In this document: positions 1-64,000 of the stretch, piece by piece
How positions within the stretch are numbered: position 1 is the first letter of the stretch
How the letters are laid out: each line of letters begins with the position of its first letter
DNA from: Acidobacteriota bacterium
GTDB taxonomy: Bacteria > Acidobacteriota > UBA4820 > DSQY01
Direction of reading: 5' to 3'
Assembly (NCBI GenBank): GCA_021787565.1
Contig: JAJYLT010000014.1
Span: 1 to 64,000, forward strand
DNA length: 64,000 nt
Notes under the pieces: generated by a model
Database searches by the model: none
What the model saw: only the letters and a program-made list of their open reading frames with translations
What the model was told of the DNA's origin: nothing
Program-made: the position numbers and the translations under genes

Positions 1-1
1 T

Positions 2-36
2 GGAAAACCTTCGGGGCTTCGCCCCTCAGGTTTCCC
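2..36. other. Nested stem-loop at window edge
   Basis: Outer arms GGAAAACCT (2-10) and AGGTTTCC (28-35) pair with one bulge. An inner GGGGC-TTC-GCCCC hairpin lies at 13-25. It could be the terminator of a gene lying left of the window, but no T-run follows, so its role is open. Confidence 0.4.
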
Positions 37-65
37 ACACCTCCCACAGCCCCTACTACTAGACG

Positions 66-109
66 AGAAAGGGGACATTTCTAGGGAGCAAAGAAAGGGG
101 ACATTTCTA
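66..109. repeat. 18-bp direct repeat, two copies
   Basis: AGAAAGGGGACATTTCTA occurs perfectly at 66-83 and 92-109, 26 bp apart. It is AT-richer than the surroundings. From memory, motifs of this kind are often seen beside transposase genes or REP elements in other genomes. No transposase is visible here. Confidence 0.6.
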
Positions 110-135
110 AAAAGTGTTGACAGGGCGTGGGCGCG

Positions 136-286
136 CCCCAATCCCGCGATGGGTGTTTGGCCGTAGGAGCGCCGCCCCCGGCGCGACGGAGCGTACGCGG
201 GCACCGCATCCTGGTCGCAGGGTCACCCGGTTCGCGGCGAGGCGCCGCTCCTACGCAGGCGTTGAGCCGCTGTCGCGGAATTTGGG
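136..286 (+). mobile_element. 151-bp MITE-like element, copy 1
   Basis: First of four 151-bp copies. The left terminal repeat is CCCCAATCCCGCGAT (136-150). The right end (272-286) is its imperfect inverse. It is flanked by the 5-bp direct repeat GCGCG (131-135 and 287-291). Inside are two opposed REP-like hairpins, each starting GTAGGAGCG. It has the same orientation as the copy at 23103 and opposite to those at 4620 and 55792. It encodes no protein. Confidence 0.85.
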
Positions 287-384
287 GCGCGCCGGAATCC
301 GGGATTCGGGAAGAAGAAATCACCGCCAAGGCACCACGACACGAAGGAGTGGGGACTTTGAGAAATCATCCTCCTCATTCTCTT

Positions 385-411
385 GTAGGAGCGCTCTCCA
401 GGGCGCGACGG
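385..411 (+). repeat. Solo REP-like hairpin
   Basis: GTAGGAGCG (385-393) begins a unit that matches the left inner hairpin of the 151-bp element, with stem GCGC...GCGC and tail GACGG. The element ends are absent, so it looks like a solitary REP unit rather than a fifth copy. Confidence 0.5.
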
Positions 412-457
412 GTGGACAGGGCGCGGCGGATCGGTCCATGGAGAAGCCTCCCGCGCG

Positions 458-487
458 ATGACCGGCGTCGCCTGATGGGTTTATCAT
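458..487 (+). promoter_or_regulatory. Possible sigma-70 promoter, leaderless start
   Basis: A -10-like TATCAT (482-487) follows a weak -35 ATGACC (458-463) with an 18-bp spacer. The predicted transcription start falls at or next to the ATG at 495, and no Shine-Dalgarno sequence precedes that ATG. Leaderless translation is therefore possible. Confidence 0.35.
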
Positions 488-494
488 AGCCCCC

Positions 495-1118
495 ATGCGA
501 GTGGTTCTTTGGACCGCGGCGGCGTGGGCCCTCTGGTGCAGCCTCCACAGCGGGCTGATCGCGCGCCCCGTGACGGATTGGCTGCGGGCGCGGCTGGGAG
601 CGCGTTTCGGATACTACCGCCTCCTGTACAACGCCTTCAGCGCGGCGAGCCTGCTGCCGCTGGCCGCGCTCCACGCGTGGCTGACGGGTCCTCTCCTGCT
701 TCGCTACCGGGGCGCATGGATCCTGCTGGCGCTGGTCCTGAACGCCGTTGCGGCGCTCCTCTTCGTCCTGGGAGCCAAGGCCTACGGGATGGCCGACTTT
801 CTGGGGCTACGCTCTGCCCGCGCCGCCTGGCGAAGGGAGCCGCTCGCCGAGGCGTCTCCCTTCTCGACGAGGGGCATCCTCCGCTGGGTGCGCCACCCCT
901 GGTACCTGGCGGGCGTCCTGGTGGTTTGGGGCCACGACCTGGACGCCGCCGGCCTCTCGGCGGCGGCCGTCCTCACCCTTTACTTCCTCGTGGGGGCCTG
1001 GCTGGAGGAGCGCAAGCTGACGGCCCAATACGGCGAGGCCTACGCAGCCTATCGCCGGAGAGTATCCATGTTCATCCCAAGGAGACCTGGGGGTGGGAGG
1101 ATGACGGATGAGGGATGA
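495..1118 (+). CDS. Isoprenylcysteine carboxyl methyltransferase-like membrane protein
   Basis: A 207-residue integral membrane protein with about four to five hydrophobic segments. The C-terminal half has the ICMT/NnrU-like pattern: a cytosolic GI-x-RWVRHPWYLAG stretch near residue 135, then EERKL...YGEAYAAYRRRVSMF near residue 175. Family members use S-adenosylmethionine to methylate lipid or prenyl-like substrates at the membrane; the substrate here is unknown. The gene stands alone. It has no clear ribosome binding site, and its last codons run into a heptanucleotide repeat array, so the very C-terminus may be recently altered. Confidence 0.7.
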   Translation: MRVVLWTAAAWALWCSLHSGLIARPVTDWLRARLGARFGYYRLLYNAFSAASLLPLAALHAWLTGPLLLRYRGAWILLALVLNAVAALLFVLGAKAYGMADFLGLRSARAAWRREPLAEASPFSTRGILRWVRHPWYLAGVLVVWGHDLDAAGLSAAAVLTLYFLVGAWLEERKLTAQYGEAYAAYRRRVSMFIPRRPGGGRMTDEG

Positions 1119-1134
1119 AAGATGAGAGATGAAA
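1100..1134. repeat. Heptanucleotide tandem array (GATGANN x5)
   Basis: Five in-register 7-mers beginning GATGA (GATGACG, GATGAGG, GATGAAA, GATGAGA, GATGAAA). The array supplies the stop codon of the preceding methyltransferase gene. It is one of eight related arrays in the window. Confidence 0.75.
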
Positions 1135-1254
1135 GGTCGCGATGACGGATGCCCGGCGACCGGCGGACTACCGACCACGGACACCCGACAGCGGTCTCCA
1201 CCCTCCACCGCTTTGCGAGGGCAGTCCGCGGTGCCGTGGTGGTGAATTCCTCTC

Positions 1255-2844
1255 TCACTTCGATGCGGTCGGAATGCGGCTCATGGCGTACTCGGCGAGG
1301 GCCGTGATGGTCAGGCTAGGGTTCACGCCGAGGTTGGCGCCGATGACGGAGCCGTCCACGACGTAGAGGTCGTCGTAGCCGAAGACCTTGCAGGCCCCGT
1401 CCACGACGCCCGTCCCGGGGCCTTCGCCCATGGCGCAACCGCCCAGGATGTGGGCGGTGGTCGGGGCATTGAGGAGCACCTCGTTGAGGCTGCTCTGGGG
1501 AACCCCGCCCAACCGTTTCGCCAGGCGGCGGACCGTCTCGTTGGCCACGGGGATGTAGGCCGGGATCCTCTTGGGCTGGTCCTCGGGGAGGCGGGAGGTG
1601 GGCTTTCGGTGGAAGGGCCAGAACCACCGTCTCTTGATGATGATGCGCATGCGGCTGTCCAAGCTCTGCATGACCAGGACCACAAACCCCTTGCGCGCCT
1701 TTCCGAAGGGCCAGAGGGACCTCAGCGAATGGGAGGGGCGGCGCAGGCAGTTGCCGATCCAGCGGAGGGGCCTCGTGAGCCGCGTGCCTCCGTCGGTCAG
1801 AGGTGTCCCGAGCTGCATCATCACGTCCGAGCCCCGCGAATAGCGCACGGGTTCCACGCGCGTGTGTTCATCCATGAAGAGGTGCGACGAAATGGCGATG
1901 CCCTCGCAGTGGTCGGGGCCCTTCCGGGGCCCGATGAGGCCCAGCAGGGCCTCGCTGTTGGTGCGGGCGTAGTTTCCCACCTCGTCGGACAGCCGCGGCA
2001 GCGCGCCGCGCCGCTTGCACTCCAGGAGGAGGGGCACGGTCCCCAGGACGCCCGCCGCCAGGATCACCCCGCCCGCGGTCAGCTCGCCCCTCTTCTTGAA
2101 GAAAGGCACGGTGGACCGTTCGGTCTGGAGGCGATAGCCACCGCCGGGCAGCGGTTCGATCAGGGTGACGCGGGTCTCGGGAAGGATCGTGGCCCCGCGC
2201 TTCTTGGCCAGGTAGAGGTAGTTCTTGTCCAGCGTGTTCTTGGCGCCCGGACGGCATCCCACCATGCAGCCGCCGCAGAAGGTGCAGCCGACCCGCGAAG
2301 GACCTTCACCGCCGAAAAACGGGTCTGGGACCTCTTTGCCGGATTCGCCGAAGAAGACCGCCACATCGGTCGGGGCGAAGGTCTCGGGCAGGCCGATCTC
2401 CTCTCCGACGGCTTTCAGGGCCTCGTCGGCCGGAGTCAGACGCGGGTTGACCGAGACGCCCAGCATGCGGCGGGCCGTCTCGTAGTGGGGCGCCAGCGTC
2501 GTCCGCCAGTCGGCGAGGTCCCTCCACTTGGGGTCCAGGAAGGCCTCGGGCCGAGGCTCCATCAGCACGTTCGCGTAGACGAGGCTGCCGCCGCCCACGC
2601 CGGCTCCGTGGAGGACCAGGACGTCGTGCAGGAGGGTGATCTGCTGAATGCCGTAGCAGAGGAGCTTGGGCATCCAGAAGAACTTCCGGAAGTTCCAGTT
2701 GGTCCCGGGGAAGTCCTGCGGCCGCCAGCGCTTGCCCTGCTCCACCACGAGGACCCTGTAGCCCTTTTCCGCGAGACGCAAGGCGCTCACCGAGCCGCCG
2801 AATCCAGAGCCCACCACGACGTAGTCCCAGCGATCCTCCCCCAT
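1255..2844 (-). CDS. GMC-family FAD-dependent oxidoreductase
   Basis: A 529-residue flavoprotein of the glucose-methanol-choline/cholesterol-oxidase group. The N-terminal dinucleotide fold has VVGSGFGGS at about residues 10-18 and a second glycine motif AGVGGGSLVY at 81-90. A cysteine cluster, C187-xx-C-xx-C-xxx-C197, is typical of the cholesterol-oxidase-like subgroup. The C-terminus has HILGGCAMG and NPSLTITALAE, which complete the FAD domain. It oxidises an alcohol or sterol-like substrate, unidentified. The ATG at 2844 was chosen because AAGGAG lies 6 nt upstream; a longer frame to 3207 only reads through the neighbour. It is last in the minus-strand locus behind the aldehyde dehydrogenase, so it may supply or remove the aldehyde. 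Confidence 0.85.
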   Translation of the reverse strand: MGEDRWDYVVVGSGFGGSVSALRLAEKGYRVLVVEQGKRWRPQDFPGTNWNFRKFFWMPKLLCYGIQQITLLHDVLVLHGAGVGGGSLVYANVLMEPRPEAFLDPKWRDLADWRTTLAPHYETARRMLGVSVNPRLTPADEALKAVGEEIGLPETFAPTDVAVFFGESGKEVPDPFFGGEGPSRVGCTFCGGCMVGCRPGAKNTLDKNYLYLAKKRGATILPETRVTLIEPLPGGGYRLQTERSTVPFFKKRGELTAGGVILAAGVLGTVPLLLECKRRGALPRLSDEVGNYARTNSEALLGLIGPRKGPDHCEGIAISSHLFMDEHTRVEPVRYSRGSDVMMQLGTPLTDGGTRLTRPLRWIGNCLRRPSHSLRSLWPFGKARKGFVVLVMQSLDSRMRIIIKRRWFWPFHRKPTSRLPEDQPKRIPAYIPVANETVRRLAKRLGGVPQSSLNEVLLNAPTTAHILGGCAMGEGPGTGVVDGACKVFGYDDLYVVDGSVIGANLGVNPSLTITALAEYAMSRIPTASK

Positions 2845-2888
2845 AGCACGCTCCTTGATCCAAGAATTTACCTCAGCACCTGCCTCGC

Positions 2889-2917
2889 TGGGTGCCCTGG
2901 TGCCTTGGTGGTGTGTC
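2889..2917. repeat. Short dispersed CACCAAGGCACCA-type repeat
   Basis: The gap between the two dehydrogenase genes carries the reverse complement of ACCACCAAGGCACCA. The same motif recurs on the plus strand at 323-342 and 30454-30474, each time in intergenic DNA. Function unknown. Confidence 0.5.
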
Positions 2918-4555
2918 CTAGCTCTTCTCGAAGATGCGGTGGGCCTCGCCGAGCTCGCGGGCGAGGGGGGTGACGAGGGTCCTGGCGTGGATGCGGAGGC
3001 GCGTTCCCGCGCGCATGGCCGCGCGGACGTCGGCCTCGCTGACGAAATCCAGCGCGGGCGAGGGCTGGGGAGCCGGGGCCGAGTTGGCGTTGGCGCCCGG
3101 CCGGGGGGCCGCGCCGCCTGAACCGCCCGTACCGAACTTCTGGGCCACGAAGCGCCGGGCCGCATCCTCCAGGCCGTCTCCCGGCTTGACCAGGGGCGGC
3201 AACACAACGGCCTTCTCGTCGGTGACGGGTCGGGTCTCGAAGGCCACCCGCTTGCGGTCGATCAGGTGGAGAGGGGTGATGTTGTCGCTCGTGATGTTGT
3301 TCCCAAGGGCGCCGCAGCCCAGGGTCATGGAGGGCGGGAGGTTGGTCGAGAACCCGATGGCGCCGTGGGTGCCCGGCGAATTGACGATGATGCGGAAGAC
3401 GGGCTTCTTCAGGGCGAACTGCCGGACCACCTCGAGGTCCTGCGTGTGCAGGCAGAGGGTATGGCCCAGGCCGCCGTAGCGCAGCACCTCGATGCAGCGC
3501 AGGCAGCCCGCCTCCCAGCCGTCGGCCTCATAGTAAGAGAGAACGGGCGAAAGCTTTTCCAGGGAGAGAGGGTACTCGCGCCCCACTCCCTCCTCGGGAA
3601 CGAGGAGCACGCGCACGCCGTCGGGAACGCTGAAGCCCGCCATGGCGGCGATGGCCTGGGGCGACTTTCCCACCACCTTGGGATTCAGGCGCCCCTCCCC
3701 GTCCACCATGAGCCCCTCCAGAAGCGCCTTCTCCCGGGGGCTCACGAAGTAGCCGCCGGCCGCGGCGAACTCCTCCTTCGCCTTCTCGGCGATGGGGGCG
3801 TCCACGATGACCGACTGCTCGCTCGCGCAGATGGTCCCCCAGTCGAAGGATTTCCCGGCGATCACGTCCTTCACGGCCTTGCGCAGGACGGCCGTTCGCT
3901 CGATGAAGGCGGGTACGTTGCCCGGCCCCACGCCGTAGGAGGGCTTCCCTGAGGAGTAGGCGGCGTTCACCAGCCCCGTGCCGCCCGTCGCCAGGATCAC
4001 GTTGGTGAGAGGGTGCTTCATCAGGGCCTGCGTGTCCGCGATAGTTGGGGCGGGAAGGCAGCCGATGATCCCCCGCGGCGCACCCGCGGCCACCGCGGCG
4101 TCGTGCATGGCCTCGGCCACCGCCCGGATGCAGCCCTTGGCCGAGGGGTGGGGCGAGAGGACGACGCCGTTTCTGGCCTTGAGCGAGATCAGGATCTTGT
4201 AGATGGCGGTGGAGGTGGGATTGGTCGACGGAATCACCGCCGCCACCACGCCCATGGGGGAGGCCACTTCGTAGATCCCCTGGCCCGGATCCGCCGAGAG
4301 GAAGCCCACGGTTTTCATGGGGCGGATGTAGCGGTAGACGTCGTCGGCGCCGAAGCGGTTCTTGACGGTCTTGTCGGCCACCGTGCCGAAGCCCGTCTCC
4401 TCGTGGGCCATGCGAGCCCACTTCTCGAGGTTGGGCATGCACGCCGCGTGCATCGCGTCCAACACCTTGTCCACCTGCTCCTGCGAGAAGGTGGAGAAGG
4501 CCTGCTGGGCCTGCTTCACGGTCGTGACGATGCGGTCCACGTCGGCGGTGGTCAT
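2918..4555 (-). CDS. Acylating (CoA-dependent) aldehyde dehydrogenase with C-terminal extension
   Basis: A 545-residue protein of the EutE/PduP/AdhE-N-terminal family, which converts an aldehyde plus CoA and NAD+ to acyl-CoA. It has IPSTNPTSTAIYK near residue 110, a GGTG nucleotide motif near 190 and catalytic Cys243 in DWGTICASEQ. After the catalytic domain (to about residue 465) comes a Gly/Ala/Pro-rich linker and a final ~40-residue module (FVSEADVRAAM...TPLAREL). That module resembles the short helices which attach enzymes to bacterial microcompartments. With the BMC shell gene upstream on the same strand, this suggests an encapsulated enzyme. Start 4555 drops N-terminal residues that come from a heptamer array; its ribosome site is weak. 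Confidence 0.9.
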   Translation of the reverse strand: MTTADVDRIVTTVKQAQQAFSTFSQEQVDKVLDAMHAACMPNLEKWARMAHEETGFGTVADKTVKNRFGADDVYRYIRPMKTVGFLSADPGQGIYEVASPMGVVAAVIPSTNPTSTAIYKILISLKARNGVVLSPHPSAKGCIRAVAEAMHDAAVAAGAPRGIIGCLPAPTIADTQALMKHPLTNVILATGGTGLVNAAYSSGKPSYGVGPGNVPAFIERTAVLRKAVKDVIAGKSFDWGTICASEQSVIVDAPIAEKAKEEFAAAGGYFVSPREKALLEGLMVDGEGRLNPKVVGKSPQAIAAMAGFSVPDGVRVLLVPEEGVGREYPLSLEKLSPVLSYYEADGWEAGCLRCIEVLRYGGLGHTLCLHTQDLEVVRQFALKKPVFRIIVNSPGTHGAIGFSTNLPPSMTLGCGALGNNITSDNITPLHLIDRKRVAFETRPVTDEKAVVLPPLVKPGDGLEDAARRFVAQKFGTGGSGGAAPRPGANANSAPAPQPSPALDFVSEADVRAAMRAGTRLRIHARTLVTPLARELGEAHRIFEKS

Positions 4556-4573
4556 GGATGGAAGCCTTTGGAG

Positions 4574-4608
4574 AGTGAGAAGTGAGAAGTGAAAAGTGAG
4601 AAGCAAGA
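4574..4608. repeat. Heptanucleotide tandem array (AGTGAGA-type x5)
   Basis: Units AGTGAGA, AGTGAGA, AGTGAAA, AGTGAGA, AGCAAGA in perfect 7-bp register, just upstream of the aldehyde dehydrogenase and downstream of a 151-bp element. Same family as the arrays at 13134 and 5246. Confidence 0.75.
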
Positions 4609-4619
4609 GAGAGAGCTGC

Positions 4620-4770
4620 CCCCAATTCCGCGATAGCGGCTCAACGCCTGCGTAGGAGCGGCGCCTCGCCGCGAACCGGGTGACCCTGCGACCGGGATGC
4701 GGTGCCCGCGTACGGTCCGTCGCGCCGGGGGCGGCGCTCCTACGAGTGCAATTCCATCGCGGGATTGGGG
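4620..4770 (-). mobile_element. 151-bp MITE-like element, copy 2
   Basis: Best-preserved ends: CCCCAATTCCGCGAT (4620-4634) and ATCGCGGGATTGGGG (4756-4770) are inverse repeats with one mismatch. Flanked by the direct repeat GCTGC (4615-4619 and 4771-4775). It lies inside the microcompartment-type locus, between the four-helix-bundle gene and the aldehyde dehydrogenase gene, so it could modulate or interrupt co-transcription. Confidence 0.87.
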
Positions 4771-4844
4771 GCTGCTAAAGGCCGAAAACGGCAAACAAGG
4801 GCAACAAGTACATGGCCCTGTGGGAAGAGGGAAAGGCTGGACGG

Positions 4845-5231
4845 TCATGGGGTCGCCCCTGGGCGGGGCGAAGATTTGTCCCTCATATGATTCCTGAGGC
4901 CAGCCAGCATACGATCCACGTCCGTGAGCCGCTGGTTTAACGAATCCCATTGAACGTCGGAAATATACGTGAGCCGTCTCGACAATTCCAGGTGAGTATC
5001 CAACTCGCTCGCCGACCCAATGGCCACGTACAGGAACTGAATGGTTTCCTTAGCCGCGCGTCGCGCCATTCCTTCCGCGACGTTGGAAGGGATTGAAACA
5101 GAGCATCGCCGCATCTGACTTACAAGCCCAAATCGTTCTTCCGTGGGAAAGCGCTCGGTGGCCCGGTAGATCTCCACGACCAGATCCATAGCCTGCTTCC
5201 AAACTTCAAGGGTCCTGTGAGGTTTGTTCAC
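4845..5231 (-). CDS. Four-helix-bundle protein (S23 / 23S-rRNA intervening-sequence protein family)
   Basis: A 128-residue helical protein with the family pattern: LEVWKQAMDLVVEIY near the start, FPTEERFGLVSQMRR, then SIPSNVAEG, and a C-terminal helix with LNQRLTDVDRMLAGL. The family is named for proteins encoded in 23S rRNA intervening sequences, but many stand-alone members exist and their role is unknown. No rRNA is nearby. It has a GTG start (AAGG 7 nt upstream). It lies between the BMC shell gene and the aldehyde dehydrogenase and is bracketed by heptamer arrays, as is its diverged paralogue at 16440. That suggests a passenger rather than a pathway enzyme. Confidence 0.85.
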   Translation of the reverse strand: MNKPHRTLEVWKQAMDLVVEIYRATERFPTEERFGLVSQMRRCSVSIPSNVAEGMARRAAKETIQFLYVAIGSASELDTHLELSRRLTYISDVQWDSLNQRLTDVDRMLAGLRNHMRDKSSPRPGATP

Positions 5232-5245
5232 CCCCGCACCTTTCG

Positions 5246-5273
5246 ACTTTTTACTTTTTACTTTTTACTTTCT
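5246..5273. repeat. Heptanucleotide tandem array (ACTTTTT x4)
   Basis: ACTTTTT three times plus ACTTTCT, on the plus strand. It overlaps the 3' end of the BMC gene and encodes that protein's lysine-rich tail and stop codon. Confidence 0.75.
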
Positions 5274-5556
5274 CTTCCGACGCGTGGGGCAAGATCCCCT
5301 CCACCTGCTCGTAAGGCATGGGGATCACGTGGACGGAGACCAGGTCGCCGATCCGGCGGGCCGCGGCGGCGCCGGCGTCCGTGGCGGCCTTCACGGCCCC
5401 CACGTCGCCCCTCACCATCACGGTCACGTACGCGCTGCCGATGGTCTCCTTCCCCACGAGGGACACCCTCGCGGCCTTTACCATGGCGTCGGCCGCTTCG
5501 ATGGCCGCCACCAGCCCGCGCGTCTCGATCATTCCCAGGGCTTCTTCGGTGAGCAT
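5251..5556 (-). CDS. Bacterial microcompartment shell protein (BMC-H type)
   Basis: A 101-residue single-BMC-domain protein. [19 protein letters not shown] is the signature N-terminus of hexameric shell proteins, followed by KAARVSL, the [17 protein letters not shown] strand-helix and [15 protein letters not shown] at the end. Such proteins form hexagonal tiles of a protein shell. Start 5556 (residues MLTEEALGM) is the family start; the longer frame adds promoter DNA. It heads a minus-strand locus with a dehydrogenase that has a possible targeting tail. No pentameric vertex (BMC-P) or trimeric (BMC-T) gene lies in the window, so the rest of the shell must be encoded elsewhere or the locus is reduced. 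Confidence 0.95.
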
Positions 5557-5574
5557 AGGCACCCCCGCGGCCTC

Positions 5575-5603
5575 AGAGTAGAAGAGGGGACTGCGGGTGT
5601 CAA
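5575..5603 (-). promoter_or_regulatory. Sigma-70 promoter for the BMC locus
   Basis: On the minus strand a consensus -35 TTGACA (5603-5598) and -10 TACTCT (5580-5575) are separated by exactly 17 bp. The predicted start is near 5568, giving a short leader to the ATG at 5556. Confidence 0.65.
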
Positions 5604-5608
5604 CGGGC

Positions 5609-5623
5609 GTTACCTGAGGTAAC
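5609..5623. promoter_or_regulatory. 15-bp palindromic operator between divergent operons
   Basis: GTTACCTGAGGTAAC is a perfect inverted repeat about one central base. Its centre (5616) lies about 47 bp upstream of the predicted starts of both the leftward BMC promoter and the rightward pilin promoter, directly behind each -35. One dimeric regulator could act on both operons. Confidence 0.55.
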
Positions 5624-5628
5624 AATAA

Positions 5629-5655
5629 TTGGGGTGACGCGGGCGGTGGTATACT
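5629..5655 (+). promoter_or_regulatory. Putative promoter of minor pilin operon
   Basis: A good -10 TATACT (5650-5655) has only a weak -35 (TTGGGG, 5629-5634, 15-bp spacer). A weak -35 beside a palindrome fits an activator-dependent promoter. The leader to the ATG at 5724 is about 60 nt. Confidence 0.4.
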
Positions 5656-5723
5656 CGATAGGCATGGAACCACGAGGCGAACAGCCTGGCAACCGGTTTG
5701 CTATAAGGGCGGAGGGAGCGGGC

Positions 5724-6371
5724 ATGACCGAACCGACCGAGAAGGGAGCCGTCCCCCCAGGGGAAAGCGGCTTCTCGTTGATGGAACTGATGATCGTCGT
5801 GGCGATTCTCGGCATGATCGCCGTCATCGCCACCGTGGTAGTGAGCAAGGAGCTTCAGCGCCAGCGGCTCAAGAGCGCCGCCCAACAACTCACGGGCTTT
5901 GTGGAGGGCGCCTTTGTCCAGGCCCAGAGCCGGAACCAGGGCGTGTTCTTGGTGGGGACTGCCAACGCCAACGGCTCGTGCACCTTCAGCCTCTTTGCCG
6001 ACACCAACAACGGGGTGTGGGACGCCACGAAGGACACGACCCTTCTCGGCAGCCAGCTGGTCCCCTCGGACATCGTGATCGATCAGCTCTCCCCCGGCTC
6101 CTACACCTTTGGCCTCGCCTCTCCGAGCAATACGACCATCATCCCCTGGCCCTTCACGGGAAGCGGTTCCACGAAGACGCTCCTTCTCTATTGCGACACC
6201 ATGGGCCGCGCCATCGATCCCACTTCAGCCACGCCCGCCCAGATCTCCAGGCCGGCGGTCCTCTCCATCACCCATTCGGCCATGCTCAACGGCACGCTGA
6301 GTCCGCACTTCCGGTACGACATCACGGTCTATCCCATTTGGCACGCCGTTTCCAATCAGGTGAGGTACTGA
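5724..6371 (+). CDS. Type IV pilus minor pseudopilin, FimT/GspH-like
   Basis: A 215-residue prepilin. The short leader ends at Gly before FSLMELMIVVAILGMIA: a type III (prepilin peptidase) signal with Glu at +5 of the mature protein. A beta-rich C-terminal domain follows. It is one of the minor pilins that prime pilus assembly. Start 5724 was chosen for its GGAGG 8 nt upstream. Two earlier ATG/GTG-type starts would overlap the promoter. It is first of five co-directional genes with gaps from -23 to about 20 nt. Confidence 0.85.
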   Translation: MTEPTEKGAVPPGESGFSLMELMIVVAILGMIAVIATVVVSKELQRQRLKSAAQQLTGFVEGAFVQAQSRNQGVFLVGTANANGSCTFSLFADTNNGVWDATKDTTLLGSQLVPSDIVIDQLSPGSYTFGLASPSNTTIIPWPFTGSGSTKTLLLYCDTMGRAIDPTSATPAQISRPAVLSITHSAMLNGTLSPHFRYDITVYPIWHAVSNQVRY

Positions 6372-6372
6372 C

Positions 6373-6924
6373 ATGGAGAATCGAAGGAAAAAACGCGAAG
6401 GAGGAAGCAGCCTGCTCGAGGTCCTCATCGCCTTGGCCATCCTGCTGTTTCTGATGATCGGGGTCCTCTCCATGTTTTCCATGGCCTACCTGCAAAACCT
6501 TGGCTCGGCGGCCCGTACCGAGATGACCTACAAGGCCCAGCAGGTGGCCGATACAATCCACTTCCTCAACTACCTGCAACGCACCCACCAGTACGTTCCT
6601 ACCCAGACAGTCACGGGTCTTCAATTTCCGCTCGCCGACGGTACCTCGGTGAACATCACCCAGCTTAATGGATCGGCCTTGCAATATCCCTACTGGGGCC
6701 CGCCCTCCTCCGGTACGCTGTCCAGCGCGGCGGGGATCGTGGATCCCGCCAATCTCCGCTACACGATCCAGGTGAACGTCAAAAACAGCTCCACCAACGG
6801 CCTCATGATCGTGACGATCTCGGTGGTCCCCAACACCACCGCCTCGAACGCCCCAGGCGCTCGGTACCTGGGCAGCAAGATCCGCTGGAAGGAGGTGGAT
6901 TATGCCATCCAGCTCCCGGCCTGA
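6373..6924 (+). CDS. pilV: Type IV pilus minor pilin PilV-like
   Basis: A 183-residue prepilin. The basic leader MENRRKKREGG precedes SSLLEVLIALAILLFLMIG, with Glu at mature +5. The order FimT-PilV-PilW-PilX-PilY1 matches the minor pilin operon of other bacteria. It starts one base after the previous stop and overlaps the next gene by 23 bp, so translation is probably coupled. Confidence 0.8.
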   Translation: MENRRKKREGGSSLLEVLIALAILLFLMIGVLSMFSMAYLQNLGSAARTEMTYKAQQVADTIHFLNYLQRTHQYVPTQTVTGLQFPLADGTSVNITQLNGSALQYPYWGPPSSGTLSSAAGIVDPANLRYTIQVNVKNSSTNGLMIVTISVVPNTTASNAPGARYLGSKIRWKEVDYAIQLPA

Positions 6925-8143
6925 CCGCCGGAGCCAAGGCTTCACCCTGGTCGAGGTCACCGTGGCCATGGCGGTGCTCGTCATCGTGCTCGTGCTTTCC
7001 GGCACCCTCCTGGTCTCCATGCGCTCCTTCGCCCAGAAGCAGCAGGCCTTCGCCGAACCCAGGCAGACGGCCCGGAGGGCCATCGACTACCTCGCCTACT
7101 ATGCGCGGGGCGCCTCGGACATGAATTTCGTTCAGCAGACCAATCCCGCCCCCAACGCCCTCATGGTCTGGTATCAAAATGCCACCGGTAATACCAGCGG
7201 GCCCCCCGTCCAGACCTGCTGGGACGACGTCACCAACGCAAGCATCGCCCTGCCGGGGACGGACGTTCTCACGGTGGCTGAGCCAACCGTTGGAAGCGGC
7301 CCCATCAGCATCGTCAAATGGCCTAGCATCGCAGCGGCCAATTTCGACGTGTCCAACTATTCCCAGGGCTGCCCCGACGACACGCAGAATCTCATTGATT
7401 TCCAGCGGGTCATGGGCTGCGACCCCTCGTGCATTGGAACGGGCAAGTGCCCCAGCGCCCCCTTCCTGATCGTGGATTCCACCGGTAATTGGCAATTCTA
7501 CACCATCACCAATTTTATGACGAGCCAGTGCAGCAATATCACCAATTCACCACCCAATATTTTCCCCCAGATCGTAATCAGCCCGTCCAACGGGACGAAC
7601 CCGCCGGGCGGGTTCCACACCGTCACCTGCAACAACGACCTGAACCCCTGCCACATCATGGCGGGGGTGCAGTTCGTGACCTTCCGCGTGGCCCCCGACG
7701 CCACCACCGGCATTCCCCGCCTGGAAGAACTCAATATAGGCGGACTCTTCAATCCAACCGTGCAGACCACCGGTGCCAACGATCCCTTCACGCCGCTACT
7801 CGACAACGTGGAGGATCTCCAGGTTGCCTATATCTACAAGGACGGGACCATCTGGAACAGTTCGCAGCAGGTTCTCTCCTCCGCCCTGCCGGCCAGTACC
7901 TACCTCAACAATGTGCCGACGCAGGGCACCGCCGACACCTACGACGCCCAAAACGTAGTGGGGTTGCGCATCTCGGTGGTCGCGCGCTCGGCCAGGCCCA
8001 TCCCGACCTTCCTCGGCGGACCCGGGGGCAAGGTGCCGGCCGTGACGCCGCCGGAGAACTCGGCGGCGGTCTACGCGGCGGGCTACTACCACTACCGCCT
8101 CACGGCCACGGTCATGATTCAGAACCGCGTCTTGGGGAATTAG
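6902..8143 (+). CDS. pilW: Type IV pilus assembly protein PilW-like
   Basis: A 413-residue prepilin-like protein. The leader ends in SQG before FTLVEVTVAMAVLVIVLVLSG (Glu at +5). A conserved AEPRQTARRAIDYLAYYARGA segment follows, as in PilW. The large C-terminal domain is Asn/Thr/Pro-rich with several cysteines (CWDDV, CDPSC, CNNDLNPC), consistent with a disulphide-stabilised extracellular domain. Longer than typical PilW. Confidence 0.8.
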   Translation: MPSSSRPDRRSQGFTLVEVTVAMAVLVIVLVLSGTLLVSMRSFAQKQQAFAEPRQTARRAIDYLAYYARGASDMNFVQQTNPAPNALMVWYQNATGNTSGPPVQTCWDDVTNASIALPGTDVLTVAEPTVGSGPISIVKWPSIAAANFDVSNYSQGCPDDTQNLIDFQRVMGCDPSCIGTGKCPSAPFLIVDSTGNWQFYTITNFMTSQCSNITNSPPNIFPQIVISPSNGTNPPGGFHTVTCNNDLNPCHIMAGVQFVTFRVAPDATTGIPRLEELNIGGLFNPTVQTTGANDPFTPLLDNVEDLQVAYIYKDGTIWNSSQQVLSSALPASTYLNNVPTQGTADTYDAQNVVGLRISVVARSARPIPTFLGGPGGKVPAVTPPENSAAVYAAGYYHYRLTATVMIQNRVLGN

Positions 8144-8145
8144 CC

Positions 8146-8805
8146 ATGCGAGCTGCTAGAGAGAAGGGTTCCGCGCTGATCACGGTCATCCTGGTGGTGC
8201 TGGTGCTGACCATGATCGGGCTCGCCGCCTCGCTCTACATGACCATGGAGGACCGCGTCTCGCAGAACGACAAGCTCAGCCAGACCGCCTTTCACGCCGC
8301 CCAGGCGGGGCTGAAGGCGGGGGAGCAGGTCTTCAACGGCGTCACCCAGAGCCAGCTTGACCAGCTCCTGAACCCGGCCACCTTCAAAAACTCTGCAAAC
8401 GATGAACCGCAATCGCTCGCCGACCTCACGACGGCGGCCCACCTGGGCACGGTGCTCTACAGCTCGGGGGCCAATGGCGGAGGAGTTCCCCTGCTCAACC
8501 AGTCCGTCGGTGGGGGCACCCTCGTGAATACCCAGGAGGAGTACAGCCTCTTCGTCCGGAACGACCCCAACGACTGGCTCTCTGCGGACGGCCTAGGATC
8601 CCCCACAAACCCGGACCCCGCCTTCTACTTCCCGGACCACAACGGTGCCATCACGCTCGTCAGCCGCGGGGTGGTTCTCAACGCGGCCGGCGGGGTCGCC
8701 GCCGTGAAGGTCCTGGCCGAAAAGATCGTCTTCGGCTCCAACAGCACCCCCCTGACCTCCTTCCGGAGCGGGCAGTGGGGGACCAGCGGTACGCAGTACC
8801 AGTGA
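8146..8805 (+). CDS. pilX: Type IV pilus minor pilin PilX-like
   Basis: A 219-residue protein with a short basic N-terminus, then KGSALITVILVVLVLTMIGLA and AFHAAQAGLKAGEQ. This is the PilX pattern, in which the usual Glu+5 is replaced. It starts two bases after pilW stops. It likely forms part of the pilus-tip priming complex with PilV, PilW and PilY1. Confidence 0.8.
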   Translation: MRAAREKGSALITVILVVLVLTMIGLAASLYMTMEDRVSQNDKLSQTAFHAAQAGLKAGEQVFNGVTQSQLDQLLNPATFKNSANDEPQSLADLTTAAHLGTVLYSSGANGGGVPLLNQSVGGGTLVNTQEEYSLFVRNDPNDWLSADGLGSPTNPDPAFYFPDHNGAITLVSRGVVLNAAGGVAAVKVLAEKIVFGSNSTPLTSFRSGQWGTSGTQYQ

Positions 8806-8825
8806 GCTCCTGAGGAGGAAAGGCC

Positions 8826-11800
8826 ATGCGCCCTCATCACCCCCATCCGTTGCTGTCGCGGGCCCTCGGGGCCGCCCTCCTCGCCGCGGCCCTCCTGACC
8901 GGTCCCGTCTTTCACGCCGACGAAGGCTGGGACCCCTTCAAGCAGGCCACGAGCCAGGTCTCCCGTCCGAACCTGCTTATCGTCCTCGACGTGAGCGGTT
9001 CAATGGCCTCTTCGCCCGTGAGCGATAGCATCCAGCCCGGTGTGGACTCCTTCGGGCTGCCAAGGTTGAGGTGGCGCTATAGTTGGATTCAGGACAGCAA
9101 TGGCAACTGGTTGCTCCTTTGGAGTTTAACAACGGCCAATCGGCCGCCATGTCGACTTGACATGTTCAAGAATGCCCTGGGCAACTCCGTACCCCTTTAC
9201 GGAAGCGCATCCACGACGTCGCCTTACTGGTCAAGCCCAACCATCACGTGGCCGAGCAGCTGGCCGACGCCCCATGCCGGATACACGTATCAGGGTAACG
9301 GGCAATGGACCGACGATTACTCTCAATATTACCCACCTTTTTCTGCCGCATGGACCGCGCCTGATTACTCCAACTCAACGCCACCCACCATCGATGGATG
9401 GAACCCCGGCCTCACCCCTTCGACGCCGCCTCAAGACCTCGTGGGGATCTCAAAAAACAAGGTCAACTGGGGGCTGGAGATTTTCTCGACCGACCTGCCC
9501 GACAGCTTTGGTAGCGGCAATGCCTACGTCCTACAGCAGGTGAGCGCGGACGATACCCAATCCACCCAGGACGCCAACGCTGCCGCCATAGAGGCCTACT
9601 TGAAGGCACAGAGCTTGGGTGGGTTGGATGCCTACAATTGGACGGCCACCTCCGCCGCCCTGAATCTGGCCAAGTACTCCCTCAACCAGACTTACTCCGC
9701 GAACGGAGGGGACCCGGCGGCGGCCTGCGGGCGCTTCTACGGCGTCGTCCTCGTCACCGACGGGGCGAGCAACACGTGCAACCCGGGCCAGGGGGGCTAC
9801 CAGAGCTGCGACTCCGGCGCTCCCACGAATTGGGCCCAATTCCCTGAAGGCCGGACAAACGAACTCTTCGTCGAAACGAACGACCCTGGGGACCCTACCG
9901 GCAGCAGCTGCAACACTGCTGATAAGACGCCCGTGCCCGCACGGACCTTCGTCATCGGCGTCAGTGGCAGCGTGTCCCGTTGCGAGCTGAACCTCGACGC
10001 CTTCATGGGGCGCACCGACGCCAGCTCGCCCAACGGCGACGCGGGCATGGACATCGCCAAGGACAAGGACGCCAGCGGCAACTACCGGCTTCCGCTCAAC
10101 GTCCCGAGCAATTACTCCATCCCCCCGGGATCGCCTCTGACCACGGGAACCGCGACGGCTACCACCAACTACGAGTCGGTGACCAGCACTTGCACCTCCA
10201 ACTGCCAGGACTACGCTTATTTCGCCACGTCCGCCGGGGCCCTGCACGACGCCTTCGTGGCCATCGTCGGGGCCGCCGGCGCGGGGGACTACAGCACGGG
10301 CGCGCCCGTGGTGAGCAACAACCTGGTCAATGCGGGCAACATCGCCTACGTGAGCAGCGTCACCTACCCGGCCATGCAGGGCCACCTGTACAGCTACGAC
10401 GTTCAGGTGCTCGCCAAGCCGACCTTGCTCTGGGACGCGGGGCAGGTGCTGGCGAGCCGCAACCTCGGCACCACGCCCCGGACCATTCTCACCTGGGACC
10501 CGGCTAATCCCAGCCAGCTCTACGACCTCAGCTCCTACGCCAAATGGAGCGCGGTGCCCAACCCCATCCAGCAAATCATGCAGACCGCGGCGGGTGGAGC
10601 CACGGCCACGGCGGCGGGCGCCTTTTTCTTTCTCCAGGGCTACACGGGAGCGGTCAGCGGGCAGGGTTCATACGTTCCCGCCGCCACCCAGCGCACCTGG
10701 CTCCTGGGGCCGATCATCGACTCCACCGCGGCCATCATCGGGGCACCGCAGGTCTGGACGGGCACGAGCGGCCTGCCGAGCCACGTCTCCTTCGAGCAGA
10801 CCTACGCGGGCAACCACCCGATGATCGTGGTGGGCTCCTCCGACGGCATGCTCCACTTCTTCGACGTGGCCGACGGCTACGAGGTCCTCGCCATTATGCC
10901 GCCGGATCAACTCGCTGACCAGGTGAAGCTCTATCAGCAGTATGCCACGGGAAACGCTACCGCGACGGGCGAGTTGAGGGATCCGTCTCAGCACGTCTAC
11001 GGCGTGACCAGCTCTCCTAGGTTTGCCGACGTCTACCTGTCCGACAACGCCTACCACACGGTTCTGCTCCTGACCGAGGGGAAAGGCGGTCGCTCGATCA
11101 CGGCGGTGGACATCACCGCTCCCTATCCCGGGAGGAGCAACGTCACCGTGCCCTATGTGACGGTGGTGAACGGCAGCCCTGTCCTCAACCATCAGACGGG
11201 GGTCGCCTACAGCGCGGACGCCAACTACCCGAAGAACGGGCCGCCTGTCTCGGTCCTGTGGTACAAGGATGGGGCCCTTCCCTCCACCAACAGCTCGAGC
11301 TACTCCGTGCTGGGGCAGACCTGGAGCGTGCCGGCCATGGGCTTCACGAACGGCGGCGGCCCCACGCCCACCTTTTCGTGTATCTTGGGCAGCGGCTTCC
11401 AGCCACCCACGCCGTCTTCAAGTTACAGCGACCCGCAGGCCATCCAGCTCAACGTGCAGGACGGCAGTCAGACGGGCATCAAGGACCTGGGCAACAGCGC
11501 CTCCGGCCTCGTCCACAACCAGGCCTACGGCGCCGGGGTTCTCTACAACGCGACGGCCCCTTACAACCGGCCCAACGACCTATTGAACCTAGGCGTGGTG
11601 GCCGATACGGACGGCAACGTCTGGAGCGTGAGCGCCTCCAACGGCACGTGGGGCGCCACTCCCCTCTTCTCTCCGGGGGCTTCCAACCCCATTTACTACA
11701 CGCCCGCCGTGGGCTACTACGCGGGCTACGACATCTACGCCTACGCCTCGGGGAACTTCTACGAAACCTCGCCGGCCGTGACGGGATCGAGCTCCACCTT

Positions 11801-12317
11801 CCAGGCGACCGTCTACATCACCCTGGTGGATCCGGCGGGCAACAAGACCACGTTGACCACCAGCTCCCCCATCAGCTCGTTCACCTACCCCTACCCGCCG
11901 CCGCCGGCCAAGCCCACCACGACCAAGAACGTGCCGGCTAAGGCCCAGATCACCTCGGACCCCATGCTCTTTATCCCTGCCAACTCGGTTCCATCCGCCA
12001 GTATGCCGGTCAAAGCCTACTTCACCTTCTACGACCCCGATCCTTCCCTCGGCTGCGGCGGGGCCTCCTTCCTCATCAAGATGCAGTTGGACTTCACGAA
12101 GATCGTGGGGGGAAGCATCCCCAGTACGGCGGTGACCACGGCCGCGAGCTATCTCGGCACGGGCGCCTCGTCCGGTATCGCCTTCAGTGGGGGCAAGATC
12201 ATCGTGGCCAAGAGCGCCGTCGGTACGGGCTCGGCGGCTCCGCAGGCCACCAACGAGAACGCACCCACGACCATCAACCAGGCACCGGGCATCAACGCCT
12301 GGCAGGAGCTCCAGTAG
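8826..12317 (+). CDS. pilY1: PilY1-like type IV pilus tip adhesin
   Basis: A 1163-residue secreted protein. It has a signal peptide (residues 1 to about 30, hydrophobic ALGAALLAAALLTG), then a von Willebrand A domain with the metal-ion site NLLIVLDVSGSMAS (D-x-S-x-S) near residue 55. The PilY1 beta-propeller follows, marked by GHLYSYDV, VVGSSDGMLHFFDV and TEGKGGRSITAVDIT. PilY1 sits at the pilus tip and controls adhesion and retraction. GGAGG lies just upstream of the ATG. It is the last gene of the pilus operon, followed by a strong terminator. Confidence 0.88.
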   Translation: MRPHHPHPLLSRALGAALLAAALLTGPVFHADEGWDPFKQATSQVSRPNLLIVLDVSGSMASSPVSDSIQPGVDSFGLPRLRWRYSWIQDSNGNWLLLWSLTTANRPPCRLDMFKNALGNSVPLYGSASTTSPYWSSPTITWPSSWPTPHAGYTYQGNGQWTDDYSQYYPPFSAAWTAPDYSNSTPPTIDGWNPGLTPSTPPQDLVGISKNKVNWGLEIFSTDLPDSFGSGNAYVLQQVSADDTQSTQDANAAAIEAYLKAQSLGGLDAYNWTATSAALNLAKYSLNQTYSANGGDPAAACGRFYGVVLVTDGASNTCNPGQGGYQSCDSGAPTNWAQFPEGRTNELFVETNDPGDPTGSSCNTADKTPVPARTFVIGVSGSVSRCELNLDAFMGRTDASSPNGDAGMDIAKDKDASGNYRLPLNVPSNYSIPPGSPLTTGTATATTNYESVTSTCTSNCQDYAYFATSAGALHDAFVAIVGAAGAGDYSTGAPVVSNNLVNAGNIAYVSSVTYPAMQGHLYSYDVQVLAKPTLLWDAGQVLASRNLGTTPRTILTWDPANPSQLYDLSSYAKWSAVPNPIQQIMQTAAGGATATAAGAFFFLQGYTGAVSGQGSYVPAATQRTWLLGPIIDSTAAIIGAPQVWTGTSGLPSHVSFEQTYAGNHPMIVVGSSDGMLHFFDVADGYEVLAIMPPDQLADQVKLYQQYATGNATATGELRDPSQHVYGVTSSPRFADVYLSDNAYHTVLLLTEGKGGRSITAVDITAPYPGRSNVTVPYVTVVNGSPVLNHQTGVAYSADANYPKNGPPVSVLWYKDGALPSTNSSSYSVLGQTWSVPAMGFTNGGGPTPTFSCILGSGFQPPTPSSSYSDPQAIQLNVQDGSQTGIKDLGNSASGLVHNQAYGAGVLYNATAPYNRPNDLLNLGVVADTDGNVWSVSASNGTWGATPLFSPGASNPIYYTPAVGYYAGYDIYAYASGNFYETSPAVTGSSSTFQATVYITLVDPAGNKTTLTTSSPISSFTYPYPPPPAKPTTTKNVPAKAQITSDPMLFIPANSVPSASMPVKAYFTFYDPDPSLGCGGASFLIKMQLDFTKIVGGSIPSTAVTTAASYLGTGASSGIAFSGGKIIVAKSAVGTGSAAPQATNENAPTTINQAPGINAWQELQ

Positions 12318-12352
12318 GAGGCCTCTCCAGGGGCCGATCAGGCAGTTTCCCG

Positions 12353-12380
12353 AAAAGGGCGGGCTTCGGCCCGCCCTTTT
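12353..12380. terminator. Rho-independent terminator, bidirectional
   Basis: A perfect 12-bp stem AAAAGGGCGGGC (12353-12364), TTCG tetraloop, GCCCGCCCTTTT (12369-12380). The symmetric A/T ends let it serve both the pilus operon and the convergent zinc-ribbon gene. Confidence 0.92.
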
Positions 12381-12429
12381 CGTTGGAGGGGAGAAGGGCG
12401 GTGGGACTGAGTTTGCACAGGCCCGGCGG

Positions 12430-13062
12430 TCAGCTCTTCTTGAAGAGGCCGGGGACCCTCTTCCGAAGTGATCCCTTCTTGAGCGGTTGCGCCTCTGTGC
12501 CGCACTCGGCGCAGAGGTAGCGGGGGGCGCCGCCTTCGATGAGGGGCTGGTTCTTGACGCAGTCCCGGCAGAGGTAGTTCTTGCACCGGGGGCAGCGCCA
12601 GCCGGGTTCGCGGTCCCGGTGCTCGGCGCAGTGCTCCTCGTCGCCGTGGCGCTGGCGGTGGAGCTCCACCAGTTCGGCGAAGAAGCCCATGAGGGCCGGG
12701 TAGGCCCGGACGGGCAGCCAGTCGCCGCCCTCGACCCGGGCGTAGTCGCCCTCGAAGAGCGTCTCGGTAAGGATCATCTCGCGTAGTTCGGCCAGCGTGT
12801 GCGTGGCGGTCGTGATGGTGGAATCGGGCTTCTGGGAGCGGACCTCCCACTGGAACTGCGCCGCGGGCCCCGTCAGTTCGGCGGCCGGGACGGCCGCTGG
12901 CCGCCCCGGCGTTTCGAGCAGCTGGATGTGCCCGCCGGGGTACACCACGAGCTGGGCGCCACAGGAGGTGCAGCGCCCTCGGGCACCTTGGGCCGAAAGC
13001 GCCCCTTCAGGGAGGGCGAAGTTCTTTCCGCACGATGGGCAGCGAAAGGTCACGTCAGCCAT
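12430..13062 (-). CDS. Zinc-ribbon protein, MJ0042-type N-terminus plus C-terminal Cys-rich domain
   Basis: A 210-residue probably cytosolic protein. The N-terminus FRCPSCGKNFALPEG...GRCTSCGA is an MJ0042-type zinc ribbon. The middle (GDYARVEGGDWLPV) looks like a small beta domain. The C-terminal third has HCAEHRD, CPRCKNYLCRDC and YLCAECG, a second multi-Cys/His metal site of B-box or RING-like spacing. No catalytic motif is visible. Function unknown; protein-protein or nucleic acid binding is plausible. The short start at 13062 fits the domain boundary. It is transcribed alone, towards the shared terminator. Confidence 0.75.
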   Translation of the reverse strand: MADVTFRCPSCGKNFALPEGALSAQGARGRCTSCGAQLVVYPGGHIQLLETPGRPAAVPAAELTGPAAQFQWEVRSQKPDSTITTATHTLAELREMILTETLFEGDYARVEGGDWLPVRAYPALMGFFAELVELHRQRHGDEEHCAEHRDREPGWRCPRCKNYLCRDCVKNQPLIEGGAPRYLCAECGTEAQPLKKGSLRKRVPGLFKKS

Positions 13063-13133
13063 GGCCGGGATTATAGAACGACAGGGGCGGAGTTGGAAAC
13101 AGTGAGGAGGGGAAAAACGACGAGGAGTGGGCA

Positions 13134-13161
13134 GTGAGGAGTGAGGAGTGAGGAGTGAGGA
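13134..13161. repeat. Heptanucleotide tandem array (GTGAGGA x4)
   Basis: Four perfect GTGAGGA units. The surrounding 13090-13170 is purine-rich with degenerate units of the same type. It lies in the 637-bp gap upstream of the zinc-ribbon gene. Confidence 0.8.
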
Positions 13162-13264
13162 GAAAAGGAAGGCGGCCTCCCGGCCGCGAGGGTGGTGTTC
13201 TGCGCCAGGCCGCCACCAGGAGGCGCCTGCGTCCCACAAGGGGAGCCGAAGCCCCGGCTGGCTT

Positions 13265-13508
13265 TCATCCGAAGGCCATCCCCGGAGGGCTCCCCTTGAA
13301 GGGTCTCAAGGGTGGAGCCGGAAGGGATTAGCGAACGGCTCCGAGGGCGGCTGGCCTCCTCCCACGCCTGAGATCCTTCAGGGGCACTGCTTCGAAGGAG
13401 GCTTCAGGATGACCGGGGAAGCGCACGGGGGCCGCAACGCAAGAGGCCGCTCCCGACAACGCTGTCACCCTGAAGGCCACCCACAGAGGGCCCCCCGTGA
13501 AGGGTCTC
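13265..13508. repeat. Cluster of three ~43-bp dispersed repeats
   Basis: Copies at 13265-13307 and 13465-13508 share TCAYCC, AAGGCCA, GAGGGC and TGAAGGGTCTC in the same order. A third diverged copy lies inverted at 13370-13412. A partial fourth start (GTCACCCTGAA) is near 13557. No gene is seen in this 637-bp gap. Confidence 0.55.
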
Positions 13509-13580
13509 GGCGGTGGAACCCAGAGGGACGTCATTGCTCCCGCCATCCCCCCGGCCTGTCACCCTGAATTTCTCCGGAAG

Positions 13581-13622
13581 GATGATGGATGATGGATGAT
13601 GGATGAGAGATGAGAGATGAGA
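13581..13622. repeat. Heptanucleotide tandem array (GATGATG x3, GATGAGA x3)
   Basis: Six consecutive 7-mers in register: three GATGATG then three GATGAGA. Located between the dispersed-repeat cluster and the MFS gene. Confidence 0.8.
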
Positions 13623-13700
13623 GGCAAGACCCGCTTGCCGCATCAATCCCCAATCCCCAACCCCTCTGTGCCTCACTGCCTCTGTGGTGAAGCCTTTTCT

Positions 13701-15011
13701 TCAGTGCCCGTTGCCGAGTTCGGCGGTCATGGCGCGCTCATAGGGCGCGAAGGCCCGGCCGTAGAGGAGGGCGTAGGTGCCCTGCAAGAGGGCGGCGAGG
13801 TAGAAGGGCGTGGCCAGCCAGCCCGCTCCGATGAGGGCGCCGGTGATGGCCGGGCCCACGGCCTGGGGCACCTGCATGGAGAGGGCGTTCAGGCTCGATG
13901 CCATGCCGCGGCGCTCGTCCCGCACGGAGGAGATGACGAGGGCCTGGCGGGCGCCGACGGTCCCGCGGTTGAGCGCCGATCGGAGCATGTAGAGGAGCGA
14001 GGCCAGGACGTAGAAGGGCATGAGCGGCAGGAGGAGCAGGAGCAGGACGCCTCCCGTGCGTCCCCAGACCACCGTCCGGACGAGCCCGATGCGCTCGGTC
14101 AGCTTGCCGGCGGCCAGGGCGGCCACGGCCGTGATGGCGAAGGCGCCGGCGAGGACCGGGCCGATCTCCGCCGGGCCTACGCCGAAGCGCTTGGCAAACC
14201 AGTAGGCCATGAGGGGGCCCGTGAGGCCCACGGCCATACCGTTGAAGGCATTCAGGCCCACGAGCCGCCAGAGGAAGGAGTTCTCCCGTCTCTGCTGCTT
14301 CTTGGGCTGGGGTTTGGGAGGCTCGTGCCCGCGGCTCCGGTGCATTTCGGGCGTCCCCATGAGGAGGACGACGTTGACGGCGTTGCCCAGGAGCACGAGC
14401 CCGAAGAGGGGGCGGAAGCTGCCCGAACGGCCGAGCGAAGTCACGAGGAAAGCGGGGATGCCCGCGCAGAGGGCGCCGATGGCCATGCCGACGAAGCCGA
14501 TGGCCGTGTTGAGGCTGTAGACCATGCCGCGACGCTGGGGAACGATGGCCTCCGCGAGCCAGGCCTGCTCGGCGGGCATGAAGGGGCCGGCGGAACCGTT
14601 GGCGCCCTTTCCGAAGCCCGCCACGATGATGACCGCCGACAACCAGAAGGCGCTGGTGGTGCCCATGGCCACCAGGGCACAGCAGCAGCACATGGCTTCG
14701 TAGGCGAGGAGGAAGGGCTTGCGGCGCAGGCGGTCGCTCGTGATGCCGATGGTGAGGTTCAGGGCGGCCCCCACCAGGCCGCCCGCACTCAGCACCAGGC
14801 CGATGGATACGCCGTGCCAGCCGAGGGCGTGCAGGTAGAGCGCCAGATCCACCACGAGGGCGCCCTGGCTGATGCTCCGCCAGAAGCGGGCCGAGAGCAG
14901 GCGGCGCGTGGCCGGCGCCAGGCTCCGCCAGAAGGCAAGCGCCCGCGCCGGCGAGGACGGGGCAGGGCCATTCGGGGAATCACCGTTCACGAAATCATCT
15001 CTCTGGGTCAA
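13701..15011 (-). CDS. Major facilitator superfamily transporter
   Basis: A 436-residue protein with about 12 hydrophobic segments in two halves joined by a charged loop rich in Pro/Lys/Gln near residue 225. The loop after helix 2 carries the MFS motif (GITSDRLRRKPFLL). A second copy-like motif, GKLTERIGLVRTVVWGR, occurs in the C-terminal half. The substrate is not evident; drug or metabolite efflux is typical. The frame opens with TTG (15011) without a clear ribosome site. A GTG 7 codons later, preceded by AGAGAGA, is an alternative. REP-like repeats lie directly upstream. Confidence 0.8.
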   Translation of the reverse strand: MTQRDDFVNGDSPNGPAPSSPARALAFWRSLAPATRRLLSARFWRSISQGALVVDLALYLHALGWHGVSIGLVLSAGGLVGAALNLTIGITSDRLRRKPFLLAYEAMCCCCALVAMGTTSAFWLSAVIIVAGFGKGANGSAGPFMPAEQAWLAEAIVPQRRGMVYSLNTAIGFVGMAIGALCAGIPAFLVTSLGRSGSFRPLFGLVLLGNAVNVVLLMGTPEMHRSRGHEPPKPQPKKQQRRENSFLWRLVGLNAFNGMAVGLTGPLMAYWFAKRFGVGPAEIGPVLAGAFAITAVAALAAGKLTERIGLVRTVVWGRTGGVLLLLLLPLMPFYVLASLLYMLRSALNRGTVGARQALVISSVRDERRGMASSLNALSMQVPQAVGPAITGALIGAGWLATPFYLAALLQGTYALLYGRAFAPYERAMTAELGNGH

Positions 15012-15027
15012 GGCTTCGAGGCTTCAT

Positions 15028-15121
15028 GTGGGAGCCGTCGCCCGACGGCGAAGGGATCGCGATCTGGCGATCGCTCCCACGACGAGGGCCTTGGCTTCTT
15101 GTGGGAGCCGTCGCGAGGCGG
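15028..15121. repeat. REP-like inverted repeat cluster
   Basis: GTGGGAGC (15028-15035) and GCTCCCAC (15073-15080) bound a GC-rich palindromic unit. A second forward GTGGGAGCCGTCGC copy starts at 15101. This is a different REP family from the GTAGGAGCG type in the 151-bp elements. Confidence 0.65.
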
Positions 15122-15145
15122 TGACCGGTACCCAGCCCATCGGGC

Positions 15146-16369
15146 TCAGCCCGCCGCGTGAAGGGCGACGGCGGGTTCGAGGCGTGCGGCCTTCATGGCC
15201 GGGTAGAGGCCGAACAGAACGCCCATGCCGACGGAGAGGCCGGTGGCGTAAAGGGTGGCGGTCCACGGCCAGACCAGTGGCCACTTCATCAGGTGACAGG
15301 TCAGCAGCGTGCCGCCTATCCCGACGAGGACGCCGAACAGGCCGCCCAGCATCGCCAGAGAGCCGGCCTCCAGGATGAACTGGGTGAGGATGTCGCGCTT
15401 GCGCCCGCCGAGGGCCCGGCGCAGTCCGATCTCGCGCGTGCGCTCACGAATGGAGATGAGCATCACCGCGAAGATCCCCACGCCGCCCGTGAAGAGGGAG
15501 ACCGCCGCCACGCTGCCCGTGAGGAGCGTGAAGGCCTGCGTCGTCTGGGTCTCGGATTGGAGGAGCTGGGACTGCGTCTGGAAGCTGAAATCGTCGTCCT
15601 GGCTCTCTTTCAAGCGGTGATCCTTTCGCAGGATCGGTGTGATCTCGGCGGGCAGGCCATCCGTCGCTTGCTGCGAGACGCCCTGCACGAGGATGCTCTG
15701 GAGGTAGGTCATGTGGAAGATGCTCACCATGGCCGTGGAGAGGGGCACGTAGATGATGTCGTCCTGGTCGTTGCCGCTCAGGTCCTGCCCCCGCGCGGAG
15801 CACACCCCGATCACGCGGACGAGGACCTTGTTGATCTCCAGGACCTTTCCGACGGGGTCGGCGCCCCCGAAGACGTTGGTGACCACCGTGGGGCCCACCA
15901 CCGCCACGCGCTGGAAGGAGCGCTCATCCATATTCGTAAAGAGGCGGCCACTGGTGGCGGTCATGTCGCGGATGTCGAAGATGGAAGGTTCCGCCCCCGC
16001 GAGCGTGGTCTGGGTGCGCACGCCCTTGTAGCGGGCGATGACGCCTCCCTGCACGAAACCCGAGATCCGAGCGATGTCGGGCAGTTGGCGCAGGAGCGCC
16101 TGCTCGTCTCGCGTCGTGAGCGTCGTGAAGGTGGCCACCTGGCGCTGGCGTCCGCCGAAGGCGCGGAATCGGCCCGCCTGGACCACGAGGAGGTTGGTGC
16201 CCATGCTGCGGACCTTGGCGACCACGTCCTGCTCCGCCGCCTGCCCGGCTCCCACCATGAGCACGACGGCCGCCACGCCGATGGCGATGCCGGCGCTGGA
16301 GAGCACCGTCCGCATCTTGTGGCCCAACAGGACCTCCCAGGAGACCTTGAGAGTGCGGGCCAGGTTCAT
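15146..16369 (-). CDS. MacB-type ABC transporter permease (second subunit)
   Basis: A 407-residue FtsX/MacB permease. One N-terminal transmembrane helix (KMRTVLSSAGIAIGVAAVVLM) is followed by a ~200-residue periplasmic MacB-PCD domain, then three C-terminal helices with REIGLRRALGGRKRDIL between the first two. It lacks a fused ATPase. It pairs with the permease at 16872 and the ATPase at 18162 to make a mechanotransmission-type efflux or lipoprotein-release pump with the adaptor and TolC upstream. It is separated from its partner permease by a four-helix-bundle gene and two heptamer arrays. Start 16369 avoids repeat-encoded residues. Confidence 0.88.
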   Translation of the reverse strand: MNLARTLKVSWEVLLGHKMRTVLSSAGIAIGVAAVVLMVGAGQAAEQDVVAKVRSMGTNLLVVQAGRFRAFGGRQRQVATFTTLTTRDEQALLRQLPDIARISGFVQGGVIARYKGVRTQTTLAGAEPSIFDIRDMTATSGRLFTNMDERSFQRVAVVGPTVVTNVFGGADPVGKVLEINKVLVRVIGVCSARGQDLSGNDQDDIIYVPLSTAMVSIFHMTYLQSILVQGVSQQATDGLPAEITPILRKDHRLKESQDDDFSFQTQSQLLQSETQTTQAFTLLTGSVAAVSLFTGGVGIFAVMLISIRERTREIGLRRALGGRKRDILTQFILEAGSLAMLGGLFGVLVGIGGTLLTCHLMKWPLVWPWTATLYATGLSVGMGVLFGLYPAMKAARLEPAVALHAAG

Positions 16370-16381
16370 GGGAGGAGCCCA

Positions 16382-16416
16382 GATGATGGATGATGGATGA
16401 TGGATGAGGAATGAAG
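16382..16416. repeat. Heptanucleotide tandem array (GATGATG-type x5)
   Basis: Three GATGATG units, then GATGAGG and AATGAAG. One of two arrays flanking the four-helix-bundle gene at 16440. Confidence 0.8.
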
Positions 16417-16439
16417 GGGGGCGGGTGGGCGAGGACGCG

Positions 16440-16829
16440 TCATGAGGAGGAGTCCTTTCGGTCAACTTGGCTGGCGTGAAGGGCGGAGAGTTTCATGGCT
16501 AGGCTCTCGATCATCTGTCGTATCCCCTCAAGATCCTGTGCGCCGAGGTAACCGAGTTCGTGGGCTATGTCGCTTTGGCAGAGAACTTCCATTAGGGAGG
16601 AATAGGCCATCTGCGAAAAGTGGGCTTGGTCCCTTCGGCTGAGACGCCCTTGCCCTTCGGCAAGGTTTGATGCGACCGACAGAGCCGCCCTCTTGATCTG
16701 GCTTGTAAGTCCATAGCGCTCTTCGGCGGGAAACGAGCGCGTAAGCCGGTAAACCTCCTTGATGAGGTCTTTGGCCTGCCGATAAACCTCCAGCTTCTCA
16801 AACCCAAACGTACGGCGCATCCTCCTCAC
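16440..16829 (-). CDS. Four-helix-bundle protein (S23 family), second copy
   Basis: A 129-residue helical protein of the same family as the one at 4845 but strongly diverged. Shared landmarks are LEVYRQAKDLIKEVYRLT, FPAEERYGLTSQIKRAAL and SVASNLAEGQGR. Its role is unknown. A GTG at 16829 opens the frame; the ATG at 16820 has AGGAGG immediately against it, too close for a normal site. It splits an efflux operon, between the two permease genes, and sits between two heptamer arrays. Confidence 0.82.
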   Translation of the reverse strand: MRRMRRTFGFEKLEVYRQAKDLIKEVYRLTRSFPAEERYGLTSQIKRAALSVASNLAEGQGRLSRRDQAHFSQMAYSSLMEVLCQSDIAHELGYLGAQDLEGIRQMIESLAMKLSALHASQVDRKDSSS

Positions 16830-16833
16830 CTTT

Positions 16834-16875
16834 CATCCATCATCTTTCATCAATCATCTTTCATCAATCATCTAC
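16834..16875. repeat. Heptanucleotide tandem array (CATCNNN x6)
   Basis: CATCCAT, CATCTTT, CATCAAT, CATCTTT, CATCAAT, CATCTAC in register. It provides the stop codon of the permease gene ending at 16872. Confidence 0.8.
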
Positions 16876-18158
16876 CTAAGCGCCTCCACGGGGTTGAGCT
16901 TAGCGGCGCGCCGGGCGGGCTGGACGCCGAAGAGCAGGCCGACGCCGGTGGAGAAGAGGGCCGCGTAGGCGAAGGTCTTCCACGACACGGCCATGGGCAT
17001 CATGGGGAACAGCCGGGGGATCAGGAGGACCGGGAGCAGGCCGAGCAGCACTCCCAGGATCATGCCGAAGAGGCTGACCAGCACGGACTCCGACAGGAAC
17101 TCCACGAGGATGTCCCTCTGGCGGGCTCCGAGGGCCCGCTTGAGGCCGATCTCCGGGACGCGCTCGGAGAGCGAGAGGAGGAGGATGTTCATGAGCACCA
17201 CGCCGCCGACCAGGAGGGCCACGAGGGCGAGGGCGCCCCCCACGAGCTCCGTGGTGCGGGCCATGGACTGGACGCGCTGGGCGATGAAGTCGGGCGTGAT
17301 GATGCGGAAGTCGTCCTGCTCCGGCGGGACGATGCGGTGCCTCTGCCGGATGAGTTGCGTGATCTGGTCCACGACGCTGGCGACCTTGTAGTCCGGCCGG
17401 ACCTTCATACGGATGAAACGGATGTAGTCCTGGTGCAGGACGCGATTCATCCCCGTGGAGAGCGGGATCCAGATGCGATCGTCCTGGTCGAAGCCCATGG
17501 CGCTCGTGCCCTTGGAGGTCAGGAGCCCCTTGACGACGAAGGGGACGTTGTTGATGAAGATGTGCTTGCCGATGGGGTCCTCGGCGCCGAAGACGTTGGT
17601 TGCCACGGTGGTGCCCAGCACGGCCACCCGGGCCATGGAGCGCTCGTCGTCGCTGTCGATGGGCGCGCCCTCCTGGACGTACCAGTCGAAGGCCTCCGCG
17701 TAGTCCGGGGTCGAGCAGACGAGGTGCGTCTGGGTCCCCACGCCCCCGGCCTTCACGTTGGTGTCGCCGGAAAAGATGCCGGGGGCCACCACGGCCTCGT
17801 AGCCATACTGGTTCTGGATGGCCTGGGCATCCTGGAGCTTGAGCGTGGTGCCGGCTTCGGCCCGTCCCCCCGCCCCGTGCAGGTGCCCGCCCCCCGCGAA
17901 GACCATGATGGAGCGCGGACCGAAAAAGGCCGTGATCTGGTTGATGCGGTTCTGGACACCCGCGCTGAGCCCCACGACGGCCGTCAGGAGCATGATGCCC
18001 ACCGCCGTGCCGATCATCATCAGGAAGGCCTTGGCCTTCTGGCTCCAGAGGGCTCCGGCCGCGTGGCGGGCCAGGCGGAGCATGCGGACGGGGCGGAGCC
18101 TCTTCGCCCGGCTTCTCCTGGCGGAAGTCACGTCAAGGGCGATGTCTGCGGCGCTCAT
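16872..18158 (-). CDS. MacB-type ABC transporter permease (first subunit)
   Basis: A 428-residue permease with the same architecture as the one at 15146: N-terminal helix AFLMMIGTAVGIMLLTAVVGL near residue 45, a large periplasmic domain, and C-terminal helices around VPEIGLKRALGARQRDILVEF. It starts 3 nt after the ATPase gene stops, so the two are translated together. The two permeases are distinct in sequence, which suggests a heterodimer rather than a recent duplication. Confidence 0.9.
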   Translation of the reverse strand: MSAADIALDVTSARRSRAKRLRPVRMLRLARHAAGALWSQKAKAFLMMIGTAVGIMLLTAVVGLSAGVQNRINQITAFFGPRSIMVFAGGGHLHGAGGRAEAGTTLKLQDAQAIQNQYGYEAVVAPGIFSGDTNVKAGGVGTQTHLVCSTPDYAEAFDWYVQEGAPIDSDDERSMARVAVLGTTVATNVFGAEDPIGKHIFINNVPFVVKGLLTSKGTSAMGFDQDDRIWIPLSTGMNRVLHQDYIRFIRMKVRPDYKVASVVDQITQLIRQRHRIVPPEQDDFRIITPDFIAQRVQSMARTTELVGGALALVALLVGGVVLMNILLLSLSERVPEIGLKRALGARQRDILVEFLSESVLVSLFGMILGVLLGLLPVLLIPRLFPMMPMAVSWKTFAYAALFSTGVGLLFGVQPARRAAKLNPVEALR

Positions 18159-18161
18159 GGC

Positions 18162-18839
18162 TCAGTTCCTGCGCTCATCGCTCGCCACGGCCCCGTCTTT
18201 GAGCGTGATGACGCGCTGGGCGTGGGCGGCCACGTCGGGCTCATGGGTGACCATGACGATGGTCCGGCCCTCCCGGTGGATGCGGTCGAAGATCTCCAAG
18301 ATCTCCCCGCTGGCCACCGAATCGAGGTTGCCCGTGGGCTCGTCGGCGAGGATGATGGAGGGCTCGTTCACGAGGGCGCGAGCGATGGCGACGCGCTGCT
18401 GCTGGCCGCCGGAGAGGGCGTTCGGCTTGAAGTTCATGCGCTCACCCAGGCCTACCGACTGGAGCAGAGCCCGGGCGCGCTCCTTGGCGTCCGGCGGGTA
18501 GGGTTCGGTGTAGAGGAAGGGGAGCAGGACATTCTGGAGGACGCTCACCCTGGGGAGCAGGTGAAAGAGCTGGAAGACGAAGCCGATGCGCTTGTTCCGG
18601 ATGGCCGAGAGGCCGTTGTCGTCCAGGGTGGTGAGGTCCTGTCCCGCCAGCCGGTAGGTGCCGCCGGTGGGCCGGTCGAGGAGCCCCAGGATGTTCATGA
18701 GGGTGCTCTTGCCCGTTCCCGAGGGTCCCATGAGGGCCACGAATTCGCCCTCCTCCACGGTGAAGTCGATGGCGTGGAGGACCGGCGTCTCGACCCCGCC
18801 GGTGAGGTAGGTCTTGCCGATCTTGCTCAGTTCGATCAT
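18162..18839 (-). CDS. ABC transporter ATP-binding protein (MacB/LolD-type)
   Basis: A 225-residue ATPase. Walker A is GPSGTGKST (about residues 38-46), the signature is LSGGQQQR, and Walker B is SIILADEPTGNLDS with the switch histidine in MVTHEP. The LGLLDRPTGG stretch is typical of the MacB/LolD subfamily that energises FtsX-like permeases. It lies between the adaptor gene and the first permease in the ECF-controlled operon. Confidence 0.93.
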   Translation of the reverse strand: MIELSKIGKTYLTGGVETPVLHAIDFTVEEGEFVALMGPSGTGKSTLMNILGLLDRPTGGTYRLAGQDLTTLDDNGLSAIRNKRIGFVFQLFHLLPRVSVLQNVLLPFLYTEPYPPDAKERARALLQSVGLGERMNFKPNALSGGQQQRVAIARALVNEPSIILADEPTGNLDSVASGEILEIFDRIHREGRTIVMVTHEPDVAAHAQRVITLKDGAVASDERRN

Positions 18840-18918
18840 GGTGCGTTCCTTCCGCGATGCGGATGATAGGGCTTTGGGGAGAAGGGGAGCGGCCGGTCCG
18901 GACCGCTCCCCTCTCCGC

Positions 18919-19995
18919 TCACATCTGCGTTTCGGGGCCGCTCCGGCCGCCCGGCTCGAAGACCTTGTCGCCCACCGAGAGGCCCGCCTTGACCTGCACG
19001 TAATCCCCGGACTCGCGCCCGAGCGTCACGGGCCGCTGGACGAGCCCCTTGCCGTTTCCGGCCGGGACCATGACGAAGGTCTTCCCGTTCTCGCGCTTGA
19101 CGGCCCGCATGGGGATCGCGAGCACGCCGTTGAGCGTGTTGAGGGTGATGGTCACGTTGGCGGTCATGGTGGGGCGAAGCAGGCCGACGAAGGAGTCGCT
19201 GATGCCGATGATGACGTCGTAGTTGACCACGTTGTCCTGGATCACGGCCTGCGGGTGAATGGCCTCCACCTTCCCCTTGAAGGCCTTGTTGGGGTAGGCA
19301 TCCACGGTGAAGGTGGCCTCCTGCCCGACCTTCACGCCGCCGATGTCCACCTCGTCCACGTAGGCGTCCACTTCAAGGCGCGTGGGGTCGAGGATCGTGA
19401 CGAAGGTGGGCGCGCTGAAGGTGGCCGCCACGGTGGAGCCCTCCTGCGTGGAGACCGACTCGACGACGCCGTCGATGGGAGCCCTCACGGTCGCGTAGGA
19501 GTACTGGATCTTGGCGTAATCGAGCTGCGCCTTGGCCCTGTTGACGTTCGCCACGGCCGAATCACGGTTCTGGCGGGCCACGTCCACCGAATCCTGAGAG
19601 ACGTAACCTTTGGGCAAGAGAGCCACGAGCCGGTCGTAGTTGGCCTGGGCGTAAACCTCGGCGGCCCGGGCGGCGGCCAGGGAGGCCTGAGCGCCGACCA
19701 CGTTGGCCTCCAGGTCCTTCTCCTCCAGGACGCCCAGGACCTCGCCCTTCTTCACCACGTCCCCGATCTGCACGTAGAGCTTCTTCAACGTTCCGGAGAC
19801 GCGGGGGCCGACGGGCACCTCGGCCCCGACGCGGGGCGTCACGGTGCCCGTGGCGATGACTTGGGAGGGCAGGTTCATCTCTTTCACGGGGACGAGGCTC
19901 CCCGGCGGGGTTTGGCTACGGTGCTTGCAGGCGCCCAGCAGCGCCAGGCCCAGGATCAGCGAAGGGGCCAGCAGGGATCGGCGAGAGAGGCTCAT
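18919..19995 (-). CDS. Periplasmic adaptor subunit (MacA/HlyD family), lipoprotein
   Basis: A 358-residue membrane-fusion protein. The lipobox LALLGAC gives an acylated Cys near residue 23. The biotinyl-lipoyl halves (VSGTLKKLYVQIGDVVKKGE and ATVRAPIDGVVESVS) flank an alpha-hairpin rich in Ala and Gln. A beta-barrel and C-terminal strand domain follow. It bridges the inner-membrane ABC pump to TolC. The ATG overlaps the TolC stop (ATGA), indicating coupling. Confidence 0.92.
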   Translation of the reverse strand: MSLSRRSLLAPSLILGLALLGACKHRSQTPPGSLVPVKEMNLPSQVIATGTVTPRVGAEVPVGPRVSGTLKKLYVQIGDVVKKGEVLGVLEEKDLEANVVGAQASLAAARAAEVYAQANYDRLVALLPKGYVSQDSVDVARQNRDSAVANVNRAKAQLDYAKIQYSYATVRAPIDGVVESVSTQEGSTVAATFSAPTFVTILDPTRLEVDAYVDEVDIGGVKVGQEATFTVDAYPNKAFKGKVEAIHPQAVIQDNVVNYDVIIGISDSFVGLLRPTMTANVTITLNTLNGVLAIPMRAVKRENGKTFVMVPAGNGKGLVQRPVTLGRESGDYVQVKAGLSVGDKVFEPGGRSGPETQM

Positions 19996-21431
19996 GGCTT
20001 GGTTTCTCCCATGGGATTCGGTCCGGAGGAGGGGACGGGCACGTCCCCCGCGGTGACGGAGGTGGAAGGCAACTCGGCGCCCCGGAGCAGGTCCACGCCG
20101 GTGGTCCGATCCCAGGCCGCCTGCGCCGTCAGGACGGAGAGGCGGGCCGAAACGAGCTGGTACCTCGCATTTTGGAGGGCCGTGGTGGCATCCACCACGT
20201 TGGTCATGGTGCCCAGGCCGTTCTTGTACTGGCCCGCCGCCACGTCGGCGTTCTCCACGGCGCTCTTCACGAGGGATTCGGAGGCCTTCACCGATTCGAT
20301 CGCGGTCTCGAGCTGGGTCCGGGCGTCGTAGGCGCTCTTCTCGGAGGTGAGCTGGGTGTCGCGCAGGCCCATCTTGGAACCCTCCCAGCTCTCCTTGGCC
20401 TGCACCACCTGCCAGGTGCGCGCATAGCCGGTGAAGAGCGGGACGTGCACCGTCAGGCCCACGCCCCAATCCTCCAGGTTCGGCCACTGGCCGTTGTCGA
20501 AGCGGCCGTAGGAGCCGTCCGCGGTGACGGTGGGCCGGTAGGCGACCTCGGCCTGTCTCAGGGCGAACCGGAAGGACTCGCTGTTCTCGAAGGCCGCCTT
20601 GATCTCGGGGAGGGTGGCCATGGCGCGCTCCCTTCCGCTCCGCCAGTCGGGCACCTCGGGAAGCGGGGCGTTGTGGTCCGAGGCCGGGATCTCGAAGGAG
20701 GAGTCGGCCGGGAAGCCCATGAGGACGGCCAGGGCGGTCCGACCGCTCGTGACCGCGCTCTTGGCCTGAATCACGCCGAGGGTGGCGTTGGCGTTGGCCG
20801 TGGCCGCCTGCAGGACGTCGGAGCGGGGCACCAGGCCGTGATCGAACTGGGCCTGGGCCATGTCCAGATGGAATTGCGTCTGTTTGGCCGTGTCCTCTGC
20901 CACCTGAAGGTTCCACTGGGCGCCCTCCAGAGCGTAGTAGGCCGTCTCCACGGAGAGCGCCAGGTCCTGCACCGTGGCCTTGAACTGGTAGTCGCTGGAG
21001 GCGTAGCTCGCCTGGGCCGTGGCGACAGAGGCCTTTCGCTGGCCGGAGTCCCACAGCGTGTACTGGCTGGAGAGGGCGGCGCTGTCGCTCGTCGACGTGG
21101 AAGGGGCGCCGGGCAGCCTATAGGTGCGGCTCGAAGGCTCCGTGTACGAGCGGCTCAGGCTGCCAGTCAGGTCGAGCGTCGGCCAGTAGGCGCTGCGGGC
21201 GCTGCCGATGCGGGCCATGGCCGCGCGACCCGAGTGCAGCAGGGCGGCGGTGCTGGGGTTCTGGGCCACGGCCAGCCGGACGCACTCCCGCAGGCTCAGG
21301 GGATGACCGGGAAGGGCGGGCGGAGCTTCGGCCGGTGGACCGGAGGCCGTGGCGCCGAGGGCAAACAGCAGGACCGGAAGGATGACGGCCGACCAGCGTG
21401 CCGAGGACACGATCTTGTCAGGTCGATTCAC
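19992..21431 (-). CDS. TolC-family outer membrane efflux protein
   Basis: A 479-residue protein with a signal peptide (hydrophobic SAVILPVLLFALGATA). Two repeated long coiled-coil halves follow, each starting with an LSLRECVRLAVAQNP-like or LPEIKAAFENSE-like helix, as in the outer-membrane efflux family. It forms the outer channel of the tripartite pump. It overlaps its upstream and downstream genes by 4 bp each. Confidence 0.92.
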   Translation of the reverse strand: MNRPDKIVSSARWSAVILPVLLFALGATASGPPAEAPPALPGHPLSLRECVRLAVAQNPSTAALLHSGRAAMARIGSARSAYWPTLDLTGSLSRSYTEPSSRTYRLPGAPSTSTSDSAALSSQYTLWDSGQRKASVATAQASYASSDYQFKATVQDLALSVETAYYALEGAQWNLQVAEDTAKQTQFHLDMAQAQFDHGLVPRSDVLQAATANANATLGVIQAKSAVTSGRTALAVLMGFPADSSFEIPASDHNAPLPEVPDWRSGRERAMATLPEIKAAFENSESFRFALRQAEVAYRPTVTADGSYGRFDNGQWPNLEDWGVGLTVHVPLFTGYARTWQVVQAKESWEGSKMGLRDTQLTSEKSAYDARTQLETAIESVKASESLVKSAVENADVAAGQYKNGLGTMTNVVDATTALQNARYQLVSARLSVLTAQAAWDRTTGVDLLRGAELPSTSVTAGDVPVPSSGPNPMGETKP

Positions 21432-21886
21432 TTGTGGCTCTCCTCGTTAGGCTCGGGAAGGCGGCGGTTGTGCTGCCGAACCCGCCTTCGGATGTGGTCA
21501 AAGAATAGTCGCTGTTGATCGGGCGTGAGCAGCCTCTTCTGATCCATGAGGTGCTGAGTGACCAGTCGAACGACCCGGTCCACCATGGTAACGATGCGGG
21601 CCTGCTGGTCCGCTATAGCCGCGGGCGAGGGGTTTTCAGAGGCGAGCAGATCCAGGAGCCTGGCTCTCTCCGCGGCCACTTGGGCCTGCATGGGAGCGAG
21701 CCGTTCCCGAAAGTGCTCATAGTTGGCATCGAGGCGGGTTCGAACCTCGGGGGGGAACGAGGCTTCCCAGTCCGAACGGCTCCTGTGGCCGTGACGATAC
21801 CACTGTACCCCGTAGGCCGCCAGGAATCCGACGTTGAGGCAAAGGGAACCCGCCAGCAGGAATCCCATCCAGCTTCGGCGTATCAT
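21428..21886 (-). CDS. Periplasmic heavy-metal-sensor / CpxP-like protein
   Basis: A 152-residue protein. It has an N-terminal membrane anchor (WMGFLLAGSLCLNVGFLAAY) and a helical periplasmic domain rich in Arg, Gln and Glu that ends in LLTPDQQRLFFDHIRRRVRQH. That ending is close to the LTxxQQ motif of the CpxP/ZraP/metal-resistance family. Such proteins sense envelope stress or metals and modulate signalling. Between the anti-sigma gene and tolC, overlapping both by 4 bp, it probably tunes the sigma factor response. Confidence 0.8.
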   Translation of the reverse strand: MIRRSWMGFLLAGSLCLNVGFLAAYGVQWYRHGHRSRSDWEASFPPEVRTRLDANYEHFRERLAPMQAQVAAERARLLDLLASENPSPAAIADQQARIVTMVDRVVRLVTQHLMDQKRLLTPDQQRLFFDHIRRRVRQHNRRLPEPNEESHK

Positions 21887-22332
21887 CGGGCACCGCCTTG
21901 GCTCGACGTGGGGCCGGCGGTGCTGACGTAGGCGATCTCCACCGATCCGGAGGGCAGCCCGGAGAGGGCCTCCTGATAGGTGGAGGCCATTCCGGCTGGA
22001 GGGAGTGCCGGGGAAGAGGAGAGCCAGTGCCCGCCCATCAGGTAGCCGGCGGAAAGCGCGCCCAGCACCAGGACCGCGGCCACGCCCCAGCGCCAGGCGT
22101 TATCCCAGGCGATCCGGCGGACCGGCAGCGCGGCGAGCACCGAGGGGGCCAGGTCCCGGAAGGGCGGCAGGGGCATCCCATCGGCGAGTCGGACCAACAG
22201 CACGCGGTGCCTCCGATATTCCTCCGCACAGCCGGAGCACGAGGAGAGGTGGTCCAAGAGGACGGAATCGAGCGCCCCGCCGACCGGGCCCCCGAGCGCG
22301 GAAATCCTCTTTCTTGCCGCTCTGCACCGCAT
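21883..22332 (-). CDS. Zinc-finger anti-sigma factor
   Basis: A 149-residue membrane protein. The cytoplasmic N-terminus has the zf-HC2 pattern, with the H-xxx-C-xx-C core in HLSSCSGC near residue 30. One transmembrane helix follows (WGVAAVLVLGALSAGYLMG, about 83-101) and then a short periplasmic tail. It lies 20 nt behind the ECF sigma gene, the standard arrangement for a cognate anti-sigma that sequesters the sigma factor until an envelope signal arrives. Confidence 0.87.
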   Translation of the reverse strand: MRCRAARKRISALGGPVGGALDSVLLDHLSSCSGCAEEYRRHRVLLVRLADGMPLPPFRDLAPSVLAALPVRRIAWDNAWRWGVAAVLVLGALSAGYLMGGHWLSSSPALPPAGMASTYQEALSGLPSGSVEIAYVSTAGPTSSQGGAR

Positions 22333-22352
22333 GGCTTCCTCCTCAGATTGGA

Positions 22353-22952
22353 TTAACGAACGGGATCGGAAAATCCTTCGGGCCGTTGGGATGGTCCCCG
22401 CGGGGACAGCATGGCGCCGAGGCCCGCGCGAAGCGACGACCTGGCGCGCGACAGAAGGGACTCCGCGGCCTTGGGGGAGGTCTCCAAAAGGTCGGCCACC
22501 TCCCGGACGCTCAGCCCTTCCATGTGGAAGAGGACGATGGCCATGCGCTGGGCCGAGGGGAGCCGGGAGAGGGCGGCGGAGAGGGCGCGGCGCCGCTCCG
22601 CCGCGTCCAGCTCCGCTTCGGGGTTCTGCGAGCCCGCCGGCTCCAGATCGTCCATGAGGACCAGCGGACGGGCTTTCCGCCGCCGGTCCAGGCAGAGGTG
22701 GACGGTCAGGGTCCGCAGGAAGGCGGGCAGGGGCTTGTCCGGACGGTAGCGGGGCGCGGCGCCCCAGAGGCGGAGGAAGACCTCCTGGGCCACATCCTCC
22801 GCATCGCTTCGATCGCCGAGGAACCGATAGGCGATGGCCAGAACGGCGTGCTGATGGCGTCGGATCAGGGCCGCGAAGGCTTCGCGGCCGCCCCGGCCCG
22901 TATCGGCCATGAGCAGGGCATCGTCGTAGTCCGCCAGTTCATCCGGGGCCAT
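22353..22952 (-). CDS. ECF-type RNA polymerase sigma factor (RpoE-like)
   Basis: A 199-residue sigma factor. Region 2 is FAALIRRHQHAVLAIAYRFL then DRSDAEDVAQEVFLRLW. Region 4 is LSRLPSAQRMAIVLFHMEGLSVREVADLLETSPKA. Region 3 is absent, as in ECF sigmas. Start 22952 (MAPDELADY) fits the family length. The longer frame would read through an upstream repeat. It heads a co-directional operon of anti-sigma, CpxP-like, TolC, adaptor, ATPase and permease genes and probably drives its own transcription. Confidence 0.92.
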   Translation of the reverse strand: MAPDELADYDDALLMADTGRGGREAFAALIRRHQHAVLAIAYRFLGDRSDAEDVAQEVFLRLWGAAPRYRPDKPLPAFLRTLTVHLCLDRRRKARPLVLMDDLEPAGSQNPEAELDAAERRRALSAALSRLPSAQRMAIVLFHMEGLSVREVADLLETSPKAAESLLSRARSSLRAGLGAMLSPRGPSQRPEGFSDPVR

Positions 22953-23017
22953 GGGTCCCCGTCCCTCCGTCCCAACCTCTCGCGCGGAGCGCGGCTGTCT
23001 GGTGCGAGCGTGGTGGT

Positions 23018-23029
23018 GCGATGCATCGC
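23018..23029. promoter_or_regulatory. 12-bp perfect palindrome upstream of the ECF operon
   Basis: GCGATGCATCGC lies about 66 bp upstream of the sigma factor start. A possible minus-strand -10 (TACAAT, 23066-23061) lies just upstream of it. It may be an operator; no regulator is indicated. Confidence 0.35.
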
Positions 23030-23102
23030 GTCCGGGCTGGTGCGCAAGCAAGAAAGCACCATTGTAAGCGACTTTGCCGAGGAAGTCCTCCGCTTCGCGA
23101 TC

Positions 23103-23253
23103 ACCAAATTCCGCGATGGAATTGCACTCGTAGGAGCGCCGCCCCCGGCGCGACGGACCGTACGCGGGCACCGCATCCTGGTCGCAGGGTCACCCGGTTC
23201 GCGGCGAGGCGCCGCTCCTACGCAGGCGTTGAGCCGCTATCGCGGAATTGGGG
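23103..23253 (+). mobile_element. 151-bp MITE-like element, copy 3
   Basis: Right end ATCGCGGAATTGGGG (23239-23253) is canonical; the left end is slightly decayed (ACCAAATTCCGCGAT). It is flanked by the direct repeat CGATC (23098-23102 and 23254-23258); the match extends to 9 bp (GCGATCACC). It lies 150 bp upstream of the ECF sigma gene. Confidence 0.87.
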
Positions 23254-23438
23254 CGATCACCCCCATCCCGCTATGGAGGAGGGGATCAAGTGATCACTCT
23301 CGCCACGTGGGGCCTGGCTCCTGGTGAGGGCCCTCGTCCTACGGCAGCCCCGCGGGGGGAAGAGCTCGGCGCCGGGCCTCCGCGGTGGACCTGGTCCCTC
23401 CGGGCGCGCGGTGGAATTCCAACCCAGGGCATGACAAA

Positions 23439-23463
23439 GCGGCCGGCTTCGTCAACCGGCCGC
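23439..23463 (-). terminator. Hairpin terminator downstream of cpoB
   Basis: Arms GCGGCCGG (23439-23446) and CCGGCCGC (23456-23463) with a 9-nt loop. Read on the minus strand it is followed by TTTG. It lies 30 bp after the cpoB stop. The stretch 23260-23438 between it and the repeat element shows no gene. Confidence 0.55.
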
Positions 23464-23493
23464 CGGAGTCCACCCTCTGGGCGGTACCCCTCT

Positions 23494-24330
23494 CTAGGGC
23501 GCCTGGAGCCTGGAGAGCCGGTCCTTCGCGATGAGCGCTTCGTCGCTGTTGGGCGCGGCCTGGATCAGAGCCTTGAGGGTGGCGATGCCCTGGGCCGTCT
23601 CGTTCAAGGAAAGGTAGGTCAGGCCTAATTTCAGGCGCGCCGCCAGGACCTTGGGACTGGCGGGGTATCGCTCGATCACCGCCTCGAAGGCCTGCTGGGC
23701 GTCGGCATACCTCTTCTGGTTGTAGGCGCACTGCCCCATCCAGAACTGGCAGTTTCCCGCCTTGGGATCATTGGGGAAGGCCTCCATGAACTGCTGGAAC
23801 TCCGAGGAGGCCAGGTCGTACTTGCCCTGCAGGTAGTCGCTGTAGGCTTGGTTGTACAGTTCGGGGCTGGTCCCCTGGAGAGGTCCGCCAGGGGGGGCGG
23901 GCTGGGCGGCGGGCGGCTGCGGTGCCGCGGGTTTCTCCGGAGGCGCATTGGCGGTTTGAGGCTGCCGGCCCTGCGGCTCAGCGGCGGGCGCGGGTGCCGT
24001 CGCGGTCAAGGGGGGCGCGGGAGAGCGCTCCTGCCCCCCGGACTTCAACTGTCCGAGCTGGGTCGAGAGGACCTCGACCTGAGCCTTGAGATCCTCTACA
24101 TCCGCCCGGAGATCGGCCGTCTGGGCCGAGCGCGCGATGGCGTCCAGCCGGCCGTTCATCTCCTGGAGGCTCTTCTGAATGGCGGCCACCTGCCCCTGGA
24201 TCTGCTGGACCTGCTGGTTCAAGGTCGCCACCTGCTGGTCCAGGCGGTCGATGTCATCCCGGGTCCCCGCCAGAAGAGACAGAGGCACCACGAAAACCAG
24301 GGTACAGATGAGAATGGAGGTTCGACGCAT
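23494..24330 (-). CDS. cpoB: Tol-Pal system protein CpoB/YbgF
   Basis: A 278-residue periplasmic protein. It has a signal peptide (ILICTLVFVVPLSLLAG) and a coiled-coil (about 25-95) with LNQQVQQIQGQVAAIQKSLQ. A Pro/Ala-rich linker (about 100-155) follows, then TPR repeats starting ELYNQAYSDYLQGKYDLASSE with FPNDPKAGNCQFWMG. CpoB coordinates outer membrane constriction with peptidoglycan synthesis. It lies 5 nt downstream of pal; tolA/tolB are not in the window. Confidence 0.9.
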   Translation of the reverse strand: MRRTSILICTLVFVVPLSLLAGTRDDIDRLDQQVATLNQQVQQIQGQVAAIQKSLQEMNGRLDAIARSAQTADLRADVEDLKAQVEVLSTQLGQLKSGGQERSPAPPLTATAPAPAAEPQGRQPQTANAPPEKPAAPQPPAAQPAPPGGPLQGTSPELYNQAYSDYLQGKYDLASSEFQQFMEAFPNDPKAGNCQFWMGQCAYNQKRYADAQQAFEAVIERYPASPKVLAARLKLGLTYLSLNETAQGIATLKALIQAAPNSDEALIAKDRLSRLQAP

Positions 24331-24335
24331 CGGTC

Positions 24336-24887
24336 TTACTTCATGTGCTGAAGCACGAAGTCGTCGCGGCGGTTCTCCTGCCAGCAAGTCTCGTCATGCT
24401 CGGTGCACAGGGGGTGCGATTTTCCGTAGGAGACCGTCTGAATGTGATTGGCCGCCACGCCGAGGCCGATCAGATACTCCTTGGCGGCATTGGCCCGGCG
24501 CTCGCCGAGGGCGAGGTTGTAGGCCTCGGTATTGCGCTCGTCGCAGTTTCCCTCGACGATGACCTGGAACTGGGGATGCGCCAGCAGCCAGGCCGCATTC
24601 TGCTTGAGGATCTCGCGGTCTTCGGGACGGATGGCCCACTTGTCCGTGTCGAAATGAATGCGCTTGAGAACTCCCTGCTTGTTGAATGCGTCCGCGCTGC
24701 TCTCCACGGCGAGGGAGGGCGTGGGGGCCTCAGGTGTCCAGCCGGTGGCGGGTCCAGTTGAGGAGGGGTTTTCGGCCGCGGAGGGCGTCGAGGCCGGAGG
24801 AGCCTTCTTGGCGCAGGCCGCCAGAAAAACCAACAGGAGAACCGCGCTCAACACCGATGTGAGCCTCGTGCCCCAGCGCATTTTCAT
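24336..24887 (-). CDS. pal: Peptidoglycan-associated lipoprotein Pal
   Basis: A 183-residue lipoprotein. The lipobox LVFLAAC places the acyl-Cys near residue 25. A Pro/Ser linker and an OmpA-type peptidoglycan-binding domain follow, with IHFDTDKWAIRPED, VEGNCDERNTEAYNLALGERR and the final GKSHP region. It anchors the outer membrane to peptidoglycan. GGAGG lies 6 nt before the ATG at 24887; the longer frame is upstream DNA. Confidence 0.93.
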   Translation of the reverse strand: MKMRWGTRLTSVLSAVLLLVFLAACAKKAPPASTPSAAENPSSTGPATGWTPEAPTPSLAVESSADAFNKQGVLKRIHFDTDKWAIRPEDREILKQNAAWLLAHPQFQVIVEGNCDERNTEAYNLALGERRANAAKEYLIGLGVAANHIQTVSYGKSHPLCTEHDETCWQENRRDDFVLQHMK

Positions 24888-25023
24888 AGCACACCTCCAT
24901 TCATTGCCGATTATAGATACCAGACCCGCGCCTTCGCAAGGTTGGGGGGGAAGGCGAATTGTGAAATGCAAAATGCGAATTGAAAGGAACTGGGCGCGAT
25001 GGGATTTAGAGTTTGGCATTTTC

Positions 25024-25107
25024 CATCTCTCATCCATCATCTCTCATCCATCATCCCTCATCCATCATCCATCATCCATCATCTATCATCTATCATCTAT
25101 CATCCCC
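25024..25107. repeat. Longest heptanucleotide array (CATCNNN x12)
   Basis: Twelve consecutive in-register units of CATCCAT, CATCTCT, CATCCCT, CATCTAT and CATCCCC. It runs through the stop codon (25093) of the GNAT gene. The 200 bp between it and pal are AT-richer than average and show no gene. Confidence 0.85.
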
Positions 25108-25596
25108 CATCATCTCCCCCCCCAGCACGCGGGTGAAGATGACGCGGTGATCGCCCGGCGCGTAGAAATCCTGTATCTCGGCGGCCACCTTGTATCCGTG
25201 GCGCAGGTAGAACCGCCTCGCCGGCTTGTACTGCGGCAGCGAGGAGGTCTCGATGATGCAGAGCCTGCCGCCGCGACGGCGCATGTCCTCCTCCGCCCGA
25301 AGGAGGAGGGCGTGGCCCGCCCCCTTGCCGTGGCAGGCCGGGTCCGCGGCGATCCAGTAGAGGTCGAAGGTCCCCAGCGTGCACGGCGTGGCCCCCCAGC
25401 AGGCGTACCCCGCCACTTTGCCTTCCCCCTCGGCCACGAGGAAGGCGTAGTCGGTCTGTCCCGGTTTCGCCAGCGCCACGTCGATGAGTTCGAGGGCGAC
25501 CTCGATCTCCTCCGGCCGGAAGACTCCCGCCCGTTCCAGCATCTCCTTCAATTCCGATCTGTCCTCCCGCCTGAGCGCTCTCATTCGAAGGTCCAT
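25093..25596 (-). CDS. GNAT-family N-acetyltransferase (KamA operon)
   Basis: A 167-residue acetyltransferase. The acetyl-CoA site is WIAADPACHGKGAGHALLLRAEEDMRRRG (Q/H-x-x-G-x-G/A pattern near residue 95). It is followed by ETSSLPQYKPARRFYLRHGY and a conserved DFYAPGDHRVIFTR end. The ATG at 25596 with AAGGGGGAG overlaps the preceding gene by 16 bp. GNATs paired with lysine 2,3-aminomutase make N-epsilon-acetyl-beta-lysine in ablAB systems, so acetylation of a beta-amino acid or its conjugate is a reasonable guess. The C-terminal codons come from the heptamer array. Confidence 0.85.
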   Translation of the reverse strand: MDLRMRALRREDRSELKEMLERAGVFRPEEIEVALELIDVALAKPGQTDYAFLVAEGEGKVAGYACWGATPCTLGTFDLYWIAADPACHGKGAGHALLLRAEEDMRRRGGRLCIIETSSLPQYKPARRFYLRHGYKVAAEIQDFYAPGDHRVIFTRVLGGEMMGDDR

Positions 25597-26597
25597 GGCT
25601 CCCCCTTCTCGGCAGAGCCGAGGATGGTCGAAACGAGGTGGGCGTAATCCCAGCCCTCGGCTCGGGCCTGTTTGGCCAACCCCGCGGAGGGGGCGAGGTC
25701 CGGATTGGGATTCACCTCCAGAACGCACAGCGAACCCTCGCCGTCCTCGCGCAGGTCCACGCGAGCATAACCCCGGCAACCCAGGGCCCGGTAGGAGAGC
25801 ACGGCGAGCTGCTGCACTCGGTTCGAGAGCTCGGGCTCCACCGGAGCCGGGCAGAGGGTCGGGGTCTGCTGGTAGACGGGGCTCTCGGGCGCCCACTTGG
25901 CCTCGAAGGTCAGGACCGGAGGGTATCCCGGAGAGAGGGCGGAGTAGTCTACCAGGGAGGGCGGCAGCGGGTGGGGGCCCTCCGCCGTCTCCACCACCGA
26001 GCAGTTCAGCTCCCGCCCGGCCAGGAAGCTCTCCACGAGGACGCCCTGTGGGAACCGGTCCAGGAGATCGTCCAGCCTCTCGATGAGGGAGGCGCGGTCT
26101 TGCACGACGCTCGATGGCCCGATGCCGTGGCTCGCGTCATTGACGGCGGGCTTGAGGAAGACGGGGAATGGGAAGGGGAGGGACTCCGGCACCTCCTCGA
26201 TCCGCCGAACGTGCAGGCCCGCGGCCGTGGGAACCCCCTCGGCCGAGAGCAGGCGCTTGGCCAATGGCTTGTGAAGTCCCAGGTGCATGGCCACGGGCGG
26301 GCATCCGGTGGCCCTCAGCGCCAGGGCCTTGAGCAGGAGACCCACCTGGACCTCGCTGGAGGGATCGCCGGGGAAGCCCTCGAACAGGTTGAAGACCAAG
26401 GAGCCCTTGGACAATCGCTCCAAGGTCAGCGCTGCGGCGGACAGGGGAGCCGTGAGGGGCAGCCGAAAGACGCTCCGGCCTTGTTCGCACAGGACCTGCT
26501 CGACCGCCTCCACGGTCTCCATGACTCCCTCCTCGGCGGCGCTCTCGGGGAGGGACTGATCGCTCGTGTTGTGGATGAGGGTCACCGCAGCCGGCAT
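25581..26597 (-). CDS. ATP-grasp ligase, D-Ala-D-Ala ligase-like (second)
   Basis: A 338-residue ATP-grasp protein. The N-terminus (LVFNLFEGFPGDPSSEVQV) has the glutamate/valine pattern of the Ddl family. The central domain has FPVFLKPAVNDASHGI (ATP-binding lysine and loop). The metal site near the end is CVLEVNPNPDLAPSAG (Glu-x-Asn-x-Asn). It is too diverged from housekeeping Ddl to assign D-Ala-D-Ala. It likely ligates an amine to an aminoacyl carboxylate. Start 26597 (MPAAVTLIH) fits the fold; a GTG at 26642 overlaps the previous stop and is possible. Confidence 0.85.
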   Translation of the reverse strand: MPAAVTLIHNTSDQSLPESAAEEGVMETVEAVEQVLCEQGRSVFRLPLTAPLSAAALTLERLSKGSLVFNLFEGFPGDPSSEVQVGLLLKALALRATGCPPVAMHLGLHKPLAKRLLSAEGVPTAAGLHVRRIEEVPESLPFPFPVFLKPAVNDASHGIGPSSVVQDRASLIERLDDLLDRFPQGVLVESFLAGRELNCSVVETAEGPHPLPPSLVDYSALSPGYPPVLTFEAKWAPESPVYQQTPTLCPAPVEPELSNRVQQLAVLSYRALGCRGYARVDLREDGEGSLCVLEVNPNPDLAPSAGLAKQARAEGWDYAHLVSTILGSAEKGEPWTFE

Positions 26598-26638
26598 GGT
26601 TCCGCCCCGAACGTCGTCTTCCTGGTGCATTCCCTGCC

Positions 26639-27640
26639 TCACGCCAGTCCGCAGCGGGCGAAGGCGGCCGCCAGTATGCGCGACATCAGCGCCGGGTAGT
26701 CAAGACCCATGCCCCGCGAGAGGATGGGAAGGTCGCCGTAGGCCGGAGAGAGTCCGGGCAGGGGATTGATTTCCAGGAAGACGGGCACGCCTTCGCGGAT
26801 TCGGAAGTCCACCCTGGCCACGTCCCGGCAGCCGATCGCGGAAAAGGCCTTGACCGCGTCGGCGTAGAGTCGCGCCAGCAGTTCCGGCGGCAGCGGCGGA
26901 GGAACGTCGTAGGCGACCTGGTTCTCCCAGTCGCGCTTTACTTCGATGGAATAGACGAAGTCAGGGTCCGTGCCGCTCCTGGGCCGTATCCTCATGGCGC
27001 CGATGGCCTCGGGCGGGGAGTTCCCGATGATGCCGACGGTGTACTCGTCGCCGGCCACGAAGCCTTCCACCATCACGGGCTGACCGTAGGAGCGCAGCAT
27101 CTCCCCGACCGTCTCCTTCAGTTGCCTGGCCCCCTCCAGGCGGGAACTGCCGCGGATTCCCTTGGAGGAGCCCTCGAAGGCTGGCTTGGCGAAGAGTGGA
27201 AAGGGAGGGTCGCTCCGGAGCAGGCGGGCGAGATCCGATTCGCTCTCCACGACCCAGTCGGGCGCCACCGCCACTCCGGCGGCGGCCACGAGGCGCTTGG
27301 TGAGTGGCTTATCCAGGCTGATGGCGAGAGTGAGAGGGTCGGAGAAGCTGTAGGGTATGCCGAGCATCTCCAGCACCGAAGGCACCTGGCCCTCACGGCT
27401 CCTGAAGGTGCCGCGCCCCTCGGCGATGTTGAAGACGAAGTCCACGGGCTCGTGGAGCACCCGCTCCAGGAACTCCCGCCCACCGCCCAGGCGCACCACC
27501 TCATGGCCGCATTCCGCGATGGCCGCTTCGATGGCCCCTACGGTTGAAGGTGGATCGTACTCCTCGAAGAGATCATCGGGGAGCCCGGAGGGAACCGGGC
27601 TCCCCGCGGGCTTCATGTCAAACGTCAGACCGATTCGCAT
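26639..27640 (-). CDS. ATP-grasp ligase, D-Ala-D-Ala ligase-like (first)
   Basis: A 333-residue ATP-grasp enzyme. VDFVFNIAEGRGTFRSREGQVPSVLEMLGIPYSFSD-type features mark the N-terminal domain near residue 65. FPLFAKPAFEGSSKGIRGSS is the nucleotide loop. PVFLEINPLPGLSPAYGDLP is the metal site. It overlaps kamA by 23 bp. It is a paralogue of the ligase that follows but not a recent duplicate. Two ligases in a row with an aminomutase suggest stepwise assembly of a small beta-amino-acid-containing peptide. Confidence 0.87.
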   Translation of the reverse strand: MRIGLTFDMKPAGSPVPSGLPDDLFEEYDPPSTVGAIEAAIAECGHEVVRLGGGREFLERVLHEPVDFVFNIAEGRGTFRSREGQVPSVLEMLGIPYSFSDPLTLAISLDKPLTKRLVAAAGVAVAPDWVVESESDLARLLRSDPPFPLFAKPAFEGSSKGIRGSSRLEGARQLKETVGEMLRSYGQPVMVEGFVAGDEYTVGIIGNSPPEAIGAMRIRPRSGTDPDFVYSIEVKRDWENQVAYDVPPPLPPELLARLYADAVKAFSAIGCRDVARVDFRIREGVPVFLEINPLPGLSPAYGDLPILSRGMGLDYPALMSRILAAAFARCGLA

Positions 27641-28874
27641 CGGGGGTGGACCTGATCTGGGCGAGGTGGGGACGGGTGCCGCGGCTGGAGCGGCCCTGGG
27701 CGGGCTGGGCCACCGGGCGCCTTGGTTTGCTTCGGACCGCGGGAGCGGGGTTCCTGTAGGGGAAGATCTTGCCTTCGTAGTTGCGCAGAACGAGCGTATC
27801 CTCGGTGGCGTACATGATGTAGTTGGAGGTGATGGGAACCTTGCCTCCGCCTTCCGTGTCTACGACGAAGGTGGGGATGGCGAGCCCCGAGGTCCACCCG
27901 CGCATCTTCTCGATGATCTCCACGCCGGTCCAGACGGAGGTTCTCAGGTGTTCGGCCCCGTGGATGGGGTCGCACTGGAAGAGGTAGTAGGGGCGGACTC
28001 CCATCTTCAGGAGCCCTTGGCAGAGCCTGAGCATGGTCTGTGCGCTGTCGTTCACCCCCCGCATGAGCACGGACTGGTTGTTCACCGGGATGCCGGCGGA
28101 GAGGACCTTGCGGCAGGCGGCGGCGGCCTCGGGGGTCAGTTCGTTGGGATGGTTGAAGTGGGTGTTCATCCAGACGGGCAGGTGCTTCCCGAGAATGCCA
28201 ACCAGCTCATCCGTGATGCGCTGAGGAAGGACCACGGGGAACCGCGTGCCGATGCGGATGATCTCCACGTGAGAAATCTTGCGGAGCTCCGTGAGGCAGT
28301 AGTCGAGCACCGGCAGCGGAAGGGAGAGGGGGTCGCCCCCCGAGAAGATGACGTCACGGATCTGCGGGCTGCGCCGGATGTAGTCGATCATGGCGTCGAG
28401 CTGCTGGCGGTTCTTCGGCAGCTCGCCGTCCTCCCACTCCCGGCGACGGGTGCAGTGGCGGCAGTACATGGGGCACATGTTGGTGGCGATGAAGAGGCAG
28501 CGGTCGGGATACCTGTGCACCAGCCCCTCCACCGGCATGTCGGCATCCTCGCCCAGGGGGTCGTCGATGCCCACGCTCCGGTAGGTGTATTCCAGGATCG
28601 AGGGGACGGCCTGCTTGCGAACGGGGTCCTCGGGATCGCTCGGATCGATGAGGCTCAGGTAGTAAGGAGGGATGCCGACGTGCAGACTGGGCGCGAGGAG
28701 CTTGAGCTGCTGGTACTCGCTCTTGGAGTAGGGAAGGAGGCGGTGGAGGGTCTCGAGATCCTTGACGCGGTTTCGGTACTGCCACCGCCAATCGTTCCAC
28801 TGCTCATCGGTGGCCTCGGGGAAATAGGACGACCTTCCTGAAAGGGATGATGATGGTGCTGGACTATCCAGCAT
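27618..28874 (-). CDS. kamA: KamA-family radical SAM aminomutase (lysine 2,3-aminomutase-like)
   Basis: A 418-residue radical SAM enzyme. The [4Fe-4S] motif is C134-xxx-C138-xx-C141 in TNMCPMYCRHC, followed by FSGGDPL (SAM binding) near 178. The PLP lysine is K345 in EGGGKVPITSNY. Asp302 and Asp339 stand where the clostridial enzyme binds the substrate epsilon-amine, which favours lysine, although the glycine loop is one residue shorter. The product would be beta-lysine. A basic, Ser/Arg-rich C-terminal tail (about 385-418) is unusual. GGGAGG lies 5 nt before the ATG. First gene of a four-gene overlapping operon. Confidence 0.9.
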   Translation of the reverse strand: MLDSPAPSSSLSGRSSYFPEATDEQWNDWRWQYRNRVKDLETLHRLLPYSKSEYQQLKLLAPSLHVGIPPYYLSLIDPSDPEDPVRKQAVPSILEYTYRSVGIDDPLGEDADMPVEGLVHRYPDRCLFIATNMCPMYCRHCTRRREWEDGELPKNRQQLDAMIDYIRRSPQIRDVIFSGGDPLSLPLPVLDYCLTELRKISHVEIIRIGTRFPVVLPQRITDELVGILGKHLPVWMNTHFNHPNELTPEAAAACRKVLSAGIPVNNQSVLMRGVNDSAQTMLRLCQGLLKMGVRPYYLFQCDPIHGAEHLRTSVWTGVEIIEKMRGWTSGLAIPTFVVDTEGGGKVPITSNYIMYATEDTLVLRNYEGKIFPYRNPAPAVRSKPRRPVAQPAQGRSSRGTRPHLAQIRSTPDANRSDV

Positions 28875-29037
28875 GGCGGCCTCCCTGCGGCCCCAGCTCC
28901 ATGCCGGGCGCCTCGCCGACTAGGTCTCCAGAAACGACAATGCCTCGCTGGAAATGAGCGAGGCCAAAGGATCCGACATATTGTAATGCCCTCTTCTTCT
29001 TGAGGGCGGCGGGACTTGGTGGCTGTTCCTGTTCCAT
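28864..29037 (-). CDS. Possible 57-residue leader or small protein ahead of kamA
   Basis: An open frame of 57 codons from ATG 29037, ending 11 bp inside kamA so that kamA's ribosome site is within it. The translation has a basic N-terminal part (LKKKRALQYVG) and GIVVSGDLVGEAPGMELG. Codons in the first half are AT-richer than the genome average and the start has only a weak ribosome site. It may be a translated leader or only part of the structured leader RNA. Confidence 0.3.
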   Translation of the reverse strand: MEQEQPPSPAALKKKRALQYVGSFGLAHFQRGIVVSGDLVGEAPGMELGPQGGRHAG

Positions 29038-29118
29038 CCTGTTCGCCGGGAACCGATCCCGGCCCCTCCTGCTTCTATCGTTCCAAAGCACCGCGGACCG
29101 CCCGCCTGCTTTGAACTT
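28875..29118 (-). promoter_or_regulatory. Long hairpin-rich 5' leader of the kamA operon
   Basis: About 244 nt separate the predicted transcription start from the kamA ATG. On the minus strand they hold at least four hairpins: CAAAGCA/TGCTTTG (29113-29084), CCGGGA/TCCCGG (about 29062-29046), CCCTC/GAGGG (about 29010-28993) and CCTCGCT/AGCGAGG (28963-28943, 7-nt loop). No T-run follows any of them. A cis-acting RNA is likely; it matches no riboswitch class I can name. Confidence 0.5.
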
Positions 29119-29124
29119 GTGGCA

Positions 29125-29152
29125 AATATAGACCTTTTGAAGCCGAAGTCAA
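29125..29152 (-). promoter_or_regulatory. Strong sigma-70 promoter of the kamA operon
   Basis: On the minus strand -35 TTGACT (29152-29147) and -10 TATATT (29130-29125) with a 16-bp spacer. It lies in the AT-richest stretch of the region. Predicted start about 29118. Confidence 0.75.
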
Positions 29153-29440
29153 GAGCCTTCGAGCGGGGGCTGGAGACGAAGCGGAAAACGGGTGACCTGG
29201 TCGGGAAGCGCCGCCCGCGCTAGGCTGCGAGAAGGAGACGGCATGGTCGCAAGAGGCGGGGCGGCGGGCACGGCCGGAGGAGATCGATTGGCGCGCCGAA
29301 CGACATCGCCCAGCCCGCCGGCTTCCGCGGGGGAGAGGCGTGGCGGAGCTACCTGACGCGGTGCTTCGAACCGATCTACCAAAAGGCGCGGTACGAGTTA
29401 TGGAAGCGAAAGGAGGGTCGGCCGATCGGGTGACGGGCGG
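29153..29440. other. Intergenic stretch with a possible gene remnant
   Basis: 288 bp without a convincing gene. The plus-strand frame ending at a TGA near 29433 reads GGEAWRSYL...YQKARYELWKRK, which looks protein-like over about 40 codons. It has no start and its upstream part becomes Arg/Gly low-complexity. It may be the tail of a decayed gene; I recognise no family. Confidence 0.3.
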
Positions 29441-30346
29441 TCAGTTCTCCAGCAGGAGAATGGCCACCCCCAGAAAGGCCACGAGGGTTCCCAAGAACGC
29501 GCGCCTGGAAATACGTTCCTTGAAGAAGATCCATACCAGGGGGAGGAGGAGGACGGGTACGGGGGCCATGAGCGCCGATGCCACCCCCACCTTGGCGTGG
29601 CTCACGGCGTACAGGGAAAGCCAGACCCCCACGAAGGGCCCCGTGGCGGCGCCGCAGGCCGTATAGAGCAGGGCCCGGCGGTCCCTCAGCTTGTCGAAGC
29701 TCTCCCTCACGCCGCCGAGGGCCACGGTCACGATGAGGATGCCGAAGGTCGCCACGACCATACGGATGAGGGTCCCGGAGAGAGAGCTCACGCCCTCCCT
29801 CAGGCCCTCTTTGGCCGCCACCAGCCCCGCGGCTTGGCAGAGCGCCCCGCCGAGCGCGAAGGCCGTGCCTCGGCCGAGCCTTCCGTTTCTGACCGGGCCG
29901 GCCGTGGGGCTCCTTTCGAGCACCACCCACGAGATGCCGGCCAGGGTCACGAGGATGCCCAGGAACTCCAGCCAGGTGAGGGACTCTCCCAGGAAGGCGA
30001 TGCCCATCAACGCCGAGAAGATGGGCCAGGAGGACATGATCAGCGTGGCCTTTCGCGGGCCGAGCTCGATGTAGGATTGGAAGAGGAAGCTGTCCCCGAG
30101 GGTCAGGCCGATGAGCCCCGACAGGCCCAGCCACAGCCAGCTCTCCAGGGGAGCGGAGAGGGGGAGGAGCGTTCCGTAGAAGAGAAGGTGCGTCGCCCCC
30201 AGCAGGAGCACCGCGAAGACCAGCCGGGTTCTGTTCACCGCCAGCGCCCCGACTCGGGTGCTGGCCAGCGTGAAGTAGAGGGCGGTGAAGGCCCACACCA
30301 CGGCCGTGAGCAGAGCGGCCAGTTCGCCGAGCCTGGATGCGATCAC
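29441..30346 (-). CDS. EamA/DMT-family transporter
   Basis: A 301-residue membrane protein with ten hydrophobic segments in two EamA repeats (ALLTAVVWAFTALYFT... and FALGGALCQAAGLVAAKEG...). Repeat ends carry the ALMGIAFLGESLTWLEFLG and PLVWIFFKERISRRAFLG signatures. It probably exports a small metabolite; substrate unknown. The GTG at 30346 was preferred because AGGAGG lies 7 nt upstream; an ATG at 30385 would add a low-complexity Gly/Arg tail. The upstream gap holds a CACCAAGGCACCA-type repeat (30454-30474). Confidence 0.85.
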   Translation of the reverse strand: MIASRLGELAALLTAVVWAFTALYFTLASTRVGALAVNRTRLVFAVLLLGATHLLFYGTLLPLSAPLESWLWLGLSGLIGLTLGDSFLFQSYIELGPRKATLIMSSWPIFSALMGIAFLGESLTWLEFLGILVTLAGISWVVLERSPTAGPVRNGRLGRGTAFALGGALCQAAGLVAAKEGLREGVSSLSGTLIRMVVATFGILIVTVALGGVRESFDKLRDRRALLYTACGAATGPFVGVWLSLYAVSHAKVGVASALMAPVPVLLLPLVWIFFKERISRRAFLGTLVAFLGVAILLLEN

Positions 30347-30598
30347 GAGGGGGCCTCCTCCGCCCCTGCGGAGGCCGGGCGGCATCCCACCTTACTCCAG
30401 CGCCAGCCTCAGCGGCAAGGGACTTCGGAGCCGAACTGCCGGGAAGGAGAATGACCACCAAGGCACCACGACACCGGGACCGGTAGGAGGGGGATGGCGA
30501 AGTCCGAGCGTCAGCAGAGCCGGACGGGTGGTCGCGCCTTCCTCTCCACCCTCCACCGTACCGGAAGTACACTGTCGATCCGACGAGAGGAGGACGTC

Positions 30599-31414
30599 AT
30601 GGGGACGATGGCGAGGGCGCTGACGATTGCAGGGTCGGACTGCAGCGGCGGGGCGGGCATACAGGCGGACCTGAAGACCTTTCACCGCTTCGGAGTCTTC
30701 GGCATGTCGGCGGTGACGGCCGTGGTGGCCGAGAACACCGTGGGCGTTCAGGGGTGGGCGGCCGTGACGCCCGACATGGTGGCCCGGCAGATCGACAGTT
30801 GCCTGAGCGACATCGGGGCGGACGCCGTCAAGACGGGCATGCTCGTGGATGCGGCCGTGATCACGGCCGTCGCGGCCCGCCTGCGCGCGCAGGGGGCGGG
30901 GAACCTCGTGGTCGATCCCGTGATGAGGGCCAAGAGCGGAGACCCGCTCATCGCACCCGAGGCGGTGGAGGTTCTGGTCCGGGAACTCTTTCCCCTCGCC
31001 CGCCTCGTGACGCCCAACGTCCCCGAGGCGGAAGCGCTCGTCGGACGGTCCCTCCGGACGGAGGCCGACCTGAGGGCGGCGGCCGAGACCATCCGGGGCC
31101 TCGGCCCCGAGGTGGTGGTCATGAAGGGGGGGCACAGCCCGGCCAACCCTGCGGGGCTCTGTGTGGACTTCGTCTGGGACGGGAAGGAGTGGTGGCCCCT
31201 GGAGGGGGCCCGCGGTCCCGATCGCCACACCCACGGCACAGGCTGCACCTTCTCCGCCGCCCTGACGGCCATGCTCGCGCGTGGAGCACCGTTGCGGGAG
31301 GCCCTGAGCGAGGCCAAAGCCTTCATCACGGAGGCGATCCGCACCGCACCGGGACTCGGCGGCGGCCACGGCCCCGTGAACCACTGGGCGACCGTGGAGC
31401 GCGGGGACCGCTGA
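30599..31414 (+). CDS. thiD: Hydroxymethylpyrimidine/phosphomethylpyrimidine kinase
   Basis: A 271-residue ribokinase-fold enzyme. The N-terminal ALTIAGSDCSGGAGIQADLK is diagnostic of ThiD. GMLVDAAVI, DPVMRAKSGDPL and the anion-hole HTHGTGCTFSAALTAML (catalytic Asp replaced in-motif by Gly-Thr-Gly-Cys, as in this family) follow. It phosphorylates HMP and HMP-P for thiamine synthesis. GAGGAGG precedes the ATG at 30599. No other thiamine gene is nearby. Convergent with the S9 peptidase gene, 13 bp apart. Confidence 0.95.
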   Translation: MGTMARALTIAGSDCSGGAGIQADLKTFHRFGVFGMSAVTAVVAENTVGVQGWAAVTPDMVARQIDSCLSDIGADAVKTGMLVDAAVITAVAARLRAQGAGNLVVDPVMRAKSGDPLIAPEAVEVLVRELFPLARLVTPNVPEAEALVGRSLRTEADLRAAAETIRGLGPEVVVMKGGHSPANPAGLCVDFVWDGKEWWPLEGARGPDRHTHGTGCTFSAALTAMLARGAPLREALSEAKAFITEAIRTAPGLGGGHGPVNHWATVERGDR

Positions 31415-31427
31415 TCGCCCGCCGCCG

Positions 31428-33644
31428 TCAGCGTCTGCTCCCGCCCTCGGCCAGGTGCCGCTCGAAGAACGCGAGGATCCGCTTGAAGAGATCGGTCCTC
31501 TCCGCTGGCCCCTTGATGCCGTGGTCCATGCCGGGGTAGTAGGCCATGTCGAAGGGCCTGGCTGCGGCGTAGAGGGCGCTCACCATCTGGGCGCTGTTCC
31601 CGAAGTGAACGTTGTCGTCCACGAGCCCCTGGGCGATGAGCAGGGCGCCGTGCAGCTTCGCCGCGTCGTGGACCGGCGAGCTCTTCGTGTACCCCGCTTC
31701 ATCGTCCTTGGGAAGCTTGAGGTAGCGCTCCGTGTAGCAGGTGTCGTAGTTGAGCCAGTTGGTGACCGGCGCCACCGAGACGCCGCATCGGAAGGCATCC
31801 GTATGGGTGAGGGAGTAGAGGGTCATGAAGCCGCCGTAGCTCCAGCCCCAGACGCCGATCCGCTGGGGGTCCACGTACGGCAGTCGTTTCAAGGCCTCTA
31901 CTCCGGCGAGCTGATCCTCCAGCTCGCTCTTCCCCATCCTGTCCAGAAGCACCCCCTCGAAGGCGGTCCCGCGCCGGCTGGAGCCGCGGTTGTCGAGCAT
32001 GAAGTAGACGAAGCCGGCTTGGGCGAAGAGCTGGTCGATGGTGGCCCAGCGCGGCTCGAAGCGGTCCTGGACGATCTGGAAGTCCGGCCCTCCGTAGACC
32101 TCCACGACGGCCGGGTAGCGGCGGCCGGGGACGTAGTCCCTGGGTTTGATGACCTCGGCGTGCAGGACGGTCCCGTCGGCCGCGCGCAGGGTCATGAACT
32201 CGGGCTTCACGAAGCCATAGGTCCGGAGGAAGCCCGTCTGACCGGCCGCCACGAGATGCTGCCTCCCGGTGGCGGTATTCGTGAGGGTGAGGTCCGCCGG
32301 AACCCCCGCCCGGGAGTAGTCGTCCAGGTACTCCTTGGCCGACGGCGAGAAGATGGCCTCATGCCATCCCTCGCCCTTGGAGACGGTCTTCAGATCCTTG
32401 CCGTCCAGGCTCACCGAGCAGACCTGGCGGCCGGTGGTCTCATCCTTGTTGGCGGAGAAGAAGACCGTCTTCTCCGAGGGGGCCACCGCGAGGATGCCAT
32501 CCACTACCCACGGACCACCGGTGAGCCGGCGGACCAGCCCCTGCCGGAGGTCATATAGATAGATGTGGGCGAATCCGTCCCGCTCGCTCAGCCAGAGAAA
32601 CCGCCTGCCGTCCTTGAGGAAGCGCGGGGTCTCGAGAACATTCACCCAGGTGGAGGAGCTCTCCTGGAGGATCTGGCTCGATGGGGAGCCGTCCAGGGGG
32701 GCCGCGTACAGGGTCAGCTTCTGCTGGCCGCGGTCCAGCAGCTCGTAGGTGAGCGTCCTTCCGCCCGGCACCCAGGCGACCCTCGGCAGGTACCCCTGGC
32801 CCGACTCGGCGCCGGGAATCGCAACGGCCGTGCCGCCACCCCCCGCCGGGACGACCCAGAGGCTCACGGCCGGGTTGGGATCGCCGGGGCGGGGGTAGAA
32901 CTGCTGCCGCACGCCCGGCTGGAGTTCGCGCTGATCCACGATGGGGTAGGTGGGCACGCCCGTCTCGTCGAAGCGGAGGTAGGCGATGTGGGAGCCGTCG
33001 GGAGACCACCAGAAGGCCGTCGTCATGTCCAGCTCTTCGCCGTAGAGCCAGTCGGGAGCCCCGCAGGTCACGAGGGGAGACTTCCCCTCGGCCAACAGCT
33101 TCCTGGCTCCGGTGGCGCGGTCCACCACCCAGAGATTGCCGCCCTCGGTATAGGCCAGCCGGCTGTCGTCGGGGGACCAGGCGAGCCCCCCCGCCTCCTC
33201 GCCGGCCGGTGTGACGCGAGTCAAGGTGTGTTCGGAGAGGTCCCAGACGAAACAGCCCTCGTTGCCCTGCAGCAGCAGATAGCGGCCCGCGTGAGAGAGC
33301 CGGTAGCCCGTGAACTTGGCCTCGCTCAGCTTCTCGGAGGAGAGTTGGGCCAATCCGCCGAGGGCCTTGCGGAACTGTTCCTGGGTCAGCAATGGAGAGG
33401 CCTTGCCGGGCCGGAGGTCGTAGCTCATGAGGTCCGCCGCCTCGCCGTAGGCGTGGGGGGCGAAGTAGCAGAAGCGGACCCCGTCGGGCATCCACTGCAG
33501 CTCGCTCGGCAGGGGAGAGGCCGACCCGATGGCCAGGGCCTCCTCCACGGTGAGGTTGGTCGGCACGGGGGCGGCCATGGGAGCTGTTCCGAAGAGCAGG
33601 AAGGCCAAGAGAACCATCGGCAGGCAACGGCGCAGGCGGAGCAT
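31428..33644 (-). CDS. Secreted S9-family prolyl oligopeptidase (DPP IV-like)
   Basis: A 738-residue peptidase. It has a signal peptide (CLPMVLLAFLLFGTAPMAA) and an N-terminal beta-propeller with repeated WSPDGSHIAYLRFD-like blades. The alpha/beta-hydrolase catalytic domain has Ser near 603 (GWSYGGFM), Asp near 677 (QGLVDDNVHF) and His near 707 (YPGMDHGI). Family members remove dipeptides, often after proline, from peptides in the periplasm. AAGGAGGT precedes the ATG. It starts a protein-degradation stretch with the peptidases at 33814 and 35337. Confidence 0.92.
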   Translation of the reverse strand: MLRLRRCLPMVLLAFLLFGTAPMAAPVPTNLTVEEALAIGSASPLPSELQWMPDGVRFCYFAPHAYGEAADLMSYDLRPGKASPLLTQEQFRKALGGLAQLSSEKLSEAKFTGYRLSHAGRYLLLQGNEGCFVWDLSEHTLTRVTPAGEEAGGLAWSPDDSRLAYTEGGNLWVVDRATGARKLLAEGKSPLVTCGAPDWLYGEELDMTTAFWWSPDGSHIAYLRFDETGVPTYPIVDQRELQPGVRQQFYPRPGDPNPAVSLWVVPAGGGGTAVAIPGAESGQGYLPRVAWVPGGRTLTYELLDRGQQKLTLYAAPLDGSPSSQILQESSSTWVNVLETPRFLKDGRRFLWLSERDGFAHIYLYDLRQGLVRRLTGGPWVVDGILAVAPSEKTVFFSANKDETTGRQVCSVSLDGKDLKTVSKGEGWHEAIFSPSAKEYLDDYSRAGVPADLTLTNTATGRQHLVAAGQTGFLRTYGFVKPEFMTLRAADGTVLHAEVIKPRDYVPGRRYPAVVEVYGGPDFQIVQDRFEPRWATIDQLFAQAGFVYFMLDNRGSSRRGTAFEGVLLDRMGKSELEDQLAGVEALKRLPYVDPQRIGVWGWSYGGFMTLYSLTHTDAFRCGVSVAPVTNWLNYDTCYTERYLKLPKDDEAGYTKSSPVHDAAKLHGALLIAQGLVDDNVHFGNSAQMVSALYAAARPFDMAYYPGMDHGIKGPAERTDLFKRILAFFERHLAEGGSRR

Positions 33645-33813
33645 GGGACCTCCTTCCTCGTGGCTGGGGCCGCAACGGGCCCGCGGGGCATTGTATGCCC
33701 GGAGGAGACTTGGTTGCACGCCGAGGCGCGGTGTATCCTAACCAACCGAAGCGGAGCCGTTTCGGGGCCTGTCCCGGAGCGATTCCTGCGAGCACGCGGG
33801 GAGGTGGAAGGAG

Positions 33814-35241
33814 ATGCGACTCAAGGGCACTATGATGCCGATGCTGACCGCGGCCTTTGTTCTGGCGGGCTCCGCCGGGGCGATGGCGCAGTATGTACCG
33901 GGACCCGGAGAGGAGCCCAGCGCCGCGGCCGGGCTGGATGCCAAGGCCCTCGGCGAAATCCAGGGCTCGCTCGTCCAGACGCCCGCCCTGCGGGCGGCCC
34001 AGAACGCGCTGGCTTCCACGGACCTTCAAAACGTGGTGACGGACCTCCAGAAGGCGAGGCAGCAGGATACGCTCTTCACGCACGTGATCGCGGCCGGCAA
34101 GATCACCAACCAGGAGCAGACGGGGCGCTGCTGGCTCTTTGCGGGTCTGAATGTCCTGCGCCCGGCGGTGATGGCCAAATACAAGCTGGAGAACTTCGAG
34201 TTCTCCCAGGCCTACTCCCAGTTCTACGACAAGCTGGAGAGGGCCAACCGGACCCTCGAGCTGGCCATCGCCCTCCGGAACGAGCCGCCGGACAGCCGCA
34301 AGAATGCGCTCCTCCTCAAGGACCCCGTGCCCGATGGGGGAGACTGGAACTACGTCCTGGCCCTCGTGGACAAGTACGGCCTCGTGCCCAAGAGCGTCAT
34401 GCCGGACACCTGGAGCGCCTCGCACACCGACGCCATGAACGCCCTGCTGGACGTCCGGGTGCGCAAGGGGATCGTGGCGATCCGCAAGGCGGCCGCCTCG
34501 GGGGCCGACGTGGCCCGGTTGCGGCAGGAGAAGATGGCGGCGCTCAAGGACGTCTACCGGATCCTCGTGCTCTGCCTGGGCGAGCCTCCTCGGCAGTTCA
34601 GTTGGCGCTACGAGGACAAGGACCACAAGGTCTCCGAACCCCACACCTACACCCCTCAGAGCTTCTACAAGGAGTGGGTGGGTGTGAGCCTGCACGACTA
34701 CCTGCGCTTCGTGAACTACCCGGGAAAGCCCATGCACGTGCCCCTGCGCTTCGCCTGGAACCGGGATATGGCGGACGCTCCCGACATGCAAGCGGTGAAC
34801 GTGACCACCGACGAGATGAAGACGATGGCCATGCAATCGGTGCTGGCGGACGAGGCGGTCTGGTTCTGTTGCAACTCCTCCGTCCAGCGCGACAACGCGG
34901 CCGGGCTCTGGGACGAGGGGATTCAGGACTATTCCGACCTGTTCGGCGTGGACTTCTCCATGGACAAGGCCGACGCCCTGGCCTATCTGCAGGACGCCCC
35001 CAACCACTGCATGGTCTTCGTGGGGGTCAACGTCACGGCGGGCAAGCCGGACAAGTGGAAGGTGGAGAACTCGTGGGGCGACAAGCGCGGCCGGGAGGGG
35101 TACTGGACCATCACCGACTCCTGGTTCGGCGCGCACGTCTTCGAGATGCTCGTGAACCGCAAGTTCGTGCCGGCGCAGCTCGCCAAGTTGGCGGACCAGC
35201 AGCCGGTGGTGCTTCCTCCGTGGGACCCCTTCTCCGACTGA
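33814..35241 (+). CDS. Secreted C1-family (bleomycin hydrolase / PepC-like) cysteine aminopeptidase
   Basis: A 475-residue papain-fold peptidase. Catalytic Cys106 is in NQEQTGRCWLFAG, His near 397 in NHCMVFVGVN and Asn near 418 in VENSWGDKRG, all as in PepC/bleomycin hydrolase. Unlike usual cytosolic PepC it has an N-terminal signal peptide (LTAAFVLAGSAGAMAQ) and so should act in the periplasm or outside the cell. AAGGAG abuts the ATG. Divergent from the S9 peptidase and 95 bp upstream of the M32 carboxypeptidase. Confidence 0.9.
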   Translation: MRLKGTMMPMLTAAFVLAGSAGAMAQYVPGPGEEPSAAAGLDAKALGEIQGSLVQTPALRAAQNALASTDLQNVVTDLQKARQQDTLFTHVIAAGKITNQEQTGRCWLFAGLNVLRPAVMAKYKLENFEFSQAYSQFYDKLERANRTLELAIALRNEPPDSRKNALLLKDPVPDGGDWNYVLALVDKYGLVPKSVMPDTWSASHTDAMNALLDVRVRKGIVAIRKAAASGADVARLRQEKMAALKDVYRILVLCLGEPPRQFSWRYEDKDHKVSEPHTYTPQSFYKEWVGVSLHDYLRFVNYPGKPMHVPLRFAWNRDMADAPDMQAVNVTTDEMKTMAMQSVLADEAVWFCCNSSVQRDNAAGLWDEGIQDYSDLFGVDFSMDKADALAYLQDAPNHCMVFVGVNVTAGKPDKWKVENSWGDKRGREGYWTITDSWFGAHVFEMLVNRKFVPAQLAKLADQQPVVLPPWDPFSD

Positions 35242-35336
35242 GGCGCCGGCGGGGCAGGCAGGGCGCCCGGGCCGGAGGGCCGGGCGAGGACAGGTGGTCC
35301 GCGTGTGGATCGGACGAAGAGCGGTGAGGAGAAGCC

Positions 35337-36827
<1,491 letters not shown>

Positions 36828-36883
36828 GCCGGCCTCCGAGAGTGGGGCGGGCCCCAGCGGTACCCAGCTTAGGGAGGAGCACC

Positions 36884-38314
36884 ATGAGGAGCCAGGAGCC
36901 CGGCGCCGCCGATCGGGCCTTTCGAACGGAAAAGGATTCCCTGGGGGAAATGCGGGTCCCCGCCGATGCGTACTACGGCATCCAGACCCAGCGGGCGCTG
37001 GAGAACTTCCAGTTCACGAGCCTCGCGCTCGCGCAGTTCCCCTCTTTCATCCGGGCTCTGGCGGAGGTCAAGAAGGCCGCGGCTCTGGCCAACATGGAGC
37101 TGGGCCTCTTGAAGGAGGAGGTGGCCAAGGCCATCGCGGCCGCCTGCGACGAGATCGCCAAGGGGTCATGGCACGACCAGTTCGTGGTCGACATGATGCA
37201 GGGCGGCGCCGGCACCTCCACCAACATGAACGCCAACGAGGTCATCGCCAACCGGGCGCTGGAGCTCCTCGGGCGGGCCAAGGGCGACTACCGCCACTGC
37301 CACCCCAACGACCACGTCAACATGTCCCAGTCCACCAACGACGTGGTCCCGTCGGCCATCAAGGTGGCCGTCCTGTACGATCTCGAAGGGCTCAAGAAGG
37401 CGCTGTCCGCCCTCTGCGACGCCTTCGCGGCCAAGGGCGTCGAATTCGACGACGTCCTTAAGGTCGGGCGGACGGAGATGCAGGACGCGGTACCCATGAC
37501 GCTCGGCCAGGAGTTCGACGCCTATGCCGTCATGATCCGGGAGAGCCGGAATGCGCTCGATCGGGCTGAGTTCCTGATGCGGGAGATCTCCATGGGAGCC
37601 ACCGCCATCGGGACGGGGCTCAACACGGACCCGCGCTACGCGGGCCTGGTATGCGAGAGGCTGGCGGCCATCACCGGCTTCCCCCTCGAGACGGCGGACA
37701 ACCTGGTGGAGGCCACGCAGGACAGCGGGGACTACTCGGAGGTCTCGGGCATCCTGAAGCGCATCGCCGTTCAGCTCTCCAAGATCGCCAACGACCTGCG
37801 GCTGCTCTCCTCGGGGCCGCGGGCCGGCTTCGCGGAGATCCACCTTCCCGCCGTTCAGCCCGGCTCCTCCATCATGCCGGGCAAGGTGAACCCGGTCATT
37901 CCCGAGGTGATCAGCGAGGTGGCCTTCCAGGTCATCGGAAACGACGTGGCCGTCTCCATGGCCGCCGAAGCCAGCCAACTGGAGCTGAACCCGTTCGAGC
38001 CGCTCATCGCCCTCAACCTGTTCCAGTCCATCCGCATGCTGACCCGGGCGGCGCGGACCTTCCGCGAGCGGTGCATCGAGGGCATCACGGCCAACAGGGA
38101 GCGCTGCAAGGTCCAGGTGGAGCGCAGCATCACCGTGGTGACCGCCCTGGTCCCCTACATCGGCTACGAGGCCGCCGGCGAGGTGGCGAAAGAGGCTCTG
38201 GCCAGTGGGGTGCCCATCCGCGAACTGGTGCTCCGGCGGAATCTGCTGTCGGAGGCCAAGCTCAACGAAATCCTCGACCCCCACACCATGACCCACCCTC
38301 GGGCCATCGGCTGA
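36884..38314 (+). CDS. aspA: Aspartate ammonia-lyase
   Basis: A 476-residue fumarase/aspartase-superfamily enzyme. It has GEMRVPADAYYGIQTQRALENF at the start, GGAGTSTNMNANEVIANRA near residue 110, QSTNDVVPSA near 150, and the catalytic loop GSSIMPGKVNPVIPE near 330. GRTEMQDAVPMTLGQEF supports aspartase over fumarase. It converts aspartate to fumarate and ammonia, feeding amino acids released by the neighbouring peptidases into the TCA cycle. AGGGAGGAG precedes the ATG at 36884. Confidence 0.92.
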   Translation: MRSQEPGAADRAFRTEKDSLGEMRVPADAYYGIQTQRALENFQFTSLALAQFPSFIRALAEVKKAAALANMELGLLKEEVAKAIAAACDEIAKGSWHDQFVVDMMQGGAGTSTNMNANEVIANRALELLGRAKGDYRHCHPNDHVNMSQSTNDVVPSAIKVAVLYDLEGLKKALSALCDAFAAKGVEFDDVLKVGRTEMQDAVPMTLGQEFDAYAVMIRESRNALDRAEFLMREISMGATAIGTGLNTDPRYAGLVCERLAAITGFPLETADNLVEATQDSGDYSEVSGILKRIAVQLSKIANDLRLLSSGPRAGFAEIHLPAVQPGSSIMPGKVNPVIPEVISEVAFQVIGNDVAVSMAAEASQLELNPFEPLIALNLFQSIRMLTRAARTFRERCIEGITANRERCKVQVERSITVVTALVPYIGYEAAGEVAKEALASGVPIRELVLRRNLLSEAKLNEILDPHTMTHPRAIG

Positions 38315-38443
38315 GGCCCCGGAGGCCGTCCGGCGCGCCTTATCGCAGGGAAAAAGGCTGGGGCCTAGAAAACAACCCCTATCCGGGAGCGGGAGCGATC
38401 GGATCTCGGCCGGTGCGGCAGGGCCTTCAGAAGGGCGGCCCGT

Positions 38444-38941
38444 TCAGTAGCACTGCGTCTGTCTTCCCTCGGGCCACCAGGAGAAGCCGCTGTTCACCCA
38501 GACGATGTTGTTCTCAAAACAAACCGTGCGGACGGGTTCCGAGGTCAACAGGGACGAGAGATTTGGGCTGTCCGGGACCCCATCGAGGGCCAAGCAGCGG
38601 ATGCCGAAGTACTGATTGTCGGTGGTTGTCGTGTACTGATAATTGTGGGCCCAGGGATCGGGGTTGGGAATCTTGATGATGTAGTACGGGACGATGGCGG
38701 ATATGGGAATGGCGGCTTGAGAGTCGGTCCAAGTCGTGCTGCCCGGTGGGACTATGCCCGTGTCGGTCGTGTAAGAGGTAATGGCGGTCGCCAGGCCATG
38801 CATTTCCGCCATGGCCCGCTTCTGGCGAGCCCGGTTCATGGCCATCTGGTAGTTTGGAACGAGCATGGCGACCAGGATGGCGATGATCGCCACCACGATC
38901 AGGACCTCGATTAGGGTGAATCCGTCCCCTCCACGGCGCAT
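38444..38941 (-). CDS. Type IV pilin (PilA-like)
   Basis: A 165-residue prepilin. The leader MRRGGDG is cleaved before FTLIEVLIVVAIIAILVAMLV, with Glu at mature +5. The C-terminal domain ends with a pair of cysteines (CFEN...QTQCY) that could form the D-loop disulphide. GAGGAG lies 7 nt before the ATG at 38941, and a near-perfect sigma-54 promoter lies just upstream. That is the classic control of major pilin genes, so this is more likely a structural pilin than a type II secretion pseudopilin, though GspG-like features remain. Confidence 0.82.
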   Translation of the reverse strand: MRRGGDGFTLIEVLIVVAIIAILVAMLVPNYQMAMNRARQKRAMAEMHGLATAITSYTTDTGIVPPGSTTWTDSQAAIPISAIVPYYIIKIPNPDPWAHNYQYTTTTDNQYFGIRCLALDGVPDSPNLSSLLTSEPVRTVCFENNIVWVNSGFSWWPEGRQTQCY

Positions 38942-38973
38942 CGCCCGACTCCTCAGCACTTTAGGCAACAGGG

Positions 38974-38991
38974 AAAGCAAGCCCCGTGCCA
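38974..38991 (-). promoter_or_regulatory. Sigma-54 (RpoN) promoter of the pilin gene
   Basis: On the minus strand TGGCACG (38991-38985), 4 bp, then TTGCTTT (38980-38974) matches the -24/-12 consensus. The predicted start is about 25 nt before the ATG. PilS-PilR with RpoN controls pilA in other bacteria; those regulators are not in this window. Confidence 0.8.
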
Positions 38992-39097
38992 TCTGTAAGT
39001 GACATGGAATGAGTTGGTTGGCCCCAGCGTAGCCATTCTTTGTCACCCGGAGTGAGGCGATGTGTCATCCGGGCGGCGATTCGTGCGCACCGATCGT

Positions 39098-40222
39098 TTA
39101 GGCCGCTCGGAGGGTGATGCGTAGGATCTCGGAACGACAAAAGAGCCGCATGCGCGGCCCCCAGGTTCCGGTACCGCGGCTCACCACGAGATCCATTCCT
39201 CCGATGCGGAAAGAGCCCGCGAGATAGGGGTAGGAGAGGCGGACCAGATACCCGAAGGGCCAGATCTGGCCGGCGTGGGTGTGTCCCGACAGCATGATCC
39301 CGACGCCGAGTTCGGAGGCGCGCTGAACCTCCAGGGGGCTGTGGCAGAGGAACAGGGTCGCTCCCGGCGGGCGTCCCCCGAGGGCGCTCTCCAGCGGGTG
39401 ATCGGGAAGGCCGAACTGGCGCCGGGCGGTCAGGTCGTCTACCCCCGCGAGGATGAGCCCCGGGGCCGCCTCCTCCCACTGGTCGCGCAACACGTGGAAT
39501 CCGGCGCGCTTCAGGAGAGCCACCGAGCCCTCCAACCCGGCGTAAAACTCATGGTTGCCCGTCACGGCCCAGACGCCGAGTGGGGCGTGAAATTGGCTCA
39601 GCAGGGGAACGAGGGGCTCCACGGCGGTCAGGTCCCCGTCCACCACGTCGCCCGTGATCCCCAGGAGGTCGGGCCGCAGGAACTCCACCTGCCGCCTCCG
39701 CTCCGACAGCCATCTCCTGCCCAGGAGAGATCCCAGGTGGAGATCGGAGAGTTGCACCAGGACCAGCCCATCCCTCTCGCGGGGCAGTCCGGGCAGTTGC
39801 AGTTCCAGCTCCCGGACGGTGGGAGGCCTCAGCCCCTGGACGAGCGCCACAACCGAAAGGAGCAGGGCCAGCGCCACCGCGGTCAGGCGGAGAGGGATGC
39901 TCCAGGAGGGCAGGAGGCGTCCAAACCCCGTGGGCAGATCCACGGCCAAAAGCGCGGTCACCGCAAAAAACAGCACCCCCATCCAAATGGCTCCCGCCAG
40001 CTCCACCGCGGGTGCCCAGGAGAAGGACCGGGTATGAACCAGGAGGCGGCCCAGGGGATAGCTGAGCCATCCGACGGCCGCGAGGAGGAGGGCCCAGCGG
40101 CGGAATCCGGCGCCGGCCATGACGGGCAGACCCCACAGGCGCCAGAGGAGGAAGAGGTGCATGCCGGTCCACACGCCCAATACGATGCCCAGGAACACGG
40201 CGAAACGGGTACCGTTGCTCAC
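39098..40222 (-). CDS. Membrane-anchored metallophosphoesterase
   Basis: A 374-residue protein. Four or five N-terminal transmembrane segments (about residues 5-140) precede a calcineurin-like phosphoesterase domain with all metal motifs: LSDLHLGS, GDVVDGD, GNHEFY and GHTHAG. YkoE/YaeI-type relatives act on lipid or nucleotide phosphates at the membrane. The GTG start at 40222 has GGGAGG 5 nt upstream. A short 157-bp gap separates it from the pilin. Confidence 0.88.
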   Translation of the reverse strand: MSNGTRFAVFLGIVLGVWTGMHLFLLWRLWGLPVMAGAGFRRWALLLAAVGWLSYPLGRLLVHTRSFSWAPAVELAGAIWMGVLFFAVTALLAVDLPTGFGRLLPSWSIPLRLTAVALALLLSVVALVQGLRPPTVRELELQLPGLPRERDGLVLVQLSDLHLGSLLGRRWLSERRRQVEFLRPDLLGITGDVVDGDLTAVEPLVPLLSQFHAPLGVWAVTGNHEFYAGLEGSVALLKRAGFHVLRDQWEEAAPGLILAGVDDLTARRQFGLPDHPLESALGGRPPGATLFLCHSPLEVQRASELGVGIMLSGHTHAGQIWPFGYLVRLSYPYLAGSFRIGGMDLVVSRGTGTWGPRMRLFCRSEILRITLRAA

Positions 40223-40473
40223 GCCAGCCTCCCGGCCACGCAGGCCAATGAAGGGGAAGTCTACCAAAGACGCCCCGAAGCGTGGCAGGCCCACGCGCCG
40301 GCGGCGGCACGAAATGAGCCCGTTGGGGTGGGGCAGCTACCCCACACGGCCCTCGGGCTGGGATGCTCTCGGCCGATGTGTGCTTGATCCGCCCATACTT
40401 CGGCTCTTGAGCCTGAGGTGGGAGTCGCGAGGAGAGGGGATGTTGGAACTGGTCGTGGTCGGCCCCGGCTGCA

Positions 40474-40584
40474 GCCGCGGTGGAAGGGGATCCCGCGTTC
40501 CCGGAGGGCGGCGGCGATGAGCCCGGGCCCCTCCGAGGGGGCGTGCTCGAAAACCAGAACGGCCGAGGCGCTGGAGGGCTCCAT
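40474..40584 (-). pseudogene. N-terminal remnant of a class I glutamine amidotransferase
   Basis: From ATG 40584 the frame reads AVLVFEHAPSEGPGLIAAAL over the first ~30 codons, the N-terminal strand and helix of GMP-synthase-like amidotransferases. The frame stays open to 40261 but loses all family motifs (no MGGP, no GxCxG nucleophile). The rest of the gene is gone. The remaining 40223-40473 and 40585-40698 show no gene. Confidence 0.45.
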
Positions 40585-40698
40585 CACCCCGCCAGGATCG
40601 CACAAGTCAGGCCAGGCTTGAAGGCCCGTGGCCCATTCCGGCCCTCTGTTATACTGAGCTCCCGGCGCTTCGGACGACGGCGCCGGGTGAGGACGGCC

Positions 40699-41622
40699 AT
40701 GCACGCGCACCGGCAGATTCAGGCGAGCGATCGCGAGCGGTCCCTGGACCGGCGGCTCTGGCTGAGCGCCGTCCTCAACGTCCTGATCACCGCCGCGGAG
40801 GCGGCGGCCGGCGTCTTGTCGGGAAGCCTGGCGCTGCTGGCCGACTCCCTCCACAACCTCAGCGACGTGGCGGCTCTGGTCATCGCCATCGTCTCGCGGC
40901 GCCTGGGGAGGCGGCCTCCCAGCCCGCGCCACACGTACGGCCTCAAGCGCCTGGAGGTGCTGGCCGCGCTGGGCAACGCCCTGGCCCTGTTCGCGGTCAC
41001 GGCCTTCATCGCCAGGGAGGCCCTGCTCCGGCTTCTGCACCCTCACCCCGTCAAGGCGGGCCTCATGCTGGCCGTGGCCTCCCTGGCGATCCTGGTCAAT
41101 CTGGGCGGCGTCTGGCTCCTCTGGGACCACGAGAAGAGCGACCTCAACGTGAAGAGCGCCTTCCTCCACCTCTTCCAGGACGCCCTGGCATCGCTCGCCG
41201 TGGTGGCCGCGGCCCTCTTCGCCCACACGCGGGTGGGGCCTTACCTGGACCCCGTGGCGGCTCTCGTGGTCGGATTCTCCGTCCTCCTATCGGCCTTCTC
41301 CATCGTCACCGAGTCCTTCGGCATGCTCGTGGAGGCGACGCCCAAGGGCCTCGATGTGGACGAGATGGTGGCGGGGGTGAACGCGCGGTTCGCGCCCGTC
41401 CGGATGCATCACGTGCACGTCTGGGAGGTGGGACCTGGACAGCGCATCCTGACGGCGCACATGAGCGTCGAGGAGACCGGGCTGGCCGCCGTGGAGTCCC
41501 GCTTCGGAGAGGTCAGGACCTTCCTGCTGGAGCACTGGGGCATCGGCCACGCGACGCTGGAGCCCGAGCTCAACGGCTGCGTCACGGACCGGGAGTGCGG
41601 CGCTCCCTATGACACCCCGTAG
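40699..41622 (+). CDS. Cation diffusion facilitator, ZitB/CzcD-like metal exporter
   Basis: A 307-residue CDF transporter with six transmembrane helices. The metal site uses HxxxD in helix 2 (LADSLHNLSDVAAL) and HxxxD in helix 5 (HLFQDALASL), as in Zn/Co exporters. A cytoplasmic C-terminal domain of ferredoxin-like fold has VRMHHVHVWEVGPGQ and a terminal Cys pair. It exports Zn2+, Co2+ or Cd2+ with proton exchange. The stop codon is followed three bases later, in the same frame, by an FKBP fragment. Confidence 0.93.
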   Translation: MHAHRQIQASDRERSLDRRLWLSAVLNVLITAAEAAAGVLSGSLALLADSLHNLSDVAALVIAIVSRRLGRRPPSPRHTYGLKRLEVLAALGNALALFAVTAFIAREALLRLLHPHPVKAGLMLAVASLAILVNLGGVWLLWDHEKSDLNVKSAFLHLFQDALASLAVVAAALFAHTRVGPYLDPVAALVVGFSVLLSAFSIVTESFGMLVEATPKGLDVDEMVAGVNARFAPVRMHHVHVWEVGPGQRILTAHMSVEETGLAAVESRFGEVRTFLLEHWGIGHATLEPELNGCVTDRECGAPYDTP

Positions 41623-41625
41623 GGA

Positions 41626-41790
41626 ATGGTCATCAAGGGGTGGGACGAGGAGGTCTCCACCATGCACGTGGGGGGCAGGCGCAAGCTCATCATCCCTCCG
41701 GAGCTGGCCTACGGCCAGAGGGGGTTCCCCGGCGCGATCCCGCCGAACGCGACGCTGATTTTCGAGGTGGAGCGCGCGGGGATCGAGTAG
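41626..41790 (+). pseudogene. C-terminal half of an FKBP-type peptidyl-prolyl isomerase
   Basis: 54 codons read [17 protein letters not shown], then [15 protein letters not shown] and [12 protein letters not shown]. This is the second half of a classical FKBP domain (normally about 105 residues). The N-terminal half, with half of the active site, is missing. It sits in the same frame as the CDF gene, just behind its stop, so a deletion probably fused the two loci. Translation by reinitiation is possible but a folded enzyme is not. Confidence 0.8.
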
Positions 41791-41820
41791 AGTTCGCGAG
41801 AAGCTGCTGCCGGCAGCCGG

Positions 41821-42528
41821 CTACCCGCGGTCCAGGGCGGAGAGCGCCTCCCGCGCGGCGGCCTGTTCGGCGGCCTTCCGGGTGGGGCCCGACCCTCGGC
41901 CCGAGGCCTGGCCATCGATGAGGACCGTGCAGGTGAATCCCTCTCCGTCCGGAGAGGGCTCGCTTCGGTAAATGGGGAGGGGAAGTCCCTCCGCCTGCCT
42001 TCGCTCCTGGAGGTTTGTCTTCGCGTCCTCCAGGAGGACGGCCAGTCCCTGGCGCCGGATGGCGGGGGCCCAGAGCTGCCGGACGAGGGCGGTGGCGGGC
42101 TTCAACCCGGCGTCCAGATAAACGGCGCCGAGCAGGGCCTCCAGAGCGCTGGCCAGGATGCGGTCCTTCTCGGCGCCCCCGTCCCTGGATTCGCCGGCCC
42201 CCAGGCAAATGCAGGCCTGGAGCCCGAGTTCGCGGGCCACGCCCGCCAGCGCGGGCTGGCTGGCCCAGTAGGCCCGGAGGCGCGAGAGAACCCCCTCTTC
42301 CTCCTGGGGGTAGCGGTCGAAGAGGAACTCCGCGAGGGCAAAGCCCAGGAGCGCATCGCCCAGGAACTCCAGCCGCTCGTAGGAGCGGATCCGTGGCAGC
42401 CCCTCCTCGGCAGCCGCGGAAGGGTGGGTCAGGGCCTGCCGCAACAGGGAGGCATCCCTGAAGAAGCGGCCCAAATTGGCCTGCAGGGCGTCCAGGCCCC
42501 TGCTGTCGCGACGTCCGCTTGCTCCCAT
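41821..42528 (-). CDS. rnc: Ribonuclease III
   Basis: A 235-residue endoribonuclease. The catalytic signature is ERLEFLGDALLGFALAEFLF near residue 48, and the second acidic pair is in DRILASALEALLGAVYLD near 115. The C-terminal double-stranded RNA-binding domain (about 160-235) has DAKTNLQERRQ and GPTRKAAEQAAAREAL. It processes rRNA and double-stranded RNA. It starts 11 bp downstream of the ExeA-like gene on the same strand. Confidence 0.95.
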   Translation of the reverse strand: MGASGRRDSRGLDALQANLGRFFRDASLLRQALTHPSAAAEEGLPRIRSYERLEFLGDALLGFALAEFLFDRYPQEEEGVLSRLRAYWASQPALAGVARELGLQACICLGAGESRDGGAEKDRILASALEALLGAVYLDAGLKPATALVRQLWAPAIRRQGLAVLLEDAKTNLQERRQAEGLPLPIYRSEPSPDGEGFTCTVLIDGQASGRGSGPTRKAAEQAAAREALSALDRG

Positions 42529-42539
42529 GGGAGCACCCC

Positions 42540-43334
42540 CTAGGGGTGCAGCTCCGAGGCGGCCTCTTCGACCGTCCTCTCGGTGACGGGGCGCTCCTCT
42601 CTTCCGAAAGCGGTGAGGAGAGCGTTGGTGCAGAGGTTGTTGATGAGCCTCGGGATGCCATGGGTGTGCCGGTAGATGGCGCGCATGGCCGCGGGGCTGA
42701 AGACATCGGAGTTGCCGCCGGCCACTTCCAGCCGGTAGGCGGCGTACCGCTCCGTCTCCTGGGGGGAGAGGGGCGCCAGGTGGTACCACATGCCGACCCG
42801 CTGGCGGAGGGCGGCATAGGCCGGATGCTTGAGCCGCTGGCGGAGCTCGGGCTGGCCGATGAGCAGGATGGCGATGAGGTTGACCGTGTCCAATTGGAAG
42901 TTGGAGAGCAGGCGCAGCTCGTCGAAGGTGGGTTTGCCGGGTATGAGCTGGGCCTCATCCACGATGAGGACCACGCCGCTTCCCTCCTGATGCAGTTCCA
43001 GCAGGCGGTCGGAGATGGCGTCCAGCAGGTCGGCCCGATAGTACCTCGGCTCCAGCTCCAGGCGAAGCGCCAGTTCCCGCAGGAGCTGGTTGGGGGTGAG
43101 GCGGGGATTCACCACGAGGACCATCCGGTCCCTGCCGTTCTGGTCCATGAGGGCGCGCGAGAGGGTGGTCTTCCCGCAGCCGATCTCGCCGGTCAACACC
43201 GCGATCTCCCGCTCCTCGACGGCGTACTGAAGCCGAGCGAGGGCCTCGTCGTACTGCGGGGCGAGGTAGAGGAAGCGCGGGTCGGGCGTCTTGCCGAACG
43301 GTCGCTCCTTCAGGCCGAAAAAGGACTTGTACAC
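42540..43334 (-). CDS. ExeA-like AAA ATPase
   Basis: A 264-residue ATPase of the ExeA/GspA group. It opens with YKSFFGLKERPFGKTPDPRFLYL, the family's hallmark. Walker A is GEIGCGKTTLS and Walker B is GVVLIVDEAQL. A C-terminal HTHGIPRLINNLCTNALL sensor region follows. Relatives help place secretin complexes or act in pilus and secretion loci. It lacks the peptidoglycan-binding and membrane parts of full-length ExeA. The GTG at 43334 has GGGAGG 6 nt upstream. Directly downstream of cheA. Confidence 0.88.
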   Translation of the reverse strand: MYKSFFGLKERPFGKTPDPRFLYLAPQYDEALARLQYAVEEREIAVLTGEIGCGKTTLSRALMDQNGRDRMVLVVNPRLTPNQLLRELALRLELEPRYYRADLLDAISDRLLELHQEGSGVVLIVDEAQLIPGKPTFDELRLLSNFQLDTVNLIAILLIGQPELRQRLKHPAYAALRQRVGMWYHLAPLSPQETERYAAYRLEVAGGNSDVFSPAAMRAIYRHTHGIPRLINNLCTNALLTAFGREERPVTERTVEEAASELHP

Positions 43335-43347
43335 CCGCCCTCCCGCT

Positions 43348-45378
43348 TCAGACGCGCACCGACTCGACACTCGAGAGGAGGCTCGCGGTGTCGATCACCA
43401 GGATCACCTGGTTCTCGCCCATCTCCGTGGCCCCGGCCACGCCGGGAACCGCCCCCAGTCTCTGGCCGATGGGATGCACGACGGTCTCCTGCTCCCCCGC
43501 CAGCTCGTCCACCACGATTCCCGCGGCCCTCTCCCCCCGCCGCGCCACGACCACGTAAATCCGGTCGCCTTTCCTCTCCTCCGAGCGAGTCAGGCGGAAG
43601 CGGTCCTCGAGTCGGAGGAGCGGCAGCGTGACGCCGCGAAGGTTATAGACCTCCTTCTGGTCCACCCTCTGGACCTCCGCCTCGCTGGTGCGGAAGGTCT
43701 CCAGCACGGAGGAGATGGGGATGGCGAAGGACTGGTCGCAGCAGCGCACGATGAGGCTCTGGATGATGGCCAGCGTGATGGGGAGAGTGATCTGGAAGGT
43801 CGTGCCCTTCCCGGGCTCCGACCAGAGGGCGATGCTGCCCTTGAGGGCCTGGATGTCGGCCTTTACGGCGTCGAGGCCGACGCCGCGGCCCGAAACCTCC
43901 GTGACCGTTTCGGCGGAGGAGAATCCCGGCAGGAAAATGATCTCCATGCACTCCTCGGCGCTGAGGGCCTGGTTGGCGTCCGCGAGCCCCTTCTTCAGGG
44001 CGGCCTGCCGGATCTTCTCGACCTGAAGGCCGCGGCCGTCGTCCGTGACCTCGGTGATGATGGAGTTGCCCTTCTGGTAGGCGCTGATGGCCAGCAGCCC
44101 CTCCGCCGACTTTCCCGCGCGCAGGCGCTCCTCCGGCGGCTCCAGGCCGTGGTCGATGGAGTTCCGGATCAGGTGGATGAGCGGCGTGACCAGGGCGTCC
44201 ATCATCATCTTGTCCAGCTCCGTCTCGCCGCCGTAGAGCTGAACCGAGACCTCCTTGCCCGCCTGGCGGGCCAGCCTGCGCGCCGTGCGGTTGAGCCGCG
44301 TGAAGATCTGGGCGATGGGCACGAGCCGGATGTCGATGATGGCGCGCTGGAGCTCGCCCAGCTTCTTGTCCATGCTGCGGACCTGCTTGAGCAGCTCCTG
44401 GGACAGCTCCTGCTGTCCTCCCGAGGCCCGGACGTTGGTGGCCAAGAGTTCCAGCGAGTTCTTGACGAGGTTGAGCTCTCCCACGATGCCCATGACGGTG
44501 TCCAGCTTCTCGATGTCCACCTTCACCGTGTTCGAGATGCCCCGCATATCCTCCGAATCGGCCTCGTGCGGTTCGGGCACCCCCTGATCGCCCGGCTCCT
44601 CCGGAGCGGCCTGCTCGGGCGTCAAGGCCGCCGCCGGCATGAGGTCGGCCACTATTCCGTGAACGTCGGTCACGAGGGAGGCCACCTGCGCCTGGCTCAG
44701 GCGGGTGCCGAAGAGCAGCCGGAAGTGGATGCCGGGCGGGAGGTTCGGATCGGCCACCGGAAGAGTGGAGATGACCTCGCCCGATTCGGAGAGGTGCTCC
44801 GAGAGGGCCCTCAGGCGCGTGTCGAAGTCGGAGAAGTCGAAGCCCACTTGCACCGAGAAGAGGTGGTTCTCCTCCTCGATGTTCTCCTTGAGGCGGTGCT
44901 CCTCGTATTCGGTCAGGGATTTCAGCGTCGCCTCGTCCAGCGCGATTTCTCCGGGAGCCGTCGGCGAGACCACCGGTTTTCCGTTTACCTCGCCCTCGAT
45001 GCGGGCCAGGAGGGGCTGGATCGGGGCCTCCTCCCTCCCCGAAGGGGCCTCGGAGACGAGGGTCTTGAGGACCACCCTGCTGTCGTTCAGCAGCCCGAAG
45101 AGGCGGGGGCTCGCCTTGATCTTGCCCATCCGGATCTTGTCCAGCAGGCTCTCCAGGTCATGGCTGAGGGTGGTGATGCGCTCCAGGTTGAACATGGAGG
45201 CCAAGCCCTTCAGGGAGTGCATTTCCCGGAACACCTTGTTCAAGAGGTCCGGCCTGACCTTGCCGGCCGACTCGTGCTGCTCCTGGGCCTTTTCAAGATC
45301 CTCCGCCAGGCCCTCGAGGATTTCCTCGGCCTCCACCACGAAATCCTGAAGCGCCTTGGCCTGGCTCTTGTCTACCAT
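43348..45378 (-). CDS. cheA: Chemotaxis-type histidine kinase CheA
   Basis: A 676-residue kinase. The HPt domain has phospho-His54 in REMHSLKGLASMF. A central regulator-binding region follows, then the dimerisation helices. The ATPase domain has HLIRNSIDHGLEPPEER (N box) and VSGRGVGLDAVKADIQ (G boxes). The C-terminal CheW-like domain has VYNLRGVTLPLLRLE. It phosphorylates a CheY-type regulator; the one at 45425 is the obvious partner. No CheW, CheR, CheB or receptor gene is nearby, so it may serve pilus motility or gene control rather than flagella. Confidence 0.94.
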   Translation of the reverse strand: MVDKSQAKALQDFVVEAEEILEGLAEDLEKAQEQHESAGKVRPDLLNKVFREMHSLKGLASMFNLERITTLSHDLESLLDKIRMGKIKASPRLFGLLNDSRVVLKTLVSEAPSGREEAPIQPLLARIEGEVNGKPVVSPTAPGEIALDEATLKSLTEYEEHRLKENIEEENHLFSVQVGFDFSDFDTRLRALSEHLSESGEVISTLPVADPNLPPGIHFRLLFGTRLSQAQVASLVTDVHGIVADLMPAAALTPEQAAPEEPGDQGVPEPHEADSEDMRGISNTVKVDIEKLDTVMGIVGELNLVKNSLELLATNVRASGGQQELSQELLKQVRSMDKKLGELQRAIIDIRLVPIAQIFTRLNRTARRLARQAGKEVSVQLYGGETELDKMMMDALVTPLIHLIRNSIDHGLEPPEERLRAGKSAEGLLAISAYQKGNSIITEVTDDGRGLQVEKIRQAALKKGLADANQALSAEECMEIIFLPGFSSAETVTEVSGRGVGLDAVKADIQALKGSIALWSEPGKGTTFQITLPITLAIIQSLIVRCCDQSFAIPISSVLETFRTSEAEVQRVDQKEVYNLRGVTLPLLRLEDRFRLTRSEERKGDRIYVVVARRGERAAGIVVDELAGEQETVVHPIGQRLGAVPGVAGATEMGENQVILVIDTASLLSSVESVRV

Positions 45379-45424
45379 GGGTCAGGGCTCCCGGCTTGGG
45401 AGGCCGTCCGCTCGTCCGCCCGCG

Positions 45425-45793
45425 TCATGGGAGATGTTGTTGGACGAGGTCGACGAGCTGGCCTTCGGTGAAGGGTTTGGTGAGGTAGCCGTTGGCGCCG
45501 ATGGCCAGCCCCCGCCTGCGGTCCTCGTCCCCGGCCTCCGTCGAGATGATCAGGATGGGCACCTGGCTGTACACGGGGTGCTGCCGCAGGAAGGTGATGA
45601 GTTCGAGCCCGTTGATGTCGGGCATGTTGATGTCCGTGAGGATGAGCTGGAACTCGTTGTCGGGAATGAGCTTCAGGGCGGAGAAGCCGTTCTCGGCCTC
45701 GTACACGTCCAGGTTGAGATGCTGGTCCAGAGCCGTGGCGATCAGGCTCCGCATGGCGCTGTTGTCTTCCACCACCAGCACCTTGGTCTTCAT
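45425..45793 (-). CDS. CheY-like single-domain response regulator
   Basis: A 122-residue receiver domain. VLVVEDN gives the acidic pair, Asp54 in ILTDINMPD is the phosphorylation site, ISTEA provides the Ser/Thr switch, and YLTKPF provides the lysine. No output domain. GGGGAGG precedes the ATG at 45793. It lies 46 bp upstream of cheA on the same strand. Confidence 0.93.
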   Translation of the reverse strand: MKTKVLVVEDNSAMRSLIATALDQHLNLDVYEAENGFSALKLIPDNEFQLILTDINMPDINGLELITFLRQHPVYSQVPILIISTEAGDEDRRRGLAIGANGYLTKPFTEGQLVDLVQQHLP

Positions 45794-45877
45794 GGCCTCC
45801 CCGAAGGCATTATGGGAGTCCATCCCGAAGGCTGTCAACCGACGGGGAGAGCCGAGGCAGACCCGCCGCGGCCGATG

Positions 45878-46711
45878 CTATTCGGAGAACTCGGGCACCA
45901 CCCGGTGGGGGATGAGGCCCGCCTCGAAGGCGTCCGCCAGAAGGCGCCGGACGGCCTCCCTGCCGCGCTGCCCGTAGGCCCGCGTCCAGTCGTTCACGTA
46001 CATGCCCACGAAGCGGTCCGCCTCCTCGGTGGAGAGGCCGCGTCCGAAGGCCATGGCGTATTCGAGGGCGGGGCGCCGGTGGCTGAGGGAGTATTCAATG
46101 CCGGCGTGGAGCAGCCGGCTCACCTTGGCGATGAGCTCGGGCCCCAGGTCCCGGCGGATGACGTTGCCCCCCAGGGGGAGCGGGAGCCCCGTGATCTCCT
46201 TCCACCAGGCGCCCAGGTCTACCACGAGGTGCAGCCCCTCCCGCCCGTAGGTGACTTGTCCCTCGTGGATGATGAGCCCCGCCTGGATCCTGCCCGCCTT
46301 TACGGCCGGGAGGATCTGGTCGAACTCCATGAATATCGGTTCGAATTCGGGGAGAAAGAGCTGGAGGGCGAGGAAGGCCGAGGTCATCCTGCCGGGCACG
46401 GCGATCTTCAGGCCCCGGAGGTCGGAAGCGGGCATGGGGGAGGCCGAGATGACCATGGGGCCGTAGCCGTCCCCGAAGGAGGCGCCGTGCGGGAGCAGGA
46501 GATAGAGGTCCGAGAGGTAGGCGTAGGCGTGGAAGGAGACGGCGGTCACCTCCAGCTCACCCTTGAGGGCCCGCTCGTTGAGGCTCTGGATGTCGCCCAG
46601 CTCGTGCATGAAGGTGACCCCCTCGGTGTCGATGAGCCCCTGGGCGAGGGCGTAGAACATGAAGGCGTCGTCGGAGTCTGGGCTGTGGGCCAGCCGGATC
46701 ACCTGGGGCAT
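45878..46711 (-). CDS. mqnD: 1,4-dihydroxy-6-naphthoate synthase (futalosine pathway)
   Basis: A 277-residue periplasmic-binding-protein-fold enzyme. The N-terminal LAHSPDSDDAFMFYALAQG is typical of MqnD rather than MqnA. AVSFHAYAYLSDLYLLLPHG and GRIQAGLIIHEGQ follow. It converts cyclic dehypoxanthine futalosine to dihydroxynaphthoate for menaquinone, implying menaquinone-based respiration by the alternative pathway. Start 46711 matches the family. The other mqn genes are not in the window. Confidence 0.9.
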   Translation of the reverse strand: MPQVIRLAHSPDSDDAFMFYALAQGLIDTEGVTFMHELGDIQSLNERALKGELEVTAVSFHAYAYLSDLYLLLPHGASFGDGYGPMVISASPMPASDLRGLKIAVPGRMTSAFLALQLFLPEFEPIFMEFDQILPAVKAGRIQAGLIIHEGQVTYGREGLHLVVDLGAWWKEITGLPLPLGGNVIRRDLGPELIAKVSRLLHAGIEYSLSHRRPALEYAMAFGRGLSTEEADRFVGMYVNDWTRAYGQRGREAVRRLLADAFEAGLIPHRVVPEFSE

Positions 46712-46853
46712 GGGACCCTCCTGCGAGTGCACGAGGATAGCAGGGGAAGGCACATGGGGCAAGCGCGGAGGAGGGGGATAAGGGACGCGCAGGCCACCGC
46801 CGGCGGGTCCCCCTGGGCATCACCTCATTACCTCATCATGGCCCTTCGGCCTC

Positions 46854-48050
46854 TCACCGCTTGCGGATGGCCAGCATGAGGTTGGAGTGGCCGGCGATGT
46901 GCTGGTAGCCGATGCCGAACGGCAGGGGGAGGGCGGCCCCGCCCGCGTAGGCCTTCTCCAGGTCGGGCTGGAAGGAGTTCTTGAAGCGATGGATGGGGCC
47001 CGTGTAGGTGCCGAAGAAGGTGAGGGTCCAGTTCCGCGGATCGAAGGCCTTGAGGGGGAGCCCCGAATCGTCCTCGAGAACAGCGGAGGAGCGGTCCAGG
47101 ATCGCCGCGCGAATGCGGGAGAACCAGGGCTCGTACATGAGGTAAGAGGCGGCCTTCAGGAAAGTGACGGGGCTGCCGAGGGTCGCCAGGTAGGCCTCGA
47201 ATCCAGGGCGCTTCTTCAGACCGGCGTCCGAGAGGTCCTGCGAGAAGTAGAGCAGGCTCTGGCGCTCGTGAGCGTCTCCGGCGGAAAAGTCCACGCGCAC
47301 GGCCCTGGGTTTCTCCTCCCAGGAAGAGGGGGCGAGGGCGCCGTCAGGGCTGACGGCCATGGGCTCCACGTCCCATATCCGGTGCCCCGTCCCGGCCAGG
47401 AAGACCAGGAGGATCGGCAGGACCCCCTTCTTCTGGAGCTCCTGCTCCATGTCGTCGGTGCGGAAGAAGCTGATCTGGAGGATGGGTGTGATGACCTGCT
47501 GCATGGCCTTCAGGCTCGCCTCCAGCTCGGAGTGAGAGAGAGAGGCGAGATCGGGCGGCCTTCCCACGGGCTCCAGCCCCACCAGCACGTAGGTAGTGGC
47601 CTTGGGGAACAGGGCGGTGGGGTAGAGGGCATCGGGCCCGCCGAAGGGGTAGAAGACCGTCGGCGCGGCGTCGTTCAGACTGGAGAGCCGGGCCTGAGCG
47701 AAGGCGCGAACCTTCGACAGGCGCGCCGCGTCGTCCTGCTTCCAGAGCGCGCCCATGGCCTTGGCGTGGGCCTGCCAGGAGGGGCGCTCTTGAATGGCCG
47801 CCCAAGGCCCTTGCCCCTCCACGGGCAACCCCGCCAGGAGGCGGGCGTTGGCCGTCAGCTCCTCCGCGCGGCTCTTGGAGGGAGGCTGGGACGGGCTGAC
47901 CGGAGCGGCGGGCTCGAGTTTGGCGGCGGGAGCGGGACTCTGCGTCCGAGGAAGGCGCCGGGTGGGCGCCGGGGTATGTTTGCGGCCGCAGGAGAGCGCG
48001 AGAGTGGCCACCACGAGGAGAAGAACGAGGCCGTACACGAATCTTTTCAT
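46854..48050 (-). CDS. Large lipoprotein of unknown function
   Basis: A 398-residue protein. Signal peptide with lipobox TLALSC (Cys near 20), then a Pro/Ala-rich linker to about residue 60. The remaining domain has no motif I recognise. Its features are TVFYPFGGPDALYPTALFP, YVLVGLEPVG, LLYFSQDLSD and a final GIGYQHIAGHSNLMLAIRKR. The pattern YPFGGPD...YPTALFP suggests a domain seen in some predicted secreted proteins, not a known enzyme. An alternative ATG (48065) overlaps the permease stop by ATGA. Confidence 0.75.
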   Translation of the reverse strand: MKRFVYGLVLLLVVATLALSCGRKHTPAPTRRLPRTQSPAPAAKLEPAAPVSPSQPPSKSRAEELTANARLLAGLPVEGQGPWAAIQERPSWQAHAKAMGALWKQDDAARLSKVRAFAQARLSSLNDAAPTVFYPFGGPDALYPTALFPKATTYVLVGLEPVGRPPDLASLSHSELEASLKAMQQVITPILQISFFRTDDMEQELQKKGVLPILLVFLAGTGHRIWDVEPMAVSPDGALAPSSWEEKPRAVRVDFSAGDAHERQSLLYFSQDLSDAGLKKRPGFEAYLATLGSPVTFLKAASYLMYEPWFSRIRAAILDRSSAVLEDDSGLPLKAFDPRNWTLTFFGTYTGPIHRFKNSFQPDLEKAYAGGAALPLPFGIGYQHIAGHSNLMLAIRKR

Positions 48051-48061
48051 GGAAACCCTTT

Positions 48062-49372
48062 TCATCCTTTCTTCTTGCCGGCCAGAAAGTAGAGGGGCAC
48101 CCCGGCCAGAATGGTGCCGAGCCCCGCCAGGGATTGGAGCGGCTGGTGAAGGAGAAGGTAGACCAGCATCCAGCCGTTGATGGCCAGAAAGACCAGGGGA
48201 GTGACGGGGTATCCCCAGGTCCTGTAAGGCCTCGGCGCTTCGGGGCTCCTGACCCTCAACACAAAGACCCCGAACACCGTCAGGACGGTACAGAGGGCGA
48301 GCGTGAATCCCAGGTAGGTCAGAATCTTCTCGAAGGAGGAGGTGGCGAGCATGGCCAGCACCAGGACGAGCTGGAGGAGGATCGCGAGGTAGGGCGCTCC
48401 CCCACCGTTTCGCGCCGCCAGCGGGCGCAGGATCGGCACGTCTTCGCCGATCACCTGGGCCACCCGGGGGCCCGCCCACGTCATGGCGCTGATGGTGGAG
48501 ACCAATCCGAGCGCGATGAGGCCGCCCATGAGGCTAGCTCCCGTGGGGCCGAGAAGGTGCCGGGCGGCGATGTTGCCCACGTCGATCTGGCCCGAGAGCT
48601 CGCTCATGGGGGCGGCGCGAAGGAACACGAAGTTGAGGAGCAGGTAGAGCCCCATGACCACCGCCGTGCCGAGGATCAGGGAGCGCGGCAGGTCCCGCTC
48701 CGGCCGCGCCATCTCGCCCGCGACGTAGGCCGAGGCGTTCCAGCCGGAGTAGGCGTAGGAGACGAACACGAGGGAGACGGCGAAGCTCCCGCTCGCCATG
48801 AGTCCCAGACTCGCCGCCGTGGGTGCCCACTGGAGAGCCTGCGGATGTCCCAGCACGAAACCGAGGGCCGAGAAGGCCAGGATGAGAAGGATCTTGGCGG
48901 TCGTGAACAGGGACTGGAACCGGCCGCCCGCCTTCATGCCGGCGCTGTGGATCACGGAGATCAGCACGACCACGGCCGCCGCCATGAGCGTGGGGTGGGG
49001 CAACGCCACCAGCCTCGAAGCGTATGCGGCCAGGGCCATGGTGGCCAGGGCCACGGGGGCGGCGAATCCCACCGTGAGGGAGACCCATCCAGCCAGAAAG
49101 CCGACGGCCGGGTGGTAGATCCGGGATAGGTAGTGATATTCGCCCCCGGAGCGGGGCATCATGGCGCCGATCTCTCCATAGCAGAGGGCCCCGGCCAGGG
49201 CCCCGAGGCCGCCCACCACCCACAGCGCCATGATGGCCAGGGGCGACGGAAGGGCGCTCACCTGAAAGCCCAGACTCGTGAAGACCCCCGTGCCCACCAT
49301 GTTGGCGATGACGATGAAGGAGGCGACGAGTGCGGAGACCCCCCGCGGTGGCTCAGCCCGGTTCGATCCCAT
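48062..49372 (-). CDS. APC-family amino acid permease
   Basis: A 436-residue transporter with about 12 transmembrane segments. The family N-terminus MVGTGVFTSLGFQ provides the unwound helix-1 glycines. GEIGAMMPRSGGEYHYLSRIYHPAVGFLAGW is the helix 2-3 signature. VSYAYSGWNASAYVAGEMARPERDLPRSL follows in the middle. It resembles the LAT/serine-threonine exchanger branch. It imports or exchanges amino acids, consistent with the protein-degrading lifestyle. It has its own strong promoter. Confidence 0.92.
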   Translation of the reverse strand: MGSNRAEPPRGVSALVASFIVIANMVGTGVFTSLGFQVSALPSPLAIMALWVVGGLGALAGALCYGEIGAMMPRSGGEYHYLSRIYHPAVGFLAGWVSLTVGFAAPVALATMALAAYASRLVALPHPTLMAAAVVVLISVIHSAGMKAGGRFQSLFTTAKILLILAFSALGFVLGHPQALQWAPTAASLGLMASGSFAVSLVFVSYAYSGWNASAYVAGEMARPERDLPRSLILGTAVVMGLYLLLNFVFLRAAPMSELSGQIDVGNIAARHLLGPTGASLMGGLIALGLVSTISAMTWAGPRVAQVIGEDVPILRPLAARNGGGAPYLAILLQLVLVLAMLATSSFEKILTYLGFTLALCTVLTVFGVFVLRVRSPEAPRPYRTWGYPVTPLVFLAINGWMLVYLLLHQPLQSLAGLGTILAGVPLYFLAGKKKG

Positions 49373-49414
49373 CCCTTCGCGGCGCGAAGCGCCCTTGCCT
49401 CCACCAGAGAGCGC

Positions 49415-49443
49415 ATTCTATCTGGGATGTCCTTTGTTGTCAA
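49415..49443 (-). promoter_or_regulatory. Sigma-70 promoter of the amino acid permease gene
   Basis: On the minus strand TTGACA (49443-49438), a 17-bp spacer and TAGAAT (49420-49415). Start predicted near 49408, about 36 nt before the ATG. Confidence 0.7.
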
Positions 49444-49462
49444 TGGAAAGGCCTTATCCGCC

Positions 49463-49491
49463 TTGACTTCCGTAGAGCGGCAAGCTAAAAA
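49463..49491 (+). promoter_or_regulatory. Sigma-70 promoter of the hydrolase gene at 49537
   Basis: TTGACT (49463-49468), a 17-bp spacer and TAAAAA (49486-49491). Back to back with the permease promoter, 19 bp between the two -35 boxes. Confidence 0.5.
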
Positions 49492-49536
49492 CGTGGCTGG
49501 GTCCACCGGCGTGGGCCCGCGGCGGAGGACCGTGGA

Positions 49537-50883
49537 TTGAAGAGATGCTGGACCCCCTGGGCGCTGTTGCTCCTCACCGCCGCCGCCTTCTCGGCGCCGT
49601 CCTCCCCGGCGGCCCAGCCTCTCCCCCCTCAAGGCGCTCCGGTGGTCGGACCCGAGTGCCCGAAGGAAGCGCAGAGCGGCGCCGTTTCCGCGGTCGGCTC
49701 CGCGCCAGTTCAGATCCCTCCGGCCGGCGCTCCCGAGAAGGAGGACCGGTTCTCCCGCAACGCCCCCACCCTGCCTCCACCGCCCCCGCTGCATGGCATA
49801 ACGGACCTCCCCGTCAGGCAGCCCTCCAGCGCTCCGGTGGTCATTGCGGACCTGGCGGAGGCGCCTCGCGAGGGCCAGAGCCAAGATTCCTCGCCCGTCC
49901 AGGAGACGCGCGAGCGGTTCCGGTCGGGGCGCGACTCGGTGCTGGTGCAGATCTACCGGCCCAAGGTGCCCGGGCGCTACCCCGCCGTGATCCTGCTCCA
50001 CGGGAGCAACCCGAGGCTGGGCGAGGAGCACTACGTGGAGATGGCCGAGGACCTGGCGCGCAACGGATACGTCTGCCTCTTCGTCAAGTACTACGACAGG
50101 GGACGGAAGAACCACAGCCGGGGAACCCGCGCTGATTGGATGCGCACCATCGGGGACGCGCTCACGCTGGCCTCCACGCTGCCCGACGTGGACGAGTCGC
50201 GCATGGGGCTGGTCGGTTACTCCCTCGGGGCCTTTCTGGCGCTGAACTACGCCCCCTCGGACCCCAGGGTCAAGGCGGTGGTGGCCTTCTACGGCGGCAT
50301 CTCGCCCGGCTTCATGCCGGAGGCGGAAGAGCACATGCCGCCCACCCTCCTGCTCCACGGCACCTACGACCGCACGGTGTCCGTGCGGCGGTCCCTGGAG
50401 GCCTTCGAACAACTCCGGCTGGCGGCCAAGCCGGTGGACGTGGTGATCTATCCCAAGATCGGGCATGGCTTCACGCTTCACACGCTGGGTGGTTGGGATG
50501 CCCTCGCCAGCGAGGATGCCTGGAGCCGCACCATCGCCTTTCTGGACTTTCACTTCAAGTACCCGGGATGGACTCCCGAGGTGTCCATCGAGGAGCCAAG
50601 GACCGCCAGTGCCCCTCCGAAACAGGCCGCCTGGCCCGCCTTTCCCAAGCCCCCGGCCCTGGTCATGCCATACCTGGACCAGTTCCGCGCCGAGGGAGGC
50701 GAGTCGGTCCTGGTGGACCCCACGCCCCACGAGGCGAAGGAGGTCCTAAGCCGGCCGGCACCCAGACACCGGTACCACCGGCCCAGGCGCGGGGTGGTCC
50801 GGAAATCCCCGAAGCGGCCCATCTCCTACCACCGCCATGGGCGGCCCAGGGCCAAGGCCGCCCCGCGGCGATCGCGGCGCTGA
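49537..50883 (+). CDS. Secreted dienelactone hydrolase-family protein
   Basis: A 448-residue protein starting at TTG with GGAGG 8 nt upstream. Signal peptide (CWTPWALLLLTAAAFSAPSSPA), then a ~95-residue Pro-rich region. The alpha/beta-hydrolase domain has the oxyanion strand AVILLHGSNP, nucleophile Ser in GLVGYSLGAFLALN, Asp in HGTYDRTV and His in KIGHGFTL. A C-terminal tail very rich in Pro, Arg and Lys (about 350-448) is unusual for the family and may bind the cell surface. Substrate unknown. Confidence 0.82.
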   Translation: MKRCWTPWALLLLTAAAFSAPSSPAAQPLPPQGAPVVGPECPKEAQSGAVSAVGSAPVQIPPAGAPEKEDRFSRNAPTLPPPPPLHGITDLPVRQPSSAPVVIADLAEAPREGQSQDSSPVQETRERFRSGRDSVLVQIYRPKVPGRYPAVILLHGSNPRLGEEHYVEMAEDLARNGYVCLFVKYYDRGRKNHSRGTRADWMRTIGDALTLASTLPDVDESRMGLVGYSLGAFLALNYAPSDPRVKAVVAFYGGISPGFMPEAEEHMPPTLLLHGTYDRTVSVRRSLEAFEQLRLAAKPVDVVIYPKIGHGFTLHTLGGWDALASEDAWSRTIAFLDFHFKYPGWTPEVSIEEPRTASAPPKQAAWPAFPKPPALVMPYLDQFRAEGGESVLVDPTPHEAKEVLSRPAPRHRYHRPRRGVVRKSPKRPISYHRHGRPRAKAAPRRSRR

Positions 50884-50889
50884 CCGTCT

Positions 50890-51082
50890 AGTGTTGTGTC
50901 CCCGTCATGTGTTTACAGTGGCCTTTTCCCGGGACACAACACTTCCCAAGGGGCTCCGCCCCTAGGGCGCCCGCCTGCGGCGGGCTGTTACCCCGAAAGA
51001 GCGGGGAGGCTTCCTCCCCGCACCCCTCCGTGTGCTGTCTTTCGCCTGCTTCCATCGTAAACCCATCACTGGGACAGCACAC
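50890..51082. repeat. Nested inverted repeats, mobile-element-like
   Basis: Arms AGTGTTGTGTCCC (50890-50902) and GGGACACAACACT (50931-50943) pair perfectly. GTGTGCTGTC (51030-51039) and GACAGCACAC (51073-51082) form a second pair of related sequence. Between them are GC hairpins at about 50949-50964, 50970-50986 and 51000-51021. The 236-bp gap has no gene. It looks like a non-coding mobile or terminator-rich remnant. Confidence 0.6.
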
Positions 51083-51119
51083 TGGCGCTCCAGACGGACC
51101 GCCCGACGGACGGCGCCGG

Positions 51120-52013
51120 TCATCCGATTCGGGCCAAGAAGTCATCCATGATCCGGTCGAAGCCCTTGGGGTCGTCCATCATGAGCCAGTGGCTCAGGCC
51201 GCGCAGCCTGACCGCCGGCAGGTCGGGGACGAGGTTCTGGAAGCTCGATGGGCGATCGCTGCCCGGCAGGATCACCGTGAGCATGGGGCCCCGGTAGGCA
51301 CGCAGGGCAGGCAGCGGGTCGAAGCGGGCGAGGCCCGCGTAGGAGGCCGCCACCACCTCGGGCGGCGTGCGGTCCAGATCCGCGAACACCTTGCGGCGCG
51401 TGGACGGCCTGGCTTCCGTCAGGTTGGCGCCGAACCATCCGCGCATGAAGGAGAGGTAGGTCAGCGCCTTCATGCTCTCCAGCATGGCATCGAGCCGCTC
51501 CTTGGGCAGGCGCGTCACGTCGCCGGCCGGATCCACGAAGAGCAGACCGGCCACCCGTTCGGGCGCCTCCTGCGCGCACGCCAGGATGACCGATCCGCCC
51601 AGGGAGTGGCCGACGAGCACAAAACGCTTCATCCCGAGGGCGTCCGCGACGGCCAGCACGTCGGAGGCCATGGCCGGGATGGAGTAGTCGCCGTCGGAGG
51701 GCCGCCCCGAGCGACCGTGCCCCCTGAGGTCCAGGGCGGCGGCGCGGCGGCTCTTCCAGAGGTGGCGCAGTTGGGCGTCCCACATGGTGAGATCGCCCGC
51801 CAGCCCGTGCACGAGAATCACCGGCGGTGAGCCCTCCCCGCCGGTTTCCACGCAAAGCCGGACGTCCCCGTTGCGGACGAATAGGAGCTTCCGATCGGAT
51901 GCCGCGTGGCCCGCCGCGCCCACGGGCCCCGAAGGGGCCGCGAGAGTGCTCACGCAGAAGAGAGCGGTGACTGCCAGGGAAACCATCTCGCCGTGGAGTG
52001 GGCGTCCGCTCAT
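51120..52013 (-). CDS. Secreted alpha/beta hydrolase
   Basis: A 297-residue protein with a signal peptide (MVSLAVTALFCVSTLAAP). The alpha/beta-hydrolase fold has ILVHGLAGDLTMWD (oxyanion HG), nucleophile Ser in FVLVGHSLGGSVILA, Asp in VDPAGDV or later, and His in LRGLSHWLMMDD. It resembles esterases and lipases of the broad Abhydrolase_6 group. Substrate unknown. Monocistronic. Confidence 0.85.
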   Translation of the reverse strand: MSGRPLHGEMVSLAVTALFCVSTLAAPSGPVGAAGHAASDRKLLFVRNGDVRLCVETGGEGSPPVILVHGLAGDLTMWDAQLRHLWKSRRAAALDLRGHGRSGRPSDGDYSIPAMASDVLAVADALGMKRFVLVGHSLGGSVILACAQEAPERVAGLLFVDPAGDVTRLPKERLDAMLESMKALTYLSFMRGWFGANLTEARPSTRRKVFADLDRTPPEVVAASYAGLARFDPLPALRAYRGPMLTVILPGSDRPSSFQNLVPDLPAVRLRGLSHWLMMDDPKGFDRIMDDFLARIG

Positions 52014-52078
52014 GCCAACCCTCCGTACTCGAGGCGTGCAGTGTACGTCCGGAGGAGAAGGAGGTCCAACGCGATGTT

Positions 52079-52106
52079 TTCACTTCCAGCGGCTCTTGGG
52101 TACAAT
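52079..52106 (+). promoter_or_regulatory. Promoter of the potassium channel gene
   Basis: TTCACT (52079-52084), a 16-bp spacer and TACAAT (52101-52106). Start predicted near 52113, 16 nt before the ATG at 52129. Confidence 0.5.
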
Positions 52107-52128
52107 CGTCGGAACGGGGAGCGCGGGA

Positions 52129-53148
52129 ATGTGGAAAAACGTGGCGCTGAAGAAGCTGGCCCTGGCGCTGGGCCTCCTGGTCCTGGTTTACGCCGTAGGC
52201 GTGGCCGGGTACATGGCCCTGGAGGGATGGAGCTTCCAGGACGCCTCCTTCATGACGGTCATCACCCTCGCCACGGTGGGGTACGGCGAAGTCCATCCCC
52301 TGGACGCCCCAGGCCGCTGGTTCACGGTGGTGCTGATCCTGGGCGGCATGGGGACGCTGCTCTACGGAGTGTCCACGCTCACGGCCTTCGTGGTGGAGGG
52401 GGAACTTCGGGACCTGCTCTGGAGAACGAAAATGAGCAAGCAGATCGAGAAGCTGGCCGGACACTACATCGTGTGCGGCGCGGGCCGGGTGGGAGAGTAT
52501 ATCCAGGAGGAACTGGAGGCCACGGGACGGGCCCTCGTCCTGGTGGAGAAAAACCTCGCCCACCTGTCGGAGCGCTTCAAGGGCAGTTCCACGGTCCTGA
52601 TGCTGGAAGGGGATCCCACGAGCGACGAGGTGTTGCAGGAGGCCGGAATCCTGCGGGCCAAGGGGCTCTTCGCGGCGCTGGGGACGGACAAGGACAATCT
52701 CTTCGTGGTTCTGTCGGCGCGGGGCCTGAACCCCCAGCTGCGGATCGTGGCCCGGGCGGACGACGAGGAGACCCGCCCCAAGCTCATGCGGGCCGGGGCG
52801 GATGCCGTCGTCTGCACCTCCTCCATCGGCGGGTTGAGGATGGCCTCGGAGATGGTCCGGCCTGCGGTGGTGACCTTCCTGGACGAGATGCGCAGCGACC
52901 GCGAATCGGTCCTGAGGGTGGAGGAGGCCCTCTGCCGCCGAGGCTCCCACCTGGATGGCAAGAGCCTTCGGGAGGCGGAGGTGGCGCGGCGCACCGGCGC
53001 CCTCGTGGTGGCCCTTCGCCGGGGCGGAAAGGGCTACGAGTTCAACCCTCCGGCCGACCGGACCATCCAGTCGGGGGACGTGCTGGTCGTCATCGGGACC
53101 CGCGAGCAGGTGGAGGCCCTTCGGAAGCTGGCCGGAGACGCACCCTGA
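52129..53148 (+). CDS. Potassium channel with RCK (TrkA-N/TrkA-C) domains
   Basis: A 339-residue ligand-gated K+ channel. Two transmembrane helices flank a pore loop with selectivity filter TVGYGE (near residue 48). The RCK domain starts at HYIVCGAGRVGEYI (NAD-type G-x-G-x-x-G near 112-117). A TrkA-C domain (KSLREAEVARRTGALVVAL) ends the protein. Same layout as MthK/Kch-type channels. Upstream in-frame codons were excluded because the promoter lies there. Confidence 0.93.
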   Translation: MWKNVALKKLALALGLLVLVYAVGVAGYMALEGWSFQDASFMTVITLATVGYGEVHPLDAPGRWFTVVLILGGMGTLLYGVSTLTAFVVEGELRDLLWRTKMSKQIEKLAGHYIVCGAGRVGEYIQEELEATGRALVLVEKNLAHLSERFKGSSTVLMLEGDPTSDEVLQEAGILRAKGLFAALGTDKDNLFVVLSARGLNPQLRIVARADDEETRPKLMRAGADAVVCTSSIGGLRMASEMVRPAVVTFLDEMRSDRESVLRVEEALCRRGSHLDGKSLREAEVARRTGALVVALRRGGKGYEFNPPADRTIQSGDVLVVIGTREQVEALRKLAGDAP

Positions 53149-53151
53149 ACC

Positions 53152-53316
53152 TTACACGTGGTTGCGCAACATGAACTCTTTGGGGTGGGGCTCCAGGTAG
53201 GTCTGCCCCTGCAGGTACTCGACTCCGTGCATCCGCACGTAGTGCCTGATGAGGGTGAGAGGCACCAGCGGGGGGACGAGCCCCTGGCGGCCGGTGTGAC
53301 CTTGCTGCGTTTTCAT
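53152..53316 (-). CDS. 54-residue DUF1722/YbgA-C-terminal-like mini-protein
   Basis: The C-terminal two thirds (PLVPLTLIRHYVRMHGVEYL, then YLEPHPKEFMLRNHV) match the end of YbgA/DUF1722 proteins, which are normally more than 110 residues for that domain. GGAGGT lies 4 nt before the ATG at 53316, so it is probably translated. It may be a natural short form or a truncated gene. It lies 50 bp downstream of bfr on the same strand. Confidence 0.6.
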   Translation of the reverse strand: MKTQQGHTGRQGLVPPLVPLTLIRHYVRMHGVEYLQGQTYLEPHPKEFMLRNHV

Positions 53317-53366
53317 GGGGGACCTCCGGTGGGCGGCGGAGCGGGTCCACCGCCCACCGTCCTCGT

Positions 53367-53840
53367 TCAAGCGCCTTCCGTCTGTTTGTTCAGGTAGATC
53401 TCGAGGCCCATCTGCTGGATCTGGTCGCGCTGCTGCTCGGCCCAGTCCACGTGTCCCTCCTCGTCCTTGAGGATCTTGGTGAGCAGGTCCCGCGAACCGT
53501 TGTCGCCCACTTCCACGGCCAGCTTGATCGCGTTGTTGTAGCCCTTCACCGCGTCGAGCTCGGCGCCGTAGTCGTTGAGCACGATCTCCTTCACGCTCTG
53601 CCCGATCTTTATGGGGTTGAGCTTGGAGACCGTGGGAGCGCCCTCCAGGAAGAGCAGGCGGCCGATGAGCCACTCGGCGTGGTGCATCTCGTCGATCGCC
53701 TGCTTTTCGATGGCCTTGTGGAGCTTGCCGTAGCCCCAGTTGTCGCACATCTCCGAGTGGACCATGTACTGGTTGATCGAGGTGAGTTCCTCAGCGAGCA
53801 GCTCATTGAGGACCTTGAGAAGCTTGGCATTCCCTTTCAT
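53367..53840 (-). CDS. bfr: Bacterioferritin
   Basis: A 157-residue four-helix ferritin. Ferroxidase residues are seen in LLAEELTSINQYMVH, DEMHHAEWLIGR and ILKDEEGHVDW. The methionine in DEMHHAEW is the haem ligand position of bacterioferritins. It stores iron as a 24-mer. A good promoter lies 75 bp upstream. Confidence 0.95.
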   Translation of the reverse strand: MKGNAKLLKVLNELLAEELTSINQYMVHSEMCDNWGYGKLHKAIEKQAIDEMHHAEWLIGRLLFLEGAPTVSKLNPIKIGQSVKEIVLNDYGAELDAVKGYNNAIKLAVEVGDNGSRDLLTKILKDEEGHVDWAEQQRDQIQQMGLEIYLNKQTEGA

Positions 53841-53914
53841 GGATCGCCTCCGTCAAATGGGCCCGGTACGGCTCGCCGTGCCGGAGCACTAGCCTTTTCA
53901 ACCTGCATAAACCA

Positions 53915-53943
53915 ATTCTCGAAGCCTGGCGAGCGAAAGTCAA
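53915..53943 (-). promoter_or_regulatory. Sigma-70 promoter of bfr
   Basis: On the minus strand TTGACT (53943-53938), a 17-bp spacer and GAGAAT (53920-53915). No Fur-box-like palindrome was seen. Confidence 0.55.
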
Positions 53944-54016
53944 GGCAAGGACCGCGCTCCCGCCGGCCATTTGCTATAGTAAAAAGGAGGGCCCGCTGGG
54001 GCCGGGGGACGAACCG

Positions 54017-55228
54017 ATGGGCGACGAGAGCCTGGCAGACTCGGATATCCACACCCACTGGGGGCTGGATCCCTCCGTCCTCTTCCTGAACCACGGCTCC
54101 TTCGGGGCTTGCCCCAGGCCCGTGCTGGCCCTCCAGCGGGGCCTGCGGGAGCAAATGGAGGCCGAGCCCGTACGCTTCCTCGGCTCCGGCCTGGAGCCCC
54201 TGTGGGACGAGGCGAGGGCCTCCCTCGCCGCCTTCATCGGCTCCGACCCCGCCGACGTGGTCTTCGTCCCGAACGCCACCGCCGGCGTCAACACCGTCCT
54301 GGCCTCCCTGCGGTTCTCGCCGGGGGACGAGCTCCTCGTCACCGACCAGGAGTACAACGCCTGCCGCAACGCCCTGGAGGTGGTCGCCCGCCGCGCAGGA
54401 GCGCGCGTGGTCGTTGCGGCCGTCCCCTTTCCCGCCGCCTCGCCGGAGGAGGCCCTCGTTGCGATCCTGCGGCGGGCCACCGAGCGCACGCGCCTCCTGC
54501 TCGTGGACCAGGTGGTGAGCCAGACGGCCCTCGTCATGCCGGTCGCCGCCCTCGTTCGGGAGATGGCGGCGCGGGGAGTGGAGACGCTCGTGGACGGAGC
54601 CCACGGCCCCGGGATGCTGCCCGTCGATCTCTCCTCGCTGGGAGCGGCCTACTACACGGGCAACTGCCACAAGTGGCTCTGCGCGCCGAAGGGCGCCGCC
54701 CTCCTCCACGTGAGGCGGGACCTTCAGCCGGGGGTGCGCCCGCTGGTCATCAGCCACGGGGCCAGCTCCCCCCGCGCCGACCGATCGCGCTTCCTCCTGG
54801 AGTTCGGCTGGACGGGCACCCACGATCCCACGCCCTACCTCTGCGTGCCCGAGGCCATACGCTTTCTCGGCTCCCTGGTACCTGGAGGCTGGCCCGAGGT
54901 GATGGCCAGAAACCGGGCGCTGGCCCTCCGGGGGCGACGGCTCCTCTGCGACGCCCTGTGCACCGAGGAACCCTGTCCCGAGTCCATGGTGGGCTCCATG
55001 GCCGCCGTCCCCCTGCCCGACGCGCCAGGGCCGAAGCCGCAGCCGCCCCTCTTCCTGGACCCGCTCCAGGTCGCCCTGTGGGAGCGGCACCGCATCGAGG
55101 TGCCGGTCATCTACTGGCCCGCCTTTCCCCGCAGAGTCCTGCGGCTCTCGGCCCAGCTCTACAACGAGCCGGCCCACTACGAAAAGCTGGCGGAGGCGGT
55201 GAAGGGGCTCCTGGATGAGGGGTTCTGA
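54017..55228 (+). CDS. Class V PLP-dependent aminotransferase (isopenicillin N epimerase-like)
   Basis: A 403-residue enzyme. It starts FLNHGSFGACPRPVLALQR, typical of the isopenicillin-N-epimerase-like branch. It has PNATAGVNTVL near residue 93, VDGAHGPGMLPVDL and the PLP lysine in GNCHKWLCAPKG near 218. The reaction could be epimerisation, transamination or C-S/C-N lyase; it cannot be fixed from sequence. It overlaps the next gene by 14 bp. GGGGGA precedes the ATG. Confidence 0.87.
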   Translation: MGDESLADSDIHTHWGLDPSVLFLNHGSFGACPRPVLALQRGLREQMEAEPVRFLGSGLEPLWDEARASLAAFIGSDPADVVFVPNATAGVNTVLASLRFSPGDELLVTDQEYNACRNALEVVARRAGARVVVAAVPFPAASPEEALVAILRRATERTRLLLVDQVVSQTALVMPVAALVREMAARGVETLVDGAHGPGMLPVDLSSLGAAYYTGNCHKWLCAPKGAALLHVRRDLQPGVRPLVISHGASSPRADRSRFLLEFGWTGTHDPTPYLCVPEAIRFLGSLVPGGWPEVMARNRALALRGRRLLCDALCTEEPCPESMVGSMAAVPLPDAPGPKPQPPLFLDPLQVALWERHRIEVPVIYWPAFPRRVLRLSAQLYNEPAHYEKLAEAVKGLLDEGF

Positions 55229-55787
55229 CCCATGGGGCGCGGGCTACGTGGATGAGACGGGCCAGTACGTGCGATGGTTCGAGCCCTACTACTTCCTCAC
55301 CCCCCCCGAACGGCTGATCTACACCCACTTTCCAGAAGACCCGCGCTGGCAGCTCCTGGAGGCTCCCGTCACGCTGGCGCGCTTCGAGCGACTTCCTTAC
55401 GTGAAGGCCCCCTTCTTCACCTACGGCCTGCGGTTGGCGGACGATGCCGCCTGCACCGTCGAGGTGAAGGGGATCCGCACGATCCTGGAGGTGGAGGCGC
55501 CGCCCGGCGTGACCCTCCACCCCGTCCTGCTTCGGGGGGCGGAGGAGGTCGACGCGCCCGAGGTGGTCTCCCGGGGCGACCGGAACTTCATGACCGTCAC
55601 GGTGCCCGGCGCTGGGGCCTATACGCTGCGCCTCTACGTTGGCTCTGCCTCCGATCCGGCCGGCCTATCCCACCACGCGCCCAACGGTCTGCGCGTCCTC
55701 CAGTGGGCCATGGACACCCGCCTCGTCTTCCGCCCGGAGGCCCGAAGGGGAACCGGGATAAAGGAGCGCCCTCCTTCAGAGGGCTAA
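55215..55787 (+). CDS. KY-type C-terminal domain protein lacking its transglutaminase-like peptidase
   Basis: A 190-residue protein. FLTPPERLIYTHFPEDPRWQ followed by LPYVKAPFFTYGLRL matches the segment after the catalytic domain in kyphoscoliosis-peptidase-like transglutaminase proteins. Normally a Cys-His-Asp transglutaminase domain precedes it; here the protein begins just before this segment. An Ig-like beta domain (about 75-150) follows. No signal peptide. Translation is coupled to the aminotransferase by a 14-bp overlap. Confidence 0.65.
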   Translation: MRGSDPWGAGYVDETGQYVRWFEPYYFLTPPERLIYTHFPEDPRWQLLEAPVTLARFERLPYVKAPFFTYGLRLADDAACTVEVKGIRTILEVEAPPGVTLHPVLLRGAEEVDAPEVVSRGDRNFMTVTVPGAGAYTLRLYVGSASDPAGLSHHAPNGLRVLQWAMDTRLVFRPEARRGTGIKERPPSEG

Positions 55788-55791
55788 AGCG

Positions 55792-55942
55792 CCCCGATTC
55801 CGCGATAGCGGCTCAACGCCTGCGTAGGAGCGGCGCCTCGCCGCGAACCGGGTGACCCTGCGACCAGGATGCGGTGCCCGCGTACGGTCCGTCGCGCCGG
55901 GGGCGGCGCTCCTACGAGTGCAATTCCATCGCGGAATTTGGG
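55792..55942 (-). mobile_element. 151-bp MITE-like element, copy 4
   Basis: Ends CCCCGATTCCGCGAT (55792-55806) and ATCGCGGAATTTGGG (55928-55942). Flanked by AAGCG direct repeats (55787-55791 and 55943-55947). It lies between the KY-type gene, whose stop codon is 5 bp away, and a truncated hicA. Confidence 0.87.
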
Positions 55943-55993
55943 AAGCGCGCTCCGGTTGCGTCACCCCAGAAAGGGGCCCCATAATTCTTCTCC

Positions 55994-56041
55994 GGAAGCA
56001 TCCTTAAGCAGGCCGGGCTCCAGGCCCAGGGCCGCAAGTGA
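55994..56041 (+). pseudogene. 3' stub of hicA toxin gene
   Basis: Fifteen codons and a TGA read GSILKQAGLQAQGRK, the usual C-terminal helix of HicA mRNA interferases, placed directly before hicB. An in-frame TAA lies at 55982-55984. The catalytic His region and dsRNA-binding fold are missing. The 151-bp element ends 51 bp upstream, so its insertion or a later deletion may have removed the rest. Confidence 0.6.
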
Positions 56042-56052
56042 GGAGACCCGCC

Positions 56053-56265
56053 ATGTACCGGTTTCTGGTGATCATCGAAAAGGCCGAGAACAACTACTCC
56101 GCCTATTCGCCGGACCTTCCGGGCTGCGTCGCCACAGGCAAGACCAAGGAGCGGGCCGCGCGCAACATGCACGAGGCGATCGAAGTGCACGTCCGCGGTC
56201 TTAGACAGGACCGGCTGCCCATACCCAAGCCACACTCCCAAGCCGAGTACGTGGCGGTAACGTAG
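56053..56265 (+). CDS. hicB: HicB-family antitoxin (orphan)
   Basis: A 70-residue partial RNase-H-fold protein: YRFLVIIEKAENNYSAYSPDLPGCVATGKT, then a helix NMHEAIEVHVRGL and the PIPKPHS end. It is typical of short HicB proteins without a DNA-binding tail. GAGGAG lies 7 nt before the ATG. Its toxin partner is reduced to a stub, so it may now be functionless or protect against another HicA. Confidence 0.85.
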   Translation: MYRFLVIIEKAENNYSAYSPDLPGCVATGKTKERAARNMHEAIEVHVRGLRQDRLPIPKPHSQAEYVAVT

Positions 56266-56356
56266 TCCCCCCCACGACTTCGAGTGAGCGGAGCGCGCCG
56301 CGGGCCTCTGGCGCGCGGGCGGGAGGGAGGCCATATTTTCCTCGGGAACCAGACCG

Positions 56357-56719
56357 ATGAAGCCCCACATCGACGGCACATGCTTCGGGTCCATTACGGT
56401 GGAGGGCTCCACCCTCGAGCACGACATCCTCATCCGCCTGTCTGGGGAGGTCGTGAAGCGAAAGAAGAAGCTCTCCAAGGCCGTCTACGGCACCTCGCAC
56501 ATCCTCTCCCGCGAGGAGGCCGAGTTCGTCTACGAGAAGGGGGCGGCGCTGCTCATCGTGGGCTCGGGGCAGGAGGATTCGGTGAGGCTCTCGCACGAGG
56601 CGCGCGCCTACCTGGAGGAGCGGGGGTGCCGGGTGGAGTTGCGGAGCACCCCGGAGGCGGTCCGGGCCTGGAACGGGGCCAAGGGGCCCGCAGTGGGGCT
56701 CTTCCACGTGACCTGTTGA
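56357..56719 (+). CDS. Mth938-domain (DUF498) protein
   Basis: A 120-residue single-domain protein: HIDGTCFGSITVEGSTLEHD near the start, a VYGTSHILSREEAEFVYEKG middle and the LLIVGSGQEDSVRLSHEAR strand-turn-helix. Proteins of this fold are widespread and of unclear function; some are linked to respiratory complex assembly. It is monocistronic with a weak ribosome site. Confidence 0.82.
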   Translation: MKPHIDGTCFGSITVEGSTLEHDILIRLSGEVVKRKKKLSKAVYGTSHILSREEAEFVYEKGAALLIVGSGQEDSVRLSHEARAYLEERGCRVELRSTPEAVRAWNGAKGPAVGLFHVTC

Positions 56720-56855
56720 GGGCAGGAGGGGGAGCATGACGGGGGAGGTCTTCGTGGGGGACCTCGCCATGAACCGCTTTCCGCTGCGGGCCTCGATCCC
56801 AGGGGTCCGCATCAAACGGTGCGGCCCCTGGGAGGCGCATCAGGGCGGTGCGGCG

Positions 56856-58037
56856 CTACTCCTCGCGGGCCAGGCGGTATGCTTCGCGGAAGGAGACGCC
56901 GCGTTCTTTGACGAGGCGGTAGGCCCTCTCGGCGGCGTAGAGGCCTGGATCCATGGCGGCCTTCATGCGGTCGGCGTCGAAGGCCAGCCTGGGAACGGCG
57001 TGGGCGAGCAGCCGCGCGGTGGCGCGGGTCGAGTCGAAGCTCCTGAAGAGGGGCTTCTTCATGAGCTGAAGGTCGCGGTGGTACCCGGAGGGCAGCTTGG
57101 CGGCGACGGAGAGGACCTCCAGCAAGGCGCCCAGCGATTCCGACGCGCGGCCCCGGGCGAGCTCGAAGAGGTCCGGGTTGCGCTTCTGAGGGAGCATGGA
57201 GGAGCCCGTCGTGAACTCGGGGGGAAGCTTCACAAAGCCGAATTCGGCGGTGGCGAAGAGGCACAGGTCGGCCGCCAGCCGGCCCATGTCCTGGGCGAGC
57301 AAAGCCACCTCGAAGAGGGCCGAGGCTTCGGCCTTTCCGCGGGAGAGCTGCACGGCGGTGACAGGCTCGTGGGTGCAGGCGAAGCCCAGCGCGCTCGTCG
57401 TGAGCGACCGATCCAGCTCGAGCAGGGGCACGCCGTAGCCCGCCGCCGAGCCCAGCGGGTTCTTGTCCGCCCGGCGCTTGGCGGCGCGGAGCCCCTGCGC
57501 GTCGTCTCGGACCTCCGAGGCGAAGGCGCCCGCCCAGAGCCCCGCGGTCGAGGGCATGGCGCGCTGCATGTGCGTGTAGCCGGGCATGGGAAGCTCGCCG
57601 CAGCGCGCCGCGACGGCATCCAATTCGTCGGCGAGCCGGTCCGCCTCCATCGAGAGACAGTCCAGCTCCTCCTTGAGCCAGAGCCTCAGCGCGGCCATCA
57701 CCTGGTCGTTGCGGGAGCGGCCGAGGTGGATGCGCCGTCCCGCCTCGCCCGTCGCGGCCACGAGCCGGTTTTCGATGGCCGTGTGCACGTCCTCGTCCTC
57801 GGGGCCGACCCGCCATTCGCCGCTCTCGTGCGACTGGGCCAGGGCGGTCAGGGCTTCTCGCAGCGCCGCGTGGTCTTCGGCGGCGAGGAATCCTCCGGCG
57901 TGCAGCATGGCCGCGTGGGCCAAAGAGGCGCGGATGTCGAAGGGGACGAGACGATCGTCCAGAAGGGCATCCTCGCCGGCCGTGTACCGGAAGACCAGAT
58001 CATCCAGAGACTCGCCGCGGTCCCAGAGAGGTTTCAT
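56856..58037 (-). CDS. argH: Argininosuccinate lyase, short form
   Basis: A 393-residue fumarase-superfamily enzyme. EDEDVHTAIENRL and GRSRNDQVMAALRLWL are near residue 85-120, the catalytic His in PGYTHMQRAMP near 155, and the signature GSSMLPQKRNPD near 268. It cleaves argininosuccinate to arginine and fumarate. It ends at ERGVSFREAYRLAREE, about 60 residues before the usual end of ArgH (about 460). The catalytic core is complete but the final helical domain is shortened. The ATG overlaps the argE stop (ATGA). Confidence 0.92.
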   Translation of the reverse strand: MKPLWDRGESLDDLVFRYTAGEDALLDDRLVPFDIRASLAHAAMLHAGGFLAAEDHAALREALTALAQSHESGEWRVGPEDEDVHTAIENRLVAATGEAGRRIHLGRSRNDQVMAALRLWLKEELDCLSMEADRLADELDAVAARCGELPMPGYTHMQRAMPSTAGLWAGAFASEVRDDAQGLRAAKRRADKNPLGSAAGYGVPLLELDRSLTTSALGFACTHEPVTAVQLSRGKAEASALFEVALLAQDMGRLAADLCLFATAEFGFVKLPPEFTTGSSMLPQKRNPDLFELARGRASESLGALLEVLSVAAKLPSGYHRDLQLMKKPLFRSFDSTRATARLLAHAVPRLAFDADRMKAAMDPGLYAAERAYRLVKERGVSFREAYRLAREE

Positions 58038-59128
58038 GCCTCACCCTCCTTGCCGAGAAAGAGGCTGTTTTCCAGGGCCAGCCGCTCATAGAAGGCGGCC
58101 GCCTCGATGATCTCGCTCTCCAGGACGAATTCGTCCGGCGTGTGCGAGCGCTCCGTTCTCCCGGGCCCGGCCTTGATGCCGGGGATTCCCCGGAAGAAGA
58201 CGAGGTCGGACACGCCGCTGGAGGCGATCGCGCGCGAGCCGGGACGGCTGGCGAGAGCCGCGCGCACGAGCGGGTGGTCCGGAGCGGTTTCGCACGGCAC
58301 CAGCCGGTCGCTGAGCACGCGGAGGCGGCCCGAGACGGCGCCCTGGAGCCGGTGCACGAGCTCTTCCGCGGGCGTTCCCGGCACGGTGCGGATATCGAGG
58401 ACGCAGGAGGCGCGCCCCGGGATCATGTTCCGCGCCGTTCCGCCCTGGATGACGGTGGGCTCCAGGGTGACGCAGCCGAGGTCCGGGTGCGGCGGGCCCA
58501 GGTCCACGCCATCCATCGCCGCCAGGTCGGAGGCGAGGGACCGGATGGCGTTGGCGGCGCCCAGCGCGCGGGAGTTCGCCGCGTGGCAGGCCCGCCCCTC
58601 CTCCTCCAGCTCCAGGATGAGAAGGCCCTTCTGCGAAACGGCGATGTCGAGCCCCGTCGGCTCTCCGACCACCACGGCGGCGGGATAGACTCCGAGAGCC
58701 TTCATTTCGGGAACCACCGCCTCGGTACCCTTGCCGCCGGTCTCCTCCTGGGCGGACAGGCTCAGGAGGAGGCTGACCCGCTCGCACGCCCGGCTCCCCA
58801 GGGTGCGGAGGAATGCCGCGCACATGGCCGCCACCGAGGCCTTGGCGTCGTTGCTGCCCAGCCCGTAGACGCGGCCTCCGGCCGCCTGGGCCTCATGGGG
58901 CGGGCGCGTCCAGCCCGGAGAGGGCGGCACGGTGTCCAGGTGGGTGTTGAGGCAGAGCACCGGGCCCTCTCCGTGCAGGGCCAGCAGATTGTCGCCGAAG
59001 CGCCACGTCTTGACGTTCGGGCGACGGAGGCGCCGTTCCAGGCTGTCGCAGAGGTCTCCCTCCCCGCCGGAGACGGAAGGGGTGGCGACGATCTCGCGGT
59101 GCAGGGCGAGGAGCTCCGCGTCGGTCAC
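58034..59128 (-). CDS. argE: M20-family deacylase (ArgE/DapE-like)
   Basis: A 364-residue metallohydrolase. Zinc ligands lie in LNTHLDTVPP (His and Asp), the bridging Asp in YGLGSNDAKAS, and the catalytic Glu in SLSAQEETGGKG. A dimerisation domain (about 170-285) follows, and the final His is in GPGRTERSHTPDEF. In this operon it should remove the N-acyl group from N-acyl-citrulline. GTG start, overlapping the argB stop. Confidence 0.85.
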   Translation of the reverse strand: MTDAELLALHREIVATPSVSGGEGDLCDSLERRLRRPNVKTWRFGDNLLALHGEGPVLCLNTHLDTVPPSPGWTRPPHEAQAAGGRVYGLGSNDAKASVAAMCAAFLRTLGSRACERVSLLLSLSAQEETGGKGTEAVVPEMKALGVYPAAVVVGEPTGLDIAVSQKGLLILELEEEGRACHAANSRALGAANAIRSLASDLAAMDGVDLGPPHPDLGCVTLEPTVIQGGTARNMIPGRASCVLDIRTVPGTPAEELVHRLQGAVSGRLRVLSDRLVPCETAPDHPLVRAALASRPGSRAIASSGVSDLVFFRGIPGIKAGPGRTERSHTPDEFVLESEIIEAAAFYERLALENSLFLGKEGEA

Positions 59129-60087
59129 GGGGGCGCCCCATGCCGCAAAGCGGCGTCGGCCTGCTGTTCGCCGGGGGTCAGCTCGGAGATGTCCCTGACG
59201 ATCAGGGTTCCGGCGCCCTCGTTGGTGAACACCTCCGCGAGGAGACCGGCCCTGGCCTCGAACCCGACCACGTGCACCCGCTTGACCCCGCTTGAAAGCG
59301 CGATCTGCGCGGCGCTCATCTTGGGCTTCATGCCCCCGTCCAGGACGCCCCTGGCCTCCATGGAGGCCAGGCCCGTGAGGTCCGTATAGCTGATCATGGA
59401 GCCCTGGTCGTGCTGGTCTTCGAGCAGCCCCGGGGTGTCCGTGAGGAAGATGAGCTTGTCCGCCTGGAGGGCGACGGCGATCCGGGAGGCGACCGTGTCC
59501 GCGTTGACGTTCAGGAGACGGCCGCTCTCGTCCGCCGCCAGCGGGCTGACGACGGGGATAAAGCCCGCGGCCATCAGCCGGTCCAGGACGGTGGGGTCCA
59601 CCGAGTGGATGTCGCCGACCTCGCCGTAATCCACGGTCGAGGAGCCCTCGTCCGAACCAACGACCACGGGCGGGCGCGCCCGCGCCTCCAGAAGTCCGGC
59701 GTCCAGGCCGGAGAGACCGACGGCCGCCAGGCCGGCGGACCGGCAGGCCGAGAGCACGGCGGTGTTCACGGTCCCGTTCAGCGCCATGACCAGCGCCTCG
59801 AGCATGGGCGGGCTGGTGACGCGGCGCCCCCGCACGAAGCGGTTTTCGATGCCGAGTCTCTCCGCGAGCCGGGTGGCCTGGGGGCCGCCGCCGTGAACGA
59901 TGATCAGGCGTATGCCGAATTCGCGGAGAATGCCGGCCTGCTCGGCGAGCCGGCGCAGGGCGTCGGGATCATCTCCCATGGCGCCGCAGAGCTTGATGAC
60001 GAACAGGCGGCCCTTGTAGAGCCGGATGTAGGGGAGAGCCCGCGTCAGCGCGGCGAGCATCGCCTCCCTGTCATGGGGTCCGGTCAT
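59125..60087 (-). CDS. argB: N-acetylglutamate kinase
   Basis: A 320-residue amino acid kinase. FVIKLCGAM at the N-terminus, LIIVHGGGPQATRLAERLG near 80, GLDAGLLEA, then LLNVNADTVASRIA and the ATP site LIFLTDTPGLL. GGMKPKMSAAQIAL positions the last catalytic lysine. It phosphorylates N-acyl-glutamate. GGAGGAAAGG precedes the ATG at 60087, which overlaps the argF' stop by 4 bp. The ~15-residue tail after the domain is disordered. Confidence 0.92.
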   Translation of the reverse strand: MTGPHDREAMLAALTRALPYIRLYKGRLFVIKLCGAMGDDPDALRRLAEQAGILREFGIRLIIVHGGGPQATRLAERLGIENRFVRGRRVTSPPMLEALVMALNGTVNTAVLSACRSAGLAAVGLSGLDAGLLEARARPPVVVGSDEGSSTVDYGEVGDIHSVDPTVLDRLMAAGFIPVVSPLAADESGRLLNVNADTVASRIAVALQADKLIFLTDTPGLLEDQHDQGSMISYTDLTGLASMEARGVLDGGMKPKMSAAQIALSSGVKRVHVVGFEARAGLLAEVFTNEGAGTLIVRDISELTPGEQQADAALRHGAPP

Positions 60088-61094
60088 GGCCTTTCCTCCG
60101 TGAGCATGTCGAGCAGCAGGGCCTTCTGAACGTGCAGGCGGTTTCCGGCCTGGCGGACGACGGCGCTCCTCGGACCGTCCAGGACCTCGTCCGCGACCTT
60201 GACGTTTCGCCGCACGGGCAAGCAGTGCATGAACGAGGCGTTCGGGGCGGCGGTCTCGAACCACGACTCAGCCACGCACCAATCGCGCAGCGGGGAACGG
60301 AGCGCGGCCTCCTCCTCCGGCTTCGCATAGAGGGACGGGGCGGCCCAGGACTTGGCGTAGAGCACGTGGGCGCCCTCCATCCCCTCGCGGCGGTCCGAGG
60401 TCTCTCGGATGCGGGCGCCGGAATGCCGCGCGATCTCCACGGCGCCGGTCATGACGGACTCGGGCAGCGAGAAGCCCTCCGGGCGGAGGACGGTGATGTC
60501 CATGCCTCTCATCGCGGCCATTCGAAGGGCGGAGGCCGGCACGGCGTAGGGCAGGGCCTTGGGGTGGTAGGCCCAGGACAGGACGAAGCGCCCGCCGCGG
60601 CGCGGGACGGCCAGGTCGTCGAGGGTCTTCCAGTCGGCGAGGGCCTGGCAGGGGTGGGCCGCCGCGGATTCGAGGTTGATGAACGGCACGGGGCTCAACG
60701 CGGCCATCGTGCGGATCACCGTGTCGGCCAGATCGGCCTGCAGGTCCCTGCCACCGGCGAAGCACCGGACGGCGAGGGCATCCGCGTACTGGGCGAGCAC
60801 CGGGATGGCTTCGCGCACGTGCTCGGCCGCCTCCCCATCCATGACGGCGCCGTCCTCCGTCTCGATCTTCCAGGAACTCTGGCCGGGCGTGATGACGACG
60901 GTATCGCCTCCGAGTTGCTTGACTCCGGCGTCCATGGAGGCGAAGGTGCGCAGCGAGGGATTCATGAAGAGAAGGCCGACGATCTTGCCGGCGAGGGAAC
61001 GGCGGACGGGTGCGCTCTCGAGTTCGCCGGCCAGGGCGAGCAAGGCTTGGAGGCGATCGTCGGACAGGTCCGTGAGGTCGAGGAAGGGTCTCAT
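60084..61094 (-). CDS. N-acyl-ornithine transcarbamylase (ArgF'-type)
   Basis: A 336-residue transcarbamylase. The carbamoyl phosphate site is FMNPSLRTFASMDAG near 45. MDGEAAEHVREAIPVL near 85, HPCQALADWKTL near 160 and FMHCLPVRRNVKV near 285 follow. SLRTxxS in place of STRTR and the MDG-x-x-x-EH loop place it with acetyl/succinyl-ornithine transcarbamylases rather than classical ArgF. It would carbamoylate N-acyl-ornithine, so the acyl group is removed later by ArgE. The residue thought to decide acetyl versus succinyl appears to be Ala here. Confidence 0.87.
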   Translation of the reverse strand: MRPFLDLTDLSDDRLQALLALAGELESAPVRRSLAGKIVGLLFMNPSLRTFASMDAGVKQLGGDTVVITPGQSSWKIETEDGAVMDGEAAEHVREAIPVLAQYADALAVRCFAGGRDLQADLADTVIRTMAALSPVPFINLESAAAHPCQALADWKTLDDLAVPRRGGRFVLSWAYHPKALPYAVPASALRMAAMRGMDITVLRPEGFSLPESVMTGAVEIARHSGARIRETSDRREGMEGAHVLYAKSWAAPSLYAKPEEEAALRSPLRDWCVAESWFETAAPNASFMHCLPVRRNVKVADEVLDGPRSAVVRQAGNRLHVQKALLLDMLTEERP

Positions 61095-62245
61095 GAGGCA
61101 ATCTCCTTGAGGGCCGCGGTGAGTTCGTCCACGTGCCGGTCTTCGAGAATCAGCGGAGGCAGGAGGCGCACGACGTGGGGGTCCGCGCTGCCGCCCGCCA
61201 GGATGCGGCGCGCGCGCAGCGCGGAGAGGACCTCCTTCGCCGGCGGCGCGGTGCGAAGGCCGAGCAGAAACCCCATGCCCTGGACATCCGTGACGGGCCC
61301 GACTCGCGCCTCAGTGGCCAGCCGCTGGGAAAGCCTCCGGACTTTAGGCAGGAGGTCCTCCCGCTCGAGGATGCCGATGGTGGCCTCCACCAGCGCCGCC
61401 GCGAGCGGACCCCCTCCGAAGGTGGTCCCGAGGTCGCCCTTCTTCACGAGCCGTCCCACCGGCTCCGTCACCATCACGGCGCCGACGGGGAAGCCTCCGC
61501 CCAGCCCCTTGGCGGTGGTCAGGAGGTCCGGTGTAATGTCGACCGCCTGGGCCACGAAGGGCCGGCCGGACCGCCCCATGCCGCACTGGACCTCGTCGAA
61601 GACGAGCAGGGCGCCGCGCTCGGTGCACAGCCGGCGCGCGGTGCCCAGGAAGTCCCGCGACAGTGCTCGTGCGCCCGCCACGCCCTGGACGGGCTCCACG
61701 ATCACCGCAGCCACGTCCCGGCGAACGGCGCGCTCCAGGGCGCCCGCGTCATCGAAGGGCACGAAGGTGACGTCGAAGGGCGCCCGGGCGAAACCGTACC
61801 ACGCCTCGCTGCCCCACGTGACGGCGGCCGCGGCGGCCGTGCGGCCGTGGAAGGCGCCCTCCACCGCCACGACCTTCCGCCGTCCGGTGGCCAGGAAGGC
61901 GATGCGCAAAGCGTTCTCGTTGGCCTCCGCCCCGGAGTTCACGAAGAAGACCCGGTCCAGGCCCGCCGGTCCGAATCCCGCAAGGCATGCCGCCGCGCGC
62001 TCCCGCACGGCGAGCGGGAAAAGGTTGCTCTGGAAGAAGAGCGTCCGGCTCTGCCCCTCGAGGGCGGCGAGCAGGCGAGGGTACCCGTAGCCCAGGAGCG
62101 CCACGGCGTGGCCTCCGTAGAAGTCCAGGTAGCGTTCCCCCCCGGAGGTGAACAGGTACGGTCCCTCGCCCCGCGCGGGCTCGAACTCGACCTGGTGAAA
62201 GACGTCGAGCAGGGCGGAGGAGGCCGTTGGCGTCCGATCGTCCAT
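61091..62245 (-). CDS. argD: Acetylornithine aminotransferase
   Basis: A 384-residue class III aminotransferase. YLDFYGGHAVALLGYGYP near the start, VFFVNSGAEANENALRIA near 105, AFHGRTAAAAAVT, LVFDEVQCGMGRSG, and the PLP lysine in LLTTAKGLGGGFPVGAV near 253. It transaminates N-acyl-glutamate semialdehyde. The ATG at 62245 has GGAG 5 nt upstream; one at 62257 adds four residues. It overlaps the transcarbamylase start by 4 bp. Confidence 0.9.
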   Translation of the reverse strand: MDDRTPTASSALLDVFHQVEFEPARGEGPYLFTSGGERYLDFYGGHAVALLGYGYPRLLAALEGQSRTLFFQSNLFPLAVRERAAACLAGFGPAGLDRVFFVNSGAEANENALRIAFLATGRRKVVAVEGAFHGRTAAAAAVTWGSEAWYGFARAPFDVTFVPFDDAGALERAVRRDVAAVIVEPVQGVAGARALSRDFLGTARRLCTERGALLVFDEVQCGMGRSGRPFVAQAVDITPDLLTTAKGLGGGFPVGAVMVTEPVGRLVKKGDLGTTFGGGPLAAALVEATIGILEREDLLPKVRRLSQRLATEARVGPVTDVQGMGFLLGLRTAPPAKEVLSALRARRILAGGSADPHVVRLLPPLILEDRHVDELTAALKEIAS

Positions 62246-62260
62246 AGTGGCTCCCATGGC

Positions 62261-63343
62261 CTAGCAGAACCCGAGTCCCGGCAGGCGCAGGCCGGTGTCG
62301 TCGTCCAGGGCGAAGAGGCGGTTCATCCACTGGATGGCCCCGCCCGCCGCGCCCTTGACAAGATTGTCGATGACGGATGTCATCACGATGGTCCGCCCGC
62401 GCACCGCGACGCCGATCCGGCAGCGGTTGGTTCCGACCACCTCGTGCAGCGCCGGCGGCTCGGACGAAGCCTCCACGAATGCGCTTGCCGCGTAGAACTC
62501 GTTGAGGACCGCGACGATTCGCGAAGCCGGCGAGGGCTCGCGCAGCGTGGCCCGGATCGTGGAGTGGATGCCCCGGACGAAGGGGCCGGAGTGCGGAACG
62601 AATTCGACGCTGGGCGCGCAGTCCGGCCGCGCCGCGGCCAGGAGCCGCGCCATCTCGGGCTCGTGACGGTGCGCCAGCGGCGAATAGGCCGAGAGATTGG
62701 CGTGGCGTTCGGGATGGTGGGTCTTGGCGGTGGGCGTGCGGCCGCTGCCCGAACTGCCGGTCACGGCGCAGATGAAGACGCCCTCCTCGCAGAGGTTCAT
62801 CGCGAAAAGGGGGAAGAGCGGCAGGACCGCGGCCGTCGTGAAGCATCCGGGCTGGGCCGCGAATGCGGGCGGTACGCCCCGGTAGTGCTCGGGCACCGCG
62901 CAGGTGAAGGAGGCACACCGGTGGGGCGCTCCGTGCGGCAGTCCGTAGACGGCGGCGAAGGCCTCGGGATCGGTGAACCTGCCGTCGGCGGACAGATCGA
63001 CGACGTGGGGGCGCGCTCCGGCCCTCTCCGCCCGGAGGAGAAGGGTGTCGAGGAGAGACGCGGTGGCGCCGTGCGGGGTCGCCGCGAAGAGGCCCAGGTG
63101 CAGGTCTTTCTCGAAGTGTCTTCCAAGCCCCTCGAAGGGCTCGAATCGGAGCTGATCGAGGCCGATCCCGGACAGGTGGTGGAACGCGTCGACGACGCGT
63201 TGTCCCGCGTGGCCGTCCGACCCGATTCCCACGACCCGGAAGCGCGGATGGAGGCAGAGAAGGCGGAGGAGCTCTCCCGAAACGTACCCCGCGCCCCCCA
63301 GAAGGACGACGGGGATGGGCCGGGCGTCAGCGGAGGACTTCAT
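62261..63343 (-). CDS. argC: N-acetyl-gamma-glutamyl-phosphate reductase
   Basis: A 360-residue NADP-dependent reductase. VVLLGGAGYVSGELLRLLCLHP is the dinucleotide fold. GLFAATPHGAT follows, the catalytic Cys is in AAQPGCFTTAAV near 162, and the active-site His is near the AHRHEPEMARLL segment. It reduces acyl-glutamyl phosphate to the semialdehyde. It starts 16 bp inside the upstream P-loop gene and lies 15 bp before argD. Confidence 0.92.
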   Translation of the reverse strand: MKSSADARPIPVVLLGGAGYVSGELLRLLCLHPRFRVVGIGSDGHAGQRVVDAFHHLSGIGLDQLRFEPFEGLGRHFEKDLHLGLFAATPHGATASLLDTLLLRAERAGARPHVVDLSADGRFTDPEAFAAVYGLPHGAPHRCASFTCAVPEHYRGVPPAFAAQPGCFTTAAVLPLFPLFAMNLCEEGVFICAVTGSSGSGRTPTAKTHHPERHANLSAYSPLAHRHEPEMARLLAAARPDCAPSVEFVPHSGPFVRGIHSTIRATLREPSPASRIVAVLNEFYAASAFVEASSEPPALHEVVGTNRCRIGVAVRGRTIVMTSVIDNLVKGAAGGAIQWMNRLFALDDDTGLRLPGLGFC

Positions 63344-64000
63344 GGGCGGTGTCGTCCTCGAAGGCGAGGGCGTTCAGGAAGAAGGCGGAGAATGCGGCGG
63401 CCTGGGAACGAGCGTTGATCGCGGTGACCCCCGTCTCCCTCTCCACGACGCGGACGCCTGCCACGTTGTCGGTCGCGGGTCCCGTCACGAGAGCCGTCTC
63501 CAGGGAGTACCGCTCCTTGAGCAGCCGCACGCCGCCCCAGGCCGCCACCGGGTCGTTCGCGGCGAGGATGACCGTGTGAAAGACGGCGCGCAGATCCGCG
63601 TCGGCCAGAATTGCATCCACCCCGTAGAGGCCTATCACCCCGTCTCCGAGCTCGAGCACGATGACGTCGGGGCGGCCGGAGGCCAGGTGCGTCAGAAGCG
63701 TTCGGGTCGCATCGGGCGCCACGCCGGGCGTGGTCGTCACGATGCCGAGATCGGTGAAGATCAGCGTCCGGGCGGCGCCGGCATCTTCCATGGCGAGGAT
63801 GTCGCGCCGCAGAGACACACCGGTGGCCTTGCACGCGGCCACCCGGAGGCCGTGATGGGCGAAGGCCTGGATGAGCGTGCAGGCGGCCTGGGTCTTCCCC
63901 GCGTTCATGCAGGTTCCGACCACGGCGACGACGGGAATGCCGCCGACCTCGAGCGCCGATTGGAGGGGGATCGCGCCCTGGGCGATGTGGGCGGGTACGC
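63327..64000 (-). CDS. P-loop protein, DUF1611-like (partial, continues past window end)
   Basis: 224 codons are visible; the 5' end lies beyond position 64000. A P-loop-like motif, VVGTCMNAGKTQAACTLI, is followed by VAACKATGVSLRRD, EDAGAARTLIFTDLG and PDVIVLELGDGVIGLYGVDA. This resembles DUF1611/dethiobiotin-synthetase-like ATPases; one DUF1611 member is a D-glutamate N-acetyltransferase. Its place ahead of argC, with a 17-bp overlap, suggests a role in arginine synthesis, perhaps on glutamate or its acyl form. That is inference. Confidence 0.6.
   Translation of the reverse strand, partial: VPAHIAQGAIPLQSALEVGGIPVVAVVGTCMNAGKTQAACTLIQAFAHHGLRVAACKATGVSLRRDILAMEDAGAARTLIFTDLGIVTTTPGVAPDATRTLLTHLASGRPDVIVLELGDGVIGLYGVDAILADADLRAVFHTVILAANDPVAAWGGVRLLKERYSLETALVTGPATDNVAGVRVVERETGVTAINARSQAAAFSAFFLNALAFEDDTAHEVLR

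Follow-up and report, generated by a model that had tools for sequence, protein, structure and literature searches.

A conserved aminomutase, ATP-grasp ligase and acetyltransferase operon in an acidobacterium is a candidate pathway for acetylated beta-lysine peptides

The stretch of DNA analyzed here, referred to as the window, comprises 64,000 nucleotides of an Acidobacteriota MAG (3.47 Mb, 98% complete), and the operon under study lies on contig G000:C56 of that genome. A sequence-only reading of the window had described an overlapping KamA/ATP-grasp/ATP-grasp/GNAT operon, and all four open reading frames were found where it had placed them, on the minus strand. The gene farthest upstream encodes KamA (27618..28874, 418 aa), a radical-SAM protein of the lysine-2,3-aminomutase type, recognized by a match to TIGR03820, a LAM_C domain and alignment to 2a5h. 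It overlaps by 23 nt with the gene for AG1 (26639..27640, 333 aa), the KamA-adjacent "core" ligase, which is followed by the gene for AG2 (25581..26597, approximately 338 aa). Both are Ddl-fold ATP-grasp ligases, assigned on PF07478, on a clade of their own in each case and on structural models. The last gene encodes a GNAT N-acetyltransferase of approximately 167 aa (25093..25596; PF13508/PF00583).

The probable start of AG2 is ATG 26597, which lies 41 nt past the stop codon of AG1; GTG 26642, where a longer frame opens, is less likely, because homologues begin at the ATG, an SD-like GGCGGA precedes it, and the model shows residues 1 to 15 of the longer form as disordered (pLDDT below 50). 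The 267-aa frame listed for the GNAT gene, which opens with GTG, is over-extended; if the SD-preceded ATG at 25596 is its start, the gene overlaps AG2 by 16 nt. A candidate promoter, TTGACT-16-TATATT, is located on the minus strand at 29125..29152, approximately 250 nt upstream of the KamA start. Three promoter-like sites of this kind were found versus 0.4 expected in shuffles, all of them consensus matches only. The candidate promoter lies between KamA and the next same-strand gene upstream, which lies over 560 nt away and encodes an EamA-type transporter. No riboswitch or other Rfam family was detected above chance in positions 24000 to 31500. Directly past the GNAT stop codon, a 7/14-bp tandem repeat of CATCTATCATCCAT units was observed in approximately six copies (window 25024-25105).

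KamA aligned end to end with the lysine-2,3-aminomutase (LAM) of C. subterminale (2a5h; E=1e-133), and the CxxxCxxC motif, the Arg, Asp302, Asp339 and the PLP Lys345 are all present. As had been proposed from the sequence, the two aspartates are kept, aligning with Asp293 and Asp330 of the clostridial enzyme. Furthermore, the three cluster cysteines, Arg134, Asp293, Asp330 and Lys337 (LAM numbering) were conserved in 55 of 55 KamAs scored, module-linked or unlinked. The protein reached 479 bits with the AblA model TIGR03820, under the equivalog cut-off of 525.4, and it is therefore termed LAM-like rather than AblA. Its score with the EpmB model TIGR03821 was 237 bits (cut-off, 369), and the models for glutamate and arginine aminomutases gave scores far under their cut-offs. 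A FastTree phylogeny, whose root is unsure, placed it apart from E. coli EpmB and from the clostridial LAM clade, grouping it with other module-linked KamAs and with those of a sister family. Together, the retained LAM residues, the low scores of other aminomutase models and the tree placement point to lysine as the expected substrate. An EpmB identity, which the sequence-only reading had set out as a refuting outcome for this clade, was rejected on the model score, the LAM_C domain, the tree and the active-site residues. The glycine loop before the PLP lysine is indeed one residue shorter (DTEGGGK), as that reading had noted; it was discarded as a functional sign, since the short loop is common to the whole order, including relatives without ligases, and therefore has no bearing on operon function. 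In the sister family (L172-L175; G032, G058, G070 and G081), KamA occurs without ligases; its neighbors there are a ferritin-like protein and subunits resembling 2-oxoacid:ferredoxin oxidoreductase, a conserved context distinct from that of the module.

Both ligases scored far under the cut-offs of the Ddl models TIGR01205 and NF002378 (246 and 243 bits, respectively), AG1 reaching 129 and 153 bits and AG2 100 and 118 bits. A phylogeny against housekeeping Ddl had been suggested as a check: in a quick IQ-TREE analysis of 42 AG1, 37 AG2 and only two Ddl sequences, in which the Ddl rows were long, AG1 and AG2 each occupied one side of a branch and neither grouped with Ddl. An ordinary Ddl (236 bits) is encoded elsewhere in the window genome, at C4, which ruled out the earlier concern that AG1 and AG2 might be the only Ddl genes present. 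With E. coli DdlB as the reference, the residues that serve ATP, Mg and phosphate (K97, K144, E180, E187, K215, R255, D257, E270 and N272) were kept nearly everywhere, whereas the substrate residues Y216, S281 and L282 of D-Ala-D-Ala ligase were not retained in either protein. The equivalent of Tyr216 is Trp in 37 of 37 AG2 sequences and mostly Arg, Glu or Trp in AG1. The Ser281-Leu282 clamp reads x-Gly in AG2; in AG1, this segment is 1 to 4 residues longer and includes an Asp that is conserved (Asp303 of the AG1 encoded in the window). An invariant pair, Glu27 and Asp29, is additionally found close to the substrate end of AG1. Predicted models of AG1 and AG2 (pLDDT 92 and 89, respectively) had Ddl structures as their best fold matches. 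Because the catalytic set is kept, the D-Ala pocket is changed and a Ddl fold is predicted, both proteins probably work as ligases on a substrate other than that of Ddl, perhaps a diamine.

The survey of KamA neighborhoods, which covered many MAGs, showed that the module recurs. Among 396 Acidobacteriota genomes, AG1 was found in 64, and KamA was present in 62 of these 64 versus 19 of the 332 that lack AG1 (Fisher P of approximately 1e-52). AG1 and AG2 were adjacent in all 38 acidobacterial loci inspected; KamA lay next to them in 32, and 35 contained a GNAT domain. KamA lies on another contig, away from the ligases, in G005, G021, G030 and G043, and the ligases of G026 and G340 have no close KamA and may therefore take another amino acid. 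Two gene orders were seen, KamA-AG1-AG2-GNAT and AG1-AG2-GNAT-KamA; the GNAT gene is the conserved last member of the AG1-AG2-GNAT set, and L014 has it joined to AG2 as a fusion. Scanning of genome contigs recovered the module in Acidobacteriota, Dehalococcoidia, Myxococcota, Planctomycetota, Calditrichota and Nitrospirota, the last of these with AG2 and GNAT as one fused protein; a reduced KamA-AG1 pair occurs in Dehalococcoides-like, Anaerolineae and Clostridiaceae genomes. Intact frames conserved in dozens of divergent loci ruled out chance adjacency of the four genes. Pairwise distances of KamA, AG1 and AG2 correlated at r values of 0.81 to 0.83 (0 of 2,000 permutations), a figure that includes shared ancestry. 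Beyond lineage-local neighbors, no conserved transporter, export gene or other fifth gene was found at the surveyed loci, and no Mur/Fem-type genes were conserved beside the module. A fusion of GNAT to an HDAC-family domain was present in seven surveyed loci. In the Myxococcota MAG locus L027 (2502-12283), the module has upstream of it genes for an additional ATP-grasp protein and a decarboxylase-like protein, together with a citrate-synthase-like gene, and downstream of it GNAT-HDAC, GNAT and arginase-family frames. The open-access literature searched held no report of KamA joined with ATP-grasp ligases.

AG1 was also found in 54 of 294 Dehalococcoidia genomes, and the full four-gene module in 20 of 24 loci inspected in this class. 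Three single-contig genomes of 1.36 to 1.52 Mb (G452, G416 and G501, the last of which we take to be D. mccartyi 195) possess only KamA and AG1, and AG1 is their sole standalone PF07478 ligase. In G614, G549, G471 and G527, which is presumably Dehalogenimonas lykanthroporepellens BL-DC-9, AG1 and AG2 are the sole standalone ligases of this family. The other PF07478 matches in these genomes were read, by protein length, as biotin-carboxylase and carbamoyl-phosphate-synthase proteins. Two Dehalogenimonas-like genomes (G486 and G592; L243 and L242) encode, apart from the KamA module, a further Ddl-like ligase with an open frame of 377 aa. Dehalococcoides and Dehalogenimonas are described as being without peptidoglycan or as having no envelope data (PMC10284905). 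The ddl gene is nonetheless widespread in Dehalococcoidia, which was taken as a trace of ancestral peptidoglycan synthesis (PMC10284905). A simpler reading is that the "ddl" of the Dehalococcoides-like and most of the Dehalogenimonas-like genomes checked would be the KamA-linked ligase. This offers a direct explanation, other than a peptidoglycan relic, for ddl in peptidoglycan-less Dehalococcoidia, and it implies that the name D-Ala-D-Ala ligase is wrong for proteins so annotated next to KamA.

Collectively, these findings suggest that the module makes a small cytosolic acetylated beta-lysine di- or tripeptide, compatible-solute-like or polyamine-like rather than cell-wall material, a reading to which we assign a probability of roughly 0.6. 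A beta-amino-acid conjugate pathway, as the sequence-only reading had proposed, is the natural interpretation of a lysine-type KamA, two non-housekeeping ligases and an acetyltransferase in one conserved unit. In the proposed scheme, KamA would convert L-lysine to beta-lysine, and AG1 would activate an amino-acid carboxylate with ATP to an acyl phosphate, then form an amide in which beta-lysine is either the donor or the acceptor. This role is suggested for AG1 because it always accompanies KamA, keeps the Ddl catalytic set and has, in place of the D-Ala pocket, conserved acidic residues suiting a diamine. AG2 would add a second unit, and GNAT would N-acetylate a free amine, yielding the acetylated beta-lysine di- or tripeptide. 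KamA and AG1 would thus form a minimal core and AG2 and GNAT its elaboration; in some lineages, the GNAT-HDAC-family fusion presumably strips acetyl groups. More tentatively, and at somewhat less than even odds in our estimate, the module may define a family of acetylated beta-lysine peptides made independently of NRPSs and ribosomes by Ddl-derived ligases in at least six phyla, with the "ddl" of wall-less Dehalococcoides being a beta-lysine ligase and not a peptidoglycan relic. If true, a compact module spread over at least six phyla, and carried by cultured organohalide respirers among others, yields an uncharacterized primary or stress metabolite. No tie between the module and salt was found, the salt papers on Dehalogenimonas naming only ectoine and mannosylglycerate, and Dehalococcoidales have other known solutes.

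Several other roles can be weighed against this interpretation. The sequence-only reading had left open a cell-wall bridge, and the predicted Ddl fold of AG1 and AG2 would suit ligases that build a beta-lysine peptidoglycan bridge or stem variant. However, peptidoglycan-less Dehalococcoidales still carry the module or its core of KamA and AG1, no Mur/Fem-type genes accompany it and the housekeeping Ddl is separate; the retention in peptidoglycan-less Dehalococcoidia disfavors a cell-wall role to the extent that it was rejected, and we regard it as very improbable. For the secreted compound that the same reading had also entertained, no conserved transporter or export gene was found at the surveyed loci. 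In a variant of the preferred interpretation, the product would act not as an osmolyte but as a polyamine-like beta-lysine peptide, a polycation with a charge adjusted by adding and removing acetyl groups. The GNAT-HDAC-family fusions and the arginase-family gene of L027, both typical of polyamine metabolism, and the retention of the module core in small Dehalococcoides-like genomes make such a product worth serious consideration, and AG1 has acidic residues where the substrate would bind, but polyamine genes are not consistently linked and the HDAC domain occurs in a minority of loci, and we give this variant a fairly low probability.

Two further alternatives would leave the ligases outside the pathway, and both are improbable. 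KamA could mainly feed beta-lysine to EpmA for modification of EF-P, the ligases being unrelated neighbors. The window genome does encode a GenX/EpmA homologue above the curated cut-off (G000:C37:21472-22389; L192) and an EF-P whose Lys34 loop reads PGKGSAF (G000:C58:59839-60006; L096), holds no other KamA-family gene and no EpmB-type protein, and belongs to a family (f1) in which EpmA is present in every genome except G109. However, EpmA was found in 10 of 64 module genomes versus 35 of 332 others (P = 0.28), or 4 of 57 versus 33 of 330 without f1; KamA is LAM-like with LAM_C and not EpmB; and the conservation of two ligases and GNAT with KamA stays unexplained by EF-P supply. Because EpmA and a Lys34-loop EF-P are present and no other KamA-family protein is, KamA may also feed EF-P here: no source of beta-lysine for EF-P other than the operon enzyme is visible in the window genome, and supplying EF-P is a possible second use of KamA in family f1. 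The other alternative is an ablAB variant, in which KamA and GNAT make N-epsilon-acetyl-beta-lysine and the ligases serve something else. The ablA and ablB genes encode the same two enzyme classes, and beta-lysine derivatives are known osmolytes (PMC1224877), but AblB (TIGR03827) had no match in GNAT or anywhere in the window genome, and the constant partner of KamA is AG1, not GNAT. Moreover, the acidobacterium G379 has a true ablA-ablB pair above cut-off (575 and 291 bits) on a contig apart from its module, so that ablAB and the module are distinct systems; the missing AblB and this coexistence ruled out plain ablAB. The ablAB locus of G379 is L191:6253-8483; its ligase module, which has a GNAT-HDAC fusion upstream, is the separate locus L154.

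Among known systems, the preferred pathway to an acetylated beta-lysine peptide can be compared with ablA/ablB of methanogens and some bacteria, in which a LAM-type aminomutase and a GNAT likewise share an operon and lysine is the likely common substrate; unlike that system, the module has a KamA under the AblA cut-off, a GNAT that is not AblB and two added Ddl-fold ligases. Genes for lysine 5,6-aminomutase (kamDE) or for lysine fermentation (kdd, kce and kal) were absent beside the operon. EpmB shares the KamA superfamily and beta-lysine formation, but it is a short form lacking LAM_C, with Glu in place of D330, whereas the module KamA has both LAM_C and the Asp. N-acetylglutaminylglutamine amide (NAGGN) is made by ATP-grasp and GNAT activities, and as an N-acetylated dipeptide solute it resembles the proposed product; AG2 and GNAT are fused in L014. 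The module differs in that it has an aminomutase, lacks a neighboring asparagine-synthetase partner or M42 peptidase and contains ligases that score as Ddl family, and the AsnO and Ngg models (NCBIfam) were not among the matches listed for the four proteins. The NAGGN compound itself is described in PMC1224877. Ddl shares with AG1 and AG2 the predicted fold and the whole ATP/Mg catalytic set; in contrast, AG1 and AG2 form separate clades with the Tyr216, Ser281 and Leu282 equivalents replaced and scores far under the Ddl cut-offs, and they are retained in wall-less bacteria, while the window genome has a Ddl of its own.
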